Source of the DNA: Hydrogenophaga taeniospiralis CCUG 15921
Lineage (GTDB): Bacteria > Pseudomonadota > Gammaproteobacteria > Burkholderiales > Burkholderiaceae_C
Direction: 5' to 3'
Length of the DNA stretch: 64,000 bases
Assembly: GCF_001592305.1 (NCBI RefSeq)
Contig: NZ_BCWR01000003.1
Span: forward strand, 34,849 to 98,848
The notes beneath the pieces were generated by a model. That model was not told the DNA's origin. It searched no databases and saw nothing but the letters and a program-made list of their open reading frames with translations. The position numbers and the translations under genes are program-made. Positions 1 to 64,000 of the stretch are shown one piece after another (position 1 is the stretch's first letter; every line of letters begins with the position of its first letter).

Positions 1-4
1 AGGC

Positions 5-493
5 TCAGTGCTTGTGTTCCATGCCCGGCTTCATGGGCATGGGCATGGGCATGGCCGCGTTGCCTCCGCCCAGCGCGGTCACCGGCGCCTTGACTTCCTG
101 CGTGAAACGCTTCTTGGCTTCGTCTTCGAACACCAGGGTGAGGGGCACGCTCTCGCCGCCCTTGAGCTGCTGTTTCAAGTCCATCAGCATCACATGAAGA
201 CCGCCGGGCTTGAGCTCCGTGGTGCGGCCAGCGGCCAGCTCCACCCCTGGCACCTGGCGCATCTTCATGACGTCGTTTTCCATCGCCATTTCGTGGATTT
301 CCACCACGCCGGCCACGGGCGACTCGACCGCCACCAGACGGGCATTGGCCGTGGGCGTGAGGCGCATGAAGGCGCCCGAAGCCTTTTGTGTGGCCACGGT
401 GCCGCGCACCCAGGCGTCTTCGACCTTGACCGCGGTTTGCGCCCAGGCACTGGCGGTGACGGCGAGCAGCGTAGCGATGAGCAGTTTTTTCAT
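5..493 (-). CDS. Periplasmic copper chaperone, PCu(A)C family
   Basis: This protein of 162 residues is probably exported and delivers Cu(I) to the CuA/CuB centres of cytochrome c oxidase, alongside SCO proteins. The N-terminus (MKKLLIATLLAVTASAWAQ) is a classic cleavable signal peptide. The family copper site is readable: HEM, then Met residues, then HVM about 40 residues later (HEMAMENDVMKM ... GGLHVMLMDL). The tail is unusual, with a run MPMPMPMKPGMEHKH that offers extra Met and His ligands. The gene is the last of a minus-strand group DUF2946-SCO-PCu(A)C, which supports a role in oxidase copper loading. Family assignment is secure; the function of the tail is inferred. Confidence 0.93.
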   Translation of the reverse strand: MKKLLIATLLAVTASAWAQTAVKVEDAWVRGTVATQKASGAFMRLTPTANARLVAVESPVAGVVEIHEMAMENDVMKMRQVPGVELAAGRTTELKPGGLHVMLMDLKQQLKGGESVPLTLVFEDEAKKRFTQEVKAPVTALGGGNAAMPMPMPMKPGMEHKH

Positions 494-518
494 GGGAACT
501 CCTGTTGAGAAACGTTGA

Positions 519-546
519 GGGAAAAGGGAAAAGGGAAAAGGGAAAG
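519..546. repeat. Tandem heptamer GGGAAAA, four copies
   Basis: Four head-to-tail copies of GGGAAAA (the last one is GGGAAAG) fill most of the gap between the SCO gene and the PCu(A)C gene. On the coding strand they read as TTTTCCC repeats upstream of the PCu(A)C start. Simple heptamers like this can gain or lose units by slipped-strand mispairing, which would change the spacing upstream of the start codon. Confidence 0.8.
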
Positions 547-557
547 AGGAGAAAGCT

Positions 558-1211
558 TCAGGCCGGCTTCTCGGCCAGCAATTGCCGGATGTCGGCGGTG
601 TAGTCGTCGGCCGTCTGTTCGTGGCGCAGCACCACGCGGATGCGGCCTTCGCGGTCGAACAGGTAGCTCAGCGCGGTGTGGTCCATGGTGTAGGTGTTGC
701 CGGTCGGGACTTTCTTGTAATAGACCCGGAATTCGTCGGCCACCGCCTTGATCTGCGCCGGGCTGCCGGTGAGTGCCATGAACGAGGGGTCGAACGCGGC
801 CATGTAGTCGCGCAGCAATTCGGGCGTGTCGCGCTCCGGGTCCACGGTGACGAAGATCACCTGCAGTTGCGCGGCGTCGGCGCCGAGCTGCTGCTTCACG
901 GCAGCGGCCCGCGTGAGCGCCGTGGGGCACACATCGGGGCACTGCACGAAGCCGAAGTACAGCATCACCACCTGCCCACGGTAGTCGGCCAGGGTGCGCG
1001 ACTGGCCGTTGAAATCGGTCAGCGCGAACTGGCGCCCGTAGGCGGCGCCGCTGATGTCGATGCCCTTGAAGACCGGGGTCGGTGCGCCCAGGGGTGTCTG
1101 GTCACAGCCAGCCAGCAGGCCGCCCAGGGCCAGCCCGCCCAGCCACAGGGTGGCCGCACGGCGGCGGGGATCGGCGGGCGCACCCGCGCGAGAGACAGGA
1201 AAACGAGGCAT
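558..1211 (-). CDS. SCO1/SenC-family copper chaperone, lipoprotein
   Basis: This is a thioredoxin-fold copper-binding protein of 217 residues, used in assembly of the CuA centre of cytochrome c oxidase. The metal/redox motif CPDVC (within QCPDVCPTAL) and the distal histidine (DHTALSYLFD) are both present, as in functional SCO proteins. The N-terminus has an Arg-rich start, a hydrophobic stretch and a lipobox LLAGC near residues 32-36, so it is predicted to be a lipoprotein. It lies 64 bases upstream of the PCu(A)C gene on the same strand; the two families cooperate in copper delivery. The length fits the family. Confidence 0.93.
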   Translation of the reverse strand: MPRFPVSRAGAPADPRRRAATLWLGGLALGGLLAGCDQTPLGAPTPVFKGIDISGAAYGRQFALTDFNGQSRTLADYRGQVVMLYFGFVQCPDVCPTALTRAAAVKQQLGADAAQLQVIFVTVDPERDTPELLRDYMAAFDPSFMALTGSPAQIKAVADEFRVYYKKVPTGNTYTMDHTALSYLFDREGRIRVVLRHEQTADDYTADIRQLLAEKPA

Positions 1212-1276
1212 GGGGCCTCCTGAACATCAGGGAACACACGCAGCACCCACGACCGGGGTGTGCAACCGTGGTGAGT

Positions 1277-1660
1277 TCAGGCGGAGAGCGGGGGCGCGCG
1301 GGCCAGGCCCGAGGCCCAGGTGCCGCGCAACGCGGCGGTGCGCAAATAGATGGGGAGCGGTTCGGCCTGAGGCGCCAACGGCTCGGCGCCTGCCGACACC
1401 GGTGGCAGCCCGGGCACACCGCCGTGCAGGCTGCACCACGGGCAGTCCATGGCGCCGGACGCCATGGGGGCGTCGCCCGAGGCCGGGTCGGCGTCGGCCT
1501 GGACCCACACCATGCCGCTGACGCTGCACACCTGCACCCAGCCGTCGTGGTCCGAAGAGGCCACGACCGCCTGCGCCACGGTGGGCGCCAACGCGCCCAG
1601 CACCATGGCGAGCATGGCCAGCCAGGCGGTGAAACGGCGGTGGGCGCGGGCGAACGGCAT
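1277..1660 (-). CDS. DUF2946 family protein
   Basis: This protein of 127 residues has an N-terminal signal sequence (FTAWLAMLAMVLGALAPTVAQA). It also has the conserved motif CPWCSLHGG near residue 80, typical of the DUF2946 family. These proteins are usually found beside copper or cobalt handling genes. Here the gene heads a group with SCO and PCu(A)C chaperones, so a periplasmic or membrane role in copper handling is likely. No biochemical function is established that I can name. The CxxC and His residues could bind metal, which is inference. Confidence 0.8.
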   Translation of the reverse strand: MPFARAHRRFTAWLAMLAMVLGALAPTVAQAVVASSDHDGWVQVCSVSGMVWVQADADPASGDAPMASGAMDCPWCSLHGGVPGLPPVSAGAEPLAPQAEPLPIYLRTAALRGTWASGLARAPPLSA

Positions 1661-1793
1661 CGGCGCAGTTTAGCAGCCTGCCCGGGCCCGGACCATCGCT
1701 GTTGCCTGCGCGACGCCCGCGGGCCACCCCGGGCCGATACGATGCGGGACCCAGGAACCTGTTTCTGACAGACCTCTCACCCGGAGACAACCC

Positions 1794-2447
1794 ATGCTCA
1801 AGCTTTGTGGCTTCGCCGCCAGCAACTACTACAACAAGGTCAAACTCGCCCTGCTCGAAAAGGGCGTGCCGTTCGAAGAGGTGCTGGCCTGGTTGGGCGA
1901 GACCGACAAGGCCGCCAGCCCGCTGGGCAAGGTGCCCTACCTGATCACCGAGCAGGGGCCGCTGTGCGAGTCCACGGTGATCCTGGAGTACCTGGAAGAC
2001 GCCTACCCCCAGCACCCGCTCCTGCCCGGCGACGCCTTCGCGGCGGCCAAGGTGCGCGAGCTGCTGCGCTTCATCGAGCTGCACCTGGAGCTGGTGGCGC
2101 GCAACCTCTACCCGGAAGCCTTCTTTGGCGGCAAGGTGAGCGACGCGGCCAAGGAAAAGGTGGGCCAGCAACTGGAAAAGAACATCGCGGCGTTCGCGAA
2201 GCTGACGGCGTTTTCGCCCTTCATCGCCGGGGATCAGTTCACCCTGGCCGACGTCGCCGCCGCGGTCCACCTGCCGCTGGTGAGCAGCGCCACCAAGATC
2301 ATCTACGGCCGCGACCACCTGGCCGAGCTGCCGGTGCGCGACTACCTCAAGCGCCTCGGCGAACGGCCCACGGTGCAGCAGGTGAACGCCGACCGCAAGA
2401 CCAACACCGAGCTGATGCTTCAGCGCGCCCGGGCCGCCAAAGCCTGA
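1794..2447 (+). CDS. Glutathione S-transferase family protein
   Basis: This 217-residue protein has a thioredoxin-like N-terminal half (starting MLKLCGFAASNYYNKVKL, with the glutathione-contacting GPLCESTVILEYLED near residues 55-70). An all-helical C-terminal half contains FIAGDQFTLADVAAA, the conserved N-capping region of GST helix 6. It probably conjugates or reduces small electrophiles with glutathione in the cytoplasm; the substrate cannot be told. It stands alone on the plus strand between two minus-strand groups, with a 133-base upstream gap. Confidence 0.92.
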   Translation: MLKLCGFAASNYYNKVKLALLEKGVPFEEVLAWLGETDKAASPLGKVPYLITEQGPLCESTVILEYLEDAYPQHPLLPGDAFAAAKVRELLRFIELHLELVARNLYPEAFFGGKVSDAAKEKVGQQLEKNIAAFAKLTAFSPFIAGDQFTLADVAAAVHLPLVSSATKIIYGRDHLAELPVRDYLKRLGERPTVQQVNADRKTNTELMLQRARAAKA

Positions 2448-2471
2448 GCCGGTTCGCGCCCCTGAGGCGGG

Positions 2472-3224
2472 TCAGAGACCGAGCAGGCGGGCCACCTCGG
2501 CGCGCATGTCCTGTGCCCAGGTGCGCCGGTCGCGCCCCTGGAAGCGCTGGGGTTCGCCGTAGTGCACCACCGCCTGCAGGCCACGGGCGCGCAAGGTGCT
2601 CCAGAGCGAGGCCAGCAAGCTGGTGTCGCCGATGAACAGCGGGGCGTCGCTGCGCTGGCCGCTGGCACCGTCAACAAAACCCAGTGCCACCGGCAGCACC
2701 GGCGCATTGGCCGAGATGGCCGCCTGGAACAGGTTCGCGTGGAACGGCAGCAGCGTGCGGCCGTCGCCCGTGGTGCCTTCGGGAAACACGGCGATGGTGT
2801 CGTGGGCACGCAGGCGTTCGGCCATCTGGTGCACCACTCGCATGGCGTCGCGCCGGCTCTCGCGCTCGATGTAGAGCGTGCCCGCGCCGGTGATGAGCGC
2901 GCCCAGCACCGGCCAGTGTTTCACGTCGGCCTTGGAGACGAAGCGCGCGGGCTGGGCCGCATTCATGACCAGGATGTCGAGCCAGGAAATGTGGTTGGCC
3001 ACCAGCAGCACCGGGCCGCGCTCGGGTGGCGTGCCGCGCACCACCAACTCCACGCCCATGATGCGCAGCATCTGGCGCGACCATTCGCGCACCAGCAACT
3101 CACACTGCGCAGGCGTGAGCCGCCCGAACTCGCTGCGGATGGTCCACAACCCGCCCAGCACGTGCGCCAGCGCCCGCACCGCGCGCCACGCGGCCACCAG
3201 CGGAGACGCGCGTGCGGCGCTCAC
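2472..3224 (-). CDS. plsC: 1-acyl-sn-glycerol-3-phosphate acyltransferase (PlsC-like)
   Basis: This 250-residue membrane-associated acyltransferase probably transfers an acyl chain to lysophosphatidic acid to form phosphatidic acid. The family motifs appear in order: NHISWLD (catalytic NHxxxxD) near residue 78, then the FPEGTTGDG substrate motif near residue 148. An N-terminal hydrophobic helix is expected to anchor it. The start codon overlaps the stop of the upstream pyrC' gene by four bases (ATGA), so it is translationally coupled as the last gene of the yqgE-pyr operon. Other lysophospholipid or ornithine-lipid acyltransferases share these motifs, so the exact acceptor is not certain. Confidence 0.88.
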   Translation of the reverse strand: MSAARASPLVAAWRAVRALAHVLGGLWTIRSEFGRLTPAQCELLVREWSRQMLRIMGVELVVRGTPPERGPVLLVANHISWLDILVMNAAQPARFVSKADVKHWPVLGALITGAGTLYIERESRRDAMRVVHQMAERLRAHDTIAVFPEGTTGDGRTLLPFHANLFQAAISANAPVLPVALGFVDGASGQRSDAPLFIGDTSLLASLWSTLRARGLQAVVHYGEPQRFQGRDRRTWAQDMRAEVARLLGL

Positions 3225-4558
3225 GCCAGCGCGTGGACCGCGGCAGCGCGGGCGGCCTCGTGAGCCACCTGCCCACCCACCAGGGTGGCGCGCACGCGCA
3301 CCGGCATTTCATGGCCCTCGAACGGCGTGTGCTTGCCCTGGCTACGCAGGCCCGCGGGTTCCACGCGCCAGCTGGCGTTGGGGTCGAAGACGCAGAGGTC
3401 GGCCTGGCCACCCACCGCCAAGCGGCCCACGCTGTGCGCCAGCGTGCCCAGGCTGCTGCCCAGCACCGCCTGCGGGCCGGTGGTGAGCACCGTGAGCGCC
3501 TGCATCAGGCCCAGGCCGTCCTGCTGCGCCCACTTGCAGGCCAGCCCCAGCAGCAGTTCCACCGCGGTGGCGCCGGGTTCGGCCTCGGCGAACGGCAGCG
3601 TCTTGGCGTCGCTGTCGACCGGGTTGTGGTCGGACACCAGGGCGTCGATGGTGCCGTCGGCCAGACCGGCGCGCAGGGCATCGCGGTCGCGCTGCTGGCG
3701 CACCGGTGGCTGCAGGCGCAACCGGCTGTCGTAGTAGCCGATGTCCATGTCGATCAGGTGCAGGTTGTTCACGCTCACGTCGCAACTCACCGGCAACCCC
3801 TCGGCCTTGGCCTGGCGCACCAGGGCCAGCCCGGCGGCGCTGCTGATGCGGCAGAGGTGCACGCGCGCCTCGCTGCCCTTGCCATGCACCGCGCGCAGCA
3901 ACTCGAACACGGTGTGCAGCGCGACGGTCTCGGCCATCACCGGCACGCCGGCCAGGCCCATGCGCGTGGCCAACGGGCCGCTGGCGGCCACGCCCTTGCC
4001 GAGCCAGAAGTCCTGCGGGCGCAGCCACACGGTGAAACCAAAGGTGGCGGCGTACTGCAGGGCGCGCTGCAACACCTGTGCGTTGACGATGGGCACCTCG
4101 GCCTGACCGAAACCGATACAGCCCGACTCGGTGAGTTCGGCCATTTCGGTGAGCTCCTCGCCCTTCAGCCCACGGGTGAGTGCCCCCAGCGGGAACACAC
4201 GCGACTGGTGCAGCTTCTCGGCGCGGAACTTGAGCATGTCCACCAGGCCGGGTTCGTCCAGCACGGGCTCAGTGTCGGGCGGGCAGACCAACGAGGTCAC
4301 GCCCCCGGCCACCGCCGCGGCCATTTCGCTTTCCAGCATGCCCGCGTGTTCCTGGCCGGGTTCGCGCAGGCGCACCGCCAGGTCCACCAGACCGGGCGCG
4401 ACCACGCAACCCGTGGCGTCGATGGTGCGGTTGGGGTGAAAGTCGGCGGCCATGTTGCCGATGGCGATGATGCGGCCAGCGGCGATCGCCACGTCGGCCA
4501 TCTCGTCGCGGCCGGTGGCCGGGTCCATGACACGGCCGTTCTGGATCAGGATTTTCAT
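3221..4558 (-). CDS. Dihydroorotase-like protein PyrC', predicted catalytically inactive
   Basis: This is a 445-residue member of the dihydroorotase/amidohydrolase family, next to aspartate transcarbamoylase. Active enzymes carry DxHVHLREPG with two zinc-binding histidines. Here the segment reads DLAVRLREPG, so both histidines are gone (Ala and Arg). Later ligand regions are also altered: WLRPQDFWL stands where a histidine is expected, while SDHNP keeps the Asp-His. In Pseudomonas, a PyrC' lacking these residues does not hydrolyse dihydroorotate but is needed to assemble the ATCase holoenzyme; the same role is inferred here. The gene follows pyrB by 10 bases. A true dihydroorotase should lie elsewhere in the genome. 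Confidence 0.9.
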   Translation of the reverse strand: MKILIQNGRVMDPATGRDEMADVAIAAGRIIAIGNMAADFHPNRTIDATGCVVAPGLVDLAVRLREPGQEHAGMLESEMAAAVAGGVTSLVCPPDTEPVLDEPGLVDMLKFRAEKLHQSRVFPLGALTRGLKGEELTEMAELTESGCIGFGQAEVPIVNAQVLQRALQYAATFGFTVWLRPQDFWLGKGVAASGPLATRMGLAGVPVMAETVALHTVFELLRAVHGKGSEARVHLCRISSAAGLALVRQAKAEGLPVSCDVSVNNLHLIDMDIGYYDSRLRLQPPVRQQRDRDALRAGLADGTIDALVSDHNPVDSDAKTLPFAEAEPGATAVELLLGLACKWAQQDGLGLMQALTVLTTGPQAVLGSSLGTLAHSVGRLAVGGQADLCVFDPNASWRVEPAGLRSQGKHTPFEGHEMPVRVRATLVGGQVAHEAARAAAVHALA

Positions 4559-4568
4559 GTGTGTGTCC

Positions 4569-5525
4569 TCATGCGTCGTGGCTGGCCACGATGCCCATCA
4601 CCGCCATGCGCACCGCGATACCGAAAGTGACCTGCGACAGGATCACGCTCTGCGGTCCGTCCACCACGGCGGAGTCGATTTCCACCCCGCGGTTGATCGG
4701 GCCCGGGTGCATCACGATGGCGTCGGGTTTGGCCCAGCGCAGGCGCTCGGTGGTCAGACCGAAGCTCTTGAAATACTCCTGGCTCGATGGCAGCAGCGCG
4801 CCGCTCATGCGCTCGTTCTGCAGCCGCAGCGTGATCACCACGTCGCAGTCCTTGATGCCCTCTTCCAGCGTGTGGCACACGCGCACGCCCATGTGCGACA
4901 GGTCGCCGGGCACGAGGGTGCGCGGGCCGACCACGCGCACGTCGGGGCAGCCCAGCGTGGTGAGGGCGTGGATGTCGGAGCGCGCCACGCGCGAGTGCAG
5001 CACGTCGCCCACGATGGCCACCGAGAGCTGGGTGAAGTCTTTCTTGTAGTGCCGGATGGTGTACATGTCCAGCAGACCCTGGGTGGGGTGGGCGTGGCGG
5101 CCGTCGCCGGCGTTGACCACGTGCACGTGAGGCGCCACGTGCTGCGAAATCAGGTAGGGCGCGCCCGACTCGCTGTGGCGCACGACAAAGATGTCGGCCG
5201 CCATGGCCGACAGGTTGGCGATGGTGTCGAGCAGCGACTCGCCCTTGGCGGTGGAGCTGCGCGCGATGTCCAGCGTGTACACGTCGGCCGAGAGGCGGGT
5301 AGCCGCGATGTCGAAAGTGGTGCGGGTGCGCGTGCTGTTCTCGAAGAACAGGTTGAACACGCTTTTTCCGCGCAGCAGCGGCACCTTCTTGATCTCGCGG
5401 TCGCTCACGCTCACGAAGTTGGCCGCGGTGTCCAGGATCTGGGTAAGGATGTCGCGCGAGAGGCCCTCGGTGGAGAGCAGATGGATGAGTTCGCCGTTTT
5501 TGTTGAGTTGGGGGTTGCGTGCCAC
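4569..5525 (-). CDS. pyrB: Aspartate carbamoyltransferase catalytic subunit
   Basis: This enzyme condenses carbamoyl phosphate and aspartate to carbamoyl aspartate, the first committed step of pyrimidine synthesis. The carbamoyl-phosphate motif [12 protein letters not shown] is intact near residues 60-71, and the substrate loop [12 protein letters not shown] lies near the C-terminus. At 318 residues it matches the family. It sits two bases after pyrR and 10 bases before pyrC', as in the Pseudomonas-type operon where ATCase is a dodecamer of PyrB and PyrC'. There is no pyrI here, which agrees with that quaternary type. Confidence 0.97.
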
Positions 5526-5527
5526 GT

Positions 5528-6043
5528 TCAGGCTTCCTTCTTGTTTTCCACCACGAAGCTCAGATGCCCGTCGTCGCTGCGCGCGAGTTCGAGCGTCTGC
5601 GTCACGGGCAATGCGACGGTGGCCGCACAGACCTTGGCTTCGATCGGCAGTTCGCGCCCGCCCCGGTCCACCAGCACCGCAAGTTGCACGCTGGCCGGGC
5701 GGCCGTAGTCGAACAGTTCGTTGATCACGGCGCGCAGCGTGCGCCCGGTGTAGAGCACGTCGTCGATCAGCAGCACGTGGGCGCCGTCCACCTCGAACGG
5801 CAGCACGGTCTGGGCGCTGATGGCCAGGCCGCGCTGCGCGAAGTCGTCACGGTGCATGCTGGACGAGACCACGCCAGCGCTCCCGGGCAGGCCCAGGTCG
5901 CGCTGCAGACGCTCGGCCAGCCAGGCGCCGCCGGAGGTGACGCCCGCAAGGTACAGCGGCTGAGGGGTTGCCGCGATCAGGCCTTTGACGCCCTGGAGCA
6001 GGGCTTTGTAGAGTTGTTCGGCGTCCAGTTGCAATGCACTCAA
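5528..6043 (-). CDS. pyrR: Bifunctional pyr regulator / uracil phosphoribosyltransferase PyrR
   Basis: This is a phosphoribosyltransferase-fold protein of 171 residues. The PRPP-binding loop [15 protein letters not shown] is near residues 95-110. In Bacillus, PyrR binds pyr mRNA to cause attenuation; in proteobacteria it is linked to pyrimidine gene control and may retain uracil phosphoribosyltransferase activity. It is followed two bases later by pyrB and overlaps the ruvX stop by four bases. I found no attenuator structure upstream of pyrB, where the gap is only two bases, so any RNA-level control would have to act upstream of yqgE. Confidence 0.93.
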
Positions 6044-6441
6044 GGCAGGCTCCTCAAAAACTGTTCCAGGATGATGCAGGCCGACGCGGCGTCGGCGTCT
6101 TTGGCACCCAGCGCGTGCGCTTCGGTGGTGCTGTAGCGCTCGTCAACCTCGAACACCGGCAGGCCATAGCGACCCCGCAGCTGGCGTGCGAATTTCCGCG
6201 CCCGCAGGGTGTTCTCGTGTTCGGCACCATCGGGATGAAAAGGCACGCCCACCACCAGCGCGTCGGGCTGCCACTCCTTGAGCCGCAAGGTGATCTGCGC
6301 GAAGCGGGCATCGCCTTCGGCCGCAATCGTGGTCTGCGGCGTGGCGGTGCGCGTGAGGCGGTTGCCGCTGGCCACGCCCGTGCGTTTGAGCCCGTAGTCA
6401 AACGCCATGAACGTCTGGCAGGCGGAGGCGTCGTCCGTCAT
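6040..6441 (-). CDS. ruvX: Putative pre-16S rRNA nuclease / RuvX (YqgF family)
   Basis: This is a 133-residue RNase H-fold protein. YqgF proteins are implicated in 5' maturation of 16S rRNA and were earlier annotated as Holliday junction resolvases. The fold is visible as FMAFDYGLKRTGVASGN near residues 12-28 (first catalytic Asp), VVGVPFHPDG in the middle, and VDERYSTTEA with the later acidic residue. It overlaps yqgE by four bases upstream and pyrR by four bases downstream. This yqgE-yqgF-pyrR-pyrB-pyrC' order is conserved in many beta- and gammaproteobacteria. Confidence 0.94.
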   Translation of the reverse strand: MTDDASACQTFMAFDYGLKRTGVASGNRLTRTATPQTTIAAEGDARFAQITLRLKEWQPDALVVGVPFHPDGAEHENTLRARKFARQLRGRYGLPVFEVDERYSTTEAHALGAKDADAASACIILEQFLRSLP

Positions 6442-7028
6442 GCGTGGCCCGCGTCGGGCGAGAGCATCCAGGGCTGCAGGCCCAGCAGGGCCATGGCACG
6501 CTCGTAGCGCTCGGACACCGGCACGTCAAAAATCAGGCTCGGGTCGGCCTCGACCGTGAGCCAGCTGTTTTCGGTGATCTCGGATTCGAGCTGACCCTGC
6601 CCCCAGGACGCATAACCGAGCGTGACGAACACCTTGCGCGGACCGGCGCCCGAAGACATGGCTTCGAGCACGTCCTTGGAGGTGGTCATCTCCAGCCCGC
6701 CGGGAATGGACAGCGTGGAGGCGTAGACCGACTCACCGGCTCCGCCTTCCACGGCCTCGTGCAACACGAAGCCCCGCTCGGTCTGCACCGGACCGCCCTG
6801 GAACACCGGCAGCAGGGCCAGATCGTCGCGGCCCATGGGCAGGTCGACCTTTTCAAACAGGCGGGGCAGCAGGATGTCGCTGGGCTTGTTGATCACCAGA
6901 CCCAAGGCCCCGCGTTCGCTGTGCTCGCACATGAACACCACGCTGCGGGCAAAAAGCTCGTCGCTGAGACCGGGCATCGCAATCAGGAAGTGATTGGTCA
7001 GGTTGATGGGGGCAAAATCAGCGGACAT
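6438..7028 (-). CDS. yqgE: YqgE/AlgH family protein
   Basis: This 196-residue protein shows the family pattern: LTNHFLIAMPGL near the N-terminus, VVFMCEHSERGALGLVINKP near residues 28-50, FQGGPVQTERGFVLHE, and FVTLGYASWGQGQLE towards the C-terminus. The biochemical role is not settled; the name AlgH comes from an alginate-regulation locus in Pseudomonas. It is the first gene of the operon running to plsC, so its upstream region (7029-7092, shared with the divergent photolyase gene) should hold the operon promoter. Confidence 0.94.
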   Translation of the reverse strand: MSADFAPINLTNHFLIAMPGLSDELFARSVVFMCEHSERGALGLVINKPSDILLPRLFEKVDLPMGRDDLALLPVFQGGPVQTERGFVLHEAVEGGAGESVYASTLSIPGGLEMTTSKDVLEAMSSGAGPRKVFVTLGYASWGQGQLESEITENSWLTVEADPSLIFDVPVSERYERAMALLGLQPWMLSPDAGHA

Positions 7029-7092
7029 GCGCTGATTTTAAGCCGCTGCCCCCGCGGCGCCCGGTCGTGCCGGCTTGCACCCATCCACCGCC

Positions 7093-8610
7093 ATGAACAC
7101 CTACGACAAAGGCCTGATGTGGTTCCGTCGCGACCTGCGCAGCGAGGACAACGCGGCGTTGCACCACGCGCTCAAGGTCTGCCGCCAGGTCTGGTGCGTC
7201 TTCGTCTTCGACACCGACATCCTGGACACCCTGCCCCGTGCGGACCGGCGCGTCGAGTTCATCCGTGAGTCGCTGGTCGAACTCGACGCGGACCTGCGCA
7301 GCCTCGGGCATGCCAGCGGCGTGGAGAACGTCGGCCTGATCGTGCTGCACGACCAGGCCCGCCGGGCCATCCCCGCGCTGGCCCAGCGGCTGCAGGTCCA
7401 GGCGGTATTCACCAACCACGACGACGATCCGGCGGCGCTGGCGCGCGACGCCCAGGTGTTTGGCTATCTGGCCCACGCCGGCATCCTGTTGCACAGCCAC
7501 AAGGACCACGTGATCTTCGAGCGGCGCGAGCTGCTCACGCAGGCGGGTCACCCGTTTGGCGTGTTCACACCCTACAAGAACGCCTGGCTCAAGCAGCTCG
7601 AGCCGTTTCACCTCAAGGCCTACCCGGTGGCGCGCTACGCCGGGGCGCTCGCGCCTGTGCCACCCGAGTGGGTGGTGCCGGTGCCGCGCCTGTCGGACCT
7701 GGACTTCGAGACCACCAACCTCGCGCAGCTACCCGTGCCCACCGGGGCCAGCGGCGCGCGCCAGCTGTTGACCGATTTCCTGCAGCGCATCGACCGCTAC
7801 GACCAGGCGCGCGACTTCCCCGCCGTCAAAGGGCCCAGCTACCTGAGCGTGCATCTGCGTTTTGGCACCCTCTCCGTGCGGCAGGCGGCTTCGGTGGCGC
7901 ACGCGATGCACCTGCAGGGGATCGCCGGGGCGAGCACCTGGCTGAGCGAGCTGATCTGGCGCGACTTCTACCACCAGATCCTCGCCAACTTCCCGCACGT
8001 GGTCGACAAGGCCTTCAAGCCCGAATACGACCACATCAAATTCGAACACGGCAAACATGCAAAGGAACTTTTTGCCGCCTGGTGCGAGGGCCACACGGGC
8101 TATCCCCTGGTGGATGCGGCCATGGCGCAGATCAACCAGACCGGTTACATGCACAACCGGCTGCGCATGGTGGTCGCCAGTTTTCTGGTGAAGGACCTGG
8201 GGCTGGACTGGCGCTGGGGCGAGCGCTATTTCGCCGAGCACCTGATCGATTACGACCTGGCCGCCAACAACGGTGGCTGGCAGTGGGCCAGTTCCAGCGG
8301 TTGCGATGCACAACCCTGGTTCCGCATCTTCAACCCCGTCACGCAGAGCGAGCGTTTTGATCCCCAGGGCAAGTTCATCCGCCGCTACCTGCCGCAGCTG
8401 ACCCATTTGCCCGACGCCTGCATCCACGCGCCCTGGCAGGCCCGTGAACTGGAGTTGGCCGCGGCGGGCCTGGAACTGGGCAAGACCTACCCACGGCCGG
8501 TGGTCGACCACGCCGAGGCACGCGAACGCACGCTGCTGCGTTATGCGGTGGTGAAGAAAGTGCCCCCACGCTCCACCGTTGCGCAGGTCGCGGCCCCCCG
8601 AGGGGGCTGA
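7093..8610 (+). CDS. phrB: Deoxyribodipyrimidine photo-lyase (cryptochrome/photolyase family)
   Basis: This is a 505-residue light-driven DNA repair enzyme that splits cyclobutane pyrimidine dimers with FAD. The start of the photolyase domain, GLMWFRRDLRSEDN, lies at the N-terminus. The FAD-binding C-terminal half contains WLSELIWRDFYHQI, YPLVDAAMAQINQTGYMHNRLRM and NNGGWQWASSSGCDAQPWFRIFNP, all diagnostic. I chose the ATG at 7093 over an in-frame TTG at 7075, because family alignment begins just after it. The last residues (VAAPRGG) are encoded by the start of an intergenic repeat, which seems to have replaced the native 3' end. Confidence 0.96.
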   Translation: MNTYDKGLMWFRRDLRSEDNAALHHALKVCRQVWCVFVFDTDILDTLPRADRRVEFIRESLVELDADLRSLGHASGVENVGLIVLHDQARRAIPALAQRLQVQAVFTNHDDDPAALARDAQVFGYLAHAGILLHSHKDHVIFERRELLTQAGHPFGVFTPYKNAWLKQLEPFHLKAYPVARYAGALAPVPPEWVVPVPRLSDLDFETTNLAQLPVPTGASGARQLLTDFLQRIDRYDQARDFPAVKGPSYLSVHLRFGTLSVRQAASVAHAMHLQGIAGASTWLSELIWRDFYHQILANFPHVVDKAFKPEYDHIKFEHGKHAKELFAAWCEGHTGYPLVDAAMAQINQTGYMHNRLRMVVASFLVKDLGLDWRWGERYFAEHLIDYDLAANNGGWQWASSSGCDAQPWFRIFNPVTQSERFDPQGKFIRRYLPQLTHLPDACIHAPWQARELELAAAGLELGKTYPRPVVDHAEARERTLLRYAVVKKVPPRSTVAQVAAPRGG

Positions 8611-8707
8611 TCCACCTTGGGGCGGCCCGGCAGTGGATCGTCGGCCCCCCCACGCTGCGCCGCTACGCGGGTCGCTGCCCCCCGAGGGGCCTGATCCAAC
8701 TTGGGGG
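8592..8707. repeat. Dispersed GC-rich repeat, family 1, copy A
   Basis: This is a GC-rich block with two related units, each containing a CCCCCCGAGGGG hairpin followed by CTGATCCA and CTTGGGG. The segment CCCACGCTGCGCCGCTACGCG matches, in general form, repeats at 23431-23492 and 51559-51632. It lies between the convergent photolyase and chpA genes, so its hairpins could also end transcription from both sides. It overlaps the photolyase 3' end. Confidence 0.7.
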
Positions 8708-8715
8708 TCAGGCCA

Positions 8716-11700
8716 TCAGGCTTCGGCGGCGATCTGCGTGTAGTGCGCGATCAGCGCCAGCAACTCGTCTTCGGAGTATGGCTTGCCCAGGTAGTGATCC
8801 ACACCCAGTTCGCGCGCGTGTTCGCGGTGTTTCTCCGCGATGCGCGAAGTGATCATGATCACCGGCAGATCGGACAGACGCGGATCGCTGCGGATGTTGC
8901 GCACGAGGTCGAAACCGTCCATGCGCGGCATCTCGATGTCGGACAACACCACCGTCGGGCGCTCCTGTTGCAGACGTTCCAGCGCCTGCAGACCATCGGC
9001 GGCCATCGAGACGCGGTAGCCTTCGCGCTGCAGCAGGCGCTGGGTGACGCGGCGCACGGTGATCGAGTCGTCCACCACCAGCACCAGCGGCACGGTGCTG
9101 AGCGCGGTGTCCACCGGCGTGGAGGTTTCACCCACCACCTGCGGGGTCTGGCGTTGCTGCTGGGCAATCCATTCACGAACCTGGGTGCCGTACACCGTGG
9201 CCAAGGCCACCGGGTTGTAGATCAGTGCCACCGCACCCGAAGCCAGCACCGACATGCCGGCCAGACCGGGCAGACGCGAGAGCTGCGGCCCGAGGTTCTT
9301 GACCACCACTTCCTGGTTGCCCAGCACCTGGTCCACATGCATGGCCACGCGCTGCGCCGCGCTTCGGAAGATCACCACCGGCAGTGTGCGGCCCTTGGCC
9401 TCCTGCGACTGCGCGGAGGACTGCAACAGGGCCCCGGACCAGTAGAACGGCACCTCTTCGCCCGCCACCGTCAGGCTGCCTTTGGCATAGGCCTCGGCCA
9501 GTTCGGCACCGGAGAGACGGCGCACCACCTGCACCAGATTGGAGGGCACGCCAAACGTGAGCGCGCCAGCACGCACCATCACCACCTGCGTCACCGCGGT
9601 GGTCAGCGGCAGCACCAGTTTGAAGCTGGTGCCCTGGCCGGCGCGGGTGCTGGTCTCGATGCGGCCACCGAGCGCCACCACGTCGTTGCGCACCACGTCC
9701 ATGCCGACGCCCCGGCCCGCCAGTGACGTGACTTCGCTCGCCGTGCTCAGACCGGGCGTGAAGACCAGATGGGCGGCTTCGTCGTCGTTGAGCTGCGTGC
9801 CTGCCGGCACCAAACCCTGGGTCAGTGCCTTTTCGCGCAGGCGGGCGAGGTCCAGCCCGGCGCCATCGTCGCGGAACACCACCGACACGTCGTTGAGTTC
9901 CTGGGCCAAGTGAATCTCGATGTGGCCTTCGGCCGCCTTGCCCGAAGCCAACCGGGCCTCGGTCGGTTCGATGCCGTGCACCACGCTGTTGCGCAGCAAA
10001 TGCTCAAACGCAGCGGTCATCCGGTCGAGCACGCCGCGGTCCATTTCGATGTTGCCGCCAACGATGTCCAACCGCACCTGCTTGCCGGTTTCCTTGGACG
10101 CCTGACGCACCACGCGGTACAGGCGCTCGGAAATGCCCTCGAATTCCACCATGCGGGTACGCAGCAGGTCGCGCTGCAACTCGCGGGTCTGGCGCGCCTG
10201 GGCCACCAGGCTGTCTTCGGTGGCTTCCACCGCGCGTTGCAGGTTGCGCTGCACGGTGGCCACGTCGTTGACCGACTCGGCCATCATGCGCGTGAGTTCC
10301 TGGACCCGGGTGAATCGGTCGAATTCGAGCGGGTCGAAAGACTGGTCGGCGTCACGGGCCTGGGCCAGGCGCGACTGCATCTGGGTTTCGGCCTGCAGTT
10401 CGATGTCGCGCAGCTGTCCCCGCAGACGGTCCAGGTTGCCCGTGAGGTCCTTGAGCGAACCGCGCAGCGTGACGAGTTCGGACTCCATACGCGAGCGGGT
10501 GATCATGACCTCGCCGGTCTGGTTGACCAAGCGGTCGAGCAGCTCCGGCCGCACACGCACGGCGGCCCCGGCACGCGCCTGCGGCAGCACAGGCACCTGC
10601 GGCAGGGTCATCCCAGCCAGTCCCGCTCCAACGTTCACGGCGGCAGCGTCGGCGGGCACCGGCACAGGAGCGGCCACGGCCTCAGGAGCCGCCTCGTCCA
10701 TCGCGTCCGGCGGCGCCTGCTCGGGCGCCCGCTGGATCACATCCTGCGGTTCGGCATCGGTGCGCCGCAACACGTCGAAACGCGCGCTGATCGCATCGAA
10801 CGCGGTCTGCAAGGGTTCGAGGTCGGCACTGCGCTCGACGTCGGACCCCAATCGCTCTGCAGCCGTCTCCATGCGGTGCGCCATCTCGCCCAGACGCAGC
10901 GCGCCGGCCAGACGGGCACTGCCCTTGAGCGTGTGCAGGTTGCGCAGCACTTCGGAGCGGGCGCTGCCGTTGTCGGGACGGGCCACCCACTGGCGCAAGG
11001 CACCGCCAAGGCGGGGCAGCAGTTCGAGCGCCTCGTCGGCAAAAATCGGGAACAGATCGACGTCGATCGTGTCCAGGGCATCGATGTCGTCGTCGATGTC
11101 CTGCACCGGACCCGCCGCCGGCTCGGCCAACTCATGCAGGCCACCGAATCCGGTGCTGGGTTCGCTGAACTCGGCCACCTCGACACCTGCGGGCGCCAGC
11201 ATCTGGGAGGGCGCTTCCACCACAGGGGCCTCAAAAGACACCTCGGGCCGTGCCAGCGCGTCAGGCGCCGATTCGTGCTCCTCGTCGGCGGTGCGCACCA
11301 TGTCGGGGTCGATCTGCGCCTCCGGCACTTCGGGTGGCAATCCCTCGGGCACGGGCTCGTGCACCACGCGGTAGAGCGCCGCCATCAATTCGGGTGTGGG
11401 TTCCTTGAGGAAACCGGCCGCGAACTGGTGCAACAGCCTGCGAATGTCTTCGGAGGCGTCCACAAACAGCTGAGCCTGTTCCGCAGTGGCGGCCCAGCCC
11501 GCCTGCTGGTGCAGACCGATCGACTCGATCGCATGCTCCAGCGCACGGGCAATGTCGGACAGCGACTGGAAGCCCACGGTGGCCGAGCTACCGGCCAGCG
11601 AGTGCGCCAGGGCCTCGGCCTGGGCTGGCACCGGCTGGTGGCGCTCGAGCGCCCACTCGGCCAGTTCGGTGCACAGACGGCGCGACCACTCGTCGGCCTC

Positions 11701-14700
11701 GTTGAGGTAGACGTTGTAGAGCTTGATGCCGATGCGCAGATCCCCAATGACCCGGGTCTGATCGTCTGCTGTTCCCTGGAAAGGTTCCTCGACAGCCTCG
11801 GCGGCCGGCGCGTCCTCGTCACCGCCCACCACCGAGGGCTGCAAGCCTTCGGGCTGGGCCTGCGTGTCGGCTTCCGTGTCGGGCACCGGGGTGGTTTCCA
11901 CCTGAACGACCGCCGGCTCAAGTTCATCCACCACCGGCTCGGTCGGTGCCAGCGGTGCATCGCGGGTGTCCAGATCGAAGTTGGCGTCGAGCGTGATGGA
12001 CTCGACCTCCTGCGGGGGACTGGTGTCCAGATCCAGCGATAGGCCTTCAAACAAGGCCGACACGTCGTCGGGAGCGGGCGACTGGTTGGGTTCGGGATCG
12101 GCTGGGGTTGGCGCCTCCTGCGCCTCAAGAAGTGCCTCGTCCGCGGCCACCGCAGGTGCGGCTTCGGCCTGCGCACGGGAGGATGCGGCCATCAGGCTGT
12201 CGAAGTCGATGTCTTCGAACATGGGCAGTTCGGGCAGATCGCCCGGTGCATCGGTACCCGGTCGATCGGCAAGGCGGTCCTCGGTCGGGACGGGCGCCAA
12301 ACCTTCAACGCCCGCCAGCACGCCCACATCCGAAGTTGGGTGCGACGCCTCGTCCGAAGTGACAACCTCGGGTGGGATTTCGGCTTGCGCTTCAGCTGGT
12401 TCGGGCCATTCGGCTCCGGCAGCGGAAGGAAGGCCCTCTTCCCGGGTCTCGACCGCGTTCGCATCGGCGCTGCTCATCCCGGCGGGTTCGGCTCCATTCT
12501 CCACCGGTGCCACTTGTGGCAACGCCAGTGCCAAGTATTGCGCCTGGTTGCGCCAGGCCTCGGCGCTGGCACGGAACGGTGCTGCGCTCCAGGACGCGTC
12601 GCGCCGGTCCGCGATGTCCTGCACCCAATGGGAGAAAGCAGCCATCGCCTCGCCCGACAGCTTGAGCATGTCGGCATGGGCTGCGCGCTGCTCGGCCAAC
12701 ACGGCGTTGAGCATTTGCTCCATGGCCCATGCTGCCTCGCCGAACTCGTTCAACCCCACCATGCGCGAGCTGCCCTTGAGCGTGTGGAACGCGCGCCGCA
12801 GCGTGGTGAGGTGCTCGAGATCGGCGGGGTCGACCTGCAGATGGCCCACCGCATCGAGTCCGTTGGACACGACCTCGCGGGCTTCTTCCAGGAAGATGTC
12901 GAGCAGATCGTCTTCGTCGTTGTCTTCGGCCACCAGCGCGTTGGGCGCCGGGGTCGCCACGGGGGCGGATGCCTGCGACAGGTCCACCAGCGCCTGGGCA
13001 CCGGCACTGGCACTGTCACTGACCACCGCCTGGGCCGCATCGCGCGCGGCGCGTGCCACCCCGGGCTGCTCGGCCAACGAGGCCTGCGTGGCCAGCGTGT
13101 CGAGTTGCTGGCTGAGATCGACCAGTGCCACCCCGTCCTGCACACCATCCACCACACGCTGCACCTCGGCATTGATGGCCTGGGCATCTTGATGGGCGGG
13201 TGGTTTGGCGGCCTCGGAACTGAGCGTGCGTCCCATGAGCGGCAACAGCTCGCCCTTGGCCTCATCAAACACAAACAGCTTTTTGGCCAGCGCAGGCTGG
13301 TAGTTGAGCATGTCCACCAGGAAGCTCAACGCGCTGAGGTTGTTGCCCAACTGCTGGAAGGTTCCAGCTTCGCGCGCCATGCCCTCGTCCACCTCGGTGT
13401 CCAGGATCTGGTCCACCGTGGCCCGCATCCGCGCCACGGTCTGCACCGCCTGCTCCAAACCGAGCACCGAAAGTACACCGCGCATCTGCGCAAGCTGTGA
13501 CACCGCCACATGCAACCCGCCCTTTTCGTTGGGGGTGCGGAAGAACTGGTCCAGCGATTTTTCGGCCTCGCCCAGCGAAACCTTGAGCTCGCCCACCACA
13601 CTGCCCATGGTCTGGCGATCGCTCACGCGGCGGTAGAGCTGCTCCATCCAGGCGTCCAGCGGCTGCGCGGGGGCACCTGCCAACACACTCTCCAGACGCG
13701 CGGCCAGCGCCTGGGTGCGCTCGGTCATCTCGCTGTCGTTGGGATCAAAGTCCTCAAAAGCGGCTTCCAGGTATAGGGTGGTGGTCGCCACCTCCATGGC
13801 CAGTTCGGGTTTGACGCCGCCGGCATCGCGCGCCGCCTGATCGGCTGTCTTGAACAAGGCCTGGGCCAGCACGGTGCTGGCCGGATGCAGCTTGAGCAGG
13901 GAATCGCCTACCAGACCAAACTGGTCGGCCACCTGACGGGCCCGGCTGGCATCCCCCCCCGAAAAGAGCGACCAGGCTTCTTTCGCCGCGTGGATGCGTT
14001 TGCGCGCCTGGGCCAACAGTGCCGGGTCAAAGCGCCCCAGCGTCGCCAAGTGGTAGTCCACGGGCTTGGTCGCCCCCAGATCAAAGGCTTCACGCACCGC
14101 CACGAGGTGGGGCGCCTTGTCCGGCGTGGCGCCGTTGGCCTGGGCACAGAAAAACAGCAGGTCGTGCAACAGAGTCTCGGACACCTGGTTCTGACCCCGG
14201 GCGAGCGTGGCGAACTGCAGCAGGATACGCGAAGCCGCCCGCTTGACATACACGTCCACCGGCAACAAGCGCTGGGCCAGGGCTTCAAAATAGGCCGAGG
14301 CCACGCTCCAGAAGGTTCGCACCCGGGCATCGGTGGCACCGGCGGACAGTCCGCCGCTGAGCCGTGCCAGCTGCTGTGCAGCGGCGGGACTCTGTGTCTT
14401 GACCACCAGCAGCACCAGTCGGTCGAACAGCAGACGCTGGGGGGCATCGCACAGCGACGCCGACGCGCCCTTCGGCGCCTCGACCACCACGCCACGCTGA
14501 TCAAAAGGCCACAGATCGGCAGGGTGCACACGCTCGGCCGCGGCCAGCTCCTGCACTTCCCGGTACTGCGCAAACAAGGCCACGGGCTGGATGGGCTTGT
14601 TGTTGAGCACCGCCTCCAGGTACTCGACCAGGGCAAAACTGGCCCGCTCGACCTTTCCTGCCGCCTCATCGTTGCACACCTGGGGACGCTGCACGAAACG

Positions 14701-14994
14701 CTGCACCGCAGCTTCCATCCCACGCAACACCTGGGCCGGCGCGAGCAGGCCCACCATCTCCAGGGCGCCAACCGCCTGATGCAGCTGCTGGCGAGCGATG
14801 CGCAGCGAACTCGGGTCCACCGCCTCCAGGTCGTCACTGCGGGATCGTTCCGTCTCGCGCACGAAGCGCTTGATGGCCTTGTTGGCCGCGTCGAGCGACT
14901 TGCGCAGCTCGTCGAACACCCAGGCCAGCGGACCGAGGTCGGCGAGCGGAGCGTCCGTCTGCAAACTGTCGGCGTTGGAGTCGAGCATGATCAT
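8716..14994 (-). CDS. chpA: Hybrid chemotaxis kinase ChpA/PilL of the Pil-Chp system
   Basis: This 2092-residue CheA-like kinase controls type IV pilus twitching and cAMP signalling. Phosphotransfer motifs are visible at about residues 738 (FHTLKGSSRMVG), 1135 (AHSLAGSSATVG, less canonical) and 1355 (LHTLKGSARLAG), joined by long acidic Pro/Ala/Glu linkers. The kinase core follows: N box LLRNSVVHGIEP near 1670, then DDGAGLD and the G box GLSTASEVTSLAGRGVGMD. A CheW-like domain comes next, then a C-terminal receiver (VLVVDDSITVRR; phospho-acceptor Asp in LSDIEMPRMDG near 2016). It is the last gene of pilG-H-I-J-chpA. No pilK or chpB gene follows. Confidence 0.96.
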   Translation of the reverse strand: MIMLDSNADSLQTDAPLADLGPLAWVFDELRKSLDAANKAIKRFVRETERSRSDDLEAVDPSSLRIARQQLHQAVGALEMVGLLAPAQVLRGMEAAVQRFVQRPQVCNDEAAGKVERASFALVEYLEAVLNNKPIQPVALFAQYREVQELAAAERVHPADLWPFDQRGVVVEAPKGASASLCDAPQRLLFDRLVLLVVKTQSPAAAQQLARLSGGLSAGATDARVRTFWSVASAYFEALAQRLLPVDVYVKRAASRILLQFATLARGQNQVSETLLHDLLFFCAQANGATPDKAPHLVAVREAFDLGATKPVDYHLATLGRFDPALLAQARKRIHAAKEAWSLFSGGDASRARQVADQFGLVGDSLLKLHPASTVLAQALFKTADQAARDAGGVKPELAMEVATTTLYLEAAFEDFDPNDSEMTERTQALAARLESVLAGAPAQPLDAWMEQLYRRVSDRQTMGSVVGELKVSLGEAEKSLDQFFRTPNEKGGLHVAVSQLAQMRGVLSVLGLEQAVQTVARMRATVDQILDTEVDEGMAREAGTFQQLGNNLSALSFLVDMLNYQPALAKKLFVFDEAKGELLPLMGRTLSSEAAKPPAHQDAQAINAEVQRVVDGVQDGVALVDLSQQLDTLATQASLAEQPGVARAARDAAQAVVSDSASAGAQALVDLSQASAPVATPAPNALVAEDNDEDDLLDIFLEEAREVVSNGLDAVGHLQVDPADLEHLTTLRRAFHTLKGSSRMVGLNEFGEAAWAMEQMLNAVLAEQRAAHADMLKLSGEAMAAFSHWVQDIADRRDASWSAAPFRASAEAWRNQAQYLALALPQVAPVENGAEPAGMSSADANAVETREEGLPSAAGAEWPEPAEAQAEIPPEVVTSDEASHPTSDVGVLAGVEGLAPVPTEDRLADRPGTDAPGDLPELPMFEDIDFDSLMAASSRAQAEAAPAVAADEALLEAQEAPTPADPEPNQSPAPDDVSALFEGLSLDLDTSPPQEVESITLDANFDLDTRDAPLAPTEPVVDELEPAVVQVETTPVPDTEADTQAQPEGLQPSVVGGDEDAPAAEAVEEPFQGTADDQTRVIGDLRIGIKLYNVYLNEADEWSRRLCTELAEWALERHQPVPAQAEALAHSLAGSSATVGFQSLSDIARALEHAIESIGLHQQAGWAATAEQAQLFVDASEDIRRLLHQFAAGFLKEPTPELMAALYRVVHEPVPEGLPPEVPEAQIDPDMVRTADEEHESAPDALARPEVSFEAPVVEAPSQMLAPAGVEVAEFSEPSTGFGGLHELAEPAAGPVQDIDDDIDALDTIDVDLFPIFADEALELLPRLGGALRQWVARPDNGSARSEVLRNLHTLKGSARLAGALRLGEMAHRMETAAERLGSDVERSADLEPLQTAFDAISARFDVLRRTDAEPQDVIQRAPEQAPPDAMDEAAPEAVAAPVPVPADAAAVNVGAGLAGMTLPQVPVLPQARAGAAVRVRPELLDRLVNQTGEVMITRSRMESELVTLRGSLKDLTGNLDRLRGQLRDIELQAETQMQSRLAQARDADQSFDPLEFDRFTRVQELTRMMAESVNDVATVQRNLQRAVEATEDSLVAQARQTRELQRDLLRTRMVEFEGISERLYRVVRQASKETGKQVRLDIVGGNIEMDRGVLDRMTAAFEHLLRNSVVHGIEPTEARLASGKAAEGHIEIHLAQELNDVSVVFRDDGAGLDLARLREKALTQGLVPAGTQLNDDEAAHLVFTPGLSTASEVTSLAGRGVGMDVVRNDVVALGGRIETSTRAGQGTSFKLVLPLTTAVTQVVMVRAGALTFGVPSNLVQVVRRLSGAELAEAYAKGSLTVAGEEVPFYWSGALLQSSAQSQEAKGRTLPVVIFRSAAQRVAMHVDQVLGNQEVVVKNLGPQLSRLPGLAGMSVLASGAVALIYNPVALATVYGTQVREWIAQQQRQTPQVVGETSTPVDTALSTVPLVLVVDDSITVRRVTQRLLQREGYRVSMAADGLQALERLQQERPTVVLSDIEMPRMDGFDLVRNIRSDPRLSDLPVIMITSRIAEKHREHARELGVDHYLGKPYSEDELLALIAHYTQIAAEA

Positions 14995-15025
14995 CAGTCA
15001 GGTTGGTGCACAGGCGCGGGCGGGC

Positions 15026-17311
15026 TCAGGCGATCTTGAACCGTGACACCGACTGACGCAGTTCTTCGGCCATGGCGGAGAGTTCGCGCACCTGCTGGGC
15101 CGTCGAACGCGTACCTTCACCGGTCTGTTCGGTCACCGCAAAAATGTGCTGGATGTTGCCGGCCACCTCGTTGGCCGATTCAGCTTCACGCGACGTGGCG
15201 CTGGAGATCTGCTCAATCAGTTCGGCCAGTCGCCGCGACACGCGGTCGATTTCGGACAGTGCGGTACCGGCGTTGTCGGACAGCTTGGCCCCTTCGACCA
15301 CACCCTGGGTGGAGCGCTCCATGGCGGCCACCGCGTCCTGGGTGTCGGTCTGAATGGCCTTCACCAGCGCCGCGATCTGGCGCGTGGCGTCGGCCGACCG
15401 TTCGGCCAGTCGCTGCACTTCTTCCGCAACCACCGAGAAGCCGCGACCGGCTTCACCGGCGGAGGCCGCCTGGATGGCGGCGTTCAGGGCCAGCACGTTG
15501 GTCTGTTCGGTAATGTCCGAGATCAGCTCGGTGATTTCACCGATCTCCTGCGAAGACTCACCCAGCCGCTTGATGCGCTTGGAGGTCTCCTGGATCTGGT
15601 CGCGGATGGCGTTCATACCGCCGATGGCATCCTGCACAGCTTGCAGACCCGATTCGGCGGCTTGCAGAGAAGTCCGCGCCACCGAGGCCGACTCCTGCGC
15701 CTGCCCGGACACCTGGTTGATGCGCTGCGCCATGTCCAGCACGGACTGGCCGGTTTCGCGAATCTCGCGCAGCTGTTCCGTGGACGCCGCCAGCAGCTCG
15801 GTCGAGGTGCTTTCCACCGCGGAGGTGGTTTGCGCCACCCGCGTGGCCGTGGCCTGCACGTTGCCCACCAGCGAACGCAGCTCTTCCACCGTGTAGTTCA
15901 CCGAGTCGGCGATGGCACCGGTGATGTCCTCGGTCACCGTGGCTTCCTGTGTCAGATCGCCTTCGGCCACCGTCTGCAGTTCGTTCATCAAGCGCAGAAT
16001 GGCCGCCTGGTTGGCGTCGTTCACGCGCTTGGCATCCTGCTCCAGCGACTCGGCGGCCTGACGCTGGCGTTCCGCCACCCGTTGGCGTTGCCGGCTGTCC
16101 TGCAGCTGCACATAGGCCAGTCCGCCCGCGCAACCCAGGGCGAAGACCGCGGACAGCAGCAAAACGGCGATTTCTGCACCGCCCAATCCAGAGCGGGAAG
16201 ACAGACTCGCCTGGAGCTTCTCCAACGCCAAGCGCAGAGGCTCGCTGTCGGCAATGATGCCAGCCTGCGCCTCCCGGGCAGACACCAGGCCCTGCAGGTT
16301 GCCCAGAATCGCGCCGGCTTCGGTGCGGGTCTGTTCGTACATGGCCAGCAGGGCCTCCAGCCGTTCACGCACCTGTTCGTCTTTGGCGGCGGCAAGGCGC
16401 AATTCTTCGCTGCCCTTGAGCAGGCCGTCGGCGATTTCCTTGAAGGTGTTCAAGTCCTTGCCCAACAGGAACACCGCCTCGGGGCTCACGCCCTCCATGG
16501 TCAGGAATTCGTTGGCCGACTTGCCGATGCGCTGGGTCAACATCACCAACTGGCCGGACGCCGAAATTTCGGCCGCCGGAGCGTTTTGCTGCAGCTTGAG
16601 GGACGAGATGGTTTCGGCGATTTCCAACAGATCGGAAGACTGCCGGTTGATCGTTCGCAGGGCGTCGCCCACCTGGGTCAGGATCTTCTGCTGCGCGAGA
16701 ATGGCGGCCGCGTTGTCGTGTGCGCGCTGCACCACAGGCGTGATTTCAGTCAGCTGAGGCTGGAGTTCGGCGGCCAGAGCGACAAGATCCCCCCCGTGAG
16801 CGTGTTCCTCACCGGCACCGTGCTCTGCACCGGCCCCCACGCGGAGCGCAGCGATGTTGTCGAACAGCACTTCCGCACTCTGATCCACTTCCGGGAAAGC
16901 CGAAGCACTACCGATCAAAGCCTGGGACGCACTCTTGGCCAATCGCTGCGACTGCATCAGCGCGTCACCGGTCGCAGCCACCTGCACACTCAGGTTCTGG
17001 GTCTGATTCAAGACAAAGAACGTCACCGCGCCCAGCACCACAAGACCAAATGCCAGCAAGGTGGCCAGGGTCCTCTGGTGCTGTTCGGCCGGGCGACGGC
17101 CCAGCAAAGGCAAGGACACCATGCCCGCTTCAGAAGGGCTGTCGTCGTCCGGCAACCGGCTTTCTGCAAGATCACCGGCAGCCGAATCCGGCGCAAGCCG
17201 TGCAGCGGCCAGATCGGCGATGTCCTGGTCGATGGAATCGCCCAGGTCAGGTTCGGGTTCATCACCAGCTTTTTTCTTGAACAGCCCCTGGAATCGATCA
17301 AGCATGGCCAT
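15026..17311 (-). CDS. pilJ: Type IV pilus chemoreceptor PilJ
   Basis: This is a methyl-accepting chemoreceptor of 761 residues for the Pil-Chp system. It has a long acidic cytoplasmic N-terminus, a first membrane segment ([20 protein letters not shown], about residue 80), a periplasmic PilJ sensor region, and a second membrane segment near residue 380. HAMP-like and signalling domains follow ([28 protein letters not shown] is recognisable). There is a His/Glu-rich loop ([12 protein letters not shown]) near residue 165. I chose the ATG at 17311 because GGAAGG lies seven bases upstream; an in-frame ATG at 17326 lacks a clear site. It lies between pilI and chpA. Confidence 0.95.
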
Positions 17312-17374
17312 GAGAAAACCTTCCAACAGAAAACAACATACGAAAAACCGGTATGGGCCGACAGCGTTCGACCA

Positions 17375-17911
17375 TCAGGCAGCGATGGCCAGAAACTCGG
17401 GCTCACCCGACAACGCCTGAAGATCAAGCTCCTGCCACAGCTGGCCCTGGTGATCGATCAGACAACGGGTGAAATAAGCGGGAGCGCCCTCGGGATTGGG
17501 TCCCAGCGCACTGAACATGGCCGGGTTGCGCAGCCCCAGCAGGCGATCAATCCAGAGCACGGCATTGACACCCAATGCGGAATGCAGACTGACCAGCCGC
17601 GATTCGGAGGACACACGGTCGCCGCTGGAGGCGGGCACGACCGAGCGGTTCAGCAGACGAGCCAAGTCGACCACCCCATGCAAACCACCGCGCAGACTGG
17701 CCACGCCGGCGTACCAGGGCTTTGTGTAGGGCACAGTTTGAATGGCTGACCAGGGGAAAATCTCGCCCGCTTGCACCAGCGGCATCAGGTAGCGCTGCCC
17801 ACCCGCCTCCACCGCCAGCCAGGAGGCTGTCGCGGCTTCGGTTTTTGCGGCGGTCAGACGTTGCGCCAGTCGTTCCTGCAGATCCTTGAGTGACTGTCGG
17901 TTGGTGGCCAT
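17375..17911 (-). CDS. pilI: CheW-like adaptor PilI
   Basis: This 178-residue CheW-domain protein is predicted to couple the PilJ receptor to the ChpA kinase. CheW features are visible: an N-terminal beta strand WLAVEAGGQRYLMPLVQAGEI, then PWYAGVASLRGGLHGVVDLARLL (the conserved NLRG-type turn, here SLRGG), and LWIDRLLGLRN. It is 44 bases from pilH upstream and 63 bases from pilJ downstream, in the normal pilGHIJ order. Confidence 0.94.
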   Translation of the reverse strand: MATNRQSLKDLQERLAQRLTAAKTEAATASWLAVEAGGQRYLMPLVQAGEIFPWSAIQTVPYTKPWYAGVASLRGGLHGVVDLARLLNRSVVPASSGDRVSSESRLVSLHSALGVNAVLWIDRLLGLRNPAMFSALGPNPEGAPAYFTRCLIDHQGQLWQELDLQALSGEPEFLAIAA

Positions 17912-17955
17912 GCTGGATGAAGTTCGGGTCGCGTGCGGTGGGTCGAGCCTGGCGC

Positions 17956-18324
17956 TTAACCCAGCGCCCGAATCTTGGAAATCAGCTCTTCGGTGTTCAC
18001 CGGCTTGGTGACGTAGTCACGGGCGCCCTGACGCATGCCCCAGACACGATCGGTCTCCTGATTCTTGCTGGTGCACATGATGATGGGAATGTGGGAATAC
18101 TGCGGATCCCGCGCGATGGCGCGGGTCAACTGAAAACCATTCTGACCGGGCATCACCACGTCCATCAGAATCAGTTCCGGCTTTTCCTCGCTGAGCCGAC
18201 GAAAGGCCTCTTCGGCATTCTCGGCGGTGCGCACGCTGTAGCCGTTTTTGATCAAAAGATCCGACAAAACCATTAGTTCGGTCTTGGAATCGTCAACGAC
18301 AAGCACTTTTTGTATGGGCATCAT
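17956..18324 (-). CDS. pilH: Response regulator PilH
   Basis: This is a stand-alone receiver domain of 122 residues. The acidic pocket (VLVVDDSKTE), the phospho-acceptor Asp in LILMDVVMPGQNGF near residue 54, the Thr/Ser (IIMCTSK) and the Lys (YVTKPVN) are all present. In the Pil-Chp pathway PilH acts on retraction and probably as a phosphate sink. Its ATG overlaps the pilG stop (ATGA). Start choice between two adjacent ATG codons (18324 or 18321) is open. Confidence 0.95.
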   Translation of the reverse strand: MMPIQKVLVVDDSKTELMVLSDLLIKNGYSVRTAENAEEAFRRLSEEKPELILMDVVMPGQNGFQLTRAIARDPQYSHIPIIMCTSKNQETDRVWGMRQGARDYVTKPVNTEELISKIRALG

Positions 18325-18716
18325 GCAGCTCCGGTGAGGTGGGCGCCAAACTGCTGCACCGCGTGCAGCAACTGGTCTTTGGTAAAGGGTTTGGTGAGGT
18401 AATCCTGGGAACCGACCATGCGTCCGCGAGCCTTGTCGAACACGCCATCCTTGGAAGACAGCATCACCACAGGAATGCTTGCGAAGCGGGCGTTGCGCTT
18501 GATGATGGCACAGGTCTGGTAGCCGTCCAGCCGCGGCATGAGGATGTCGCAGAACACCAGATCGGGCTGGTAATCGTTGATTTTGGCCAGTGCGTCAAAG
18601 CCGTCATCAGCCAGCAGGACTTCATGTCCGCCCTGCTTGAGGAAGATCTCCGCACTGCGGCGAATGGTATTGCTGTCATCCACCACCAGGACTTTCAGCG
18701 CGGGTGTCGTGCTCAC
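18321..18716 (-). CDS. pilG: Response regulator PilG
   Basis: This is a single receiver domain of 131 residues, the CheY-like output of the Pil-Chp system that promotes pilus extension and cAMP synthesis in Pseudomonas. The pocket VLVVDDSNTIRRSAE, the Asp in LVFCDILMPRLDGYQ near residue 59, VVMLSSKDG and YLTKPFTK are intact. It overlaps pilH by four bases and is the first pil gene of the operon, 72 bases after the rubredoxin gene. Confidence 0.95.
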   Translation of the reverse strand: MSTTPALKVLVVDDSNTIRRSAEIFLKQGGHEVLLADDGFDALAKINDYQPDLVFCDILMPRLDGYQTCAIIKRNARFASIPVVMLSSKDGVFDKARGRMVGSQDYLTKPFTKDQLLHAVQQFGAHLTGAA

Positions 18717-18788
18717 GGTTGTGTCGCTCCAGTTAGGGTGTCAGGGCTTGGGCACATATGCAACTGCTGTGCCACGGCATGGTCGACC

Positions 18789-18962
18789 TCAGATCTGCAC
18801 CATTTCAAAATCTTCCTTGCGCGCGCCACACTCCGGACAGGTCCAATTCATCGGCACCTGTGACCAGGGCGTTCCCGGTGCGACACCATGCTCGGGAGCG
18901 CCAGCAGCTTCGTCGTAGATCCAGCCGCAAATCAGGCACATCCAAGTCTTGGTTTCGCTCAT
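18789..18962 (-). CDS. Rubredoxin
   Basis: This 57-residue electron carrier has a single Fe(SCys)4 centre. Both ligand loops are clear: CLICGWIYDEAAG near residue 9 and CPECGARKEDF near residue 42. I chose the internal ATG at 18962 (MSETKTW) rather than an in-frame ATG at 18992, because rubredoxins are about 55 residues and the extension has no family similarity. It lies directly upstream of pilG on the same strand and divergent from thiD. An electron-transfer partner is not evident from the neighbours. Confidence 0.95.
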   Translation of the reverse strand: MSETKTWMCLICGWIYDEAAGAPEHGVAPGTPWSQVPMNWTCPECGARKEDFEMVQI

Positions 18963-19105
18963 GGTTATAGGGGGCATTGTCATAGAATGCAATCATTGTA
19001 TCGAGCCCCATGAGGCCTCCTCAGGCCATATGCCGCTGGTTTTCCCCATGTGCGCGGACCGCCGATTCTGCATCTGCACCCCGGCCCTGACCCCACACCA
19101 CCCTC

Positions 19106-20047
19106 ATGCCCGACACCCCTGACACCCCCACGCCCGCCTCGCTTGAGGCCCCGGGCGAAGCCAGCCTGCCTTGCGTGATGGTGTTCAACGCCAACGATCC
19201 CAGCGGGGCTGGCGGACTGAGCGCCGACATCACGGCCATGTCCAGCGCATCGGCCCACGTGCTTCCCGTGGTGACGGGCGTGTACGTGCGCGACACCACC
19301 GAAATCCACGATCACATCGCCCTCGATGAAGAGGCCGTCGCCGACCAGGCGCGTTGCTCGCTGGAAGATGTGCCGATTCAGGCGTTCAAGGTCGGCTTCG
19401 TGGGCAGTCCGGAAAACCTCAGCGCGATCGCCGGCATCACCACCGACTATGCGGAGGTGCCTGTGGTGGCCTACATGCCCGACCTGTCCTGGTGGGACGA
19501 ACTGGCCATTGAAACCTACCTGGACGCCTGCGTCGAACTGCTGCTGCCGCAGACCACAGTGTTGGTCGGCAACCACAGCACGCTGTGCCGGTGGCTGCTG
19601 CCCGAGTGGGAAGGGGACCGCCCGCCCAACGCCCGTGAAGTCGCCCGTGCGGCCGCCGTGCACGGCGTGCCCTACACACTGGTGACCGGCTTCAACGCCG
19701 CCGACCAGTATCTGGAGAGTCACCTGGCGTCGCCGGAAACGGTGCTGGCCTCGGCGCGTTACGAACGCTTTGAAGCCACCTTCAGCGGTGCCGGCGACAC
19801 CCTGTCCGCAGCGCTGTGCGCCCTGATCGCCGGGGGAGCCGACCTGCAGTCGGCCTGTGCCGAGGCACTGACCTACCTCGATCAATGCCTGGACGCGGGC
19901 TTCCAGCCCGGCATGGGCCACGCCGTGCCCGACCGCCTGTTCTGGGCTCACGAAGACGGTGAAGAGGGCGAAGGCCCGGCGGAGCAATCGCCGACCGACA
20001 GCACGCTCGACGCCGACGATTTCCCGCTCGACACCACCCGACATTGA
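19106..20047 (+). CDS. thiD: ThiD-type hydroxymethylpyrimidine kinase homologue, divergent
   Basis: This is a 313-residue ribokinase-fold protein related to the kinase that phosphorylates HMP and HMP-phosphate in thiamine synthesis. The N-terminal motif is [18 protein letters not shown] (usual form GSDPSGGAGIQAD). The C-terminal anion hole is [12 protein letters not shown] with the catalytic Asp. Where canonical ThiD has a TAQN-type substrate segment, this one reads TGVYVRDT, and an acidic tail of about 30 residues is added. It precedes hemL by 14 bases, a pairing seen in related genomes. Kinase fold is certain; the substrate is less so. Confidence 0.8.
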
Positions 20048-20061
20048 ACCTTCCCCCGACC

Positions 20062-21363
20062 ATGACCGACCGCAACCAAGAACTGTTTGACCGCGCCAAG
20101 GCCCTGATCCCTGGTGGCGTGAACTCGCCCGTGCGCGCCTTCCGCGCCGTCGGCGGCACACCGCGTTTCGTCCAGCGCGCGCAAGGGGCCTATTTCTGGG
20201 ACGCCAACGGCCAGAAGTACATCGACTACATCGGGTCCTGGGGCCCGATGATCCTGGGCCACGGCCACCCGGCCGTGCTGGAAGCGGTGCAGAAAGCGGT
20301 GCTGGAAGGCTTTTCCTACGGCGCGCCGACCGAGCGTGAGGTGGAGCTGGCCGAAGAGATCATCAAGCTGGTGCCCAGCATCGACATGGTGCGCCTGGTG
20401 AGTTCGGGTACCGAAGCCGGCATGAGCACGATCCGCCTGGCGCGCGGCGCGACCGGACGCAAGAAGATCATCAAGTTCGAAGGCTGCTACCACGGCCATG
20501 CCGACGCGCTGCTGGTGAAAGCCGGTTCGGGTCTCGCCACCTTCGGCAACCCCACCAGCGCGGGCGTGCCGCCCGAGGTGGTGCAGCACACCATCGTGCT
20601 CGAATACAACAACATCGAACAACTCGAAGCTGCTTTCGTCGAACACGGCCCTGATGTGGCCTGCCTGATCATCGAGCCGATCGCGGGCAACATGAATTTC
20701 GTGCGCGCCAGCGTGCCGTTCATGAAGCGTTGCCGCGAGCTGTGCACGCAACACGGCGCGTTGCTGGCATTTGACGAGGTGATGACGGGTTTCCGCGTCG
20801 CGCTCGGTGGCGCGCAGAGCGTGTACGCCCAGCTCATCCCCGGCTTCGAGCCGGACATGACGGTGATGGGCAAGGTGATCGGTGGTGGCATGCCGCTGGC
20901 GGCCTTTGGCGCCAAGCGCGCGGTGATGGAGCAGCTCGCTCCGCTGGGCGGCGTCTACCAGGCCGGCACGCTCTCCGGCAACCCGGTGGCCACGGCCTGC
21001 GGCCTGGCGACACTGAAGGAAATTCAGAAGCCTGGCTTCTATGAAGCACTGTCGGCGACCACGCAGTCGCTGGTGAGCGGCCTGACCTCCGCCGCCGCAG
21101 CCGAAGGCGTGACGCTGTGTGGCGACAGCCAGGGCGGCATGTTCGGCTTCTTCCTGTTCGATGAACTGCCACAGAACTACGCCAAGGTCATGACGACTGA
21201 CGGACCCACCTTCAACACCCTGTTCCACGGTCTGCTGGACCGCGGCGTGTACATCGCCCCCGCCCTTTACGAAGCCGGGTTTGTGAGCGCGGCGCACACG
21301 GCGCAGGACATTGCCGATACCGTTTCGGCTGCGCAGGACGTTTTCAAGCTGCTGGGCAAGTAA
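20062..21363 (+). CDS. hemL: Glutamate-1-semialdehyde 2,1-aminomutase
   Basis: This is a 433-residue PLP enzyme that converts glutamate-1-semialdehyde to 5-aminolevulinate in the C5 pathway to haem. Conserved parts include [12 protein letters not shown] at the N-terminus, [16 protein letters not shown] near residue 120, [13 protein letters not shown], and the PLP-lysine segment [16 protein letters not shown] near residue 270. The start is placed at the ATG at 20062 (MTDRNQELF) rather than a TTG at 20044, since family members start here. It follows thiD and probably shares its promoter. Confidence 0.97.
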
Positions 21364-21390
21364 GCGGGTTTTGCTTTCTTGAGGGTTCAG

Positions 21391-21420
21391 GCGACCGGTT
21401 CTTCCGGCCGTTTGCTTTTG
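21391..21420 (+). terminator. Possible terminator after hemL
   Basis: A short GC stem (CGACCGG, loop TTCTT, CCGGCCG, one mismatch) is followed by a T-rich tract 27 bases after the hemL stop. The stem is weak and the tract is interrupted, so this is only a candidate rho-independent terminator. Confidence 0.4.
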
Positions 21421-21479
21421 TTCTGCACGTTGCGCTTCACGCCAGCACCTCGCACCAGGCGGATGGTGGAGCTGCCGTG

Positions 21480-21641
21480 CTCCGGCTCACCTCGCGGGCG
21501 GCTGCTTCTGGTTGGCCTGCTTCGGTTCGTCAACGGCGTTGCTCGCACTCAGGCTCCATGGCCACCGAGGGTGAGTACCGGTTCAGGGTTCACGAAGAAA
21601 TCAAAGCGGCCCCATACAGACGCCCGCGAGGTGAGCCGGAG
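21480..21641. repeat. Intergenic element with perfect 21-bp inverted ends
   Basis: The two arms, 21480-21500 and 21621-21641, are exact reverse complements over 21 bases (core CTCCGGCTCACC / GGTGAGCCGGAG) and enclose 120 bases with no recognisable gene. It sits in the 414-base gap between the convergent hemL and purH genes. The geometry resembles a miniature inverted-repeat element, although no target-site duplication is obvious. Nothing else in this gap looks coding. Confidence 0.75.
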
Positions 21642-21710
21642 AACGAATGCCCCGACCCCCTGCCCCCCACCATGCAGGCGAGGAACTGCATCCGAGAGAA
21701 ACCGCCGCAG

Positions 21711-21737
21711 AAAAAGAAAAGGGCTCCAAAGAGCCCT
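21711..21737 (-). terminator. Rho-independent terminator of the dusB-fis-purH operon
   Basis: On the minus strand a GGGCTC stem, four-base loop and GAGCCC stem are followed by TTTTCTTTTT. It lies about 40 bases after the purH stop, as expected for the operon end. Confidence 0.85.
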
Positions 21738-21772
21738 CACCCCAACCCTCTCCCCTCGGAGAGAGGGGGTCA
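21738..21772. repeat. CCCTCACCCC-type palindromic repeat
   Basis: The sequence CACCCCAACCCTCTCCCC followed by GGAGAGAGGGGG forms a hairpin. This type of intergenic unit is common in many proteobacterial genomes (recalled, not searched). It lies between the purH stop and its terminator. Confidence 0.6.
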
Positions 21773-21777
21773 GAAAA

Positions 21778-23376
21778 TCAGTGCCGGAAGTGGCGCACGC
21801 CGCTGTACACCATCACCACGCCACGCTCGTTGGCCGCGTCGATCACTTCCTGATCGCGCATCGAGCCCCCGGGCTGGATGACGCAGGTCGCGCCCGCGTC
21901 CACCACCACGTCCAGACCGTCGCGGAACGGGAAGAAGGCGTCGCTCGCCACGGCTGTTCCCTGCAGGCTCAACTGGGCGTGTTCGGCCTTGATGCTGGCG
22001 ATACGGGCCGAGTCCAGGCGGCTCATCTGGCCGGCACCCACGCCCATGGTCATGCCGTTCTTGCAGAACACGATGGCGTTGGACTTCACGAACTTCGCCA
22101 CCTTCCAGGCGAACATCAGATCCTGCAATTCTTCGGGCGTCGGTTGCTTGACGGTCACCACCTTCAGATCGGCCAGCGTCAGTTCGTGGTTGTCGGCGGT
22201 CTGCAGCAACAGGCCCGAGCCCACGCGCTTGGACTCGATGGCATTGCGGCCCTGCTCCCAGTCGGTCTTGCCACCGGTGGGCAAGGCGATCTTCATCAGA
22301 CGCACATTGACCTTGGCCTTGAAGATGTCCAGCGCCTCGGCGCTGAAGTCGGGCGCCATCAGCACCTCCACGAACTGCTTGCTCACGGCCTCGGCAGCGG
22401 CTTTGTCCACCGGGCGGTTGAAGGCGATGATGCCGCCAAAGGCGCTGGTGGGATCGGTCTGGAAGGCCTTGGAATAGGCCTCCAAAGCACTGGCGCCCAC
22501 GGCCACGCCGCAGGGGTTCGCATGCTTGACGATCACGCAGGCCGGGGCGTCAAAGCTCTTGACGCATTCCCAGGCCGCATCGGCGTCGGCGATGTTGTTG
22601 TAGCTCAGTTCCTTGCCCTGCAGCTGTACGCCCGTCACCAGCGAGCCGGGTGCGGGGTAGAGGTCGCGGTACAGCGCGGCCTGCTGGTGGCTGTTTTCAC
22701 CATAGCGCAGGTCCTGCACCTTGATGAAATGGCCATTGGACTGGCCGGGGAACAGGGCGCGCTCGGGCACGTAGGTTTCGCCCAGCTTGTCTTCTTCGAA
22801 TTTCACGCTGGAGAGGTAGTCGCTGATGGCGCCGTCGTACTGGGCGATGCGGTTGAACGCCGCCACCGACAGTTCAAAACGCAGCTTGTCGCTCAGCTTG
22901 CCGGCGGCCTTGAGCTCGGCCACCACGGCGGCGTACTGACTGGCGTCGGTCACCACGCCCACATCCTTCCAGTTCTTGGCCGCGCTGCGCACCATGGCCG
23001 GGCCGCCGATGTCGATGTTCTCGATCGCATCCGCCAGCGTGCAGCCGGCCTTGGCCACGGTGGCTTCAAACGGGTAGAGGTTGACGATCAGCAGGTCGAT
23101 GGTGTCGATGCCGTGCGCCTTCAGGGCCGCCATGTGTTCGGGCACGTCGCGCCGAGCCAGCAGGCCGCCGTGCACCTTGGGGTGCAGAGTCTTGACGCGG
23201 CCGTCCAGCATCTCGGGGAAGGCCGTGACTTCGGCCACTTCGGTGACCGGCAGGCCCTGGTCGGCCAGCAGCTTGGCGGTGCCGCCAGTGGAGATGAGGG
23301 ACACGCCGAGGCCGTGCAGGGTCCGGGCCAGTTCGACGATGCCAGTCTTGTCGGAGACAGAGATGAGTGCGCGCAT
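21778..23376 (-). CDS. purH: Bifunctional AICAR transformylase / IMP cyclohydrolase
   Basis: This 532-residue enzyme performs the last two steps of purine synthesis, formylating AICAR and closing the ring to IMP. The N-terminal MGS-like cyclohydrolase domain begins [11 protein letters not shown] and contains STGGTAKLL and [15 protein letters not shown]. The transformylase half contains [14 protein letters not shown] and the catalytic-site segment KHANPCGVA. It follows dusB and fis on the same strand, separated from fis by a 123-base gap that contains a dispersed repeat. A terminator follows. Confidence 0.97.
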
Positions 23377-23430
23377 AGGGGTAGTGGAGAGTTACAGATC
23401 AGGGGTTTCAGGCCAGAAACACCGCGGAAC

Positions 23431-23492
23431 CGGCTCTGCCGGGCCGCTGGTGTTGCCCCCTCGAGGGGGTGGCGCGCAGCGCCGCGGGGGTG
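23431..23492. repeat. Dispersed GC-rich repeat, family 1, copy B
   Basis: It reads (minus strand) CCCCCGCGGCGCTGCGCGCC, then ACCCCCTCGAGGGGGC, then GGCCCGGCAGAGCCG. These blocks align with 51559-51632 and with 8592-8707. The unit separates fis from purH within one operon, so here its hairpin must either be read through or lower purH expression. Confidence 0.75.
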
Positions 23493-23499
23493 TTCACAT

Positions 23500-23736
23500 T
23501 CAGTCGATCAACTTGTGTTCAAGCAGCTTCTTGCGCAGGGTGTTGCGGTTCAGACCCAGCCATTGCGCGGCGCGCGACTGGTTGTTCTGCGACTGCTGCA
23601 TCACGACTTCGAGCAAGGGCTTTTCGACCGCCTTGACCAGCATGTCGTGCAGGCCGGCGGGGTCGGTGCCATCGAGATCGCGGAAATAGTCTTCCAGGCT
23701 GGCACGAACACAGTCGTGCAGGTTGTGGTTGCTCAT
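23500..23736 (-). CDS. fis: Nucleoid-associated DNA-binding protein Fis
   Basis: This 78-residue protein is a Fis-type factor. The C-terminal helix-turn-helix SRAAQWLGLNRNTLRKKLLEHKLID is at residues 54-78, preceded by the dimer helices (VEKPLLEVVMQQSQNNQ). It lacks the longer N-terminal arm of enterobacterial Fis (98 residues), as is usual in betaproteobacteria. Its ATG overlaps the dusB stop by four bases (ATGA), reproducing the classic dusB-fis arrangement, so it is translationally coupled to dusB. Confidence 0.95.
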   Translation of the reverse strand: MSNHNLHDCVRASLEDYFRDLDGTDPAGLHDMLVKAVEKPLLEVVMQQSQNNQSRAAQWLGLNRNTLRKKLLEHKLID

Positions 23737-24773
23737 GCGGCCAGTTTCCAGTTTTCTTCTTGGGGGGTTGTCTCGTCGGTTCCTGTGGCGGCCCAGGCAT
23801 CGAAGCTGTCGCGCACACAGGCCAGTTGCGCCTGCGCGCTCGCCAGGGTGTTGATGTGCCCGCGGAACAGCGCGGCCGCGCCGCTGGGCAATGGCAGCGC
23901 CTGGGCGTACCAGCCCAGGTGCTTGCGTGCGCTGCGCACGCCGGTGAATTCGCCGTACAGGCTGTAGTGGTCTTCCAGGTGATCGAGCAGCCAGGCCTTG
24001 ACCTCCATCAGGTCGGGCGGCGGCAGCGCTTCACCGGTGGCCAGGTAGTGCGCGATCTCGCGGAAGATCCAGGGCCGGCCCTGCGCGGCGCGGCCGATCA
24101 TGATCGCGTCGGCGCCGGTGCGCCGCAGCACATCATGCGCCTTCTGCGGGCTGGTGATGTCGCCGTTGGCCACCACCGGGATGCGCACCCGGCTCTTGAT
24201 GTGGGCCACGGTCTCGTGCTCGGCTTCGCCCTTGTAGCCCTGTTCGCGGGTGCGGCCGTGCACGGTGAGCATCTGTACCCCCGCAGCTTCGGCGGCCCGT
24301 GCGATGGTCGGTGCGTTCCTGCCGCTGGCACTCCAACCGGTGCGCATCTTGAGCGTGACCGGCACACCATGCGGCACTGCGGCGGCCACCACGGCTTCGA
24401 TGATCTCCAGCGCCAGGGACTCGTCCTGCATCAACGCGGAACCAGCCCACTTGTTGCAGACCTTCTTGGCCGGGCAGCCCATGTTGATGTCGATGATCTG
24501 CGCGCCGCGGTCGATGTTGTAGCGCGCGGCGTCGGCCATCATGGCTGCATCGGTGCCGGCGATCTGCACCGCGATGGGCCCGGGCTCGCCGCTGTGGTCG
24601 GCGCGGCGCGACGTCTTCAGGCTGTCCTGCAGGTCCGGGCGCGAGGTCACCATTTCACTCACCGCGTAGCCAGCCCCGAGTCGCTTGCAAAGTTTGCGAA
24701 ACGGCCGGTCCGTCACCCCCGCCATGGGCGCGACGAACAGGGCATTGGGCAGGGTGTACGGACCCAGTTGCAT
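23733..24773 (-). CDS. dusB: tRNA-dihydrouridine synthase B
   Basis: This is a 346-residue flavoenzyme that reduces uridine to dihydrouridine in the tRNA D-loop. The N-terminus LFVAPMAGVTDRPFRKL, the catalytic cysteine segment NMGCPAKKVCNKWAGSALM near residue 100, the TM-barrel motif VHGRTREQGY and the FMN phosphate loop DAIMIGRAAQGRPW are present. The open frame runs further upstream, but homology starts at MQLGPYTLPNALF, so the ATG at 24773 is used. It is the first gene of dusB-fis-purH. Confidence 0.96.
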   Translation of the reverse strand: MQLGPYTLPNALFVAPMAGVTDRPFRKLCKRLGAGYAVSEMVTSRPDLQDSLKTSRRADHSGEPGPIAVQIAGTDAAMMADAARYNIDRGAQIIDINMGCPAKKVCNKWAGSALMQDESLALEIIEAVVAAAVPHGVPVTLKMRTGWSASGRNAPTIARAAEAAGVQMLTVHGRTREQGYKGEAEHETVAHIKSRVRIPVVANGDITSPQKAHDVLRRTGADAIMIGRAAQGRPWIFREIAHYLATGEALPPPDLMEVKAWLLDHLEDHYSLYGEFTGVRSARKHLGWYAQALPLPSGAAALFRGHINTLASAQAQLACVRDSFDAWAATGTDETTPQEENWKLAA

Positions 24774-24921
24774 GGTGGTGGGAGAATCGGGTGGAACGGC
24801 GGTGGGAGCCCGCGCGCCGGACAGTTCCGGGCAGGAAGGAAGCGCATTGTATCTGCCTGTTTTTTCAGCAGGCGATATCCTCTCGCCCCACCGCAGCGCC
24901 GACCGCCTCCACACCCCCTTC

Positions 24922-25401
24922 ATGCCCGACTGGCTCCTGTCCCTGCTGCACCTGCTGGCCCTGCCCGAAGTCGGTCTGGGCACCCTCTTCGTGGTGGCCT
25001 TCATCTCGGCCACGCTGCTGCCGCTGGGCTCCGAACCCGCGGTGTTTGCCCTCATCAAGCTCAACCCGGAACTGTTCTGGCCCGCCATCTTGGTGGCCAC
25101 GGTGGGCAATACCCTGGGCGGCGCGGTGAGCTGGTGGATGGGTTACGGCGCGCACAAGGTGGTGGACAAGGCACGCCACGGCACCCCCACCCACCTGCGC
25201 GCCGTGGACTGGCTCGAACGCTTCGGCCCCAAGGCCTGCCTGCTGTCGTGGTTGCCTGGTGTCGGCGACCCCCTGTGCGCCGTGGCGGGCTGGCTCAAGC
25301 TGCCGTTCTGGCCGTGCCTGGCCTGGATGGCGGTCGGCAAGTTCGCGCGCTATCTGACCATGACCGGCGCGCTGATCTGGGTGTTCCCCGGGGGACTCTG
25401 A
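24922..25401 (+). CDS. YqaA/DedA-related inner-membrane protein
   Basis: This 159-residue protein is very hydrophobic with about four membrane segments (for example LGTLFVVAFISATLLPLG and the GNTLGGAVSWWMGYGA region). It shows the SNARE-associated/DedA-like signature: NTLGGAVSWWMGY, then a cytosolic stretch, then WLPGVGDPLCAVAGWLKLPFW. This matches the small YqaA family. DedA proteins move lipid carriers or affect proton balance; no specific role is shown for this one. Its start at 24922 is divergent from dusB, with 148 bases between them. Confidence 0.85.
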   Translation: MPDWLLSLLHLLALPEVGLGTLFVVAFISATLLPLGSEPAVFALIKLNPELFWPAILVATVGNTLGGAVSWWMGYGAHKVVDKARHGTPTHLRAVDWLERFGPKACLLSWLPGVGDPLCAVAGWLKLPFWPCLAWMAVGKFARYLTMTGALIWVFPGGL

Positions 25402-25432
25402 ACCCTGGCCCCACCGCTGGCAAGCCGCACCA

Positions 25433-26239
25433 TCATGGGGTTCCACGGCAATCCACAAATGCGCGGGGGGCCAACATCTCGGTGGGCAGCAGGTCGAAAT
25501 AGCGCCTGATGGCTCGCGTTGCATGGGAGGCATCGTAGAAACCTCCGGCGTTGACCAGTTCTGTAGCGCATTGCGGTTGCCCTTTCTGCTGCGCCTCGCA
25601 CGCCGTGGCGGCCACCTGATACAACCTGACCCAGGACTGGTAGCTGGACAGGGTCATGCCAACTTGTTGCCGGAAAAGCTTGCGCACATGTTCCGCCGAC
25701 AAGCCAAGCTGATGGGCGATGGCCGCCGGGTCTGCGCGCCCCTCGCCTCGCTGGTGCAAGCGCGCGCGCAACCCGACCAGGCGGGGGTCCATGCGCGACA
25801 GGCCATCGGACCATCCCGCCACCTCGGCCAGCACGTCAGCCACCCAGCGCTGGAGCTGTTCAGCGCGCACTTCGCCGTTGCACAGGTCCGCCAGATCGAT
25901 GCCGTGGCGCGACATCAAATCAGCAGCGGGCCAGGGCAGCACACGGCCCTGCGCGCGCCGTTGCAGGCGGCTCCCCTCATCGGACAATGGATCCACATAG
26001 AGGAACGCCAGCGCACTGGGCCGGATCAGTTGGCTCCAGACACCGCTGGCGTGGAGCAGCACGGGGGCACAGACCTCGCTTCCGTCTCGCAATGTCAGCG
26101 TGGCGGGCGTATCCGCCGGCCCCAACACCAGCGCCGGTGCCACGTTTTCAGCCAGATTGAAGACCAGTTCCGGATCGGCATACAACAGCCAGTCGCGGCC
26201 CAGATAGACCGTCCCGGAAATGGCGTGGGGTGCCGGCAT
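25433..26239 (-). CDS. AraC-family transcriptional regulator
   Basis: This 268-residue protein has an AraC-type DNA-binding domain in the C-terminal third. The first helix-turn-helix is AAIAHQLGLSAEHVRKLFRQQVG near residues 185-207. The second is weaker (a region around TELVNAGGFYDASHATRAIRRYF). The N-terminal part looks like a cupin-type sensory domain (GTVYLGRDWLLYADPELVFNL). It is transcribed divergently from the tannase-family esterase gene 144 bases away, so it probably controls that gene in response to a small ligand; this is inference from position. Confidence 0.88.
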   Translation of the reverse strand: MPAPHAISGTVYLGRDWLLYADPELVFNLAENVAPALVLGPADTPATLTLRDGSEVCAPVLLHASGVWSQLIRPSALAFLYVDPLSDEGSRLQRRAQGRVLPWPAADLMSRHGIDLADLCNGEVRAEQLQRWVADVLAEVAGWSDGLSRMDPRLVGLRARLHQRGEGRADPAAIAHQLGLSAEHVRKLFRQQVGMTLSSYQSWVRLYQVAATACEAQQKGQPQCATELVNAGGFYDASHATRAIRRYFDLLPTEMLAPRAFVDCRGTP

Positions 26240-26383
26240 CAGTGATTTCCCTCAGTTCCCCGTGGCGTACAAGACGCTGAGCCACCCGCTTCCTAGCATG
26301 GGCCTTGCCCGTCGCACGGATCTGACCGCATTGCGCAGGCCAGCCATGCGCGAGGAGACACATTCTTGCAAGGAAGCATTTTG

Positions 26384-28081
26384 ATGAAACACGCACTCAG
26401 CATAAACCCGGCCATGGCCGGGTGGGTCACCCGCCCCGCAAACCGGCCTGTCCGAAAGGCCGCCCTGGGCAGCTCCTTGGTCGTCGCGCTGCTGCTCGGC
26501 GCCTGCGCAGGAAACGGACCACCTGCCCCTCCGTCGGCCCAACCGCTCGCCAAGTCGTGCGCGAGCTTTTCGCCCAGCAACCTGCCCGCCAACGCGAAGT
26601 TCCTCAGAACCGAACTGCGACCCACACAAACCGTTGAGGAATCCCACTACGGCACCAAAGAGCCCATCACCCTGCCAGAAGCGTGCATCGTGCGGGGCAC
26701 GATCGTCTCAGGCCCGGGGTCCACGATCCAGTGGGCCGTTGAGCTGCCAGAGGGTTCGGACTGGAATGGCAAGACCATCACGCTGGGGGGCGGTGGATTC
26801 GACGGTTTCATTCCCACCGACGATCCCTGGCACGTGAAGTACGTGCTCGGTGAATCTGCCCTGCCGTTCGTGCGCATCAGCTCCAACTCGGGCCACGATA
26901 CCGAGGACTTTGCGTGGGGCGTTGACGAAACCGCGCTGAAAAACCACGCCTATGAAGCCAACCACCTGGTCTTGCAGGTGGGCACGCACATCGCCAGCCA
27001 GTTCTACGGCAAGGCGCCCACCCGTCGCTACATGGTCGGACACTCCAACGGGGGGCGCTCGGGTCTGATGGCGGCGAGCATGTACCCCAAAGACTACGAC
27101 GGGGTGCTCGCCCTGGCACCGGCGATCAGCCAGCAGGCCCATCAGGTCAACATGGGTGACTTCAATCGATGGATCTATGGCCAGGGGAGCAAGGGCACCG
27201 TGCCCGCACAGTCCCACTGGATCAGTCCCGGCAAATCGGCGCTGTTTGCCGCCGCTGAAATCAAGGCATGCGACACGCTGGATGGACTGAAGGACGGCAT
27301 CATCGGCAACGTCGAAGCCTGCAACTACGTCCCGACCGACCTCCGGTGCGCCGACGACGTGGCGGGAGCCCAGGACGACACTTGCCTGACCAGCGGCCAG
27401 ATCGAAGCGATCCGCCTCAACTACACAGACAAAACCGTTCCCATCACACTGTCCAACGGCATGACGGGCTACGAGCGCTATGGACGGGGGGGAGCGGCCA
27501 CCGGCGACTGGCAGGTGTATGCCTTTGGATTCGAGTACGGCGGCGACTTCCTGCGCAAAGGCTTCAGCTACATTGCGCCGACCGCGGTCATCCAGGCGCT
27601 GACGGGCTCACCAACGGCCGACTCCATCAGCCACGACCCGCTGACGATGGCGGCCCGATGGAAAGCGCTGTCGGACACCATGGAGCCGAAGACCAACCTG
27701 ACAGAGTTCGCCCAACGCGGCAAGCTACTGGTGTGGTACGGCCTGGCCGACACCTGCGTATCGGTGTACCGCACAGCGGCCTATCTGGACCAGGTGCGCC
27801 AGAACGGCGGCGGCACCGCATTCAATGGCTTCGCACGCTTTGTCACCTCGCCGGGTGTCGGTCACGACCTCACCGGCCCGGGAGCCGCCAACGCCGACCT
27901 CATCACCGCGCTGGTGAACTGGGTGGAAAGAGACGTCGAGCCCAACCGGCTCGTGGCCACCGGCACCTCGGACAAGGGCAAGCCGTTTGAGCGCCCGCTG
28001 TGCCCCTACCCCAGCTTCCCCAGGTACAACGGCAGCGGTGACCCCAACAAGGCGACCAGCTTTACGTGCTCCGCAAGCTGA
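26384..28081 (+). CDS. Tannase/feruloyl esterase family lipoprotein
   Basis: This is a 565-residue alpha/beta hydrolase of the tannase family, likely an ester hydrolase for aromatic (gallate or hydroxycinnamate) or related esters. An N-terminal lipobox (LLLGACAGNG) predicts an outer-membrane or periplasmic lipoprotein. The nucleophile is in MVGHSNGGRSG, the acid in VWYGLADTCVS, and the histidine in GVGHDLTG. The family norm is a CS-D-HC triad with a disulfide; both cysteines are replaced here (HS and HD). The ATG at 26384 has AAGGA nine bases upstream, better than the upstream TTG at 26366. Substrate is unknown. Confidence 0.87.
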   Translation: MKHALSINPAMAGWVTRPANRPVRKAALGSSLVVALLLGACAGNGPPAPPSAQPLAKSCASFSPSNLPANAKFLRTELRPTQTVEESHYGTKEPITLPEACIVRGTIVSGPGSTIQWAVELPEGSDWNGKTITLGGGGFDGFIPTDDPWHVKYVLGESALPFVRISSNSGHDTEDFAWGVDETALKNHAYEANHLVLQVGTHIASQFYGKAPTRRYMVGHSNGGRSGLMAASMYPKDYDGVLALAPAISQQAHQVNMGDFNRWIYGQGSKGTVPAQSHWISPGKSALFAAAEIKACDTLDGLKDGIIGNVEACNYVPTDLRCADDVAGAQDDTCLTSGQIEAIRLNYTDKTVPITLSNGMTGYERYGRGGAATGDWQVYAFGFEYGGDFLRKGFSYIAPTAVIQALTGSPTADSISHDPLTMAARWKALSDTMEPKTNLTEFAQRGKLLVWYGLADTCVSVYRTAAYLDQVRQNGGGTAFNGFARFVTSPGVGHDLTGPGAANADLITALVNWVERDVEPNRLVATGTSDKGKPFERPLCPYPSFPRYNGSGDPNKATSFTCSAS

Positions 28082-28090
28082 TCCCGCGCC

Positions 28091-28864
28091 TCAGAAGCGC
28101 TCGTAACCCAGCAGGTAGCGCCACTCGCCCAGCGGCAGACCGGCCAGGCCGATGCGCCCCAGGCGCAGGCGCCGGATGGCCGTCACCCGCAAACCGGCGC
28201 GCTCACACAGGTGCTCCACCTGACCGGGCCGCGTGCCCTTGATGGCCAGGCGCAGGCGCAGCTCGCTTTGCCAGCTCGCACGCGCCGAGGGCAGGCTCCA
28301 GCCGTCGAAAAACAGGGCCTTGCCGATCGACTTCAGCACCGCGTCGCGCCGGGCCTCGTCTTCCAGCTCGGGATCGGCCGCCACCTCGACCAGCCATTCG
28401 TGCTCGAGCTGGGCGGACTCGTCGCCGATCTTGCGTGCCACCCCCGGGTTCTGGGTGAACACCATCAGGCCACTCATCGCGGTGGACAGGCCCGCCACCG
28501 GCAGCAGCTTGTGGCGGTGCGCCTTGAGCGGGCGCACGCCCGAGCGGTCGCCCTTGAAGCGGTTGGCCATGGTGAACAGCCCGGCCGCCACGTCGTCGGG
28601 CAGCGGCGACACATCGGGCAGGGCCAGCCCGGCGGGCTTATGCCAGATCAGCGTCATGGAGGCCAGCGGCTCCAGCTTGGCCTTGGGGTCCAGCGTGACC
28701 GTCTGCCCCTCGCGCACACGCGCCATGGGCTCTTCCACCACCACGCCGTCCACCCGCACCCAGCCCCCCGCGATGTAACGCTCGGCATCGCTGCGCGAGC
28801 AGGGGATTTGCGCCGCCAGGCACTTGGCCAGGCGTTGGGGTTCGGACCGGCCGGTATCGGACAT
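28091..28864 (-). CDS. RsuA/RluB-type pseudouridine synthase homologue lacking the catalytic Asp
   Basis: This 257-residue protein has an N-terminal S4 RNA-binding domain (QRLAKCLAAQIPCSRSDAERYIAGGWVRVDG, split here only for description) and the synthase fold, including LIWHKPAG. The catalytic motif of active enzymes is GRLDxxTxGLL; here it reads AGLSTAMSGLMVF, so Arg and the essential Asp are replaced by Gly and Ser. It may bind rRNA without catalysing isomerisation, or use another residue. The frame is open far upstream, but the S4 domain starts just after the ATG at 28864. It follows ychF by eight bases. Confidence 0.85.
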   Translation of the reverse strand: MSDTGRSEPQRLAKCLAAQIPCSRSDAERYIAGGWVRVDGVVVEEPMARVREGQTVTLDPKAKLEPLASMTLIWHKPAGLALPDVSPLPDDVAAGLFTMANRFKGDRSGVRPLKAHRHKLLPVAGLSTAMSGLMVFTQNPGVARKIGDESAQLEHEWLVEVAADPELEDEARRDAVLKSIGKALFFDGWSLPSARASWQSELRLRLAIKGTRPGQVEHLCERAGLRVTAIRRLRLGRIGLAGLPLGEWRYLLGYERF

Positions 28865-28872
28865 GGGTGCGT

Positions 28873-29964
28873 TCAGGACGAGAACAGGAAGTTCATCACG
28901 TCGCCGTCCTTGACGACGTAGTCCTTGCCTTCGGCGCGCATCTTGCCCGCGTCCTTGGCACCCTGCTCGCCCTTGTAGGTGATGAAGTCGTCGAAGGCGA
29001 TGGTCTGGGCGCGGATGTAGCCCTTCTCGAAGTCGGTGTGGATCACGCCAGCGGCCTGCGGGCCGGTGTCGCCCACGTGGATGGTCCAGGCGCGCACTTC
29101 CTTCACGCCGGCGGTGAAGTAGGTCTGCAGGCCCAGCAGCTTGTAGGCGGCGCGGATCAGGCGGTTCAGGCCCGGTTCGTCCTGGCCCAGTTCCTTCAGG
29201 AATTCGAGCCGGTCGGCGTCGTCCATCTCGGACAGCTCGGCCTCGATCTTGGCGCAGATGGCGACCACGGGCGCGTTCTGTTTCGCGGCGAAGGCCCGCA
29301 GCCGGTCCAGGAAGGGGTTGTTCTCGAAGCCGTCTTCCGACACGTTGGCCACGAACATGGCCGGCTTGGCCGTGATCAGGAAGAACTGCTTGAGCTGCGC
29401 CTGCTCTTCCTTGCTGAAGTCGATGGTGCGCACCGGTTGCGTGTCGTTCAGCGCGGTCTGGCATTTCTCCAGAATGGCGAGCTGCTTGATGGATTCCTTG
29501 TCGCCCGAACGCGCGGTCTTGCTCACGCGGTGGATCGCTTTTTCCACCGAGGCCAAGTCGGCTAGGCAGAGTTCGGTCTGGATGACCTCGATGTCGGCGA
29601 TCGGGTCGACCTTGTTGGCGACGTGGATCACGTTGTCGTCTTCGAAGCAGCGCACCACGTTGACGATGGCGTCGGTCTCGCGGATGTGCGCGAGGAACTT
29701 GTTGCCCAGGCCTTCGCCCGTGCTGGCCCCGGCCACCAGGCCGGCGATGTCCACGAACTCGACGATGGCCGGCACCACGCGCTCTGGCTTCACGATCTCC
29801 GACAGCTGCGCCAGCCGCGGATCGGGCACTTCCACCACGCCGGTGTTGGGCTCGATGGTGCAGAAGGGGTAGTTTTCAGCGGCGATGCCGGCTTTGGTCA
29901 GCGCGTTGAAAAGGGTGGACTTGCCGACGTTGGGCAGGCCCACGATGCCGCATTGGAGGCTCAT
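28873..29964 (-). CDS. ychF: Redox-regulated ATPase YchF (OLA1 family)
   Basis: This is a 363-residue member of the Obg-related GTPase superfamily that prefers ATP and binds ribosomes. The P-loop [18 protein letters not shown] is at residues 8-25, the switch region [20 protein letters not shown] near residues 74-93, and a C-terminal TGS domain contains [20 protein letters not shown] and ends DVMNFLFSS. Length and ends match the family exactly. It is followed on the same strand by the pseudouridine synthase homologue. Confidence 0.97.
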
Positions 29965-30058
29965 GGCGGGGCTTTCAGATTCTGGGGGAAACCTGGGATT
30001 TTAAAGGGCGGACCGCTGCGCGCCCATCCAGGCCAGGCGCGCAGGGCTGCCGAGGCCT

Positions 30059-30952
30059 TCAGTCGAAGCGCCAGTCGGCCCGCACCACCTGCCCCACGCG
30101 CAGCCACTGGCCGGCGCCTTCGAGCGCGATGGCGTTCATGCCGAAAGTGACGGCGCCGTTCATGCGCGGGTCCTGGCGGTAGGTCTGCAGCGCATCCCCC
30201 ACCGCCGGGCTGGCGATGGCGGTCTCGGGATCGATGTTGGGGATCGGACAACGCGCGCAGGGCTTCACGGTTTCGATCACCGCGACGCCTTCGGCGGTGG
30301 CAACGTGCATCGGTCCGATCCGGTCTTCGTCGTGCGCCTCCAGGCCCCCCAGCACGATGTTGGGCCGAAAGCGCCGCCCGTCCACCGGGGCGTGGCCGGC
30401 TGGCGCCAGCCGGGCATTGAGCTCGGCCAGCGAAGCGCTGCTGGTCACCAGCAGGCCAAAACCGTCGGCGAACTGCGTGACGGCCTCGCGCCCACCGGTC
30501 CACTTCAGGCTGCACAGGCGGCGCACCTCGGGGTCGAAACGCGCCAGGCGCAGGCGTTTCAGACCAGCCGGCGCATCCGGCCCCAGGAAGTCGCTGAACC
30601 ACTGCGCCGCCACGTCGCCCATGTCGTAGGCGTCCACCGCGTCGTCCCACACCCGCACGCGCAGCGGCGACTCCGCCGCGTCCAGCGCCAGGTGCAACGC
30701 CAGCATGCCCGGCGCGCGCAGCACCAGCTGGCCCAGTTTGAAGGACGGCTGGATCAGCGCCATGCGCGGCAGTTCGCGCTGGGAGACGAAGTCGCCCTGG
30801 GCGTCCACCACCATCCAGGACCGGTCGTAGGCCAGTCCGGTCTCGGTGAGTTCGGCCTCGGTGAGCGAAATGCCGGCACAGGACTTGATCGGGTAGATCC
30901 AGAGCTGTTCGATGGTGGCCTGGACATCGGCGGGCGTGGAGGTGTCGATCAT
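30059..30952 (-). CDS. MOSC domain protein with beta-barrel N-terminal domain
   Basis: This 297-residue protein has an MOSC_N beta-barrel start (IEQLWIYPIKSCAGISL, then GLAYDRSWMVVD) and a C-terminal MOSC domain with the conserved cysteine in KPCARCPIPNIDP. MOSC proteins bind sulfur or molybdenum cofactor; relatives (YcbX, mARC) reduce N-hydroxylated compounds with electrons from a partner. No fused ferredoxin domain is present here. The frame is open to 31615, but homology begins at the ATG at 30952. It is divergent from the UbiH-like gene (84 bases). Confidence 0.9.
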   Translation of the reverse strand: MIDTSTPADVQATIEQLWIYPIKSCAGISLTEAELTETGLAYDRSWMVVDAQGDFVSQRELPRMALIQPSFKLGQLVLRAPGMLALHLALDAAESPLRVRVWDDAVDAYDMGDVAAQWFSDFLGPDAPAGLKRLRLARFDPEVRRLCSLKWTGGREAVTQFADGFGLLVTSSASLAELNARLAPAGHAPVDGRRFRPNIVLGGLEAHDEDRIGPMHVATAEGVAVIETVKPCARCPIPNIDPETAIASPAVGDALQTYRQDPRMNGAVTFGMNAIALEGAGQWLRVGQVVRADWRFD

Positions 30953-31036
30953 GGCGGGACCCAGGGTTGTCGGGGCGGCAAGGGCATTGCGCTGCCATCG
31001 CCGGGCCAGATTGTGCCCTGCTCCTAAAATCCAGCC

Positions 31037-32221
31037 ATGTCGCAAGCTTCCCCCCGTTCCACGCACCGGCGTTTTGACGTGACCATCCGAGGCGGTGGCG
31101 TGGTCGGGCACACCCTGGCCCTGCTGCTGGCACGCGACCGCCTGCGGGTGGCGCTGGTCGACGCTCCGCCAAGGCCAGCGACCGGCGGCGCCGACGTGCG
31201 GGCCTATGCGCTCAACGCCGCCGCGCGCGATCTGCTGCGCTCCGTGCGCGCCTGGCCCGAAGACACACTCGCACCCGCGGGCGCCGGTACGTCCGATGCC
31301 CCGCCCACGGTCACCCCGGTGAGCGGCATGGAAGTGTTTGGCGATGGCCGCGGCGAACTGCGTTTTGGCGCCGCGGACCAAGGAACGGACGCCCTGACCT
31401 GGATCGTGGACGTGCCGGCGCTGGAGCAGCGGCTGGCCCACGCGGTGCATTTCCAGGGCGGCATCGAATGCCTGAACGAGGCCCCGCCCGCCGCGCTCAC
31501 GGTGATCTGCGAAGGCAAACGCAGCGCGACCCGCGCCGAACTCGGGATGGAGTTCGAGGTGCGGCCCTACCCCCACAAGGCCCTGGCCACCCGGCTGCGC
31601 TGCGCCCGGCCGCACGGTGGCGTGGCCCGCCAGTGGTTCCGCAACGGGGAAATCATGGCTTTGTTGCCGCTGGGTGGCGCGCAGGGGAACTCCGTGGCGC
31701 TGGTCTGGTCATTGGAGACACAGCAGGCCGATGCCTGGCTGGCGGCTGCCCCGGAAGCGCTGGCGCAGGCGGTGCAGGAACGTTGTGGACAGGCCCTGGG
31801 CGAGATGCAACTGGAAAGCCCGGCCCAGGCCTGGCCCCTGGAGTTGGCCCGCGCCAGACGCTGGATCGCCCGCACCGCCCAGGGCAGTGTGGCGCTGGCC
31901 GGTGACGCGGCCCACGCCATGCACCCGCTGGCCGGACAAGGGCTCAACGTCGGCCTGGCCGACGCCGCCGAGCTGGCCCGCGTGCTGCACGAGCGCGAGT
32001 ACTGGCGCGAGCTGGGCGATCTGAAGCTGCTGCGGCGCTACGAGCGCGCGCGGCAGGCCGATGTGAACGCCATGGCCTGGGTGACCGACGGTCTGTTTGG
32101 CCTGTTCGCCCAGACCGACAGCCGCATCCGGTCCCTGCGCAACTGGGGCATGCAGGGCGTGGACCGCCTGGGCCCGCTGAAACACTGGCTGGCCCGCCAG
32201 GCCATGGGGCAGACGGGCTGA
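31037..32221 (+). CDS. FAD-dependent hydroxylase, UbiH/UbiF/VisC family
   Basis: This is a 394-residue flavoprotein monooxygenase, probably one of the ubiquinone ring hydroxylases. It has an N-terminal Rossmann motif (IRGGGVVGHTLALLLARD), a DG-type middle region, and the second FAD motif GDAAHAMHPLAGQGLNVGLADAAEL near residue 290. The middle contains few other landmarks, so the position on the ring that it hydroxylates cannot be read. The gene precedes dsbC by 54 bases. Confidence 0.9.
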   Translation: MSQASPRSTHRRFDVTIRGGGVVGHTLALLLARDRLRVALVDAPPRPATGGADVRAYALNAAARDLLRSVRAWPEDTLAPAGAGTSDAPPTVTPVSGMEVFGDGRGELRFGAADQGTDALTWIVDVPALEQRLAHAVHFQGGIECLNEAPPAALTVICEGKRSATRAELGMEFEVRPYPHKALATRLRCARPHGGVARQWFRNGEIMALLPLGGAQGNSVALVWSLETQQADAWLAAAPEALAQAVQERCGQALGEMQLESPAQAWPLELARARRWIARTAQGSVALAGDAAHAMHPLAGQGLNVGLADAAELARVLHEREYWRELGDLKLLRRYERARQADVNAMAWVTDGLFGLFAQTDSRIRSLRNWGMQGVDRLGPLKHWLARQAMGQTG

Positions 32222-32275
32222 CAGACCGCCTTGCCGCTCTTTTTCTTCATACCGTCAACGCCCACGGGCACCACC

Positions 32276-32989
32276 ATGAAACCCATCAAGACCCTCCTGC
32301 TCGCGCTCATCGCCACCTTCTCGCTGGGCGCGTTGGCGCAGGAAGCTGCCATCCGCAAGAACCTGACCGAGCGTCTGCCCAACCTGCCGAAGATCGACGA
32401 GATCCGCAAGACGCCGATGGAGGGCGTGTACGAAGTTCGGGTCAACCACAGCGAGCTGTTCTACACCGACGCCGAAGGCAACTACCTGATCCAGGGCACC
32501 ATGATTGACACCAAGGCCCGTGTGGACTTGACCGAGCAGCGCCTGGAAAAACTCACCGCGATCGCCTTCAAGGACCTGCCGCTCAAAGACGCCTTCACCG
32601 TCGTGCGCGGCAACGGCAAGCGCCAGATGGCTGTGTTCGAGGACCCCAACTGCGGCTACTGCAAGCGCTTCGAGCGCGACCTGCTCAAGATCGACAACGT
32701 GACCGTGCACGTGCTGCTGTACCCGATCCTGAGCGCGGACTCGGGCGAGAAGTCGCGCAACATCTGGTGCGCCAAGGACAAGGGCAAGACCTTCATCGAC
32801 TGGATGGTCAACGACGTGACCCCGCCCGCGGCCAAGTGCGACGCCGCCGCCGTGGCGCGCAACTTCGAGTTTGGCAAAAAGGCCCGCATCACCGGCACGC
32901 CCACCATCATCTTCGCCGATGGCTCGCGGGTGCCTGGCGCCATCGGTGCCGACCGCGTCGAAAAGCTCCTGTCAGAAGCCAAACCCTGA
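32276..32989 (+). CDS. dsbC: Thiol:disulfide interchange protein DsbC
   Basis: This is a 237-residue periplasmic disulfide isomerase. A signal peptide (MKPIKTLLLALIATFSLGALAQ) precedes an N-terminal dimerisation domain and a thioredoxin domain with active-site CGYC (DPNCGYCKRF) near residue 124. A second cysteine pair (NIWCAKDK ... AAKCDAAA) near residues 165 and 185 matches the structural disulfide of DsbC. The cis-Pro loop TGTPTIIFADG is present. The ATG at 32276 gives a proper signal peptide; a TTG further upstream does not. Confidence 0.95.
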   Translation: MKPIKTLLLALIATFSLGALAQEAAIRKNLTERLPNLPKIDEIRKTPMEGVYEVRVNHSELFYTDAEGNYLIQGTMIDTKARVDLTEQRLEKLTAIAFKDLPLKDAFTVVRGNGKRQMAVFEDPNCGYCKRFERDLLKIDNVTVHVLLYPILSADSGEKSRNIWCAKDKGKTFIDWMVNDVTPPAAKCDAAAVARNFEFGKKARITGTPTIIFADGSRVPGAIGADRVEKLLSEAKP

Positions 32990-33108
32990 CCCCGCGCCGC
33001 ACTGGACGAACCCCATGACACCCCTCTCGTCCGCACGCTGGGCCACGCCGGGCTGATGGCCTCTGTGCTGCGGGCACCCCCCGGCTGTTTCATTGGCGCA
33101 GGAGCCCT

Positions 33109-34980
33109 GTGAGAAAAAAAACCACCCCCACGACGCCCTCCCCCCGCTCGCTGCGCGCCAGCACACCGGCCCAGCCCCGCCCCCAGGTGCACCACCGGGT
33201 GGAGCTGCACAGTACCCAGGCCCACCTGTTCGCGGTCACGCTGAGCATTGACCGCCCCGCGCCCCGGCAGCGGCTGAGCCTGCCGGCATGGATACCGGGC
33301 AGCTATCTGGTGCGCGAGTTCGCGCAACACCTTCAGGGCCTGGAGGCGACCCAGGGGGGTGAGCCGGTGCCCATGCGCCAGCTCGACAAACACAGCTGGC
33401 AGGTGGAGACCCGCACCGGCGAGGCGCTGGTGCTGCGCTACCAGGTCTACGCCTTCGACCCCTCGGTACGCACCGCCTTTCTGGACAGCACGCGGGGCTT
33501 CTTCAACGCCACCAGCCTGTGCCTGCGGGTACTCGGCCAGGAAGACCAGCCGCAGGCTTTGGAACTGGTGCCCAGCCCGTCCACGCCAGGCTGGCAGGTG
33601 GCCACCGGCCTGCCGTCCCACAGTGTTGACAGCGCCGGATTCGGCCATTACCGCGCGCAGAACTACGACGAACTCGCCGACTGCCCGGTGACGCTGGGCC
33701 TGTTCTGGAGCGGCGAGTTCACCGCCCATGGGGTGCCCCACCGCTTCGTCGTCAGTGGCGCCGGCGCCTGGATGGACGGCGCGCGCCTGCTGAACGACAC
33801 GCGCCGGATCTGCGAGGAACAGATGGTGTTCTGGCACGGCGATGCCCCCACACCGCCGTTCCAGAACTACGTGTTCATGCTGCACGCCAGCGACGACGGG
33901 TACGGCGGGCTGGAACACCGCAACTCCACCGCGCTGATCTGCCAGCGGGCCGATCTCCCACGGCTCACAACGCCGCCTCCCGAGAAACCCCCGGCGCTCA
34001 AGGCCACCGACGGCTACACCACCCTGCTGGGCCTGATCAGCCACGAGTATTTCCACACCTGGAACGTCAAGCGCCTGCGCCCGGCCGAGTTCAAGCGCTA
34101 CGACTACACCGGCGAAAACTACACCGAGCTGCTGTGGTTTTTCGAGGGTTTCACCAGCTACTACGACGACCTGATCCTGCGCCGCGCGGGACTCATCGAC
34201 GACAACGCCTACCTGCAACTGCTCACCAAGACCATCAACCAGGTGCAGCAGACGCCGGGGCGCCTGGTGCAGAGCGTGGCGCAGGCCAGCTTCGACGCCT
34301 GGGTGAAGTACTACCGCGTCAACGAAAACACCGCCAACGCCACGGTGAGCTACTACACCAAGGGCTCGCTCGTGGCGCTGTGCCTGGACCTGACCCTGCG
34401 CGCCGAAGGCCACACCACGCTGGACGCGGTGATGCGCGCACTCTGGACGCGCTGCGAGGGCGGCCCGCTGCGCGAGGCCGACGTGCTGCGGGTGCTGCAG
34501 CAACTGGGGCGGCGCAGCTTCAAGGAAGAGATCGCCCACTGGGTGCACGGCACGGACGACCTGCCCACAGGCGACCTGCTGCAGGCCCAGGGCGCCAAAC
34601 CGACGCTGGACAAGGCCCCGCTGGCGCAACAGCTGGGCCTGCGCGTGAGCGAGGTCGGCGGCCTCACGCTCAAGACCGTGCTGCGCGGTGGCGCCGCCGA
34701 AGCCGCGGGCATGGCCGCCGGAGACGAGTGGCTGGGCGTGGAGTTCGCGGCGCCCCGCCGCGGCGGCGCCGCCGAAGCCTGGCGCATCCACAAGCTCGAC
34801 GAGGTGAACCTGTTGCGGGGTCAGCGAACGCAGCTGGTGGCGCTGGTGTCTCGCGACAAGTGCCTGCTGCGCTGCCCGCTGGAGTGGCCCGCCCCGACCC
34901 AGGCCGTGCGGCTGGGGGTGGGCGACGCGGCGCGTCTGGCGCAGTGGCTGGCACCCGTGGCCGGCTTGCTCGAGCGCTGA
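33109..34980 (+). CDS. M61 family metallopeptidase with C-terminal PDZ domain
   Basis: This is a 623-residue zinc peptidase of the glycyl aminopeptidase type. The zinc motif HEYFHTWNVKRLRP is near residue 312, with a downstream Glu in LWFFEGFTSYYDD. A C-terminal PDZ-like region (LRVSEVGGLTLKTVLRGGAAEAAGMAAGDEWLG, described by parts) is present. The start is a GTG at 33109 with GGAG eight bases upstream. No signal peptide is evident, so it may act in the cytoplasm. It ends directly before an inverted repeat. Confidence 0.92.
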   Translation: MRKKTTPTTPSPRSLRASTPAQPRPQVHHRVELHSTQAHLFAVTLSIDRPAPRQRLSLPAWIPGSYLVREFAQHLQGLEATQGGEPVPMRQLDKHSWQVETRTGEALVLRYQVYAFDPSVRTAFLDSTRGFFNATSLCLRVLGQEDQPQALELVPSPSTPGWQVATGLPSHSVDSAGFGHYRAQNYDELADCPVTLGLFWSGEFTAHGVPHRFVVSGAGAWMDGARLLNDTRRICEEQMVFWHGDAPTPPFQNYVFMLHASDDGYGGLEHRNSTALICQRADLPRLTTPPPEKPPALKATDGYTTLLGLISHEYFHTWNVKRLRPAEFKRYDYTGENYTELLWFFEGFTSYYDDLILRRAGLIDDNAYLQLLTKTINQVQQTPGRLVQSVAQASFDAWVKYYRVNENTANATVSYYTKGSLVALCLDLTLRAEGHTTLDAVMRALWTRCEGGPLREADVLRVLQQLGRRSFKEEIAHWVHGTDDLPTGDLLQAQGAKPTLDKAPLAQQLGLRVSEVGGLTLKTVLRGGAAEAAGMAAGDEWLGVEFAAPRRGGAAEAWRIHKLDEVNLLRGQRTQLVALVSRDKCLLRCPLEWPAPTQAVRLGVGDAARLAQWLAPVAGLLER

Positions 34981-34990
34981 TCAATTCCTC

Positions 34991-35060
34991 ATACGGTTTC
35001 GCCTTCAAGCGCAGAACAAGGCGAGCCAACGCCGTTATGCGTTTGAAGGCGAGACCGTAT
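34991..35060. repeat. Inverted-repeat element between convergent genes
   Basis: Arms 34991-35013 and 35038-35060 (23 bases, starting ATACGGT and ending ACCGTAT) are reverse complements with two mismatches and enclose 24 bases. The right arm touches the stop codon of the next minus-strand gene. The hairpin lies between convergent genes and could act as a bidirectional terminator or be a small mobile repeat. Confidence 0.75.
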
Positions 35061-35602
35061 CAGTGCTTGGGCAGCAGGGGCACCAGTTCCTGGTCAAAAC
35101 GTTGCACTGCGGCCGCGTTGCGGTAGTTGCTCAGCGCGTCCCGGATGCGCGGCAGCAGGGCCTGCAGATCGGCCGGGCTCTTGCAGCCCTCGACACGGAT
35201 GGCGGTCAGCTCCCCCATAGGACCCAGCTGGTCGTTGATGTAACGCACCACCATGCGCCGGGCCTCGGAGTACGGCAAGGTCTGCGGTGCGGGGGCTGGT
35301 GCTGGCGCTGCGGCCACGGCGGACGGCTCTTCGGCCGGGGCCGCCGCGTCCACCGCCGCCCCGGCGTCGGACGAGGCCCGCTGCACCGGCTGCCCCGAGG
35401 CATCCACCTCCACCACCCAGCCCGCCTCGACCAGCTGTTCGAGAGAGGCCAGCGCCCCGCCGAACTTGACGAGTTCGGCCACGTTTTTCTTGCCATCGAC
35501 CATGATCAGCGCCGAGCGCAGCCTCGGCCCGAGTTCGGGCGGGCGCGCAGCCAAGGCCTCACGGCCTTTGTCTGTTTTGGCGAGCAGGGTGTTGTTGTCC
35601 AT
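35060..35602 (-). CDS. Conserved hypothetical protein
   Basis: This 180-residue protein has no family that I can name with confidence. The N-terminal half (LAKTDKGREALAAR, then LRSALIMVDGKKNVAELVKFG and LEQLVEAGWV) looks like a small winged-helix-type domain seen at the start of several burkholderial hypothetical proteins. A central Ala/Pro/Glu-rich linker follows (residues 85-115). A C-terminal helical domain has RRMVVRYINDQLGPMGE and ends RFDQELVPLLPKH. I placed the start at the ATG at 35602 (MDNNTLL); a longer frame to 35644 lacks support. The 137 bases upstream, before the paaK stop, hold nothing that I recognise. Confidence 0.6.
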   Translation of the reverse strand: MDNNTLLAKTDKGREALAARPPELGPRLRSALIMVDGKKNVAELVKFGGALASLEQLVEAGWVVEVDASGQPVQRASSDAGAAVDAAAPAEEPSAVAAAPAPAPAPQTLPYSEARRMVVRYINDQLGPMGELTAIRVEGCKSPADLQALLPRIRDALSNYRNAAAVQRFDQELVPLLPKH

Positions 35603-35739
35603 GAATTCCCATTGATTGCATGCGCAATGTAGGCCCGCACGCACGCGCTGCCAACCGGGTTAGCCCCGATCGGCGGTCATTTGAAGGGAATTGTTGCGAA
35701 CGCGCCGCGAGCCCCTGGCCCGCGCTCAGCGCTCAGCGC

Positions 35740-37035
35740 TCAGCGCTTGCGCAAATCCACCACCCGCTTGGCCTTGCCCTGGCTGCGCTCCACGCCACCC
35801 TCGGGCCGCAGCTCGACCTCCACATGGCTGCCCACGAACACCTTCACCTCGTGCTGCAGCCGTTTGGCGGCAGCGCGCGCCTCGATGCTCGCCGGGTCCA
35901 GGCCGGGCTGCGTTTCCACCCGCACGGTCAGGCTGTCCATGGGGCCTTCGCGGGTCAGCACGCACTGGTAGTGCGCGCTGAGTTCGGGGCGTTTGAGGAT
36001 CAGTTCCTCGATCTGGGTCGGGAACACGTTGACGCCGCGCACGATCATCATGTCGTCGCTGCGGCCGGTGATTTTTTCCATGCGGCGCATGGTGCGCGCC
36101 GTGCCCGGCAGCAGGCGCGTGAGGTCGCGCGTGCGGTAGCGGATGATGGGCAGCGCTTCCTTGGTCAGGCTGGTGAACACCAGCTCGCCCATCTCGCCGT
36201 CGGCCACCGGCTCGCCGGTCTCGGGGTGGATGATCTCGGGGTAGAAGTGGTCCTCCCAGATCGTCGGGCCGTCCTTGGTTTCGATGCACTCGTTGGCCAC
36301 ACCCGGCCCCATCACTTCGGACAGGCCGTAGATGTCCACCGCGTCGATGTCCATGCGGGTTTCGATCGCCACGCGCATGTCGTTGGTCCAGGGCTCGGCG
36401 CCGAAGATGCCGATGCGCAGGCTGCTCTCGCGCGGGTTCAGCCCCTGGCGTTCGAACTCGTCGGCGATGGCCAGCATGTAGCTGGGCGTGACCATGATGA
36501 TGTCGGGCCGGAAGTCCTGCATCAGCTGCACCTGGCGCTCGGTCTGGCCGCCGCCGAAGGGCACCACGGTCAGGCCCAGTTTCTCGGCACCGTAGTGTGC
36601 GCCCAGACCGCCGGTGAACAGGCCGTAGCCGTAGCTCACGTGCACCATGTCGCCCGGCCGCGCGCCGCTGGCGCGGATGCTGCGCGCCACCACGGTGGAC
36701 CAGGTGTCAATGTCCTTGAGCGTGTAGCCCACCACCGTCGGTTTGCCGGTGGTTCCGCTGGACGCATGGATGCGCGCGCAGCGCTCGCGCGGCACCGCGA
36801 ACATGCCGAAGGGGTAGCTGTCGCGCAGGTCTTTTTTGGTGGTGAACGGAAACTTGGCCAGGTCGGCCAGCGTCCGGCAGTCGTCCGGGTGCACCCCGGC
36901 CGCGTCGAACTTGGCGCGGTACACCGGCGAGTTCTGGTACGCGTGGCGCAGCGTGGCCTGCAGACGCTTGAGCTGCAGTGCGCGCAGCTCGTCGATGCTG
37001 GCCTTCTCGATGGGTTCAAGCGGAAAGTGGTTCAT
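35740..37035 (-). CDS. paaK: Phenylacetate-CoA ligase
   Basis: This is a 431-residue adenylate-forming enzyme that activates phenylacetate to phenylacetyl-CoA, the entry step of the aerobic paa pathway. Family motifs are present: HASSGTTGKPTVVGYT near residue 90 (P-loop), YGYGLFTGGLGAHYGAE, DIYGLSEVMGPGVANEC near residue 240 and TRDLTRLLPG. It overlaps paaI by four bases, so paaG-paaI-paaK form one operon. The stop codon lies in a run of three GCTCAGC heptamers. Confidence 0.96.
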   Translation of the reverse strand: MNHFPLEPIEKASIDELRALQLKRLQATLRHAYQNSPVYRAKFDAAGVHPDDCRTLADLAKFPFTTKKDLRDSYPFGMFAVPRERCARIHASSGTTGKPTVVGYTLKDIDTWSTVVARSIRASGARPGDMVHVSYGYGLFTGGLGAHYGAEKLGLTVVPFGGGQTERQVQLMQDFRPDIIMVTPSYMLAIADEFERQGLNPRESSLRIGIFGAEPWTNDMRVAIETRMDIDAVDIYGLSEVMGPGVANECIETKDGPTIWEDHFYPEIIHPETGEPVADGEMGELVFTSLTKEALPIIRYRTRDLTRLLPGTARTMRRMEKITGRSDDMMIVRGVNVFPTQIEELILKRPELSAHYQCVLTREGPMDSLTVRVETQPGLDPASIEARAAAKRLQHEVKVFVGSHVEVELRPEGGVERSQGKAKRVVDLRKR

Positions 37036-37475
37036 GCGCCTGCCTCCTCCGGAAACACCTGGCCGGGAATCACCGCGCTCTTGCCTCTGAACATCGCAAT
37101 CACCTCACCCTTCTGGTTGCTGACCTTCATGTCGTAGATGCCGTGGCGGCCCTGCAGTACCTGCTCCACGCCCTCGCAGGTGAGCACGTCGCCCTCGTGG
37201 GCCGGCTTGAGGAACTCGATGCTGCAGCCCGCCGCCACCGCGTTGCGGTTGTGGCTGTTGCAGGCGAAGGCAAAGGTCGAGTCGGCGAGCGTGAAGATGA
37301 AGCCGCCGTGGCAGATCCGGTGGCCGTTGAGGTGCAGCGGCTGCACCTTCATGCGGATCACGGCCCGGCCGGGCTCGACGGTGAGCAGCTCCATGCCCAT
37401 GGTGTCCTTGCTGGCGACGTCGACCGCAAACATGGCCTCGCCCACACGTTGGGCACGTTCTTCTGGCGTCATCAT
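37032..37475 (-). CDS. paaI: Hydroxyphenylacetyl-CoA thioesterase PaaI
   Basis: This 147-residue hotdog-fold thioesterase rescues CoA from stalled intermediates of phenylacetate breakdown. The motif HGGFIFTLADSTFAFACNS near residue 55 is the PaaI hallmark (HGG...D), and IEFLKPAHEGDVLTCEG follows. Two adjacent ATG codons (37475, 37472) both overlap the paaG stop; GGGGGA lies directly upstream. It is the middle gene of paaG-paaI-paaK. Confidence 0.95.
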   Translation of the reverse strand: MMTPEERAQRVGEAMFAVDVASKDTMGMELLTVEPGRAVIRMKVQPLHLNGHRICHGGFIFTLADSTFAFACNSHNRNAVAAGCSIEFLKPAHEGDVLTCEGVEQVLQGRHGIYDMKVSNQKGEVIAMFRGKSAVIPGQVFPEEAGA

Positions 37476-38278
37476 TCCCCCTTGAACTGCGGCGCGCGCT
37501 TCTGGCGGAAGGCCATCACGCCTTCGATGTAGTCGTGGGTGGCGCCCAGGGCCGACTGGGTGTCGCGCTCCACGTCGAGCTGCTGGTTCAGCGTGCGCGT
37601 GCCGGCGTCGCGCAGCAGGGTGCGCGTGGAGACCAGCGCCTTGGTCGGCATCACGGCCAGTTTTTCGGCCAGGGCCAGCGCAGCGGCCAGCGGGTCGTCC
37701 TGCACGTCCCAGATCATTCCCCACTCTTTCGCCTGTGCGGCGGGCAGTTTGTCGCCCGTCATGGCCAGCGCCATGGCCCGCGCCAGGCCCAGGCGCTCGA
37801 CCAGGAACCAGCTGCCGCCCGCGTCCGGAATCAGGCCGATCTTGCTGAAGGCCTGGATGAAGCTCGCGCCTGGCGCAGCGATCGCGATGTCGCAGGTCAT
37901 GGCCAGCGAGGCGCCGGCCCCCGCGGCCACGCCGTTCACCGCGGCGATCACCGGCATGCGCAGCGACTGGATGCGCCGCGCCGTGGGGTTGAAGGCCTGG
38001 TGAATCACCGGGCCAGGGTCGGCACGTTTCACGAGGTCCGGCCCCGGCTCGAAGTCGAACTCGGCCAGATCGGCCCCGGCGCAAAAACCGCGGCCGGCGC
38101 CGGTGAGCACCAGCGCGCGCACCAGCGGGTTGGCCTCCGCCCGGTCCAGCGCGGCCCACAGATCGTGGTGCATCTGGCGCGTGAAGCTGTTGAGGGCCTC
38201 GGGGCGGTTCAGGGTGATCAGGGCAACGGTGCCACGCTCCAGGTAGAGCACGGTGCCGCCCGCAGCGGGGGCATTCAT
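37472..38278 (-). CDS. paaG: Enoyl-CoA hydratase/isomerase PaaG
   Basis: This 268-residue crotonase-family protein probably isomerises the ring epoxide of phenylacetyl-CoA to the oxepin. Crotonase features: FCAGADLAEFD near residue 65 and VAAGAGASLAMTCDIAIA near residue 108 (oxyanion hole), then LIPDAGGSWFLVERLG with the acidic residue. The frame is open far upstream; the ATG at 38278 with AGGAG 11 bases before it is preferred. It is the first gene of the minus-strand paa operon and is divergent from another hydratase gene, with a shared dyad-rich control region. Confidence 0.92.
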   Translation of the reverse strand: MNAPAAGGTVLYLERGTVALITLNRPEALNSFTRQMHHDLWAALDRAEANPLVRALVLTGAGRGFCAGADLAEFDFEPGPDLVKRADPGPVIHQAFNPTARRIQSLRMPVIAAVNGVAAGAGASLAMTCDIAIAAPGASFIQAFSKIGLIPDAGGSWFLVERLGLARAMALAMTGDKLPAAQAKEWGMIWDVQDDPLAAALALAEKLAVMPTKALVSTRTLLRDAGTRTLNQQLDVERDTQSALGATHDYIEGVMAFRQKRAPQFKGE

Positions 38279-38345
38279 GGGGGCTTGTCTCCTCTGGGGC
38301 CGATCCATCGGGTCGGCGTCGGGTGGTTGTGGCGGACAATTTACC

Positions 38346-38371
38346 ATTAGCCGACCCATCGGTCGGCTAAT
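38346..38371. promoter_or_regulatory. PaaR-like operator in the divergent paa region
   Basis: This 26-bp dyad has 11-base arms (ATTAGCCGACC) that match perfectly around the centre CATC. It sits 68 bases upstream of paaG and 73 bases upstream of the divergent hydratase gene. TetR-family PaaR repressors of betaproteobacteria are reported to bind GACCGNNCGGTC-like dyads; this resembles that. The regulator gene itself is not in the window. Confidence 0.7.
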
Positions 38372-38399
38372 GTTTTCCCTGGGGTGCACCCGGCTATAG

Positions 38400-38415
38400 T
38401 TGACGTTTACGTCAA
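38400..38415. promoter_or_regulatory. Palindrome TTGACGT-N2-ACGTCAA
   Basis: This is a perfect 16-bp palindrome directly after a TATAGT hexamer, 28 bases before the start of the plus-strand hydratase gene. It resembles dyads that I recall for MerR-type regulators of acyl-CoA catabolism (LiuR-like), but the match is from memory. Its position at or just past the presumed transcription start would suit repression. Confidence 0.55.
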
Positions 38416-38443
38416 TCTCCACCGATCCACCCGAGGAAACACC

Positions 38444-39232
38444 ATGAGCGACACCACCACCCCCGAACTGATCACCGTGCGCACCGAAGGCCGCGTGGGC
38501 ATCGTCACGCTGAACCGCCCCAAGCAGCTCAACGCGCTCAACGACCAGTTGATGGACGAACTGGGCGCCGCGCTCAAGGCCTTTGACGGCGACGAAGCCA
38601 TCGGCTGCATGATCGTGACCGGCAGCGAAAAGGCCTTCGCGGCCGGCGCCGACATCGGCGCCATGGCCAAGTACAGCTTCGCCGACGCCTACAAGGGCGA
38701 CTTCATCACCCGCAACTGGGAAACCATCCGCAGTGTGCGCAAGCCGGTGATCGCGGCCGTCAGCGGCTTCGCGCTGGGCGGCGGCTGCGAGCTGGCGATG
38801 ATGTGCGACTTCATCATCGCCGCCGACAACGCCAAGTTCGGCCAGCCCGAGATCAAGCTGGGCATCATTCCCGGCGCCGGCGGCACGCAGCGCCTGCCGC
38901 GCGCGGTGGGCAAATCGAAGGCCATGGACATGGCCCTGACCGGCCGCATGATGGACGCCAACGAAGCCGAACGCGCAGGGCTGGTCAGCCGCGTGGTGCC
39001 GCTGGACAAGCTGATGGACGAAGCCCTGGGCGCCGCGCTCATGATCTGCGAGTACTCGCAACCCAGCGTGATGGCCGCCAAGGAATGCGTCAACCGCGCC
39101 TTCGAAGGCGGTCTGGCCGACGGCGTGATGTTCGAACGCCGGATGTTCCACGCGCTGTTCGCCACGGAAGACCAGAAAGAAGGCATGGACGCGTTCGTGA
39201 ACAAGCGCAAGGCGGTGTTCAAGCACCAATGA
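38444..39232 (+). CDS. Enoyl-CoA hydratase
   Basis: This is a 262-residue crotonase-fold hydratase that adds water to 2-enoyl-CoA in beta-oxidation. The sequence keeps the pattern of short-chain enoyl-CoA hydratases: [12 protein letters not shown] near residue 25, [11 protein letters not shown] near residue 67, and both catalytic Glu segments ([15 protein letters not shown] near 110; [19 protein letters not shown] near 135). It may serve phenylacetate breakdown, as PaaF does, or fatty-acid oxidation. The ATG at 38444 has GAGGA six bases upstream. It overlaps the next gene by four bases. Confidence 0.95.
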
Positions 39233-40665
39233 GCAAGCTGTCTCCCGCCCGGTCCGGGCACCGATTGGACAAACTGGCTTTCGCCCTTGGCGCCGTCGCT
39301 CTGGGTCTCCTGATTTCGGTGCTGTCGGTGCAGGCCTTCTATTGGGTGTTTCCAGCCCAACCTTCGGCGGAAGTACTGCGGCTCCAGAAAGAAGCCGGCC
39401 AACGACCGCTCCAATTCGACAACGGTCGCCGTTTGGCTGGCCTGCTGGCGCCTCAAGGTGAGGATCCGCTGGATGTCGGGCGCTGCCTGTTCCCGGATGC
39501 CGAAGAACGGGAGCGAGCGGCGCTGGCTGGCGATCTTGCCGAATATTCTCCAAGAGAAGAAGACCCGCTGCTTCAGGAGAAATGCCTGAAAGGTCAACCG
39601 CCACTGGCCCTGCCCGCCACCGTCGCCGATGCCAAGGCGGCGCCCTCCTGGGCGCTTGAAGACTGGTTGAAGCTCGGCAGGGAAACGCCGGATCCGACAC
39701 TGCTCGTGCGGGCACAGACCGTCTGGAACGGAGGCGACCGTCGCCTGGGTACCGTGTTTTTCAGCCCCGCCGCCGACCAACGTCCGCTGAGCATGCTCGA
39801 TCAATGGCGGATGGCCGTGGCGGTATTGAAGTGGCACAACGGATCGCGTGGCGAGGCATTGGAGATATGGTCGGCATCGGGCCAGGACGCTATGCGCTCT
39901 GCGGAAGGCGATCTGATCGCATCCATGGTCTCCACGACCACGCTGTCCCGGCTGTTGTTGAGCCTGCAAACCGCCGTCTGGTCCAGCGCCACGCTGGATG
40001 CCACCGAGGCAAACCAAGCGATGCAGATAGCATCTGCGGCCGAAGGTTTGCCCCAGGCCGTACACCGATCCATGATCGGCGAATGGCAAATGGTGGAAAC
40101 AACTTACAGAACCTTGGCGTCGAGCGCAGCGCATTCTGAAACGTCTGGTGAATCGACCCAGCGCACCCGAGAGATGGGTTGGACGCCCGTGTTCAAGAGC
40201 TTGGTGTACGAACCCGTGGACACGGTCAACCGGTTCACAGAGAAATTTGAAGCCGATCGATCCGCCGTGCTGGCCGCCGCCAACGGGCAAGCGGCCCAGG
40301 CGGTGGAGCCAGACAAACCTTGCGACTGGATGGGCGCCTGGTGGCATGTGTGCCGCCCCTACGAACGCAACCCGTTCGGCCGTTACCTGGTCCGCTCAGA
40401 ACCTCCGGACTACACCTTCTACGGCACCCGCATCGCCGATCTGCGCAACCTCGCCGCCGCCACCCGCCTGACCATCGAAGTGCGGCGCCAGGGTCTGACG
40501 GGCGAAGCGCTGACCCGCTTCATCGCCAGCGCACCCGAAGGCATGCGGGATGTCTTCACCCAGCAGGCATTTGCCTATAACCCACAGACGCGCAAGCTGT
40601 ACATCGTTCTGCGGGAAAAAAGCCACGTGCTGGGCGCTCCCGGAACCTACGAACTGAGCCTGTAA
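39229..40665 (+). CDS. Unknown membrane-anchored protein
   Basis: I do not recognise this 478-residue protein. It starts with a short basic segment and one strong membrane helix ([20 protein letters not shown], residues 18-37), so most of it probably lies in the periplasm. The rest is soluble, Trp-rich in places, with two Cys in [18 protein letters not shown] near residue 365. The C-terminal 90 residues look like an alpha/beta domain ([20 protein letters not shown]). Its ATG overlaps the stop of the enoyl-CoA hydratase gene, so the two are translationally coupled, yet the products seem unrelated. The codon use is less GC-biased than in the neighbours, judged by eye. Confidence 0.6.
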
Positions 40666-40709
40666 ACCCTGCCCCGTCTCGCTGCGACGCCATCGGAAGC
40701 ACACCTGAC

Positions 40710-40739
40710 TTGAAAACACGCCCATTCTTTGGCTATAAT
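40710..40739 (+). promoter_or_regulatory. Sigma-70 promoter of tRNA-Met
   Basis: TTGAAA (40710-40715), an 18-base spacer and a consensus TATAAT (40734-40739) end 10 bases before the tRNA 5' end. Confidence 0.88.
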
Positions 40740-40749
40740 CCTGGGCTTC

Positions 40750-40826
40750 GGCGATATAGCTCAGTTGGTTAGAGCGCAGCATTCATAATGCTGATGTCGG
40801 TGGTTCAAGTCCACCTATCGCCACCA
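40750..40826 (+). tRNA. tRNA-Met (anticodon CAT, elongator)
   Basis: This 77-base gene has acceptor arms GGCGATA and TATCGCC and an encoded ACCA end. The anticodon stem CAGCA / TGCTG encloses loop TTCATAA (anticodon CAT). The T-arm is GTGG TTCAAGT CCAC. The CAT anticodon is shared by initiator Met and by tRNA-Ile2 (lysidine). The standard G-A-type 5' end pair and overall likeness to elongator tRNA-Met decide the call. A strong promoter and a terminator flank it. Confidence 0.92.
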
Positions 40827-40835
40827 GACAAAAGA

Positions 40836-40867
40836 AGCGGATCTTGGCAACAAGGTCCGCTTTTTTT
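40836..40867 (+). terminator. Rho-independent terminator of tRNA-Met
   Basis: A 10-bp stem (AGCGGATCTT with AAGGTCCGCT, one G-U pair) and a six-base loop are followed by seven T, 10 bases after the tRNA end. Confidence 0.9.
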
Positions 40868-40894
40868 CTTGCCCGGCCCGTTTCCCCACCGCCC

Positions 40895-41455
40895 ATGGCC
40901 ATCAAATCCACCATCTTCAAGGCGAATCTGCAGATCGCCGACATCGACCACGGCTACTACGCCGACCATGCGCTCACCCTGGCCCGCCACCCGAGCGAGA
41001 CCGACGAACGCATGATGGTGCGGCTGGTGGCGCTGGCCATTCACGCCCACGAACTGCAGGACACCTGCCAGGGCGACGGCACGCTGGCTTTTGGTGCCGG
41101 GCTGTCCGACCCGGACGACCCGGATGTGTCCCTGACCGATTTCACCGGCCGCAAGCGCATCTGGATCGAAGTGGGCCAGCCCGAGGACAAACCGCTGTCC
41201 AAGGCCTGCAGCAAGGCCGACGCGGTGTTCGTCTACGCCTTCGGCCCGGCGGCCGACGTGTGGTGGCGCGGCATCGAAACCAAGCTGACCCGGCTGGACA
41301 AACTGCAGGTCTGGCGCCTGCCCACCGAGGTGGCACCCGCTCTGGCGGGCATGGCCGAGCGCAGCATGCAGCTGCAGGCCACGGTGCAGGAAGGCGCGCT
41401 CACGCTCAGCAGCACGCAGGGCAGCGTGCACATCGAGCCGCTGCGCTGGAAGTGA
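40895..41455 (+). CDS. yaeQ: YaeQ family protein
   Basis: This 186-residue protein matches YaeQ: IKSTIFKANLQIADIDHGYYADHALTLARHPSETDERMM at the N-terminus (described in parts), then LTDFTGRKRIWIEVGQPEDKPLSKAC near residue 80. The fold is a PD-(D/E)XK-like nuclease relative, but the activity is not established. I used the ATG at 40895. The gene lies after tRNA-Met, separated by its terminator. Confidence 0.92.
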   Translation: MAIKSTIFKANLQIADIDHGYYADHALTLARHPSETDERMMVRLVALAIHAHELQDTCQGDGTLAFGAGLSDPDDPDVSLTDFTGRKRIWIEVGQPEDKPLSKACSKADAVFVYAFGPAADVWWRGIETKLTRLDKLQVWRLPTEVAPALAGMAERSMQLQATVQEGALTLSSTQGSVHIEPLRWK

Positions 41456-41507
41456 CACCCTCCGGGTTGTGCGCGCCACCCCAGCCCTGAATCACACCGA
41501 ACCGACC

Positions 41508-42149
41508 ATGCTGCCGTGCCCGGTGTGCGAAACCCCTGACAGCCGCGCGTTTCTGGCGGTGGGCGGGCAGCGCTACCGGCGCTGCGAGCGCTGCCATTGC
41601 ACCTTCCTGCAGCCGGACCAGTGGCCCAGCGCCGAGGCCGAACTGGCCGAATACCGGCGGCACCACAACGACGAACAGGATCCGGGCTACCGACGGCATC
41701 TGGCGCAACTGGGCACCCCGCTGCTGCAGCGCCTGCCCCCCAAACAAACCGGCCTGGACTATGGCTGCGGCCCCGGCCCGGCGCTGGCCGGCATGCTGCG
41801 CGAGGCCGGCCACACGGTGGCTTTGTACGACCCGTTTTTCCAGCCCGATGCCGGGGTTCTGACGCAGCGCTACGACTTCATCACCTGCACCGAGGTGGCC
41901 GAGCACTTTCACCATCCGGCCGACGAGTTCCGCCGCCTGGACCGCCTGCTCAGGCCCGGCGGCTGGCTCGGGCTCATGACACGCTTTCAGACCGATGACA
42001 CGCGTTTTGCCCAATGGCACTACCGGCGCGACCCGACGCACGTGGTGTTCTACCGCGAGGCCACGCTGCGCTGGCTGGCCGACCACCACGGCTGGACCTG
42101 CGAGATTCCAGCGCCCAACGTGGCCCTGATGCGCAAGCCGGTGCCCTGA
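41508..42149 (+). CDS. Class I SAM-dependent methyltransferase with N-terminal zinc ribbon
   Basis: This 213-residue protein has two CxxC pairs at the start (LPCPVCETPDS, then RRCERCHC), a likely zinc ribbon. The SAM motif I GLDYGCGPGPALAGML follows near residue 80, then TCTEVAEHFHHP near 127 and LLRPGGWLGLMT near 145. Similar proteins are annotated as methyltransferases of unknown substrate. The start at 41508 keeps the zinc ribbon intact. It lies 52 bases after yaeQ. Confidence 0.88.
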   Translation: MLPCPVCETPDSRAFLAVGGQRYRRCERCHCTFLQPDQWPSAEAELAEYRRHHNDEQDPGYRRHLAQLGTPLLQRLPPKQTGLDYGCGPGPALAGMLREAGHTVALYDPFFQPDAGVLTQRYDFITCTEVAEHFHHPADEFRRLDRLLRPGGWLGLMTRFQTDDTRFAQWHYRRDPTHVVFYREATLRWLADHHGWTCEIPAPNVALMRKPVP

Positions 42150-42281
42150 ACCGTCCTGGCCACGGCGCCAGGGGCACGCAACAACCGGGCGCATGAGACA
42201 ATTCGCCCCTTCCCAGCTCCGTCTTTCCAATCCCGGCTGGGCTTCCCGTTTTTTCCGTTTCACAGCCTCTGGATCTACACC

Positions 42282-42662
42282 ATGAACCGCTGCATTGCTC
42301 CCCCAGCCACCGGTCGGCGCCCCACGGTACTGGCACTGTGTCTGATCACGCTCGGCCTCTGGGCCGGCACCGCCCAGGCGCAGACCGCCGGGCAGCGCCC
42401 GTTCCCGCCCCAGGCCCTGCGCGGTGTCATGGTGGTGGGGCAGCCGCCGGTCATCACGCTCGATGGTCAGCCCGCGCAACTCTCGCCCGGCGCGCGCATC
42501 CGGGGCACCAACAACATGCTCGTGATGTCAGGCTCGCTGGTGAACCAGGAACTGACCGTGAACTACCTGCGCGAGCCCCACGGCCTGGTGCACGAGGTCT
42601 GGATCCTGACCGCCGCCGAAGCCGAAGAAAAACGGCCCACGGCCGCCGACCTCAAGAACTGA
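42282..42662 (+). CDS. Small secreted protein of unknown function
   Basis: This 126-residue protein has a signal peptide ([19 protein letters not shown]) and a compact beta-rich domain ([20 protein letters not shown], then [15 protein letters not shown] and [18 protein letters not shown]). I do not recognise a family with known function. The upstream bases 42150-42281 contain T-rich stretches but no clear terminator. It sits just before miaB, with 118 bases between them. Confidence 0.7.
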
Positions 42663-42780
42663 AGCCCGCGGGTCCGCCCCCGGCCCCGCCCTCCCGCCAG
42701 CGACGCCGTCACACCGACACCCCGCTCCCCACCGACCGGCGTGCCAGACCCCGCACGCCCCTTTCGGAGCCCCGATTCTC

Positions 42781-44118
42781 ATGAGCAAAAAAGTCTTCAT
42801 CAAAACCTTCGGCTGCCAGATGAACGAGTACGACTCGGACAAGATGGCCGACGTGCTGGGCGCGGCCCAGGGCTACGAGCAGACGCAGGACGTCGAAGAA
42901 GCCGACCTGATCCTGTTCAACACCTGCTCGGTGCGCGAGAAGGCGCAGGAAAAGGTGTTTTCCGACCTCGGCCGCGTGCAGCACCTGAAGAAAAAAGGCG
43001 TGTTGATCGGCGTGGGTGGTTGCGTGGCCAGCCAGGAAGGCGCCGAGATCATCAAACGCGCGCCCTATGTGGACGTGGTGTTCGGCCCGCAGACCCTGCA
43101 CCGCCTGCCCGAGCTGCTGAACCAGCGCTCCGCGCAGGCGCGGCCACAGGTGGACATCAGTTTTCCCGAGATCGAGAAATTCGACCACCTGCCGCCCGCG
43201 CGCGTGGACGGCGCGACTGCCTTCGTCTCCATCATGGAAGGCTGTTCCAAATACTGCAGCTACTGCGTGGTGCCCTACACGCGCGGTGACGAGGTGAGCC
43301 GGCCGTTCGAAGACGTGCTGGTGGAGATCGCCGGCCTGGCCGACCAGGGCGTGCGCGAGGTCAACCTGCTGGGTCAGAACGTCAACGCCTACCGCGGCAA
43401 GATGGGCGACACGGCCGAGATCGCCGACTTCGCCCTGCTGCTCGAATACGTGGCCGACATCCCGGGCATCGAGCGCATCCGCTACACCACCAGCCACCCC
43501 AACGAGTTCACACCGCGCCTGATCGAGGCCTACGGCAAGATCCCCAAGCTCGCCAACCACCTGCACCTGCCGGTGCAGCACGGCAGCGACCGCATCCTCA
43601 TGGCCATGAAGCGCGGCTACACCGCCATGGAATACAAGAGCACCATCCGCAAGCTGCGCGCGATCCGGCCCGACATCGCCATGAGCAGCGACTTCATCGT
43701 CGGCTTTCCCGGCGAAACCGAAGACGACTTCCAGAAGATGATGAAGCTCATCACCGACGTGGGGTTCGACACCAGCTTCAGCTTCATCTTCAGCCCACGC
43801 CCGGGCACGCCCGCGGCCAACCTGCCCGACGACACGCCACACGACGTGAAGCTCAAGCGCCTGCAGCACCTGCAGGCCACGATCGAAGACAACGTGCGCC
43901 GCATCAGCGCCAGCCGGCAAGGCACGGTGCAACGCATCCTGGTCGAAGGCCCCTCGCGCAAATCCACCCCCGAGGCGCCTGAGTTCATGGGCCGCACCGA
44001 GTGCAACCGGGTGGTGAACTTTGACGCCGGCCCGAACGCCGCGCGCCTGGTCGGCCAGATGATCGACGTGCGCATCAGCGAAGCCTTCCCACACTCGCTG
44101 CGCGGCGAGGTCGCATGA
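42781..44118 (+). CDS. miaB: tRNA-2-methylthio-N6-dimethylallyladenosine synthase MiaB
   Basis: This is a 445-residue radical SAM enzyme that adds a methylthio group to i6A37 of tRNA. The N-terminal cluster ligands appear in [12 protein letters not shown] (C12), [10 protein letters not shown] (about C49) and [10 protein letters not shown] (about C83). The radical SAM cluster [15 protein letters not shown] is near residue 155, and a C-terminal TRAM domain ends the protein. Its stop codon is the first part of a short intergenic repeat that separates it from glrK. Confidence 0.97.
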
Positions 44119-44185
44119 GCGCCGCCCGGCCGTTCCGAAGGCGCTCAGCCCCGCAGTGCCCAGCACGGAGAGTGGTCCAGTGAGC
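44115..44185 (+). repeat. Stop-to-start intergenic repeat, family 2, copy 1
   Basis: This 71-bp unit begins at ATGAG containing the miaB stop TGA and ends at GTGAGC, a possible start codon. It aligns closely with 46339-46415: CCGGCCGTT, GAAGGC/AAAGGC, CTCAGCCCCGC, GCACGGAG and TCCA are shared in order. CACGGAGAG lies about nine bases before the GTG and would act as a ribosome binding site. Confidence 0.75.
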
Positions 44186-44245
44186 GCCCCGAAACGCCTG
44201 CGGCGCCCCGGGCGACCGCTCAACCCGGGCCACGCACTGCCGTGA
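44180..44245 (+). CDS. Possible 21-codon leader ORF coupled to glrK
   Basis: A GTG preceded by GGAGAG opens a 21-codon reading frame (MSAPKRLRRPGRPLNPGHA...) rich in Arg and Pro. Its TGA overlaps the GTG start of glrK (GTGA). glrK itself has no clear ribosome binding site, so re-initiation after this short ORF is plausible. The reading frame could also be chance. Confidence 0.35.
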   Translation: MSAPKRLRRPGRPLNPGHALP

Positions 44246-45660
44246 AAGCCCTGCGCTTCTCGTTCCAGCAACTGCTGCTGGTGGCCTTTCTGCTGATCGG
44301 CGCCCTGCTGGGTGCGGCCGCCCTGCGGGCCCTGTTCTCACTCGAAAGCCTGATGGCGCAGAGCCGCGAGAGCGCGGCGCAGGCGATCGCCCTGTCCACG
44401 GCGGCGCAGTCGCTGGGCGAACGCAGCCTGACCATGGAGCGCGCGGCGCGCCAGTCGCTGGTGCTGCGCGACAGCCAGTTGCGCAAGCGTTTCGACGAAG
44501 CCGCCGGCAACGCCCGGGACATCCTGCACCGACTCGAAGAGAACGAGTTGCCGCCCGAATTCTCGACCCCCTGGCGCGAGCAGCTCACCCACATCACGGG
44601 GCTGCTCGACGGTGAACCCGAAACCGCGCTGGACCGCGAGCGTGAGGTGGCGCTGGCCTTTCGCGAACTCAACGACCACAACACGGTGATCGCACAAAAG
44701 GTGCAGGCCATCATCGGCGGGCGCAACGAGGCGCTGCAGGCCGGTTTCGAGACCAGCCGCCAGCAGCTCACCCAGCAGGTGGTCGGCTCCATCGCTCTGG
44801 CCGCGGTGATGGCGCTGGCGTTTGGCGTCTGGCTGGCTCGGCCGTTTCAGCGGCTGGAAAAGGCCATCGTCGGCCTGGGTGAGAACCGACTGGACACGCC
44901 GATCGACATCCAGGGGCCGTCGGACGTGCGCAGGGTGAGCCAGCAGCTCGACTGGCTGCGCCTGCGCCTGACCGAACTCGATGCCGACAAGGCCCGTTTT
45001 TTGCGCCACATCTCCCACGAGCTCAAGACGCCGCTGGCCTCGCTGCACGAGGGTGTGGCGGTGCTGGGCGACGGCGTGGCCGGCGCGCTGAACGCCAACC
45101 AGGCCGAGGTGGTGAACATCCTGCAGCACAACACGCAGTTGCTGCAGCACCAGATCGAAGCCCTGCTGCGTTTCAACGCGGCTGCCTTCGAAGCGCGCCA
45201 GCTCAAGCGGGAAAACACCAACCTGCTGGCGCTGCTGGAAGACCAGATCGACGCCCAGCGCCTGCACTGGCAGGCCCACCAACTGACGGTGCAGGTGGAA
45301 GGCCAGCCGGTGTTCCTGCAGATCGACCGCGAAAAGATCGCTTCCGCGGTGGGCAACCTGCTGTCCAACGCGATCCGTTATTCACCCCATGGCGGGCGCA
45401 TCCAGCTGCGGCTGCTGGACCTGCCGGGCCGGGCCTCGATCGACATTGCCGACCAGGGCCCCGGCGTGGCCGAGGTGGACCGGGATCGCATCTTCGAACC
45501 CTTCTACCGGGGTGAACGCCAGCCCCTGGACGCCGTGCGCGGCACCGGCATCGGCCTGTCCATCGTGCACGAGTACATTCTGGCCCACGGGGGTCGCATC
45601 GAATTGCTGCCCTACCGCAACGGCGCCCACTTCCGCATCGAGCTTCCCCATGCCACCTGA
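44242..45660 (+). CDS. glrK: Sensor histidine kinase GlrK (QseE-like)
   Basis: This 472-residue inner-membrane kinase is the sensor partner of GlrR. It has two membrane segments (LLLVAFLLIGALLGAAALRA near residue 12 and SIALAAVMALAFGVWLARP near residue 180) around a periplasmic helical sensor. A HAMP domain follows, then HisKA with HISHELKTPLASLHEG near residue 258 and the ATPase core (LLSNAIRYSP, DQGPGV, RGTGIGLSIVHEYI). The order kinase-lipoprotein-regulator is that of enterobacterial glrK-qseG-glrR. A GTG start at 44242 is used. Confidence 0.93.
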   Translation: MKALRFSFQQLLLVAFLLIGALLGAAALRALFSLESLMAQSRESAAQAIALSTAAQSLGERSLTMERAARQSLVLRDSQLRKRFDEAAGNARDILHRLEENELPPEFSTPWREQLTHITGLLDGEPETALDREREVALAFRELNDHNTVIAQKVQAIIGGRNEALQAGFETSRQQLTQQVVGSIALAAVMALAFGVWLARPFQRLEKAIVGLGENRLDTPIDIQGPSDVRRVSQQLDWLRLRLTELDADKARFLRHISHELKTPLASLHEGVAVLGDGVAGALNANQAEVVNILQHNTQLLQHQIEALLRFNAAAFEARQLKRENTNLLALLEDQIDAQRLHWQAHQLTVQVEGQPVFLQIDREKIASAVGNLLSNAIRYSPHGGRIQLRLLDLPGRASIDIADQGPGVAEVDRDRIFEPFYRGERQPLDAVRGTGIGLSIVHEYILAHGGRIELLPYRNGAHFRIELPHAT

Positions 45661-46342
45661 TCGTTTCCGCCCCACGAATGGCCATCCCCGTTTTCTCGCG
45701 GGTGCGGGCCGCCGTGGCCTGCCCTTCGCCCTCGCGCTGGGTCTCGGCGCCTGCGGCACGGCGCCGCCCCCCCATGCGGTGCCTGCAACGTCCACGCCCC
45801 AGCTGAGCACTGGCGCCCCCGAGCCGGTTTGCGCCCCCCCTGCGGCGCCCACGGTGGAATTGCCACCGGCTTCGCAACCAGGCCTGTGCGCCAACACATC
45901 CTCCGAGTCCGACACGCTGGCCTCGCTGCTGCTCTACACCGAACGCCTGCGCTCCATGAGCGGCGCCGAAGTGACGGGCGAGATCGCCGCGCTGGCCGAT
46001 CCGGGCAACTCGGCTCCGCACCAAATGCGCCTGGCCCTGGCTCTCATGCACACACACCAAGCCGTGGACACCGCCCGGGCGCTGGGCCTGCTGCAACGGG
46101 TCGCCAACCAGAGTGCGCCCGACAACGCGCTGCTCAGACCATTGGCCCGCCTGCTCGCCGCGCGCCTGCAGGACCAGCGCCGGCTGGAGGACACGGTGGA
46201 GCGTCAGGGCCAGCATCTGCGCGACAGCCAGCGCCGCATCGAGCAGCTCAACGAGCGCCTGGAGGCCATGCGCGCCATCGAGCGCAGCCTGACCACACGC
46301 CCCCCACCACCTCCGCCGGGCAGCCGCCCCGCCGCGCCATGA
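45650..46342 (+). CDS. qseG: QseG-like lipoprotein
   Basis: This 230-residue protein lies between glrK and glrR, as qseG does in enterobacteria, where the outer-membrane lipoprotein binds the kinase QseE. A lipobox (LGLGACGTAPP) near residue 35 follows an Arg-rich start. A Pro/Ala-rich linker precedes a helical middle region, and a probable coiled coil (RRLEDTVERQGQHLRDSQ, then RIEQLNERLEAMR) is near residues 175-210, ending in a proline-rich tail. The start at 45650 overlaps the glrK stop by 11 bases. Sequence similarity to QseG is weak by eye, so the name rests on context. Confidence 0.75.
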   Translation: MPPDRFRPTNGHPRFLAGAGRRGLPFALALGLGACGTAPPPHAVPATSTPQLSTGAPEPVCAPPAAPTVELPPASQPGLCANTSSESDTLASLLLYTERLRSMSGAEVTGEIAALADPGNSAPHQMRLALALMHTHQAVDTARALGLLQRVANQSAPDNALLRPLARLLAARLQDQRRLEDTVERQGQHLRDSQRRIEQLNERLEAMRAIERSLTTRPPPPPPGSRPAAP

Positions 46343-46409
46343 GTGCCGTCCGGCCGTTTCAAAGGCAAAGGTGCTCAGCCCCGCGGTGCACGGCACGGAG
46401 GGCACTCCA

Positions 46410-46415
<6 letters not shown>
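46339..46415 (+). repeat. Stop-to-start intergenic repeat, family 2, copy 2
   Basis: This 77-bp unit begins at the qseG stop (ATGAG) and ends at the glrR ATG (ATGAGC). CACGGAGGG sits eight bases before that ATG as its ribosome binding site. It differs from copy 1 by scattered substitutions and a six-base insertion. Confidence 0.78.
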
Positions 46416-47831
<1,416 letters not shown>

Positions 47832-47882
47832 CAGTCACAAGCCCTTGTTTTTCCTGCGTTTTTTTCCTAACCCCTGAGAACC

Positions 47883-47900
47883 TGTCGCCAAACGGCGACA
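47883..47900. promoter_or_regulatory. GlrR-type site TGTC-N10-GACA, proximal
   Basis: TGTCGCCAAACGGCGACA is a near-perfect 18-bp dyad and an exact TGTC-N10-GACA. Its centre is 67 bases from that of the distal site. It lies about 95 bases upstream of the promoter, a usual distance for enhancer sites of sigma-54 activators. Confidence 0.82.
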
Positions 47901-47960
47901 AAAACCAAGGGTTTGCATGGCCCCGAAGACCTGCGAAGGCCTCAAAAAACACCATTCAGC

Positions 47961-47991
47961 GAAAAAGCCTTTGATTTAAAAAGGTTTTTTC
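47961..47991 (+). terminator. A/T-rich hairpin after glrR, with overlapping IHF-like site
   Basis: Arms 47961-47972 (GAAAAAGCCTTT) and 47980-47991 pair over 12 bases with one G-U and a seven-base loop, and the 3' arm holds six T, as in an intrinsic terminator. On the minus strand 47964-47976 reads AATCAAAGGCTTT, matching the IHF consensus WATCAANNNNTTR except for the last base. Either or both uses are possible: ending glrR transcription, and DNA bending between the GlrR sites and the promoter. Confidence 0.55.
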
Positions 47992-47995
47992 AGGT

Positions 47996-48010
47996 TGGCA
48001 CAGGGTTTGC
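47996..48010 (+). promoter_or_regulatory. Sigma-54 promoter upstream of opgG
   Basis: TGGCAC (47996-48001), five bases, TTGC (48007-48010): an exact match to the -24/-12 consensus, with correct spacing. The predicted transcription start is about 48022, next to the opgG ATG at 48023, so the transcript would have almost no leader. Confidence 0.85.
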
Positions 48011-48022
48011 CCTTATTCAGGC

Positions 48023-49594
48023 ATGCCCCTGGATATTTCCCCGATTCCCACCCGCCGACGTCTGCGAGCGCACAACACGCTGGGCGCCCTGTTGTTCATG
48101 CTGGCCGCGGCTTGCGCCCATGCCCAGCGCATGGACTGGGACAGCCTGACCGCTCTGGCCCAGGCCCGCGCCCAGAAACCCTTTCAGTCAAATGGCGACA
48201 AGCTGCCTGCCGACCTCGCCGCCCTGGATTACGACCAGGTGCGCGACATCCGGTTCCGGCCCGACCGGGGAACCTGGCGCGCCGAAGCTCTGCCCTTCGA
48301 GGCCCAGTATTTCCACCTCGGCCTGTACCAGACCGCTCCGGTGCGCATCCACGAAATCGCGCCCGACGGCGCGGTGCGCCACCTGCCCTACCGCAGCGAA
48401 GACTTCCACTTTGGCCACAACACGCTCGACACGAAGGCCTGGGGCGATCTCGGCCACGCCGGCTTCCGCGTGCACTACCCGCTGAACTCAACCGCCTACA
48501 AGGACGAACTGATCGTGTTTCTGGGGGCGAGCTACTTCCGCGCTTTGGGAGCGGGCCAGCAATACGGCCTGTCGGCCCGCGGCCTGGCCATCGACACGGT
48601 GGGCGGCAGCGGCGAGGAATTCCCGCGTTTCACCGAGTTCTGGCTGGTGCGCCCCACGCCCGACGCCAAGGAACTGACCATCTACGCGCTGCTGGAATCG
48701 CCGCGCAGCACCGGTGCCTACCGCTTCGTGGTGCGCCCGGGCACGGAAACCGTCACCACCGTGACCGCCCGGGCGTTCCTGCGTCAGGGCGCGGGCCCGG
48801 TGGCCACGCTGGGCCTGGCGCCGCTCACCAGCATGTTTCTCTCGGGCGAAAACCAGCCCATGCCCGGCGACTTCCGCCCCGAGGTGCACGACTCCGACGG
48901 CCTGATGATGGTCAGTGGCGAAGGCGAGTGGCTCTGGCGCCCGCTGCAACGCCCCAAGTCGCCGATGGTGAACTCCTTCACCATGACCAACCCGCGCGGT
49001 TTCGGCCTGATGCAGCGCGACCGCAGCTTCGCCAACTACCAGGACGTGGAGGCCCGCTACGAGCGCCGCCCCAGCGCCTGGGTCAAACCCCTGGGCGACT
49101 GGGGCCCCGGCCGGGTCGAACTGATGCAACTGGCCACGCCCGACGAGACGCACGACAACATCGTGGCGTACTGGGTGCCGGCCCGCCTGCCCGCGCCCGG
49201 GCAGCCGCTGGAATGGGCCTATGAACTGCACTGGCAGGGCGAGGCGCAGCAGCGTCCGCCCTCGTCCTGGGTCACCCAGACCCGCCGCGGCTATGGCTAC
49301 ACCAAGCTCAGCGAGGCCGAGCAGATCCGCCAACCGCAATACGTGATCGACTTCGCCGGCCCCGCCCTGGACGCGCTGCCCGCCGACGCGCCGGTGCGCG
49401 CCGTGGTGACCAGCAACGCCAACGGCCGGGTGCTCGAACAGGTGGCCTACCCCAACCCCGCCACGCGCAGCTGGCGCGTGACCCTGCGCGTGCAGCGCAT
49501 CGACCCGACCCAGCCGGTCGAGCTGCGCGCCTTTCTCCAACACAACAACGACACCGTGAGCGAAACATGGACACATCTACTGCTTCCCGAATGA
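48023..49594 (+). CDS. opgG: Glucans biosynthesis protein G (periplasmic)
   Basis: This 523-residue periplasmic protein is needed to make osmoregulated periplasmic glucans from the beta-1,2 backbone produced by OpgH. A signal peptide (LGALLFMLAAACAHAQ, after a basic start RRRLRAH) ends near residue 35. The MdoG domain follows: LDYDQVRDIRFRPDRGTW near residue 70, LPFEAQYFHLG, and FGLMQRDRSFANYQDVEA near residue 330. No Shine-Dalgarno sequence precedes the ATG, and no better start is available without losing the signal peptide. It overlaps opgH by 28 bases. Confidence 0.95.
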   Translation: MPLDISPIPTRRRLRAHNTLGALLFMLAAACAHAQRMDWDSLTALAQARAQKPFQSNGDKLPADLAALDYDQVRDIRFRPDRGTWRAEALPFEAQYFHLGLYQTAPVRIHEIAPDGAVRHLPYRSEDFHFGHNTLDTKAWGDLGHAGFRVHYPLNSTAYKDELIVFLGASYFRALGAGQQYGLSARGLAIDTVGGSGEEFPRFTEFWLVRPTPDAKELTIYALLESPRSTGAYRFVVRPGTETVTTVTARAFLRQGAGPVATLGLAPLTSMFLSGENQPMPGDFRPEVHDSDGLMMVSGEGEWLWRPLQRPKSPMVNSFTMTNPRGFGLMQRDRSFANYQDVEARYERRPSAWVKPLGDWGPGRVELMQLATPDETHDNIVAYWVPARLPAPGQPLEWAYELHWQGEAQQRPPSSWVTQTRRGYGYTKLSEAEQIRQPQYVIDFAGPALDALPADAPVRAVVTSNANGRVLEQVAYPNPATRSWRVTLRVQRIDPTQPVELRAFLQHNNDTVSETWTHLLLPE

Positions 49595-51555
49595 GCGCCA
49601 CACCGTCGGCGCGCAGCCTGCTGCGCGAGGAACGCCACCCGAACGCCGTCACCGCGCCACCGATCAACCGCGGCTCCATGGTGCCGCGCCCCTGGCGGGG
49701 TTTCTGGAACAGCATCGGCACCGCCCTGCTGAGCGCGGCCAGCAGCGTGCTGCCCCCGCGCACGCCCGCCACGCCCGCCGTGGAAGTGCCCGCCCCCATG
49801 GCCTGGGAGCGTGCGGCCAACCTGCGCCGCGGTGTGTTCGTGCTGCTCACCGTGCTGAGCACGGTACTGGCGGCCAGCCTGTTCGCCGATGCCCAGCCCG
49901 TGCACGAAAACACCTGGCTGCAAACCGGCCAGCTGGTGCTGTTCGTGGTGCTCTCGGCCTGGGTGGTCACGGGCTTCGTGACCGCGCTGATGGGCTTCTG
50001 GGTCTCGCTGCGCGGCGACGCGCACACCCTCTCGGCCGCTTCGGTGCGGCACCACCCCATGAACCCCGATGCACGCACGGCCATCATCATGCCGATCTGC
50101 AACGAGGATGTGGCCACCGTGTTCGCCGGCCTGCGCGCCACCTGCGAATCGCTCGCCGGCACCGGCCACGCGCGGCAGTTCGACGTGTTCGTGCTCTCCG
50201 ACAGCTACGACCCGGCCATCGCCGCGGCCGAACGCAGCGCCTGGGAAGACCTGCGCGCCGCGCTCGCCGCCCAGCCCGAGCTGCCGCAGATCGAGGTGTA
50301 CTACCGCCTGCGCACGCGCCGCACCCACCGCAAAGCCGGCAACGTGGCCGACTTCTGCCGCCGCTGGGGCAAGGACTACCGCTACATGGTGGTGCTCGAC
50401 GCCGACAGCGTCATGAGCGGCAGTTGCCTGGTTTCCATGGTCAAGCTGATGGAAGCCAACCCCCGCGCGGGCATCGTGCAGACCGCCACGCAGGCCATCG
50501 GCCACGCCACCCTGCACGCACGGGCGCAGCAGTTCGCCTCGCGCGTGACCGGCCGCCTGTTCACGCTGGGCATGCAGTTCTGGCAACTGGGCGAGTCCCA
50601 TTACTGGGGCCACAACGCCATCATCCGCGTCGAACCCTTCATGCAGCACTGCGCGCTGGCCCCGATCAAGGGCAAGGGCGGTATGGCCGGCGGCATCATG
50701 TCGCACGACTTCGTGGAAGCTGCGCTGATGCGCCGCGCCGGCTACCACGTGTGGCTGGTCTCCGACCTGACCGGCAGCTACGAACAGCAGCCGCCGGACC
50801 TGCTGAGCGAGCTGCAGCGCGACCGCCGCTGGTGCCAGGGCAACCTGCAGAACTCCCGTCTGATGGCCGAGCCCGGCATTCACCGCGTGCACCGCACCAT
50901 GTTCGCCATCGGCGCCATGTCCTACCTGTCGGCGCCGCTGTGGCTGGCCTTCCTGACCTTCGGCACCGCGCTGTGGATGTCGGACTCCAGCGCACCGTCG
51001 CTCTGGCACGCCGTGCCGGCCGAACTGCGTGGCCTGTGGGCCTGGACGCTGTCCATGCTGTTCCTGCCGCGCGTGCTGGGCCTGCTGGCGGTGTTCCTCA
51101 AAGGCGAGCAGCGGTCTTTCGGCGGAACCGCTGGCCTGCTGGGCAGCGCCACGGTGGAAACCGTGCTGGCCCTGCTGCAGGCGCCCATCCGCATGCTGGC
51201 GCATTCGCTGTTCGTGTTGGTGGCGCTCACCGGCCTGAAGCTGGAATGGAAGTCGCCTCCGCGCGAAGCGTCCGGCGTGACCTGGCGCGACGCCGTGGTG
51301 CGTCTGGCCCCCATGACCGCCGTGATCGGCCTGCTGGCCCTGGGTGTCGCCGCCATCAACGTCGAGGCGCTGATCTGGCTCGCCCCCGTGGCCCTGCCGC
51401 TGCTGCTGTCGGTGCCGCTGACCGTGGCCACCAGCCACGTGGACCTGGGCACCTGGATGCGCTCGCGCGGTGTGCTGCTGATCCCCGAAGAGTCGTGGTC
51501 CCCCGCGGTGCTGCGCCGCGCCTGGCGCCACGCCAGCCGGCTGGCTGCAGCGTAG
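49567..51555 (+). CDS. opgH: Glucans biosynthesis glucosyltransferase H
   Basis: This is a 662-residue inner-membrane family 2 glycosyltransferase that polymerises the glucan backbone from UDP-glucose. Membrane segments flank a cytoplasmic catalytic domain with VVLDADSVMSG (DxD) near residue 275, then the RDRRWCQGN (QxxRW) motif near residue 420. Several further helices follow to the C-terminus. The start at 49567 overlaps opgG by 28 bases; an ATG at 49591 (four-base overlap) is an alternative. In E. coli OpgH also inhibits FtsZ in response to UDP-glucose; this is not testable here. Confidence 0.95.
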   Translation: MDTSTASRMSATPSARSLLREERHPNAVTAPPINRGSMVPRPWRGFWNSIGTALLSAASSVLPPRTPATPAVEVPAPMAWERAANLRRGVFVLLTVLSTVLAASLFADAQPVHENTWLQTGQLVLFVVLSAWVVTGFVTALMGFWVSLRGDAHTLSAASVRHHPMNPDARTAIIMPICNEDVATVFAGLRATCESLAGTGHARQFDVFVLSDSYDPAIAAAERSAWEDLRAALAAQPELPQIEVYYRLRTRRTHRKAGNVADFCRRWGKDYRYMVVLDADSVMSGSCLVSMVKLMEANPRAGIVQTATQAIGHATLHARAQQFASRVTGRLFTLGMQFWQLGESHYWGHNAIIRVEPFMQHCALAPIKGKGGMAGGIMSHDFVEAALMRRAGYHVWLVSDLTGSYEQQPPDLLSELQRDRRWCQGNLQNSRLMAEPGIHRVHRTMFAIGAMSYLSAPLWLAFLTFGTALWMSDSSAPSLWHAVPAELRGLWAWTLSMLFLPRVLGLLAVFLKGEQRSFGGTAGLLGSATVETVLALLQAPIRMLAHSLFVLVALTGLKLEWKSPPREASGVTWRDAVVRLAPMTAVIGLLALGVAAINVEALIWLAPVALPLLLSVPLTVATSHVDLGTWMRSRGVLLIPEESWSPAVLRRAWRHASRLAAA

Positions 51556-51558
51556 AGG

Positions 51559-51632
51559 ACTCCCCCCGCAGCGCTTCGCGCTACCCCTCAAGGGGCGGCA
51601 CTGGCCGTCCGGCAAAGCCGGCCCGGCGGTGC
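51559..51632. repeat. Dispersed GC-rich repeat, family 1, copy C
   Basis: The order of blocks is CCCCCCGCAGCGCTTCGCGC, TACCCCTCAAGGGGCGG, then CCGGCAAAGCCGGCCCGG, as in copy B on the opposite strand. It follows opgH and lies before a convergent minus-strand gene. Bases 51633-51734 show nothing else I recognise. Confidence 0.75.
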
Positions 51633-51734
51633 CCTGGGCTGGACCACTTCGTTCATCAGTGCGGGCTTTGAACGACTCAGGCCCGGCCGCTGATGCCATC
51701 TCCTGGAAGCCGCAGCGAGCGCGGGGGCCATGCT

Positions 51735-52361
51735 TCAGTTCTGTGGAGGCTTCAGGTAGCGTTCATCGGACCAGGTGGCCAGCCAGCCCGGCACAAAGGC
51801 CACGAAGATCGCGGTGAACATGCCGGTGAGGAAGGCATCGCCCCAGGCCATGAGCCAGCGCGCGACCAGCGCCTGCTCCAGGGCCACGCCGCCGGCCAGG
51901 CGGTAACCGACCTCCCGCACCACGCCGGCCAGAAACATGGCGGCGGCGGTGCCCAGAAAACCGCGGCCCAGGGTGTAGACGAAGGGGTTGGGGGGCAACC
52001 AGCGCCGCAGCACCGCCCCGATGCCCAGCGCGAGCGTGGCCGGCACCAGTCCGATCCAGACCCCCTGTGAGAGCGCCGCGACAGGGCCGGCCTGGCCCAG
52101 CAGGCCCACCGCCAGCGCCACCAGCGCCAACACCAGCACCGCCAGCGGCCAACCCAGCATGAGCACCAGCAGGCAGGCGCCCGAGAGCTGCACCTGCAGC
52201 CCCTGGGGCATCTTCTGCGGCAGCAGCCAGAGCCAGGGCAACAGCGCCACCGCGGCCAGCGCGGGCGTCAGCAAGGGCCCGCGAAGCATGCGCCAGGGCC
52301 GCAGCCACAAGGCCACGCCCAGGGACAGGACGGCCAGCGAGAGTTCTAGGGCGAACAACAT
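51735..52361 (-). CDS. CbiM-like membrane protein (energy-coupling factor permease family)
   Basis: This 208-residue protein is almost wholly hydrophobic with about six membrane segments. The pattern LQVQLSGACLLVLMLGWPLA, then PFVYTLGRGFLGTAAAMFLAGVV, and a C-terminal WGDAFLTGMFTAIFVAFVP resembles a betaproteobacterial branch of CbiM-type substrate-binding subunits. These take up cobalt or nickel in ECF transporters. The histidine-containing N-terminus of CbiM, which binds the metal, is not obvious here, and no CbiQ or CbiO gene is nearby. The ATG at 52361 is used; a GTG eight codons upstream is possible. Confidence 0.65.
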   Translation of the reverse strand: MLFALELSLAVLSLGVALWLRPWRMLRGPLLTPALAAVALLPWLWLLPQKMPQGLQVQLSGACLLVLMLGWPLAVLVLALVALAVGLLGQAGPVAALSQGVWIGLVPATLALGIGAVLRRWLPPNPFVYTLGRGFLGTAAAMFLAGVVREVGYRLAGGVALEQALVARWLMAWGDAFLTGMFTAIFVAFVPGWLATWSDERYLKPPQN

Positions 52362-52407
52362 GCGGCGCGAGTATGGGCCGCGCACCCATGATCGGGTTTG
52401 ACTTCGA

Positions 52408-53778
52408 TCAACCCATGCCGGGCAACTTGGGCATGCCTTTCATGCCGCCCATGCGCTTCATCATCTTCATGAGGCCGCCACCCTTCATCTTTTTCATCAT
52501 GCCCTGCATCTGCTCGAACTCCTTGAGCAGTCGGTTGACCTCCTGCACATGCACGCCCGCACCGGCGGCGATGCGGCGCTTGCGCGTGGCTTTGATGATC
52601 TCGGGGCGGCTGCGCTCCTTGAGTGTCATGCTGCAAATGATGCCTTCCTTGCGCTTGATGTCCTTTTCGGCCCGGCTCAGATCGGCCTCGCTGGCCTTGG
52701 CCGCCATCGCGCTGGGCAGTTTGTCCATGAAACTGGAGAGTCCGCCCATTTGCTTCATCTGGCGGATCTGGTCCAGGAAGTCGTTCAGATCGAAGCCCTC
52801 GCCGCTCTTGACCTTGGCCGCCAGCTTCTGGGCCGCGGCCATGTCAACCCCGGCCGTGACCTGTTCCACCAGCGCGAGGATGTCACCCATGCCCAGGATG
52901 CGCCCGGCGTGGCGCTCGGCGTCGAACACCTCCAGGCCATCGAGCTTTTCGGACACGCCGGCGAATTTGATGGGCGCACCCGTCACCTGCCGCACCGAGA
53001 GCGCCGCACCACCGCGCGAGTCGCCATCGAGCTTGGTGAGCACGATGCCGGTCAGCGGCAACGCGGCGCTGAAGGCCTTGGCGGTGTTGATCGCGTCCTG
53101 GCCCTGCATCGCGTCCACCACGAACAGCGTCTCCACCGGTTTGAGCACCGCGTGCAGCTCCTGGATCTCGCGCATCAGCGCCTCGTCGATCGCCAGGCGA
53201 CCGGCCGTGTCCACCAGCAGCACGTCGAAGTAGTGCTTGCGCGCGTAGTCGATCGCGGCGCGCGCGATGTCCACCGGTTTCTGATCGGGCGTGCTCGGGA
53301 ACCACTCGGCCCCAGCCTGCGCGGTCACGGTCTTGAGCTGCTCGATGGCGGCCGGGCGGTAGACGTCGCCCGACACCGTGAGCACTTTCTTCTTGCGCTT
53401 CTCGATCAGGTGTTTGGCCAGCTTGGCGGTGGTGGTCGTTTTGCCGGCACCCTGCAGGCCGGCCATGAGGATGACGGCGGGCGGTTGCGCCGCGAGGTTG
53501 ATGTCGGCCACGCCATCGCCCATGGTGGCGGCGAGCTCCCGGTTGACCACGCTCACCAGCACCTGGCCAGGAGTGAGCGAACCCACCACTTCCTGGCCCA
53601 GCGCCTTTTCCTTCACGCGGGCGATGAAGTCGCGCACCACGGGCAGGGCCACGTCGGCCTCCAGCAGGGCCATGCGCACCTCGCGCAGCATGTCGGTGAC
53701 ATTGGCCTCGGTGATGCGGGCCTGGCCGCGCATTTCCTTGACGATGCGTGAGAGACGGTCGGAGAGGGCTGATGCCAT
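52408..53778 (-). CDS. ffh: Signal recognition particle protein Ffh
   Basis: This 456-residue SRP54 GTPase binds 4.5S RNA and targets nascent membrane proteins. The N domain leads to the G domain with GLQGAGKTTTTAKLAKHL near residue 107, DVYRPAAIEQL, DTAGRLAID near residue 190, TKLDGDSRGGAAL and GMGDILALVEQ. The methionine-rich M domain ends MMKKMKGGGLMKMMKRMG. It is divergent from a CcsA-like gene, an arrangement common in proteobacteria. Confidence 0.98.
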   Translation of the reverse strand: MASALSDRLSRIVKEMRGQARITEANVTDMLREVRMALLEADVALPVVRDFIARVKEKALGQEVVGSLTPGQVLVSVVNRELAATMGDGVADINLAAQPPAVILMAGLQGAGKTTTTAKLAKHLIEKRKKKVLTVSGDVYRPAAIEQLKTVTAQAGAEWFPSTPDQKPVDIARAAIDYARKHYFDVLLVDTAGRLAIDEALMREIQELHAVLKPVETLFVVDAMQGQDAINTAKAFSAALPLTGIVLTKLDGDSRGGAALSVRQVTGAPIKFAGVSEKLDGLEVFDAERHAGRILGMGDILALVEQVTAGVDMAAAQKLAAKVKSGEGFDLNDFLDQIRQMKQMGGLSSFMDKLPSAMAAKASEADLSRAEKDIKRKEGIICSMTLKERSRPEIIKATRKRRIAAGAGVHVQEVNRLLKEFEQMQGMMKKMKGGGLMKMMKRMGGMKGMPKLPGMG

Positions 53779-53955
53779 GGTGCGCTCGGGTGGTGAAAAG
53801 GGCCGCCGTGGCGCAGGCTGCGGGGTCGTACCGCGGGGTCTGCGTGTCTGGGGGTGGGCCGCAACCCCTCGGGGCTGCTGCGGGCAGGGCCGTTAAACTG
53901 TGGTGTTGATTTTAGCTGCGCCCTGCGCCCACCCGTTGCGTCCGACGCCGACCCA

Positions 53956-54756
53956 ATGAACCTGCTGCCCGCCCTTGCGACGAATCCCCCCGCTGCGCTG
54001 CTCTCGGCTGTGGCGGCGCTGTCGTACGCCGTCCTGGCCTGGGCACACCCCCGCATGAGCCCCGGGCAGACCCGTTTCGTGCTGGCGACAGCCTGGCTGC
54101 TGCACCTGCTGGTGCTGGCCTCGGGCCTGCTCGAACAACCCGTGCGTTTTGGCTTTGCGCCAGCGCTCTCCGTCACGGCCTGGCTGGTGCTCACGGTCTA
54201 CCTGGTCGAGAGCCGCCTGTACCCCGAACTGCGTGCGCGCTGGACGCTGGCCGTGCTGGGAACCCTGGCCGTGTTGCTCGCCCTGGTGTTCCCCGGCTCC
54301 CCGTACCCGGCGCTGCGCTCGAACTGGCTGCCGCTGCACTGGGCCCTGGGCATCGCCTCCTACGGCCTGATCGGTGCCGCGGTGGTGCACGCCTGGCTAA
54401 TGCAGCGGGCGGAAAAGTCGATGCGCAGCGGCGCCGCCACCGAAACCCCCATGCCGCTGCTGACGCTGGAGCGGCTGACGTTCCGTTTCGTGGCAGCCGG
54501 CTTTGCCCTGCTCAGCGCCACGCTGCTGGCCGGCGGCTGGTTTTCCGAGACGCTCAACCACCGCTGGACCTGGGACCACAAGACCGTGTTCTCCGTGCTC
54601 TCCTGGCTGACCATGGGTGTCCTGCTGTGGGGCCGCTGGAGCCTAGGCTGGCGTGGCCGCATGGCCGTGCGCACGCTGTACCTAGCCGCGGGCTTGCTGC
54701 TGCTGGGCTACGTCGGCTCGCGCTTCGTGCTCGAAGTCGTGTTGCTGCGGGCCTGA
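53956..54756 (+). CDS. CcsA/YpjD-type cytochrome c assembly membrane protein
   Basis: This 266-residue integral membrane protein of about eight helices has the family signature HWALGIASYGLIGAAVVHAW near residue 135 and TWDHKTVFSVLSWLTMG near residue 210, with the conserved Trp and His residues. It belongs to the CcsA/ResC superfamily; YpjD-type members beside ffh have no proven haem-export role. The start at 53956 begins a membrane helix; the open frame extends upstream without homology. Confidence 0.87.
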   Translation: MNLLPALATNPPAALLSAVAALSYAVLAWAHPRMSPGQTRFVLATAWLLHLLVLASGLLEQPVRFGFAPALSVTAWLVLTVYLVESRLYPELRARWTLAVLGTLAVLLALVFPGSPYPALRSNWLPLHWALGIASYGLIGAAVVHAWLMQRAEKSMRSGAATETPMPLLTLERLTFRFVAAGFALLSATLLAGGWFSETLNHRWTWDHKTVFSVLSWLTMGVLLWGRWSLGWRGRMAVRTLYLAAGLLLLGYVGSRFVLEVVLLRA

Positions 54757-54769
54757 ACGGTATCTGTCC

Positions 54770-55018
54770 ATGAAATTCCTGCTCGTTCTGGCCGTGCTGC
54801 TCGTGGCTTTCTGGATCTGGCGCAACAACCGCCAGATCGGGTCGGACCAGGGCACACCGCCCGCGCCGCCCAAACCTAGAGCCTCGCGCACCCCGATGGT
54901 CATGGTGGCGTGCCCCCACTGCGGCACGCACCTGCCCGAGAGCGACGCGGTCGTCGGCCGGCTGGGCGCGTATTGCAGTGCCGAGCACCGCCAACTGCAC
55001 GAGGGGGCGTCGCGGTGA
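54770..55018 (+). CDS. Small membrane-anchored zinc-ribbon protein (PP0621 type)
   Basis: This 82-residue protein has one N-terminal membrane helix (FLLVLAVLLVAFWIW), a Pro-rich linker and a CPHCGTHLPESDAV ... YCSAEHR segment. Together the Cys/His residues could bind one zinc. The pattern fits the PP0621 family of small proteins found just before pilS. Function is not known. It is 13 bases after the CcsA-like gene and 21 bases before pilS. Confidence 0.85.
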   Translation: MKFLLVLAVLLVAFWIWRNNRQIGSDQGTPPAPPKPRASRTPMVMVACPHCGTHLPESDAVVGRLGAYCSAEHRQLHEGASR

Positions 55019-55039
55019 CGCCTCACACCGGCCACTGAC

Positions 55040-56857
55040 ATGGCCAGGGACGTCACTTCCCAATTCGCGCCCTCCTGGCTTTCCGCCTTCGAGAGCCACG
55101 GCGCACGCAGCCGCGAGAAGCGGCAACACGCCTTCTTCAGGCTCTGGCGCGCCTTCATGCGGGCGCGGGTTTTCATTGCGGCGGTGCTGTTGGCACTGCA
55201 GGTCTTCGTGGTGGTCACCGGCTCGGGTGGTCCCAACTGGCTCGTCATGGTGTGCGCCGTGCACCTGAGCGCCGCCCTGGCGGTACTGATCTGGTCACGT
55301 CCCACCGAGCTGGGCAAGCCTTTCCAGTTGCAGTGGCTGCTGACCATCGGCGTCGACCTGCTGGCCTTCGCCCTGCTCCAGCACTTTCAGCAAGGCGGCA
55401 TCAACTACACGCCTCTGTTTGCGCTGCCCGTGCTGCTGGCCGCCATTCTCGGGTCTTTGACGCTGGCGCTGGCGACCGCCGCCAGCATCACGCTGTACAT
55501 GCTGGGCGAAGCCGCCCTGAGCGCTGCGGTCCTCAGCGAGGTGTCCACCCCGCGCTTTCTGCAATCGGGCCTGACCGGTACCGGGTTTTTTCTGGTGGCC
55601 GTGCTGGCCAACCAGCTGGCGCTGCGCCTGGCACGCGAGGAGGCCCTGGCCCTGAGCAGCCAGGCCGCGGCGCGCACGCAGGCACAGGTCAACGAACTCG
55701 TGATCGAAGGCCTGAGCGAAGGTGTGCTGGTGGTCGACACGCACAGTGTGGTGCGCAACGCCAATCCAGCCGCCCAGTTCATGCTCATGGGCGAGGACTA
55801 TCCGCACGGGGCCAAGCTGCTGCTCTCGGCGCGACCGGCCTGGGAAGGGCTGGCCAAGCTGGTGAGCGAGACCTTTCGGGTCGGGCATCCGATGGAGTCG
55901 GAAATCCGCATCGACTTCGATGAACTCACCATCCACCGGCTGTTCGCCCGCACGAAGCTGACCAGCGCTCAAGGCGGGCGCCGCGGCGGGCTGTGCGTGC
56001 TGTTTCTCGAAGACCTGCGCGAAGTCGAGGCCCGGGTGCGCACCGAGAAGCTGGCCTCCATGGGCCGCATGTCGGCCGCCGTGGCCCACGAAATCCGCAA
56101 CCCGCTCTCGGCCATCACCCAGGCCAACGCCCTGCTGGACGAAGAAGTGCAGGAGGCCGGGCAGAAGCGGCTCACCCGCATGATCGAACAGAACGCGCAG
56201 CGGCTTTCGCGCATCGTGGACGACATCCTCAACGTCGCGCGTGTCCAGCCCACCCAGGGCGATACCGCCCCTCCGGTGCTGCCGCTGGACCACACGGTGC
56301 GACAGATCACGCACGAATGGATCCGGCAGAACCAGGCCCAGCGCGTATTGGGGGTGCACACCCACGCACCCACGGCCCACGTCGGTTTCGACCCCGATCA
56401 CCTGCGACGTCTGCTGATCAACCTGCTCGACAACGCGCTGCAACACGCCAGCCGCACCGCGTCGTCGATCCGGGTCATCACCCAGCCCAGCGGCAACGAC
56501 CGCATCCGCCTGTCGGTCTGGAGCGACAGCGCACCGCTGGAGGCCGGTGTGCTGCGCCACCTGTTCGAGCCGTTCTTCTCCTCCGAGAGCCGTTCGAGCG
56601 GTCTGGGCCTCTACATCTGCCGCGAGCTGTGCGAACGGTATGGCGCCCAGATCGCCTACCAGCGCAGCCGGCTGGACCAGCGCGAGGGCAACGAGTTCTA
56701 CGTGCTCATGGCGTCGTCGGCCAACGCGCCGCGCCAACCGGTCCAGCAAAGCCTCTCGTACCCCCCAGGCGACTCGCTCCCCAGCCTCACGCGGCCCGGC
56801 TCGCTCCTGCCGGGTGATCTGCCCCGTTCGCACCGTTCGCCCCGTTCGCCCCGCTGA
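55040..56857 (+). CDS. pilS: Sensor histidine kinase PilS
   Basis: This 605-residue polytopic kinase controls pilin transcription with PilR. About six membrane helices fill residues 45-205. A PAS-like domain follows (ELVIEGLSEGVLVVD near 215), then HisKA with AAVAHEIRNPLSAITQAN near residue 348 and the ATPase domain (LLINLLDNALQHAS; SRSSGLGLYICRELCERYG). In Pseudomonas PilS senses pilin in the membrane. The C-terminal 50 residues are low-complexity Ser/Pro. It is followed by pilR. Confidence 0.95.
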   Translation: MARDVTSQFAPSWLSAFESHGARSREKRQHAFFRLWRAFMRARVFIAAVLLALQVFVVVTGSGGPNWLVMVCAVHLSAALAVLIWSRPTELGKPFQLQWLLTIGVDLLAFALLQHFQQGGINYTPLFALPVLLAAILGSLTLALATAASITLYMLGEAALSAAVLSEVSTPRFLQSGLTGTGFFLVAVLANQLALRLAREEALALSSQAAARTQAQVNELVIEGLSEGVLVVDTHSVVRNANPAAQFMLMGEDYPHGAKLLLSARPAWEGLAKLVSETFRVGHPMESEIRIDFDELTIHRLFARTKLTSAQGGRRGGLCVLFLEDLREVEARVRTEKLASMGRMSAAVAHEIRNPLSAITQANALLDEEVQEAGQKRLTRMIEQNAQRLSRIVDDILNVARVQPTQGDTAPPVLPLDHTVRQITHEWIRQNQAQRVLGVHTHAPTAHVGFDPDHLRRLLINLLDNALQHASRTASSIRVITQPSGNDRIRLSVWSDSAPLEAGVLRHLFEPFFSSESRSSGLGLYICRELCERYGAQIAYQRSRLDQREGNEFYVLMASSANAPRQPVQQSLSYPPGDSLPSLTRPGSLLPGDLPRSHRSPRSPR

Positions 56858-56872
56858 CACCCGAGCCACAAG

Positions 56873-58361
<1,489 letters not shown>

Positions 58362-58372
<11 letters not shown>

Positions 58373-58982
58373 AGCCAGGCACGCGCCCCCCCGGTGGCAC
58401 TGGCGTGGTGGCTGGCTGGATGCGGCGCGGCATTGCCCTTCGCCCAATTTCGGTCCGCGCCCACACGGCGCGCACATCGACCTGATCGTCATCCATTCCA
58501 TCAGCCTGCCACCCGGCGTCTATGGCGGGCCACAGGTGGAGCAGCTGTTCACCAACCAGCTCGACTGGCAGGCCCATCCCTATTTCGAGCAGATCCGGGG
58601 CATGGAAGTGTCCTCGCATTTTTTCATCCGGCGCGATGGTGAACTGGTGCAGTTCGTCGACGCCGATGCCCGCGCCTGGCACGCCGGCGCATCGTGCTGG
58701 CGGGGCCGCGACAACTGCAACGACGACTCCATCGGCATCGAACTCGAAGGCCTGGAGGGTGACAGCTTCGAAGCGTCCCAATACCTCACGCTGACCCGCC
58801 TGTGCGCCAGCCTGCGCGCGCGCTATCCGGTGGCCTACGTGGCGGGCCATGAACACATCGCACCAGGACGCAAGCAGGACCCGGGGCCTGGCTTTGACTG
58901 GGCGCGGCTGCGACAGGGCCTGGGCTGGCCGCCTCGGTGTTTCCCCCAAGACACAGACCGGGTCCTCACCGCCAACGATTGA
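58362..58982 (+). CDS. ampD: 1,6-anhydro-N-acetylmuramyl-L-alanine amidase AmpD
   Basis: This 206-residue cytoplasmic zinc amidase cleaves the peptide from anhydro-muropeptides during cell-wall recycling. Zinc ligands are in [12 protein letters not shown] near residue 48 and in the C-terminal [19 protein letters not shown]. Typical segments [17 protein letters not shown] and [13 protein letters not shown] lie between. The start at 58362 overlaps the pilR stop by 11 bases. The sequence is longer than E. coli AmpD by about 20 residues at the ends. Confidence 0.95.
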
Positions 58983-59208
58983 GCCGCCTGCGCACCGTCA
59001 AGCGCAGCCGATTCTTCATCGTCTGCATCGACGCGGCTTTCAGCCCGGAATCCGGCCAGAGGGTTCGAAATCACTGGGTTTTTCCGACAAGGTTCCAGCA
59101 AATCCGGTGTGTTCCGGGCCATGGAACCTGCGACATGCGAGCCGATGTCATGGGTGTTTTTTCGCCCACCGAAAAGCCCCATCCAGGTGCATCCACATTA
59201 TTTTTCAA
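58983..59208. other. Gene-free stretch before the nrd control region
   Basis: These 226 bases after ampD are less GC-rich than the surroundings and hold no convincing reading frame. A T-rich run (59157-59163) and scattered short hairpins are visible, but no clean terminator. The nrdA control region starts at 59209. Confidence 0.5.
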
Positions 59209-59224
59209 ACACTACCTGTAGTGG
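59209..59224. promoter_or_regulatory. NrdR box 1
   Basis: ACACTACCTGTAGTGG is a 16-bp dyad resembling the NrdR consensus ACACWATATWTWGTGT, although the centre is less AT-rich. It starts 32 bases before box 2, about three helical turns, the usual spacing of paired NrdR sites. It lies upstream of the -35. Confidence 0.75.
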
Positions 59225-59225
59225 C

Positions 59226-59254
59226 TTGAACGGCACCTACACACCAGATATAGT
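59226..59254 (+). promoter_or_regulatory. Sigma-70 promoter of nrdAB
   Basis: TTGAAC (59226-59231), a 17-base spacer and TATAGT (59249-59254). The -10 lies inside NrdR box 2. Transcription would start near 59261, giving a leader of about 170 bases before nrdA. Confidence 0.75.
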
Positions 59255-59256
59255 GT
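59241..59256. promoter_or_regulatory. NrdR box 2
   Basis: ACACCAGATATAGTGT matches the NrdR consensus at both ends and in the ATAT core. It covers the -10 element, so NrdR binding would block RNA polymerase. Confidence 0.88.
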
Positions 59257-59434
59257 GCCCTGTGCTTTCGCGGCACCCGCGAATTTCACACCGCAGGCCT
59301 TCTGCCGTGGCACGCCGACCCCCGGTCCGCTGCCTCCGCACACCGCCCGATACGGCCCTGAAAACCGGCCGCCCCACACCTGCCCAGCCGTACGGCACCG
59401 GGGCAGGCCACCAACAACAAATGAAAGAGGAACC

Positions 59435-62350
59435 ATGCTGACTGCCCAATCCCCCTCCCCTTTGAGTTCCGCTTCTGCCACGCCCGCCACCGGCGCTTTC
59501 GGCGCCGCGGCGCAGGCTCCTGCCAGCCCGGTGTTTGCCAACTACCAGATCATTCGCCGCAATGGCGCGGTCGTCCCCTTCGAACCCAGCAAGATCGCCG
59601 TGGCCCTGATGAAGGCCTTCCTGGCGGTGCACGGCACGCAAGGCGCCGCATCGGCCAGCGTGCGCGAAACCGTGGACACGCTGACGCAGACGGTGGTGCG
59701 CGCGTTGATGCGCTCGCGTCCGGGCGGCGGCACCTTCCACATCGAAGACGTGCAGGACCACGTGGAGCTCGGCCTCATGCGCAGTGGCCACCACGAAGTC
59801 GCCCGCGCCTACGTGCTGTACCGCGAGCGCCGCACCCAGGAACGTGCCCACCAGGCCGAGCAAGCCAAACCCACCGAAGCCCTGCTGCATGTGGTGGATG
59901 GCGGCCAGCGGGTGCCCCTGGACCTGAACCGCCTGCAGGGCCTGATCGAGGACGCCTGCAAGGGCCTTGGCAAAGACGTCAAGGCCGACCCTATCGTGGC
60001 CGAGACCAAGCGCAACCTGTACGACGGTGTGCCGATCGAAGAGGTCTACAAGGCCTCCATCCTGGCCGCGCGCACCCTGATCGAAAAGGACCCCGACTAC
60101 ACCTACGCCACCGCGCGCCTGCTGCTGCACACCATCGTCAAGGAAGTGCTCGGCGAAGAAGTGCCCTCCAGCGACATGGCCGCGCGCTACGCCGACTACT
60201 TCCCGCAGTTCATCAAGAAGGGCGTGCAGAACGAGCTGCTCGACGAACGGCTGCAGCAGTTCGACCTGACCCGCCTGGGTGCCGCGCTCAAGCCCGAGCG
60301 CGACCTGCAGTTCGACTACCTCGGCCTGCAGACCCTGTACGACCGCTACTTCCTGCACGTGCGCAAGAGCCGCATCGAACTGCCGCAGGCCTTCTTCATG
60401 CGTGTGGCCATGGGCCTGTCGCTCAACGAGATCGACCGCGAGGCCCGCGCCATCGAGTTCTACGAGGTGCTGTCCTCGTTCGACTTCATGTCGTCCACGC
60501 CCACCCTGTTCAACAGCGGCACGCTGCGCTCACAGCTCTCGAGCTGCTACCTGACCACCGTGCCCGACGACCTTGATGGCATCTACGAATCCATCAAGGA
60601 AAACGCGCTGCTCTCCAAGTTCGCCGGCGGCCTGGGCAACGACTGGACCCGCGTGCGCGCCCTGGGCAGCCACATCAAGGGCACCAACGGCGAATCGCAA
60701 GGGGTCGTTCCCTTCCTCAAGGTCGTCAACGACACCGCCGTGGCGGTGAACCAGGGCGGCAAGCGCAAGGGCGCGGTCTGCACCTACCTGGAAACCTGGC
60801 ACCTGGACATCGAGGAATTTCTGGAACTGCGAAAGAACACCGGCGACGACCGCCGCCGCACGCACGACATGAACACGGCGAACTGGATTCCCGATCTGTT
60901 CATGAAGCGCGTGATGGAGAAAGGCGAGTGGAGCCTGTTCTCGCCCAACGACGTGCCCGACCTGCACGACCGCTTCGGCGCCGACTTCGAGCGCGCCTAC
61001 GTGGCCTACGAAGAGAAAGCCGCGCGCGGCGAGATCAAGCCTTACCGCAAGCTGCCCGCCACCGACCTGTGGCGCAAGATGCTCTCGATGCTGTTCGAGA
61101 CCGGCCACCCCTGGATCACGTTCAAGGACGCCTGCAACGTGCGCAGCCCGCAGCAGCACGTCGGCGTGGTGCACAGCTCCAACCTCTGCACCGAGATCAC
61201 GCTCAACACCAGCGACACCGAAACCGCCGTCTGCAACCTGGGCTCGGTCAACCTGCTCAACCACGTCAAGAGCGGCTCCGCCGAAGGCTCCCGCCTTCTG
61301 GACCACGAGAAGCTGCAGCGCACGATCAAGACGGCGATGCGCATGCTCGACAACGTGATCGACATCAACTACTACGCGGTCAAAAAGGCGCGCGACTCCA
61401 ACATGCGCCACCGCCCGGTGGGCCTGGGTGTCATGGGCTTCCAGGACGCGCTGTACGAACTGCGCATCCCTTACGCCTCCAACGACGCGGTGGAATTCGC
61501 CGACCGTTCGATGGAAGCCGTTTGCTACTACGCCTACTGGGCTTCCACCGAACTCGCCCGCGAACGCGGCCGCTACGCCAGCTACAAGGGCTCGCTGTGG
61601 GATCAGGGCATCCTGCCCACCGACACGCTGGACCTGCTGGCGTGCGAGCGTGGCGGCTATGTGGACGTGGACCGCTCCAGCAGCCTGGACTGGGACGCAC
61701 TGCGCAAAAAGATCGCCGCCGACGGCATGCGCAACTCCAACTGCGTGGCCATCGCGCCCACCGCGACCATCTCCAACATCATCGGCGTGGACGCCTCCAT
61801 CGAGCCCTGCTTCGGCAACCTCTCGGTCAAGTCCAACCTGTCGGGCGAGTTCACCGTCATCAACAGTTACCTGGTGAAGGACCTCAAGCGCCTGGGCCTG
61901 TGGGACGACGTGATGGTCATGGACCTCAAGCACTTCGACGGTTCGCTGCGCTCCATCGACCGCGTGCCGCAAGAAGTGAAGGCGCTCTACGCCACCGCGT
62001 TTGAAGTGGAACCACTGTGGCTGGTGGAGGCCGCGGCGCGGCGCCAGAAGTGGATCGACCAGGCACAGAGTCTGAACATCTACATGGCCGGCGCCTCGGG
62101 CAAGAAGCTCGACGACACCTACAAGCTCGCGTGGTTGCGTGGTCTCAAGACCACCTACTACCTGCGCACCACCTCGGCCACCCAGGTCGAGAAGTCGACC
62201 GGGCGCACCGGTCAGCTCAACGCCGTTTCGATGGGCAGCAACGACGCCGCTTTGAGTGCGCCGGTCGCGACCAGCGAAGCGATGGTCGAACCCGCAACCG
62301 ACATCAAGTTCTGCGCCATCGACGACCCCGGTTGTGAAGCCTGCCAGTGA
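59435..62350 (+). CDS. nrdA: Class Ia ribonucleoside-diphosphate reductase, alpha subunit
   Basis: This 971-residue subunit reduces ribonucleotides to deoxyribonucleotides. Two N-terminal ATP-cone domains are visible: IIRRNGAVVPFEPSKIAVAL near residue 35, and a second (VVDGGQRVPLDLNRLQGLIE, then YTYATARLLLHTI) near residues 150-235, as in Pseudomonas NrdA. Catalytic parts are intact: SQLSSCYLTT, NLCTEITLN, ETAVCNLGSVNLL, TTYYLRT (radical-transfer tyrosines) and a C-terminal CEACQ. The ATG at 59435 has AGAGG nearby upstream; the longer open frame is the untranslated leader. NrdR boxes control it. Confidence 0.97.
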   Translation: MLTAQSPSPLSSASATPATGAFGAAAQAPASPVFANYQIIRRNGAVVPFEPSKIAVALMKAFLAVHGTQGAASASVRETVDTLTQTVVRALMRSRPGGGTFHIEDVQDHVELGLMRSGHHEVARAYVLYRERRTQERAHQAEQAKPTEALLHVVDGGQRVPLDLNRLQGLIEDACKGLGKDVKADPIVAETKRNLYDGVPIEEVYKASILAARTLIEKDPDYTYATARLLLHTIVKEVLGEEVPSSDMAARYADYFPQFIKKGVQNELLDERLQQFDLTRLGAALKPERDLQFDYLGLQTLYDRYFLHVRKSRIELPQAFFMRVAMGLSLNEIDREARAIEFYEVLSSFDFMSSTPTLFNSGTLRSQLSSCYLTTVPDDLDGIYESIKENALLSKFAGGLGNDWTRVRALGSHIKGTNGESQGVVPFLKVVNDTAVAVNQGGKRKGAVCTYLETWHLDIEEFLELRKNTGDDRRRTHDMNTANWIPDLFMKRVMEKGEWSLFSPNDVPDLHDRFGADFERAYVAYEEKAARGEIKPYRKLPATDLWRKMLSMLFETGHPWITFKDACNVRSPQQHVGVVHSSNLCTEITLNTSDTETAVCNLGSVNLLNHVKSGSAEGSRLLDHEKLQRTIKTAMRMLDNVIDINYYAVKKARDSNMRHRPVGLGVMGFQDALYELRIPYASNDAVEFADRSMEAVCYYAYWASTELARERGRYASYKGSLWDQGILPTDTLDLLACERGGYVDVDRSSSLDWDALRKKIAADGMRNSNCVAIAPTATISNIIGVDASIEPCFGNLSVKSNLSGEFTVINSYLVKDLKRLGLWDDVMVMDLKHFDGSLRSIDRVPQEVKALYATAFEVEPLWLVEAAARRQKWIDQAQSLNIYMAGASGKKLDDTYKLAWLRGLKTTYYLRTTSATQVEKSTGRTGQLNAVSMGSNDAALSAPVATSEAMVEPATDIKFCAIDDPGCEACQ

Positions 62351-62492
62351 TGAGAACCCGTCCGTGCCGATGTGTTGTGGTGTCGAAGCTCGCGCGTTCG
62401 ATGCGACACCGCAACACAAAGCACGCCCGTCGCGCATGAGTCCTTTGCATTTCATGCCGACACTTCGATAATCCGCAGAATTGGACACACAT

Positions 62493-63653
62493 ATGTTGAC
62501 CTGGGACGAACAAGTCACTCCCTCATCGAAGCCCGCACCTCTTCCCCTGGCAACCAGCATGCCGGGTGTGCCAGTGTCACTGTCTGACGCTCCCCTCTCC
62601 TCCGTTTCTTCCGCGATCGCAGGCACGCCGGGCGCGCGCCGCATCAACGTGGCCGACAAGCGCATCATCAACGGCAAGACCGACGTCAACCAGCTCGTGC
62701 CGTTCAAATACAAGTGGGCCTGGGAGAAGTACCTCGCCACCTGCGCCAACCACTGGATGCCGCAGGAAGTGAACATGAGCCGCGACATCGCGCTCTGGAA
62801 AGATCCCAACGGCCTGACCGAAGACGAGCGCCGCATCGTCAAGCGCAACCTCGGCTTCTTCGTGACCGCCGACTCGCTGGCCGCGAACAACATCGTGCTG
62901 GGCACCTACCGCCACATCACCGCGCCCGAGTGCCGCCAGTTCCTGCTGCGCCAGGCATTTGAAGAAGCGATCCACACCCACGCCTACCAGTACATCGTGG
63001 AGTCGCTGGGTCTGGACGAGTCCGAGATTTTCAACGCCTACAACGAGGTTCAGTCGATCCGCGACAAGGACGAGTTCCTGATCCCCTTCATCGAAGCGAT
63101 CATGGACCCGGCGTTCAAGACCGGCACACCGCAGGACGACCAGACCCTGCTCAAGAGCCTGATCGTTTTCGCCTGCCTCATGGAAGGCCTGTTCTTCTAC
63201 GTCGGGTTCACGCAGATTCTCGCGCTGGGTCGGCAGAACAAGATGACCGGCGCCGCCGAGCAGTACCAGTACATCCTGCGCGACGAGTCCATGCACTGCA
63301 ACTTCGGCATCGACCTGATCAACGCGATCAAGCTGGAGAACCCGATGCTGTGGACGCCCGAGTTCAAGGCCGAGATCAAGGCGCTGTTCATCAAGGCCGT
63401 GGAATTGGAATACCGCTACGCCGAGGACACCATGCCGCGCGGCGTGCTGGGCCTCAACGCTTCCATGTTCAAGGGCTACCTGCGCTACATCGCCAACCGG
63501 CGCGCCACGCAGATCGGCCTGGAGCCCATGTTTCCGAACGAAGAGAATCCGTTCCCCTGGATGAGCGAGATGATCGACCTCAAGAAGGAACGCAATTTCT
63601 TCGAGACCCGCGTGATCGAGTACCAGTCCGGCGGGGCGCTCTCCTGGGACTGA
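62493..63653 (+). CDS. nrdB: Class Ia ribonucleoside-diphosphate reductase, beta subunit
   Basis: This 386-residue subunit holds the di-iron centre and tyrosyl radical. Ligands are readable: Asp in [12 protein letters not shown], Glu and His in [17 protein letters not shown] (the Tyr there is the expected radical site), Glu in [10 protein letters not shown], and [10 protein letters not shown]. The N-terminal 50 residues are a Ser/Pro/Ala extension. The ATG at 62493 follows a gap of 142 bases after nrdA without a clear promoter, so the two genes are probably co-transcribed. Confidence 0.97.
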
Positions 63654-63713
63654 TGTTCCCAAGGCCCGGGGCCGCGTTGCACACCTACAAACCATCACAT
63701 GCGTTTCAAGCAT

Positions 63714-63757
63714 TCAAAGCCCTCCTCTCGGTGCCTCGGCACTGCGGGGAGGGCTTT
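63714..63757 (+). terminator. Probable terminator after nrdB
   Basis: A stem of at least ten pairs (AAAGCCCTCC with GGAGGGCTTT) encloses a GC-rich loop, 60 bases after the nrdB stop. The T tract is short, so efficiency is uncertain. Confidence 0.65.
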
Positions 63758-63881
63758 GTCACTGGATTCAACACCTTGGGGCCAGCCGTGGATGCATCCA
63801 CACGGCCCCAAGGCGCTGAATCACTTCACCGGCATCAAGATCGGATGAAGTGCTCTTTGCAACTTGATCAAGGAGAAAACA

Positions 63882-64000
63882 ATGGCAACTGCGAAAAAAG
63901 CCCCGGCTAAGAAAGCCGCACCGGCAAAGAAAGCCGCCGCACCGGCGAAGAAGGCTGCACCTGCGAAGAAGGCCGCTCCGGCCAAGAAGGCTGCACCTGT
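63882..64000 (+). CDS. Histone H1-like nucleoid protein, partial at the window end
   Basis: The first 39 codons are visible; the gene runs off the window. The product begins MATAKKAPAKKAAPAKK and continues as repeats of PAKKAA, the Lys/Ala/Pro-rich style of betaproteobacterial H1-like histones (as in Bordetella and Comamonadaceae) that bind DNA without sequence specificity. AAGGAG lies six bases before the ATG, a strong ribosome binding site, which suggests high expression. Its length and the rest of the domain cannot be judged here. Confidence 0.85.
   Translation, partial: MATAKKAPAKKAAPAKKAAAPAKKAAPAKKAAPAKKAAP

Follow-up and report, generated by a model that had tools for sequence, protein, structure and literature searches.

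Organization of the glrR-opgG locus

The window, the 64-kb stretch of Hydrogenophaga taeniospiralis DNA that was analysed, contains a run of genes encoding a sensor histidine kinase, a predicted lipoprotein, a sigma-54-dependent response regulator and the periplasmic glucan proteins OpgG and OpgH (Table 1). The 25 NCBIfam kinase models among the matches listed for the kinase all stay below their cut-offs, and the name GlrK therefore rests on synteny. The start codon of the lipoprotein ORF overlaps the kinase stop codon, and the ORF has no Pfam match. The best NCBIfam match of the regulator is GlrR (PRK15115; 612 bits, residues 25–468), and since this score does not reach the equivalog cut-off of 763 we refer to the protein as GlrR-type. 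Its closest named counterpart, among the best 80 of 582 relatives, is the GlrR of Hydrogenophaga sp. 2FB (L051), with 96% over residues 20–471. The MdoG and MdoH matches follow each other in one direction, as in an opgGH/mdoGH operon. A single match to the sigma-54 DNA-binding domain was found genome-wide, identifying rpoN.

Table 1 Genes and predicted control elements between positions 44242 and 51555 of the window
Feature	Position	Strand	Basis and remarks
Sensor histidine kinase, glrK/qseE position	44242..45660	+	Pfam HisKA and HATPase_c, above cut-off
Predicted lipoprotein, qseG position	45650..46342	+	ORF and translation; lipobox-like LGAC, by eye
glrR, sigma-54-dependent response regulator (REC, AAA+)	46371..47831	+	Pfam Response_reg and Sigma54_activat
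GlrR-type site 1, TGTC-N10-GACA, TGTCGCCGATGAGTGACA	47816..47833	.	Pattern match; kept in relatives
GlrR-type site 2, TGTCGCCAAACGGCGACA, TGTCGCC-AAAC-GGCGACA	47883..47900	.	67 bp after site 1; spacing conserved
IHF-like site	47964..47976	-	Left end at -58 from predicted start; one mismatch
Sigma-54 promoter (-24/-12), TGGCACAGGGTTTGC, TGGCAC-N5-TTGC	47996..48010	+	Pattern match; GG/GC spacing fits sigma-54
Predicted transcription start, 0-1 nt before opgG ATG	48022..48023	+	12 nt after -12 GC, calibrated on GlmY starts
opgG	48023..49594	+	Pfam MdoG, 635 bits
opgH	49567..51555	+	NCBIfam MdoH, 1154 bits (cut-off 829); overlaps opgG end

Between glrR and opgG lie two palindromes, an IHF-like site and a -24/-12 element, in that order, as a sequence-only reading of this DNA had described. 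Both exact TGTC-N10-GACA sites and the sigma-54 promoter were recovered at the positions that it gave. Site 1 extends into glrR, the stop codon of which (TGA, 47829–47831) lies inside its right half. The IHF-like site is likewise where that reading had placed it, but its minus strand, AATCAA-AGGC-TTT, differs at one position from the IHF consensus WATCAANNNNTTR. The claim that no small-RNA gene fits behind the promoter also held, as only 12 nt separate the -12 GC from the opgG ATG and Rfam gave nothing above cut-off at 44000–52000. With no GlmY RNA behind its promoter, the locus is not of the glmY type. A match to Rfam P18 at 49650–49754 was rejected as far below cut-off. No terminator-like site was found at 47700–48150, and no sigma-70-like promoter in the glrR-opgG gap.

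The sites were compared with chance expectation. In the window TGTC-N10-GACA has three matches against 0.95 expected, with three or more in 4 of 100 shuffles, and the -24/-12 pattern has three against 0.44, a number reached in 1 of 100 shuffles. Genome-wide, TGTC-N10-GACA occurs 65 times versus 53 times for the reversed pattern, and TGTCG-N8-CGACA with one mismatch allowed is not enriched (408 matches versus 536 for its control). The combined pattern gave one forward and one reverse match in the strain's own genome, compared with 3 and 7 for the control, and a looser pattern had matches in 196 of 300 genomes of the order, with control counts of similar size. Within one genome the sites do not go beyond chance; the evidence is the conservation of the ordered arrangement across genera. 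Because the genome-wide counts are near those of the controls, we propose no genome-wide regulon and do not claim opgGH as the sole target.

Conservation of the ordered sites across glrR loci

The best 80 of 582 confirmed relatives provided a set of named loci (L050–L129), in which glrR is followed by opgG (34 loci), by opgH without opgG (26) or by another gene (20). We defined a strict ordered pattern of two GTCG-N8-CGAC palindromes and TGGCAY-N5-TTGC, close behind glrR. This pattern is present in 46 of the 60 loci with opgG or opgH next, a count that leaves out the 20 in which another gene follows, and comprises 22 of 34 opgG-next and 24 of 26 opgH-next loci. It also occurs in 2 of those 20, and the opg genes are therefore not the sole partner of this promoter type. 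None of 12,000 dinucleotide shuffles contained the pattern, and of 3,824 further windows from these loci a single one matched, at the displaced opgG promoter of L078, described below. In the strict loci the usual distance between palindrome centres is 67 bp (36 of 46), and 95 bp most often separate site 2 from the promoter (27 of 46).

Among the 14 opg-linked loci that fall short of the strict pattern, twelve still have both sites and the promoter in relaxed or shifted form, and in seven of the 14 site 1 takes the TGTC-N10-GACA form of the window itself. Variant or shifted elements account for L098, L099, L100, L101 and L105. The outer bases of the palindromes are fixed, and the inner positions show neither covariation nor compensatory change, as for a protein site.

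Absence of the sites from relatives that keep glrR-opgG synteny had been named by the sequence-only reading as the observation that would speak against it. The opposite was seen: palindromes and a -24/-12-like element precede opgG in 33 of the 34 named opgG loci, the remaining one (L106) having both palindromes and no -24/-12 match. A separate set of loci from genomes of the family agreed: all 19 of the loci L005–L023 have two or more palindromes together with a -24/-12-like element, although some of these strains may also occur in the named set. These loci come from the best 30 places in 46 of 150 family genomes with OpgG at threshold.

IHF matches were counted in the 57 of 60 opg-linked loci with a promoter match, which were reduced to 43 by dereplication at 75% identity. 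A consensus match occupies one of two places, -56 to -58 and -181 to -185, or both, in 37 of these (both in 13); one more locus has it at -193 and five have none. The full consensus stands at -56 to -58 in 25 of 43.

Two further features of the intergenic region were recorded. The promoter spacer is unusually conserved: in 32 of 57 loci TGGCACAGGGTTTGC runs on into CCT or CCC (47996–48013 in the window), so that a short inverted repeat, AGGG-TTTG-CCCT or -CCCC, spans the -12 element. After site 2, many loci have a partly conserved stretch of the ACAAAAAC..GGGGTTTT type (47901–47920 here; read by eye).

Relation of the sites to GlrR

Published consensus sequences for the QseF/GlrR site are TGTN12ACA (PMC6075780) and TGTCN10GACA (PMC8745638), and sites of this kind, two or more, lie upstream of the predicted promoter here. 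The parallel drawn in the earlier reading with enterobacterial glmY was borne out by three enterobacterial members of the named set that serve as positive controls (L125, L127 and L128), where TGTN12ACA sites and a -24/-12 element lie upstream of glrK, directly before an Rfam-detected GlmY. The GlrR C-terminus RNRTEFY is common to L125, L128 and the five opg-linked loci displayed.

In three cases opgG is separated from glrR. G119 has glrR about 50 kb from opgG on the same contig, G089 has an ORF that we take from its motif to be Fic-like between the two genes, and L078, from a Polaromonas MAG, has the full strict set at opgG, displaced 714 nt from glrR by a 219-codon ORF that, judged by its sequence, is presumably HINT- or intein-like. 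The palindromes lie before opgG in G119 and G089 also, and within 500 nt behind glrR none of the three has any. Since it is opgG that retains the sites in all three cases, autoregulation of glrR through them is unlikely.

The presence of GlrR was searched in 26 chosen genomes. Seven of these (G108, G118, G090, G104, G060, G115 and G140, of which G104 is only 76% complete) encode an OpgG that is 52–59% identical, and none has a GlrR above 44% identity. Within 500 nt of opgG, 0 of 7 have palindromes, also with the relaxed pattern. G107, G078, G052 and G098, again with no close GlrR, fall outside the opgG reading. At opgG loci without a close GlrR, the only promoter-like elements were a lone -24/-12-like match in each of L024 and L026 and a poor one in L027. 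Ten genomes combine a close GlrR with an OpgG that is more distant (G016, G020, G022, G023, G068, G071, G088, G103, G126 and G136). All ten have the palindromes behind glrR before opgH, with a promoter match within the scanned 500 nt in nine, and the opgG loci of four of them (L031–L034) have no palindrome at opgG. In these comparisons the predicted site set thus follows the glrR-linked opg operon type and the presence of GlrR, and not mere glrR neighbourhood, although these are counts of related genomes and not of independent events.

Position of the opgG start codon

An in-frame opgG ATG lies 11–13 nt after the -12 GC in 31 of the 34 named opgG loci, and in 17 of these 31 there is no later ATG, GTG or TTG before the start of the OpgG alignment. 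The same holds for an in-frame ATG at this position in 14 of 19 family loci, and predicted signal peptides, read by eye, start at that ATG. In the control loci GlmY starts 11–12 nt after the -12 GC. The opgG ATG thus occupies the position at which GlmY RNA starts, and the opgG mRNA is therefore predicted to be leaderless, with an expected 5' leader of 0–2 nt. The eight loci without this geometry (L099, L105 and L106 of the named set; L016, L018, L020, L021 and L023 of the site-bearing family loci) have the opgG start farther from the promoter or no promoter match.

Before the opgG ATG, pairing with the anti-Shine-Dalgarno sequence is weak: 27 of 30 loci do not exceed -2.2 kcal/mol in strength, and the other three lie between -3.1 and -4.7 kcal/mol. 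Five leadered loci gave -6.6 to -9.2 kcal/mol; as they were chosen for a visible ribosome site, they serve as an illustration and not as a control.

Loci with opgH alone

The same geometry recurs where opgH follows glrR without opgG. Twenty of the 26 opgH-next loci have an ATG at 12 nt behind the -12 GC; in four others the distance is 14 nt and the ATG is in frame with opgH, and L098 and L101 differ. In 19 loci (L055–L059, L061–L064, L066, L068–L071, L073, L084, L086, L094 and L095) the ATG at the leaderless position opens an ORF of about 67 codons between the promoter and opgH, which in the eight loci examined stops just before the opgH ATG. Counted over all pairs, which are not independent, codons that differ by a single base show 2214 synonymous and 1573 non-synonymous changes. 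A protein search with the 67-aa ORF returned 107 relatives; all named ones are hypothetical proteins, with Variovorax as a frequent source, and none has a Pfam domain listed. The ORF looks like a real small protein. To the sequence-only reading this analysis adds the predicted leaderless mRNA, the version with opgH alone and the loci with separated glrR.

Other glrR loci

The remaining glrR loci and the regulators themselves offer further observations. In other beta-proteobacterial loci, different genes stand after the element that lies behind glrR. In L109 and L112 these are ORFs that are presumably BON-domain-like, an assignment we make by sequence type, and L112 gave no -24/-12 match to the pattern used. 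L122, L123, L124 and L129, from Thiobacillus and other MAGs, have a -24/-12-like element before a small membrane protein beginning MFGWA and one GTCG-N8-CGAC palindrome near the glrR end. Paired GTCG-N8-CGAC palindromes, 65–68 bp apart, are located upstream of glrK in L109, L112, L113, L114, L115 and L116, and the pattern used detected no clear -24/-12 element at these six loci. Thauera-type loci, with the palindrome pair again upstream of glrK, likewise gave no -24/-12 match to that pattern. The sigma-54 contact motif of the window GlrR is GAFTDA, not GAFTGA. Across L050–L129, GAFTDA is found in the GlrR of 27 of 34 opgG-next loci, 25 of 26 opgH-next loci and 0 of 20 other loci, and GAFTGA in that of 17 of the 20 loci followed by neither opgG nor opgH.

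Discussion

Our analysis indicates that the conserved glrR-opgG module is very probably a GlrR-activated sigma-54 promoter of opgGH, with its RNA predicted to start at the opgG AUG. The basis for this reading is the order of the elements, their fixed spacing and conservation, their persistence when glrR is separated, their absence from the genomes read that have no close GlrR, and the position of the ATG. The earlier prediction that the target is the periplasmic glucan operon, and not a small RNA, is supported by the conserved sites before opgG and by the lack of an Rfam small RNA at the locus. By analogy with E. coli (PMC6075780), the kinase, probably together with the lipoprotein in the qseG position, would phosphorylate GlrR in response to an envelope signal. 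Dimers of phosphorylated GlrR would then bind the two palindromes, IHF would bend the DNA, and the AAA+ domain of GlrR would open the sigma-54 polymerase. The resulting transcript would have a 5' leader of 0–2 nt, with ribosomes starting on its 5'-terminal AUG, and OpgG would be made first and OpgH second, both making periplasmic glucans. Where opgG is missing, the corresponding product would be a leaderless mRNA for the conserved 67-aa protein and then opgH (the Variovorax type) or a near-leaderless mRNA for opgH itself (the Pseudorhodoferax type).

Other explanations of the palindromes were considered. As inverted repeats, the first of which overlaps the glrR stop codon, they might form RNA hairpins, acting as a terminator or attenuator of a glrR-opgG transcript, and not be protein sites at all. 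We rejected this reading, which we regard as scarcely credible, since no terminator-like site was detected at 47700–48150 and the fixed outer bases are not accompanied by compensatory change at the inner ones; the constant 67 bp and 95 bp spacings up to the promoter also argue against it, as does the retention of the sites in loci with a different upstream gene. A real sigma-54 promoter with palindromes bound by an activator other than GlrR is conceivable in a genome with many possible regulators, the GlrR query alone giving 107 first-look candidates. The agreement of the sites with the published QseF/GlrR consensus (PMC6075780, PMC8745638), the C-terminus shared with enterobacterial GlrR and the lack of palindromes at opgG in the seven genomes without a close GlrR make this very improbable.

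A third explanation accepts the GlrR-controlled promoter and concerns the RNA. Read-through from glrR might provide the main opgG mRNA in growing cells, which would usually have a long leader, with the leaderless form a minor species. The two genes have the same orientation, and neither a terminator nor a sigma-70-like promoter was found between them. Shine-Dalgarno pairing at the expected place is weak, however, and a longer opgG mRNA would therefore gain little; moreover, the sites and the position of the ATG persist with another upstream gene, as in L013 and L078. We judge predominant read-through to be unlikely, if clearly less so than either alternative for the palindromes.

Beyond the GlrR-activated, leaderless opgGH promoter, a broader proposal can be put forward tentatively. 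In this lineage GlrR and sigma-54 may act together as a switch dedicated to the envelope, each transcript starting directly with the initiation codon of its first gene, be it opgG, the 67-aa protein gene or opgH. Transcription and leaderless translation might then both be governed by this promoter, giving glucan synthesis an advantage under conditions that impair normal initiation. The 67-aa protein might in that case act as a partner of OpgH. We see this wider scheme as possible, with the balance somewhat against it.

These findings point to a specific predicted target for the GlrK/GlrR system of this group: the osmoregulated periplasmic glucans, or only OpgH, reached without an intervening small RNA. 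The data also suggest that one regulator and promoter design has been coupled to different envelope genes by lineage: GlmY in enterobacteria, opgGH or opgH here and, in other beta-proteobacteria, proteins of the BON-domain-like kind or small membrane proteins. Moreover, since the start codon keeps its position, leaderless translation from a promoter that depends on an activator is open to direct test.

The sequence-only reading knew of no report of a GlrR-opgGH link, and in the open-access literature, covered mostly as titles and abstract starts, none was found that connects GlrR or RpoN to the regulation of opgG or opgH. The terms opgG, mdoG and glucan are absent from the main text of PMC12316311 and PMC3162934. 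The available text of PMC10100675 contains both GlrR and opgG, with GlrR listed for rpoE and RpoE for opgG and no direct link between them. No open-access paper was found with both leaderless and Comamonadaceae, although leaderless mRNAs from sigma-54 promoters may exist elsewhere. Leaderless mRNAs of Burkholderiales are nevertheless already known: in Cupriavidus metallidurans 4.67% of primary start sites give 5' leaders of less than 5 nt (PMC7563307). That case resembles the one predicted here, but the available text of the report links its leaderless mRNAs neither with a sigma-54 activator nor with a geometry that is kept when the first gene differs.

The closest known counterpart is the glmY promoter of Enterobacteriaceae, which shares two or three TGTN12ACA sites, a -24/-12 element and linkage to glrK-qseG-glrR (PMC6075780, PMC8745638). 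It also has IHF, for which the window has a candidate site with one mismatch. It differs in lying upstream of glrK and driving a small RNA, whereas the promoter in the window lies downstream of glrR, before a protein operon for periplasmic glucans. QseF of E. coli acts on rpoE as well as on glmY (PMC6075780), and its control of rpoE resembles the system proposed here in regulator, sigma factor and envelope output. RpoE is in turn listed, in a table row, as a regulator of E. coli opgG (PMC10100675). Such a route from QseF through rpoE to opgG would use a second sigma factor, whereas the control here is predicted to be direct.
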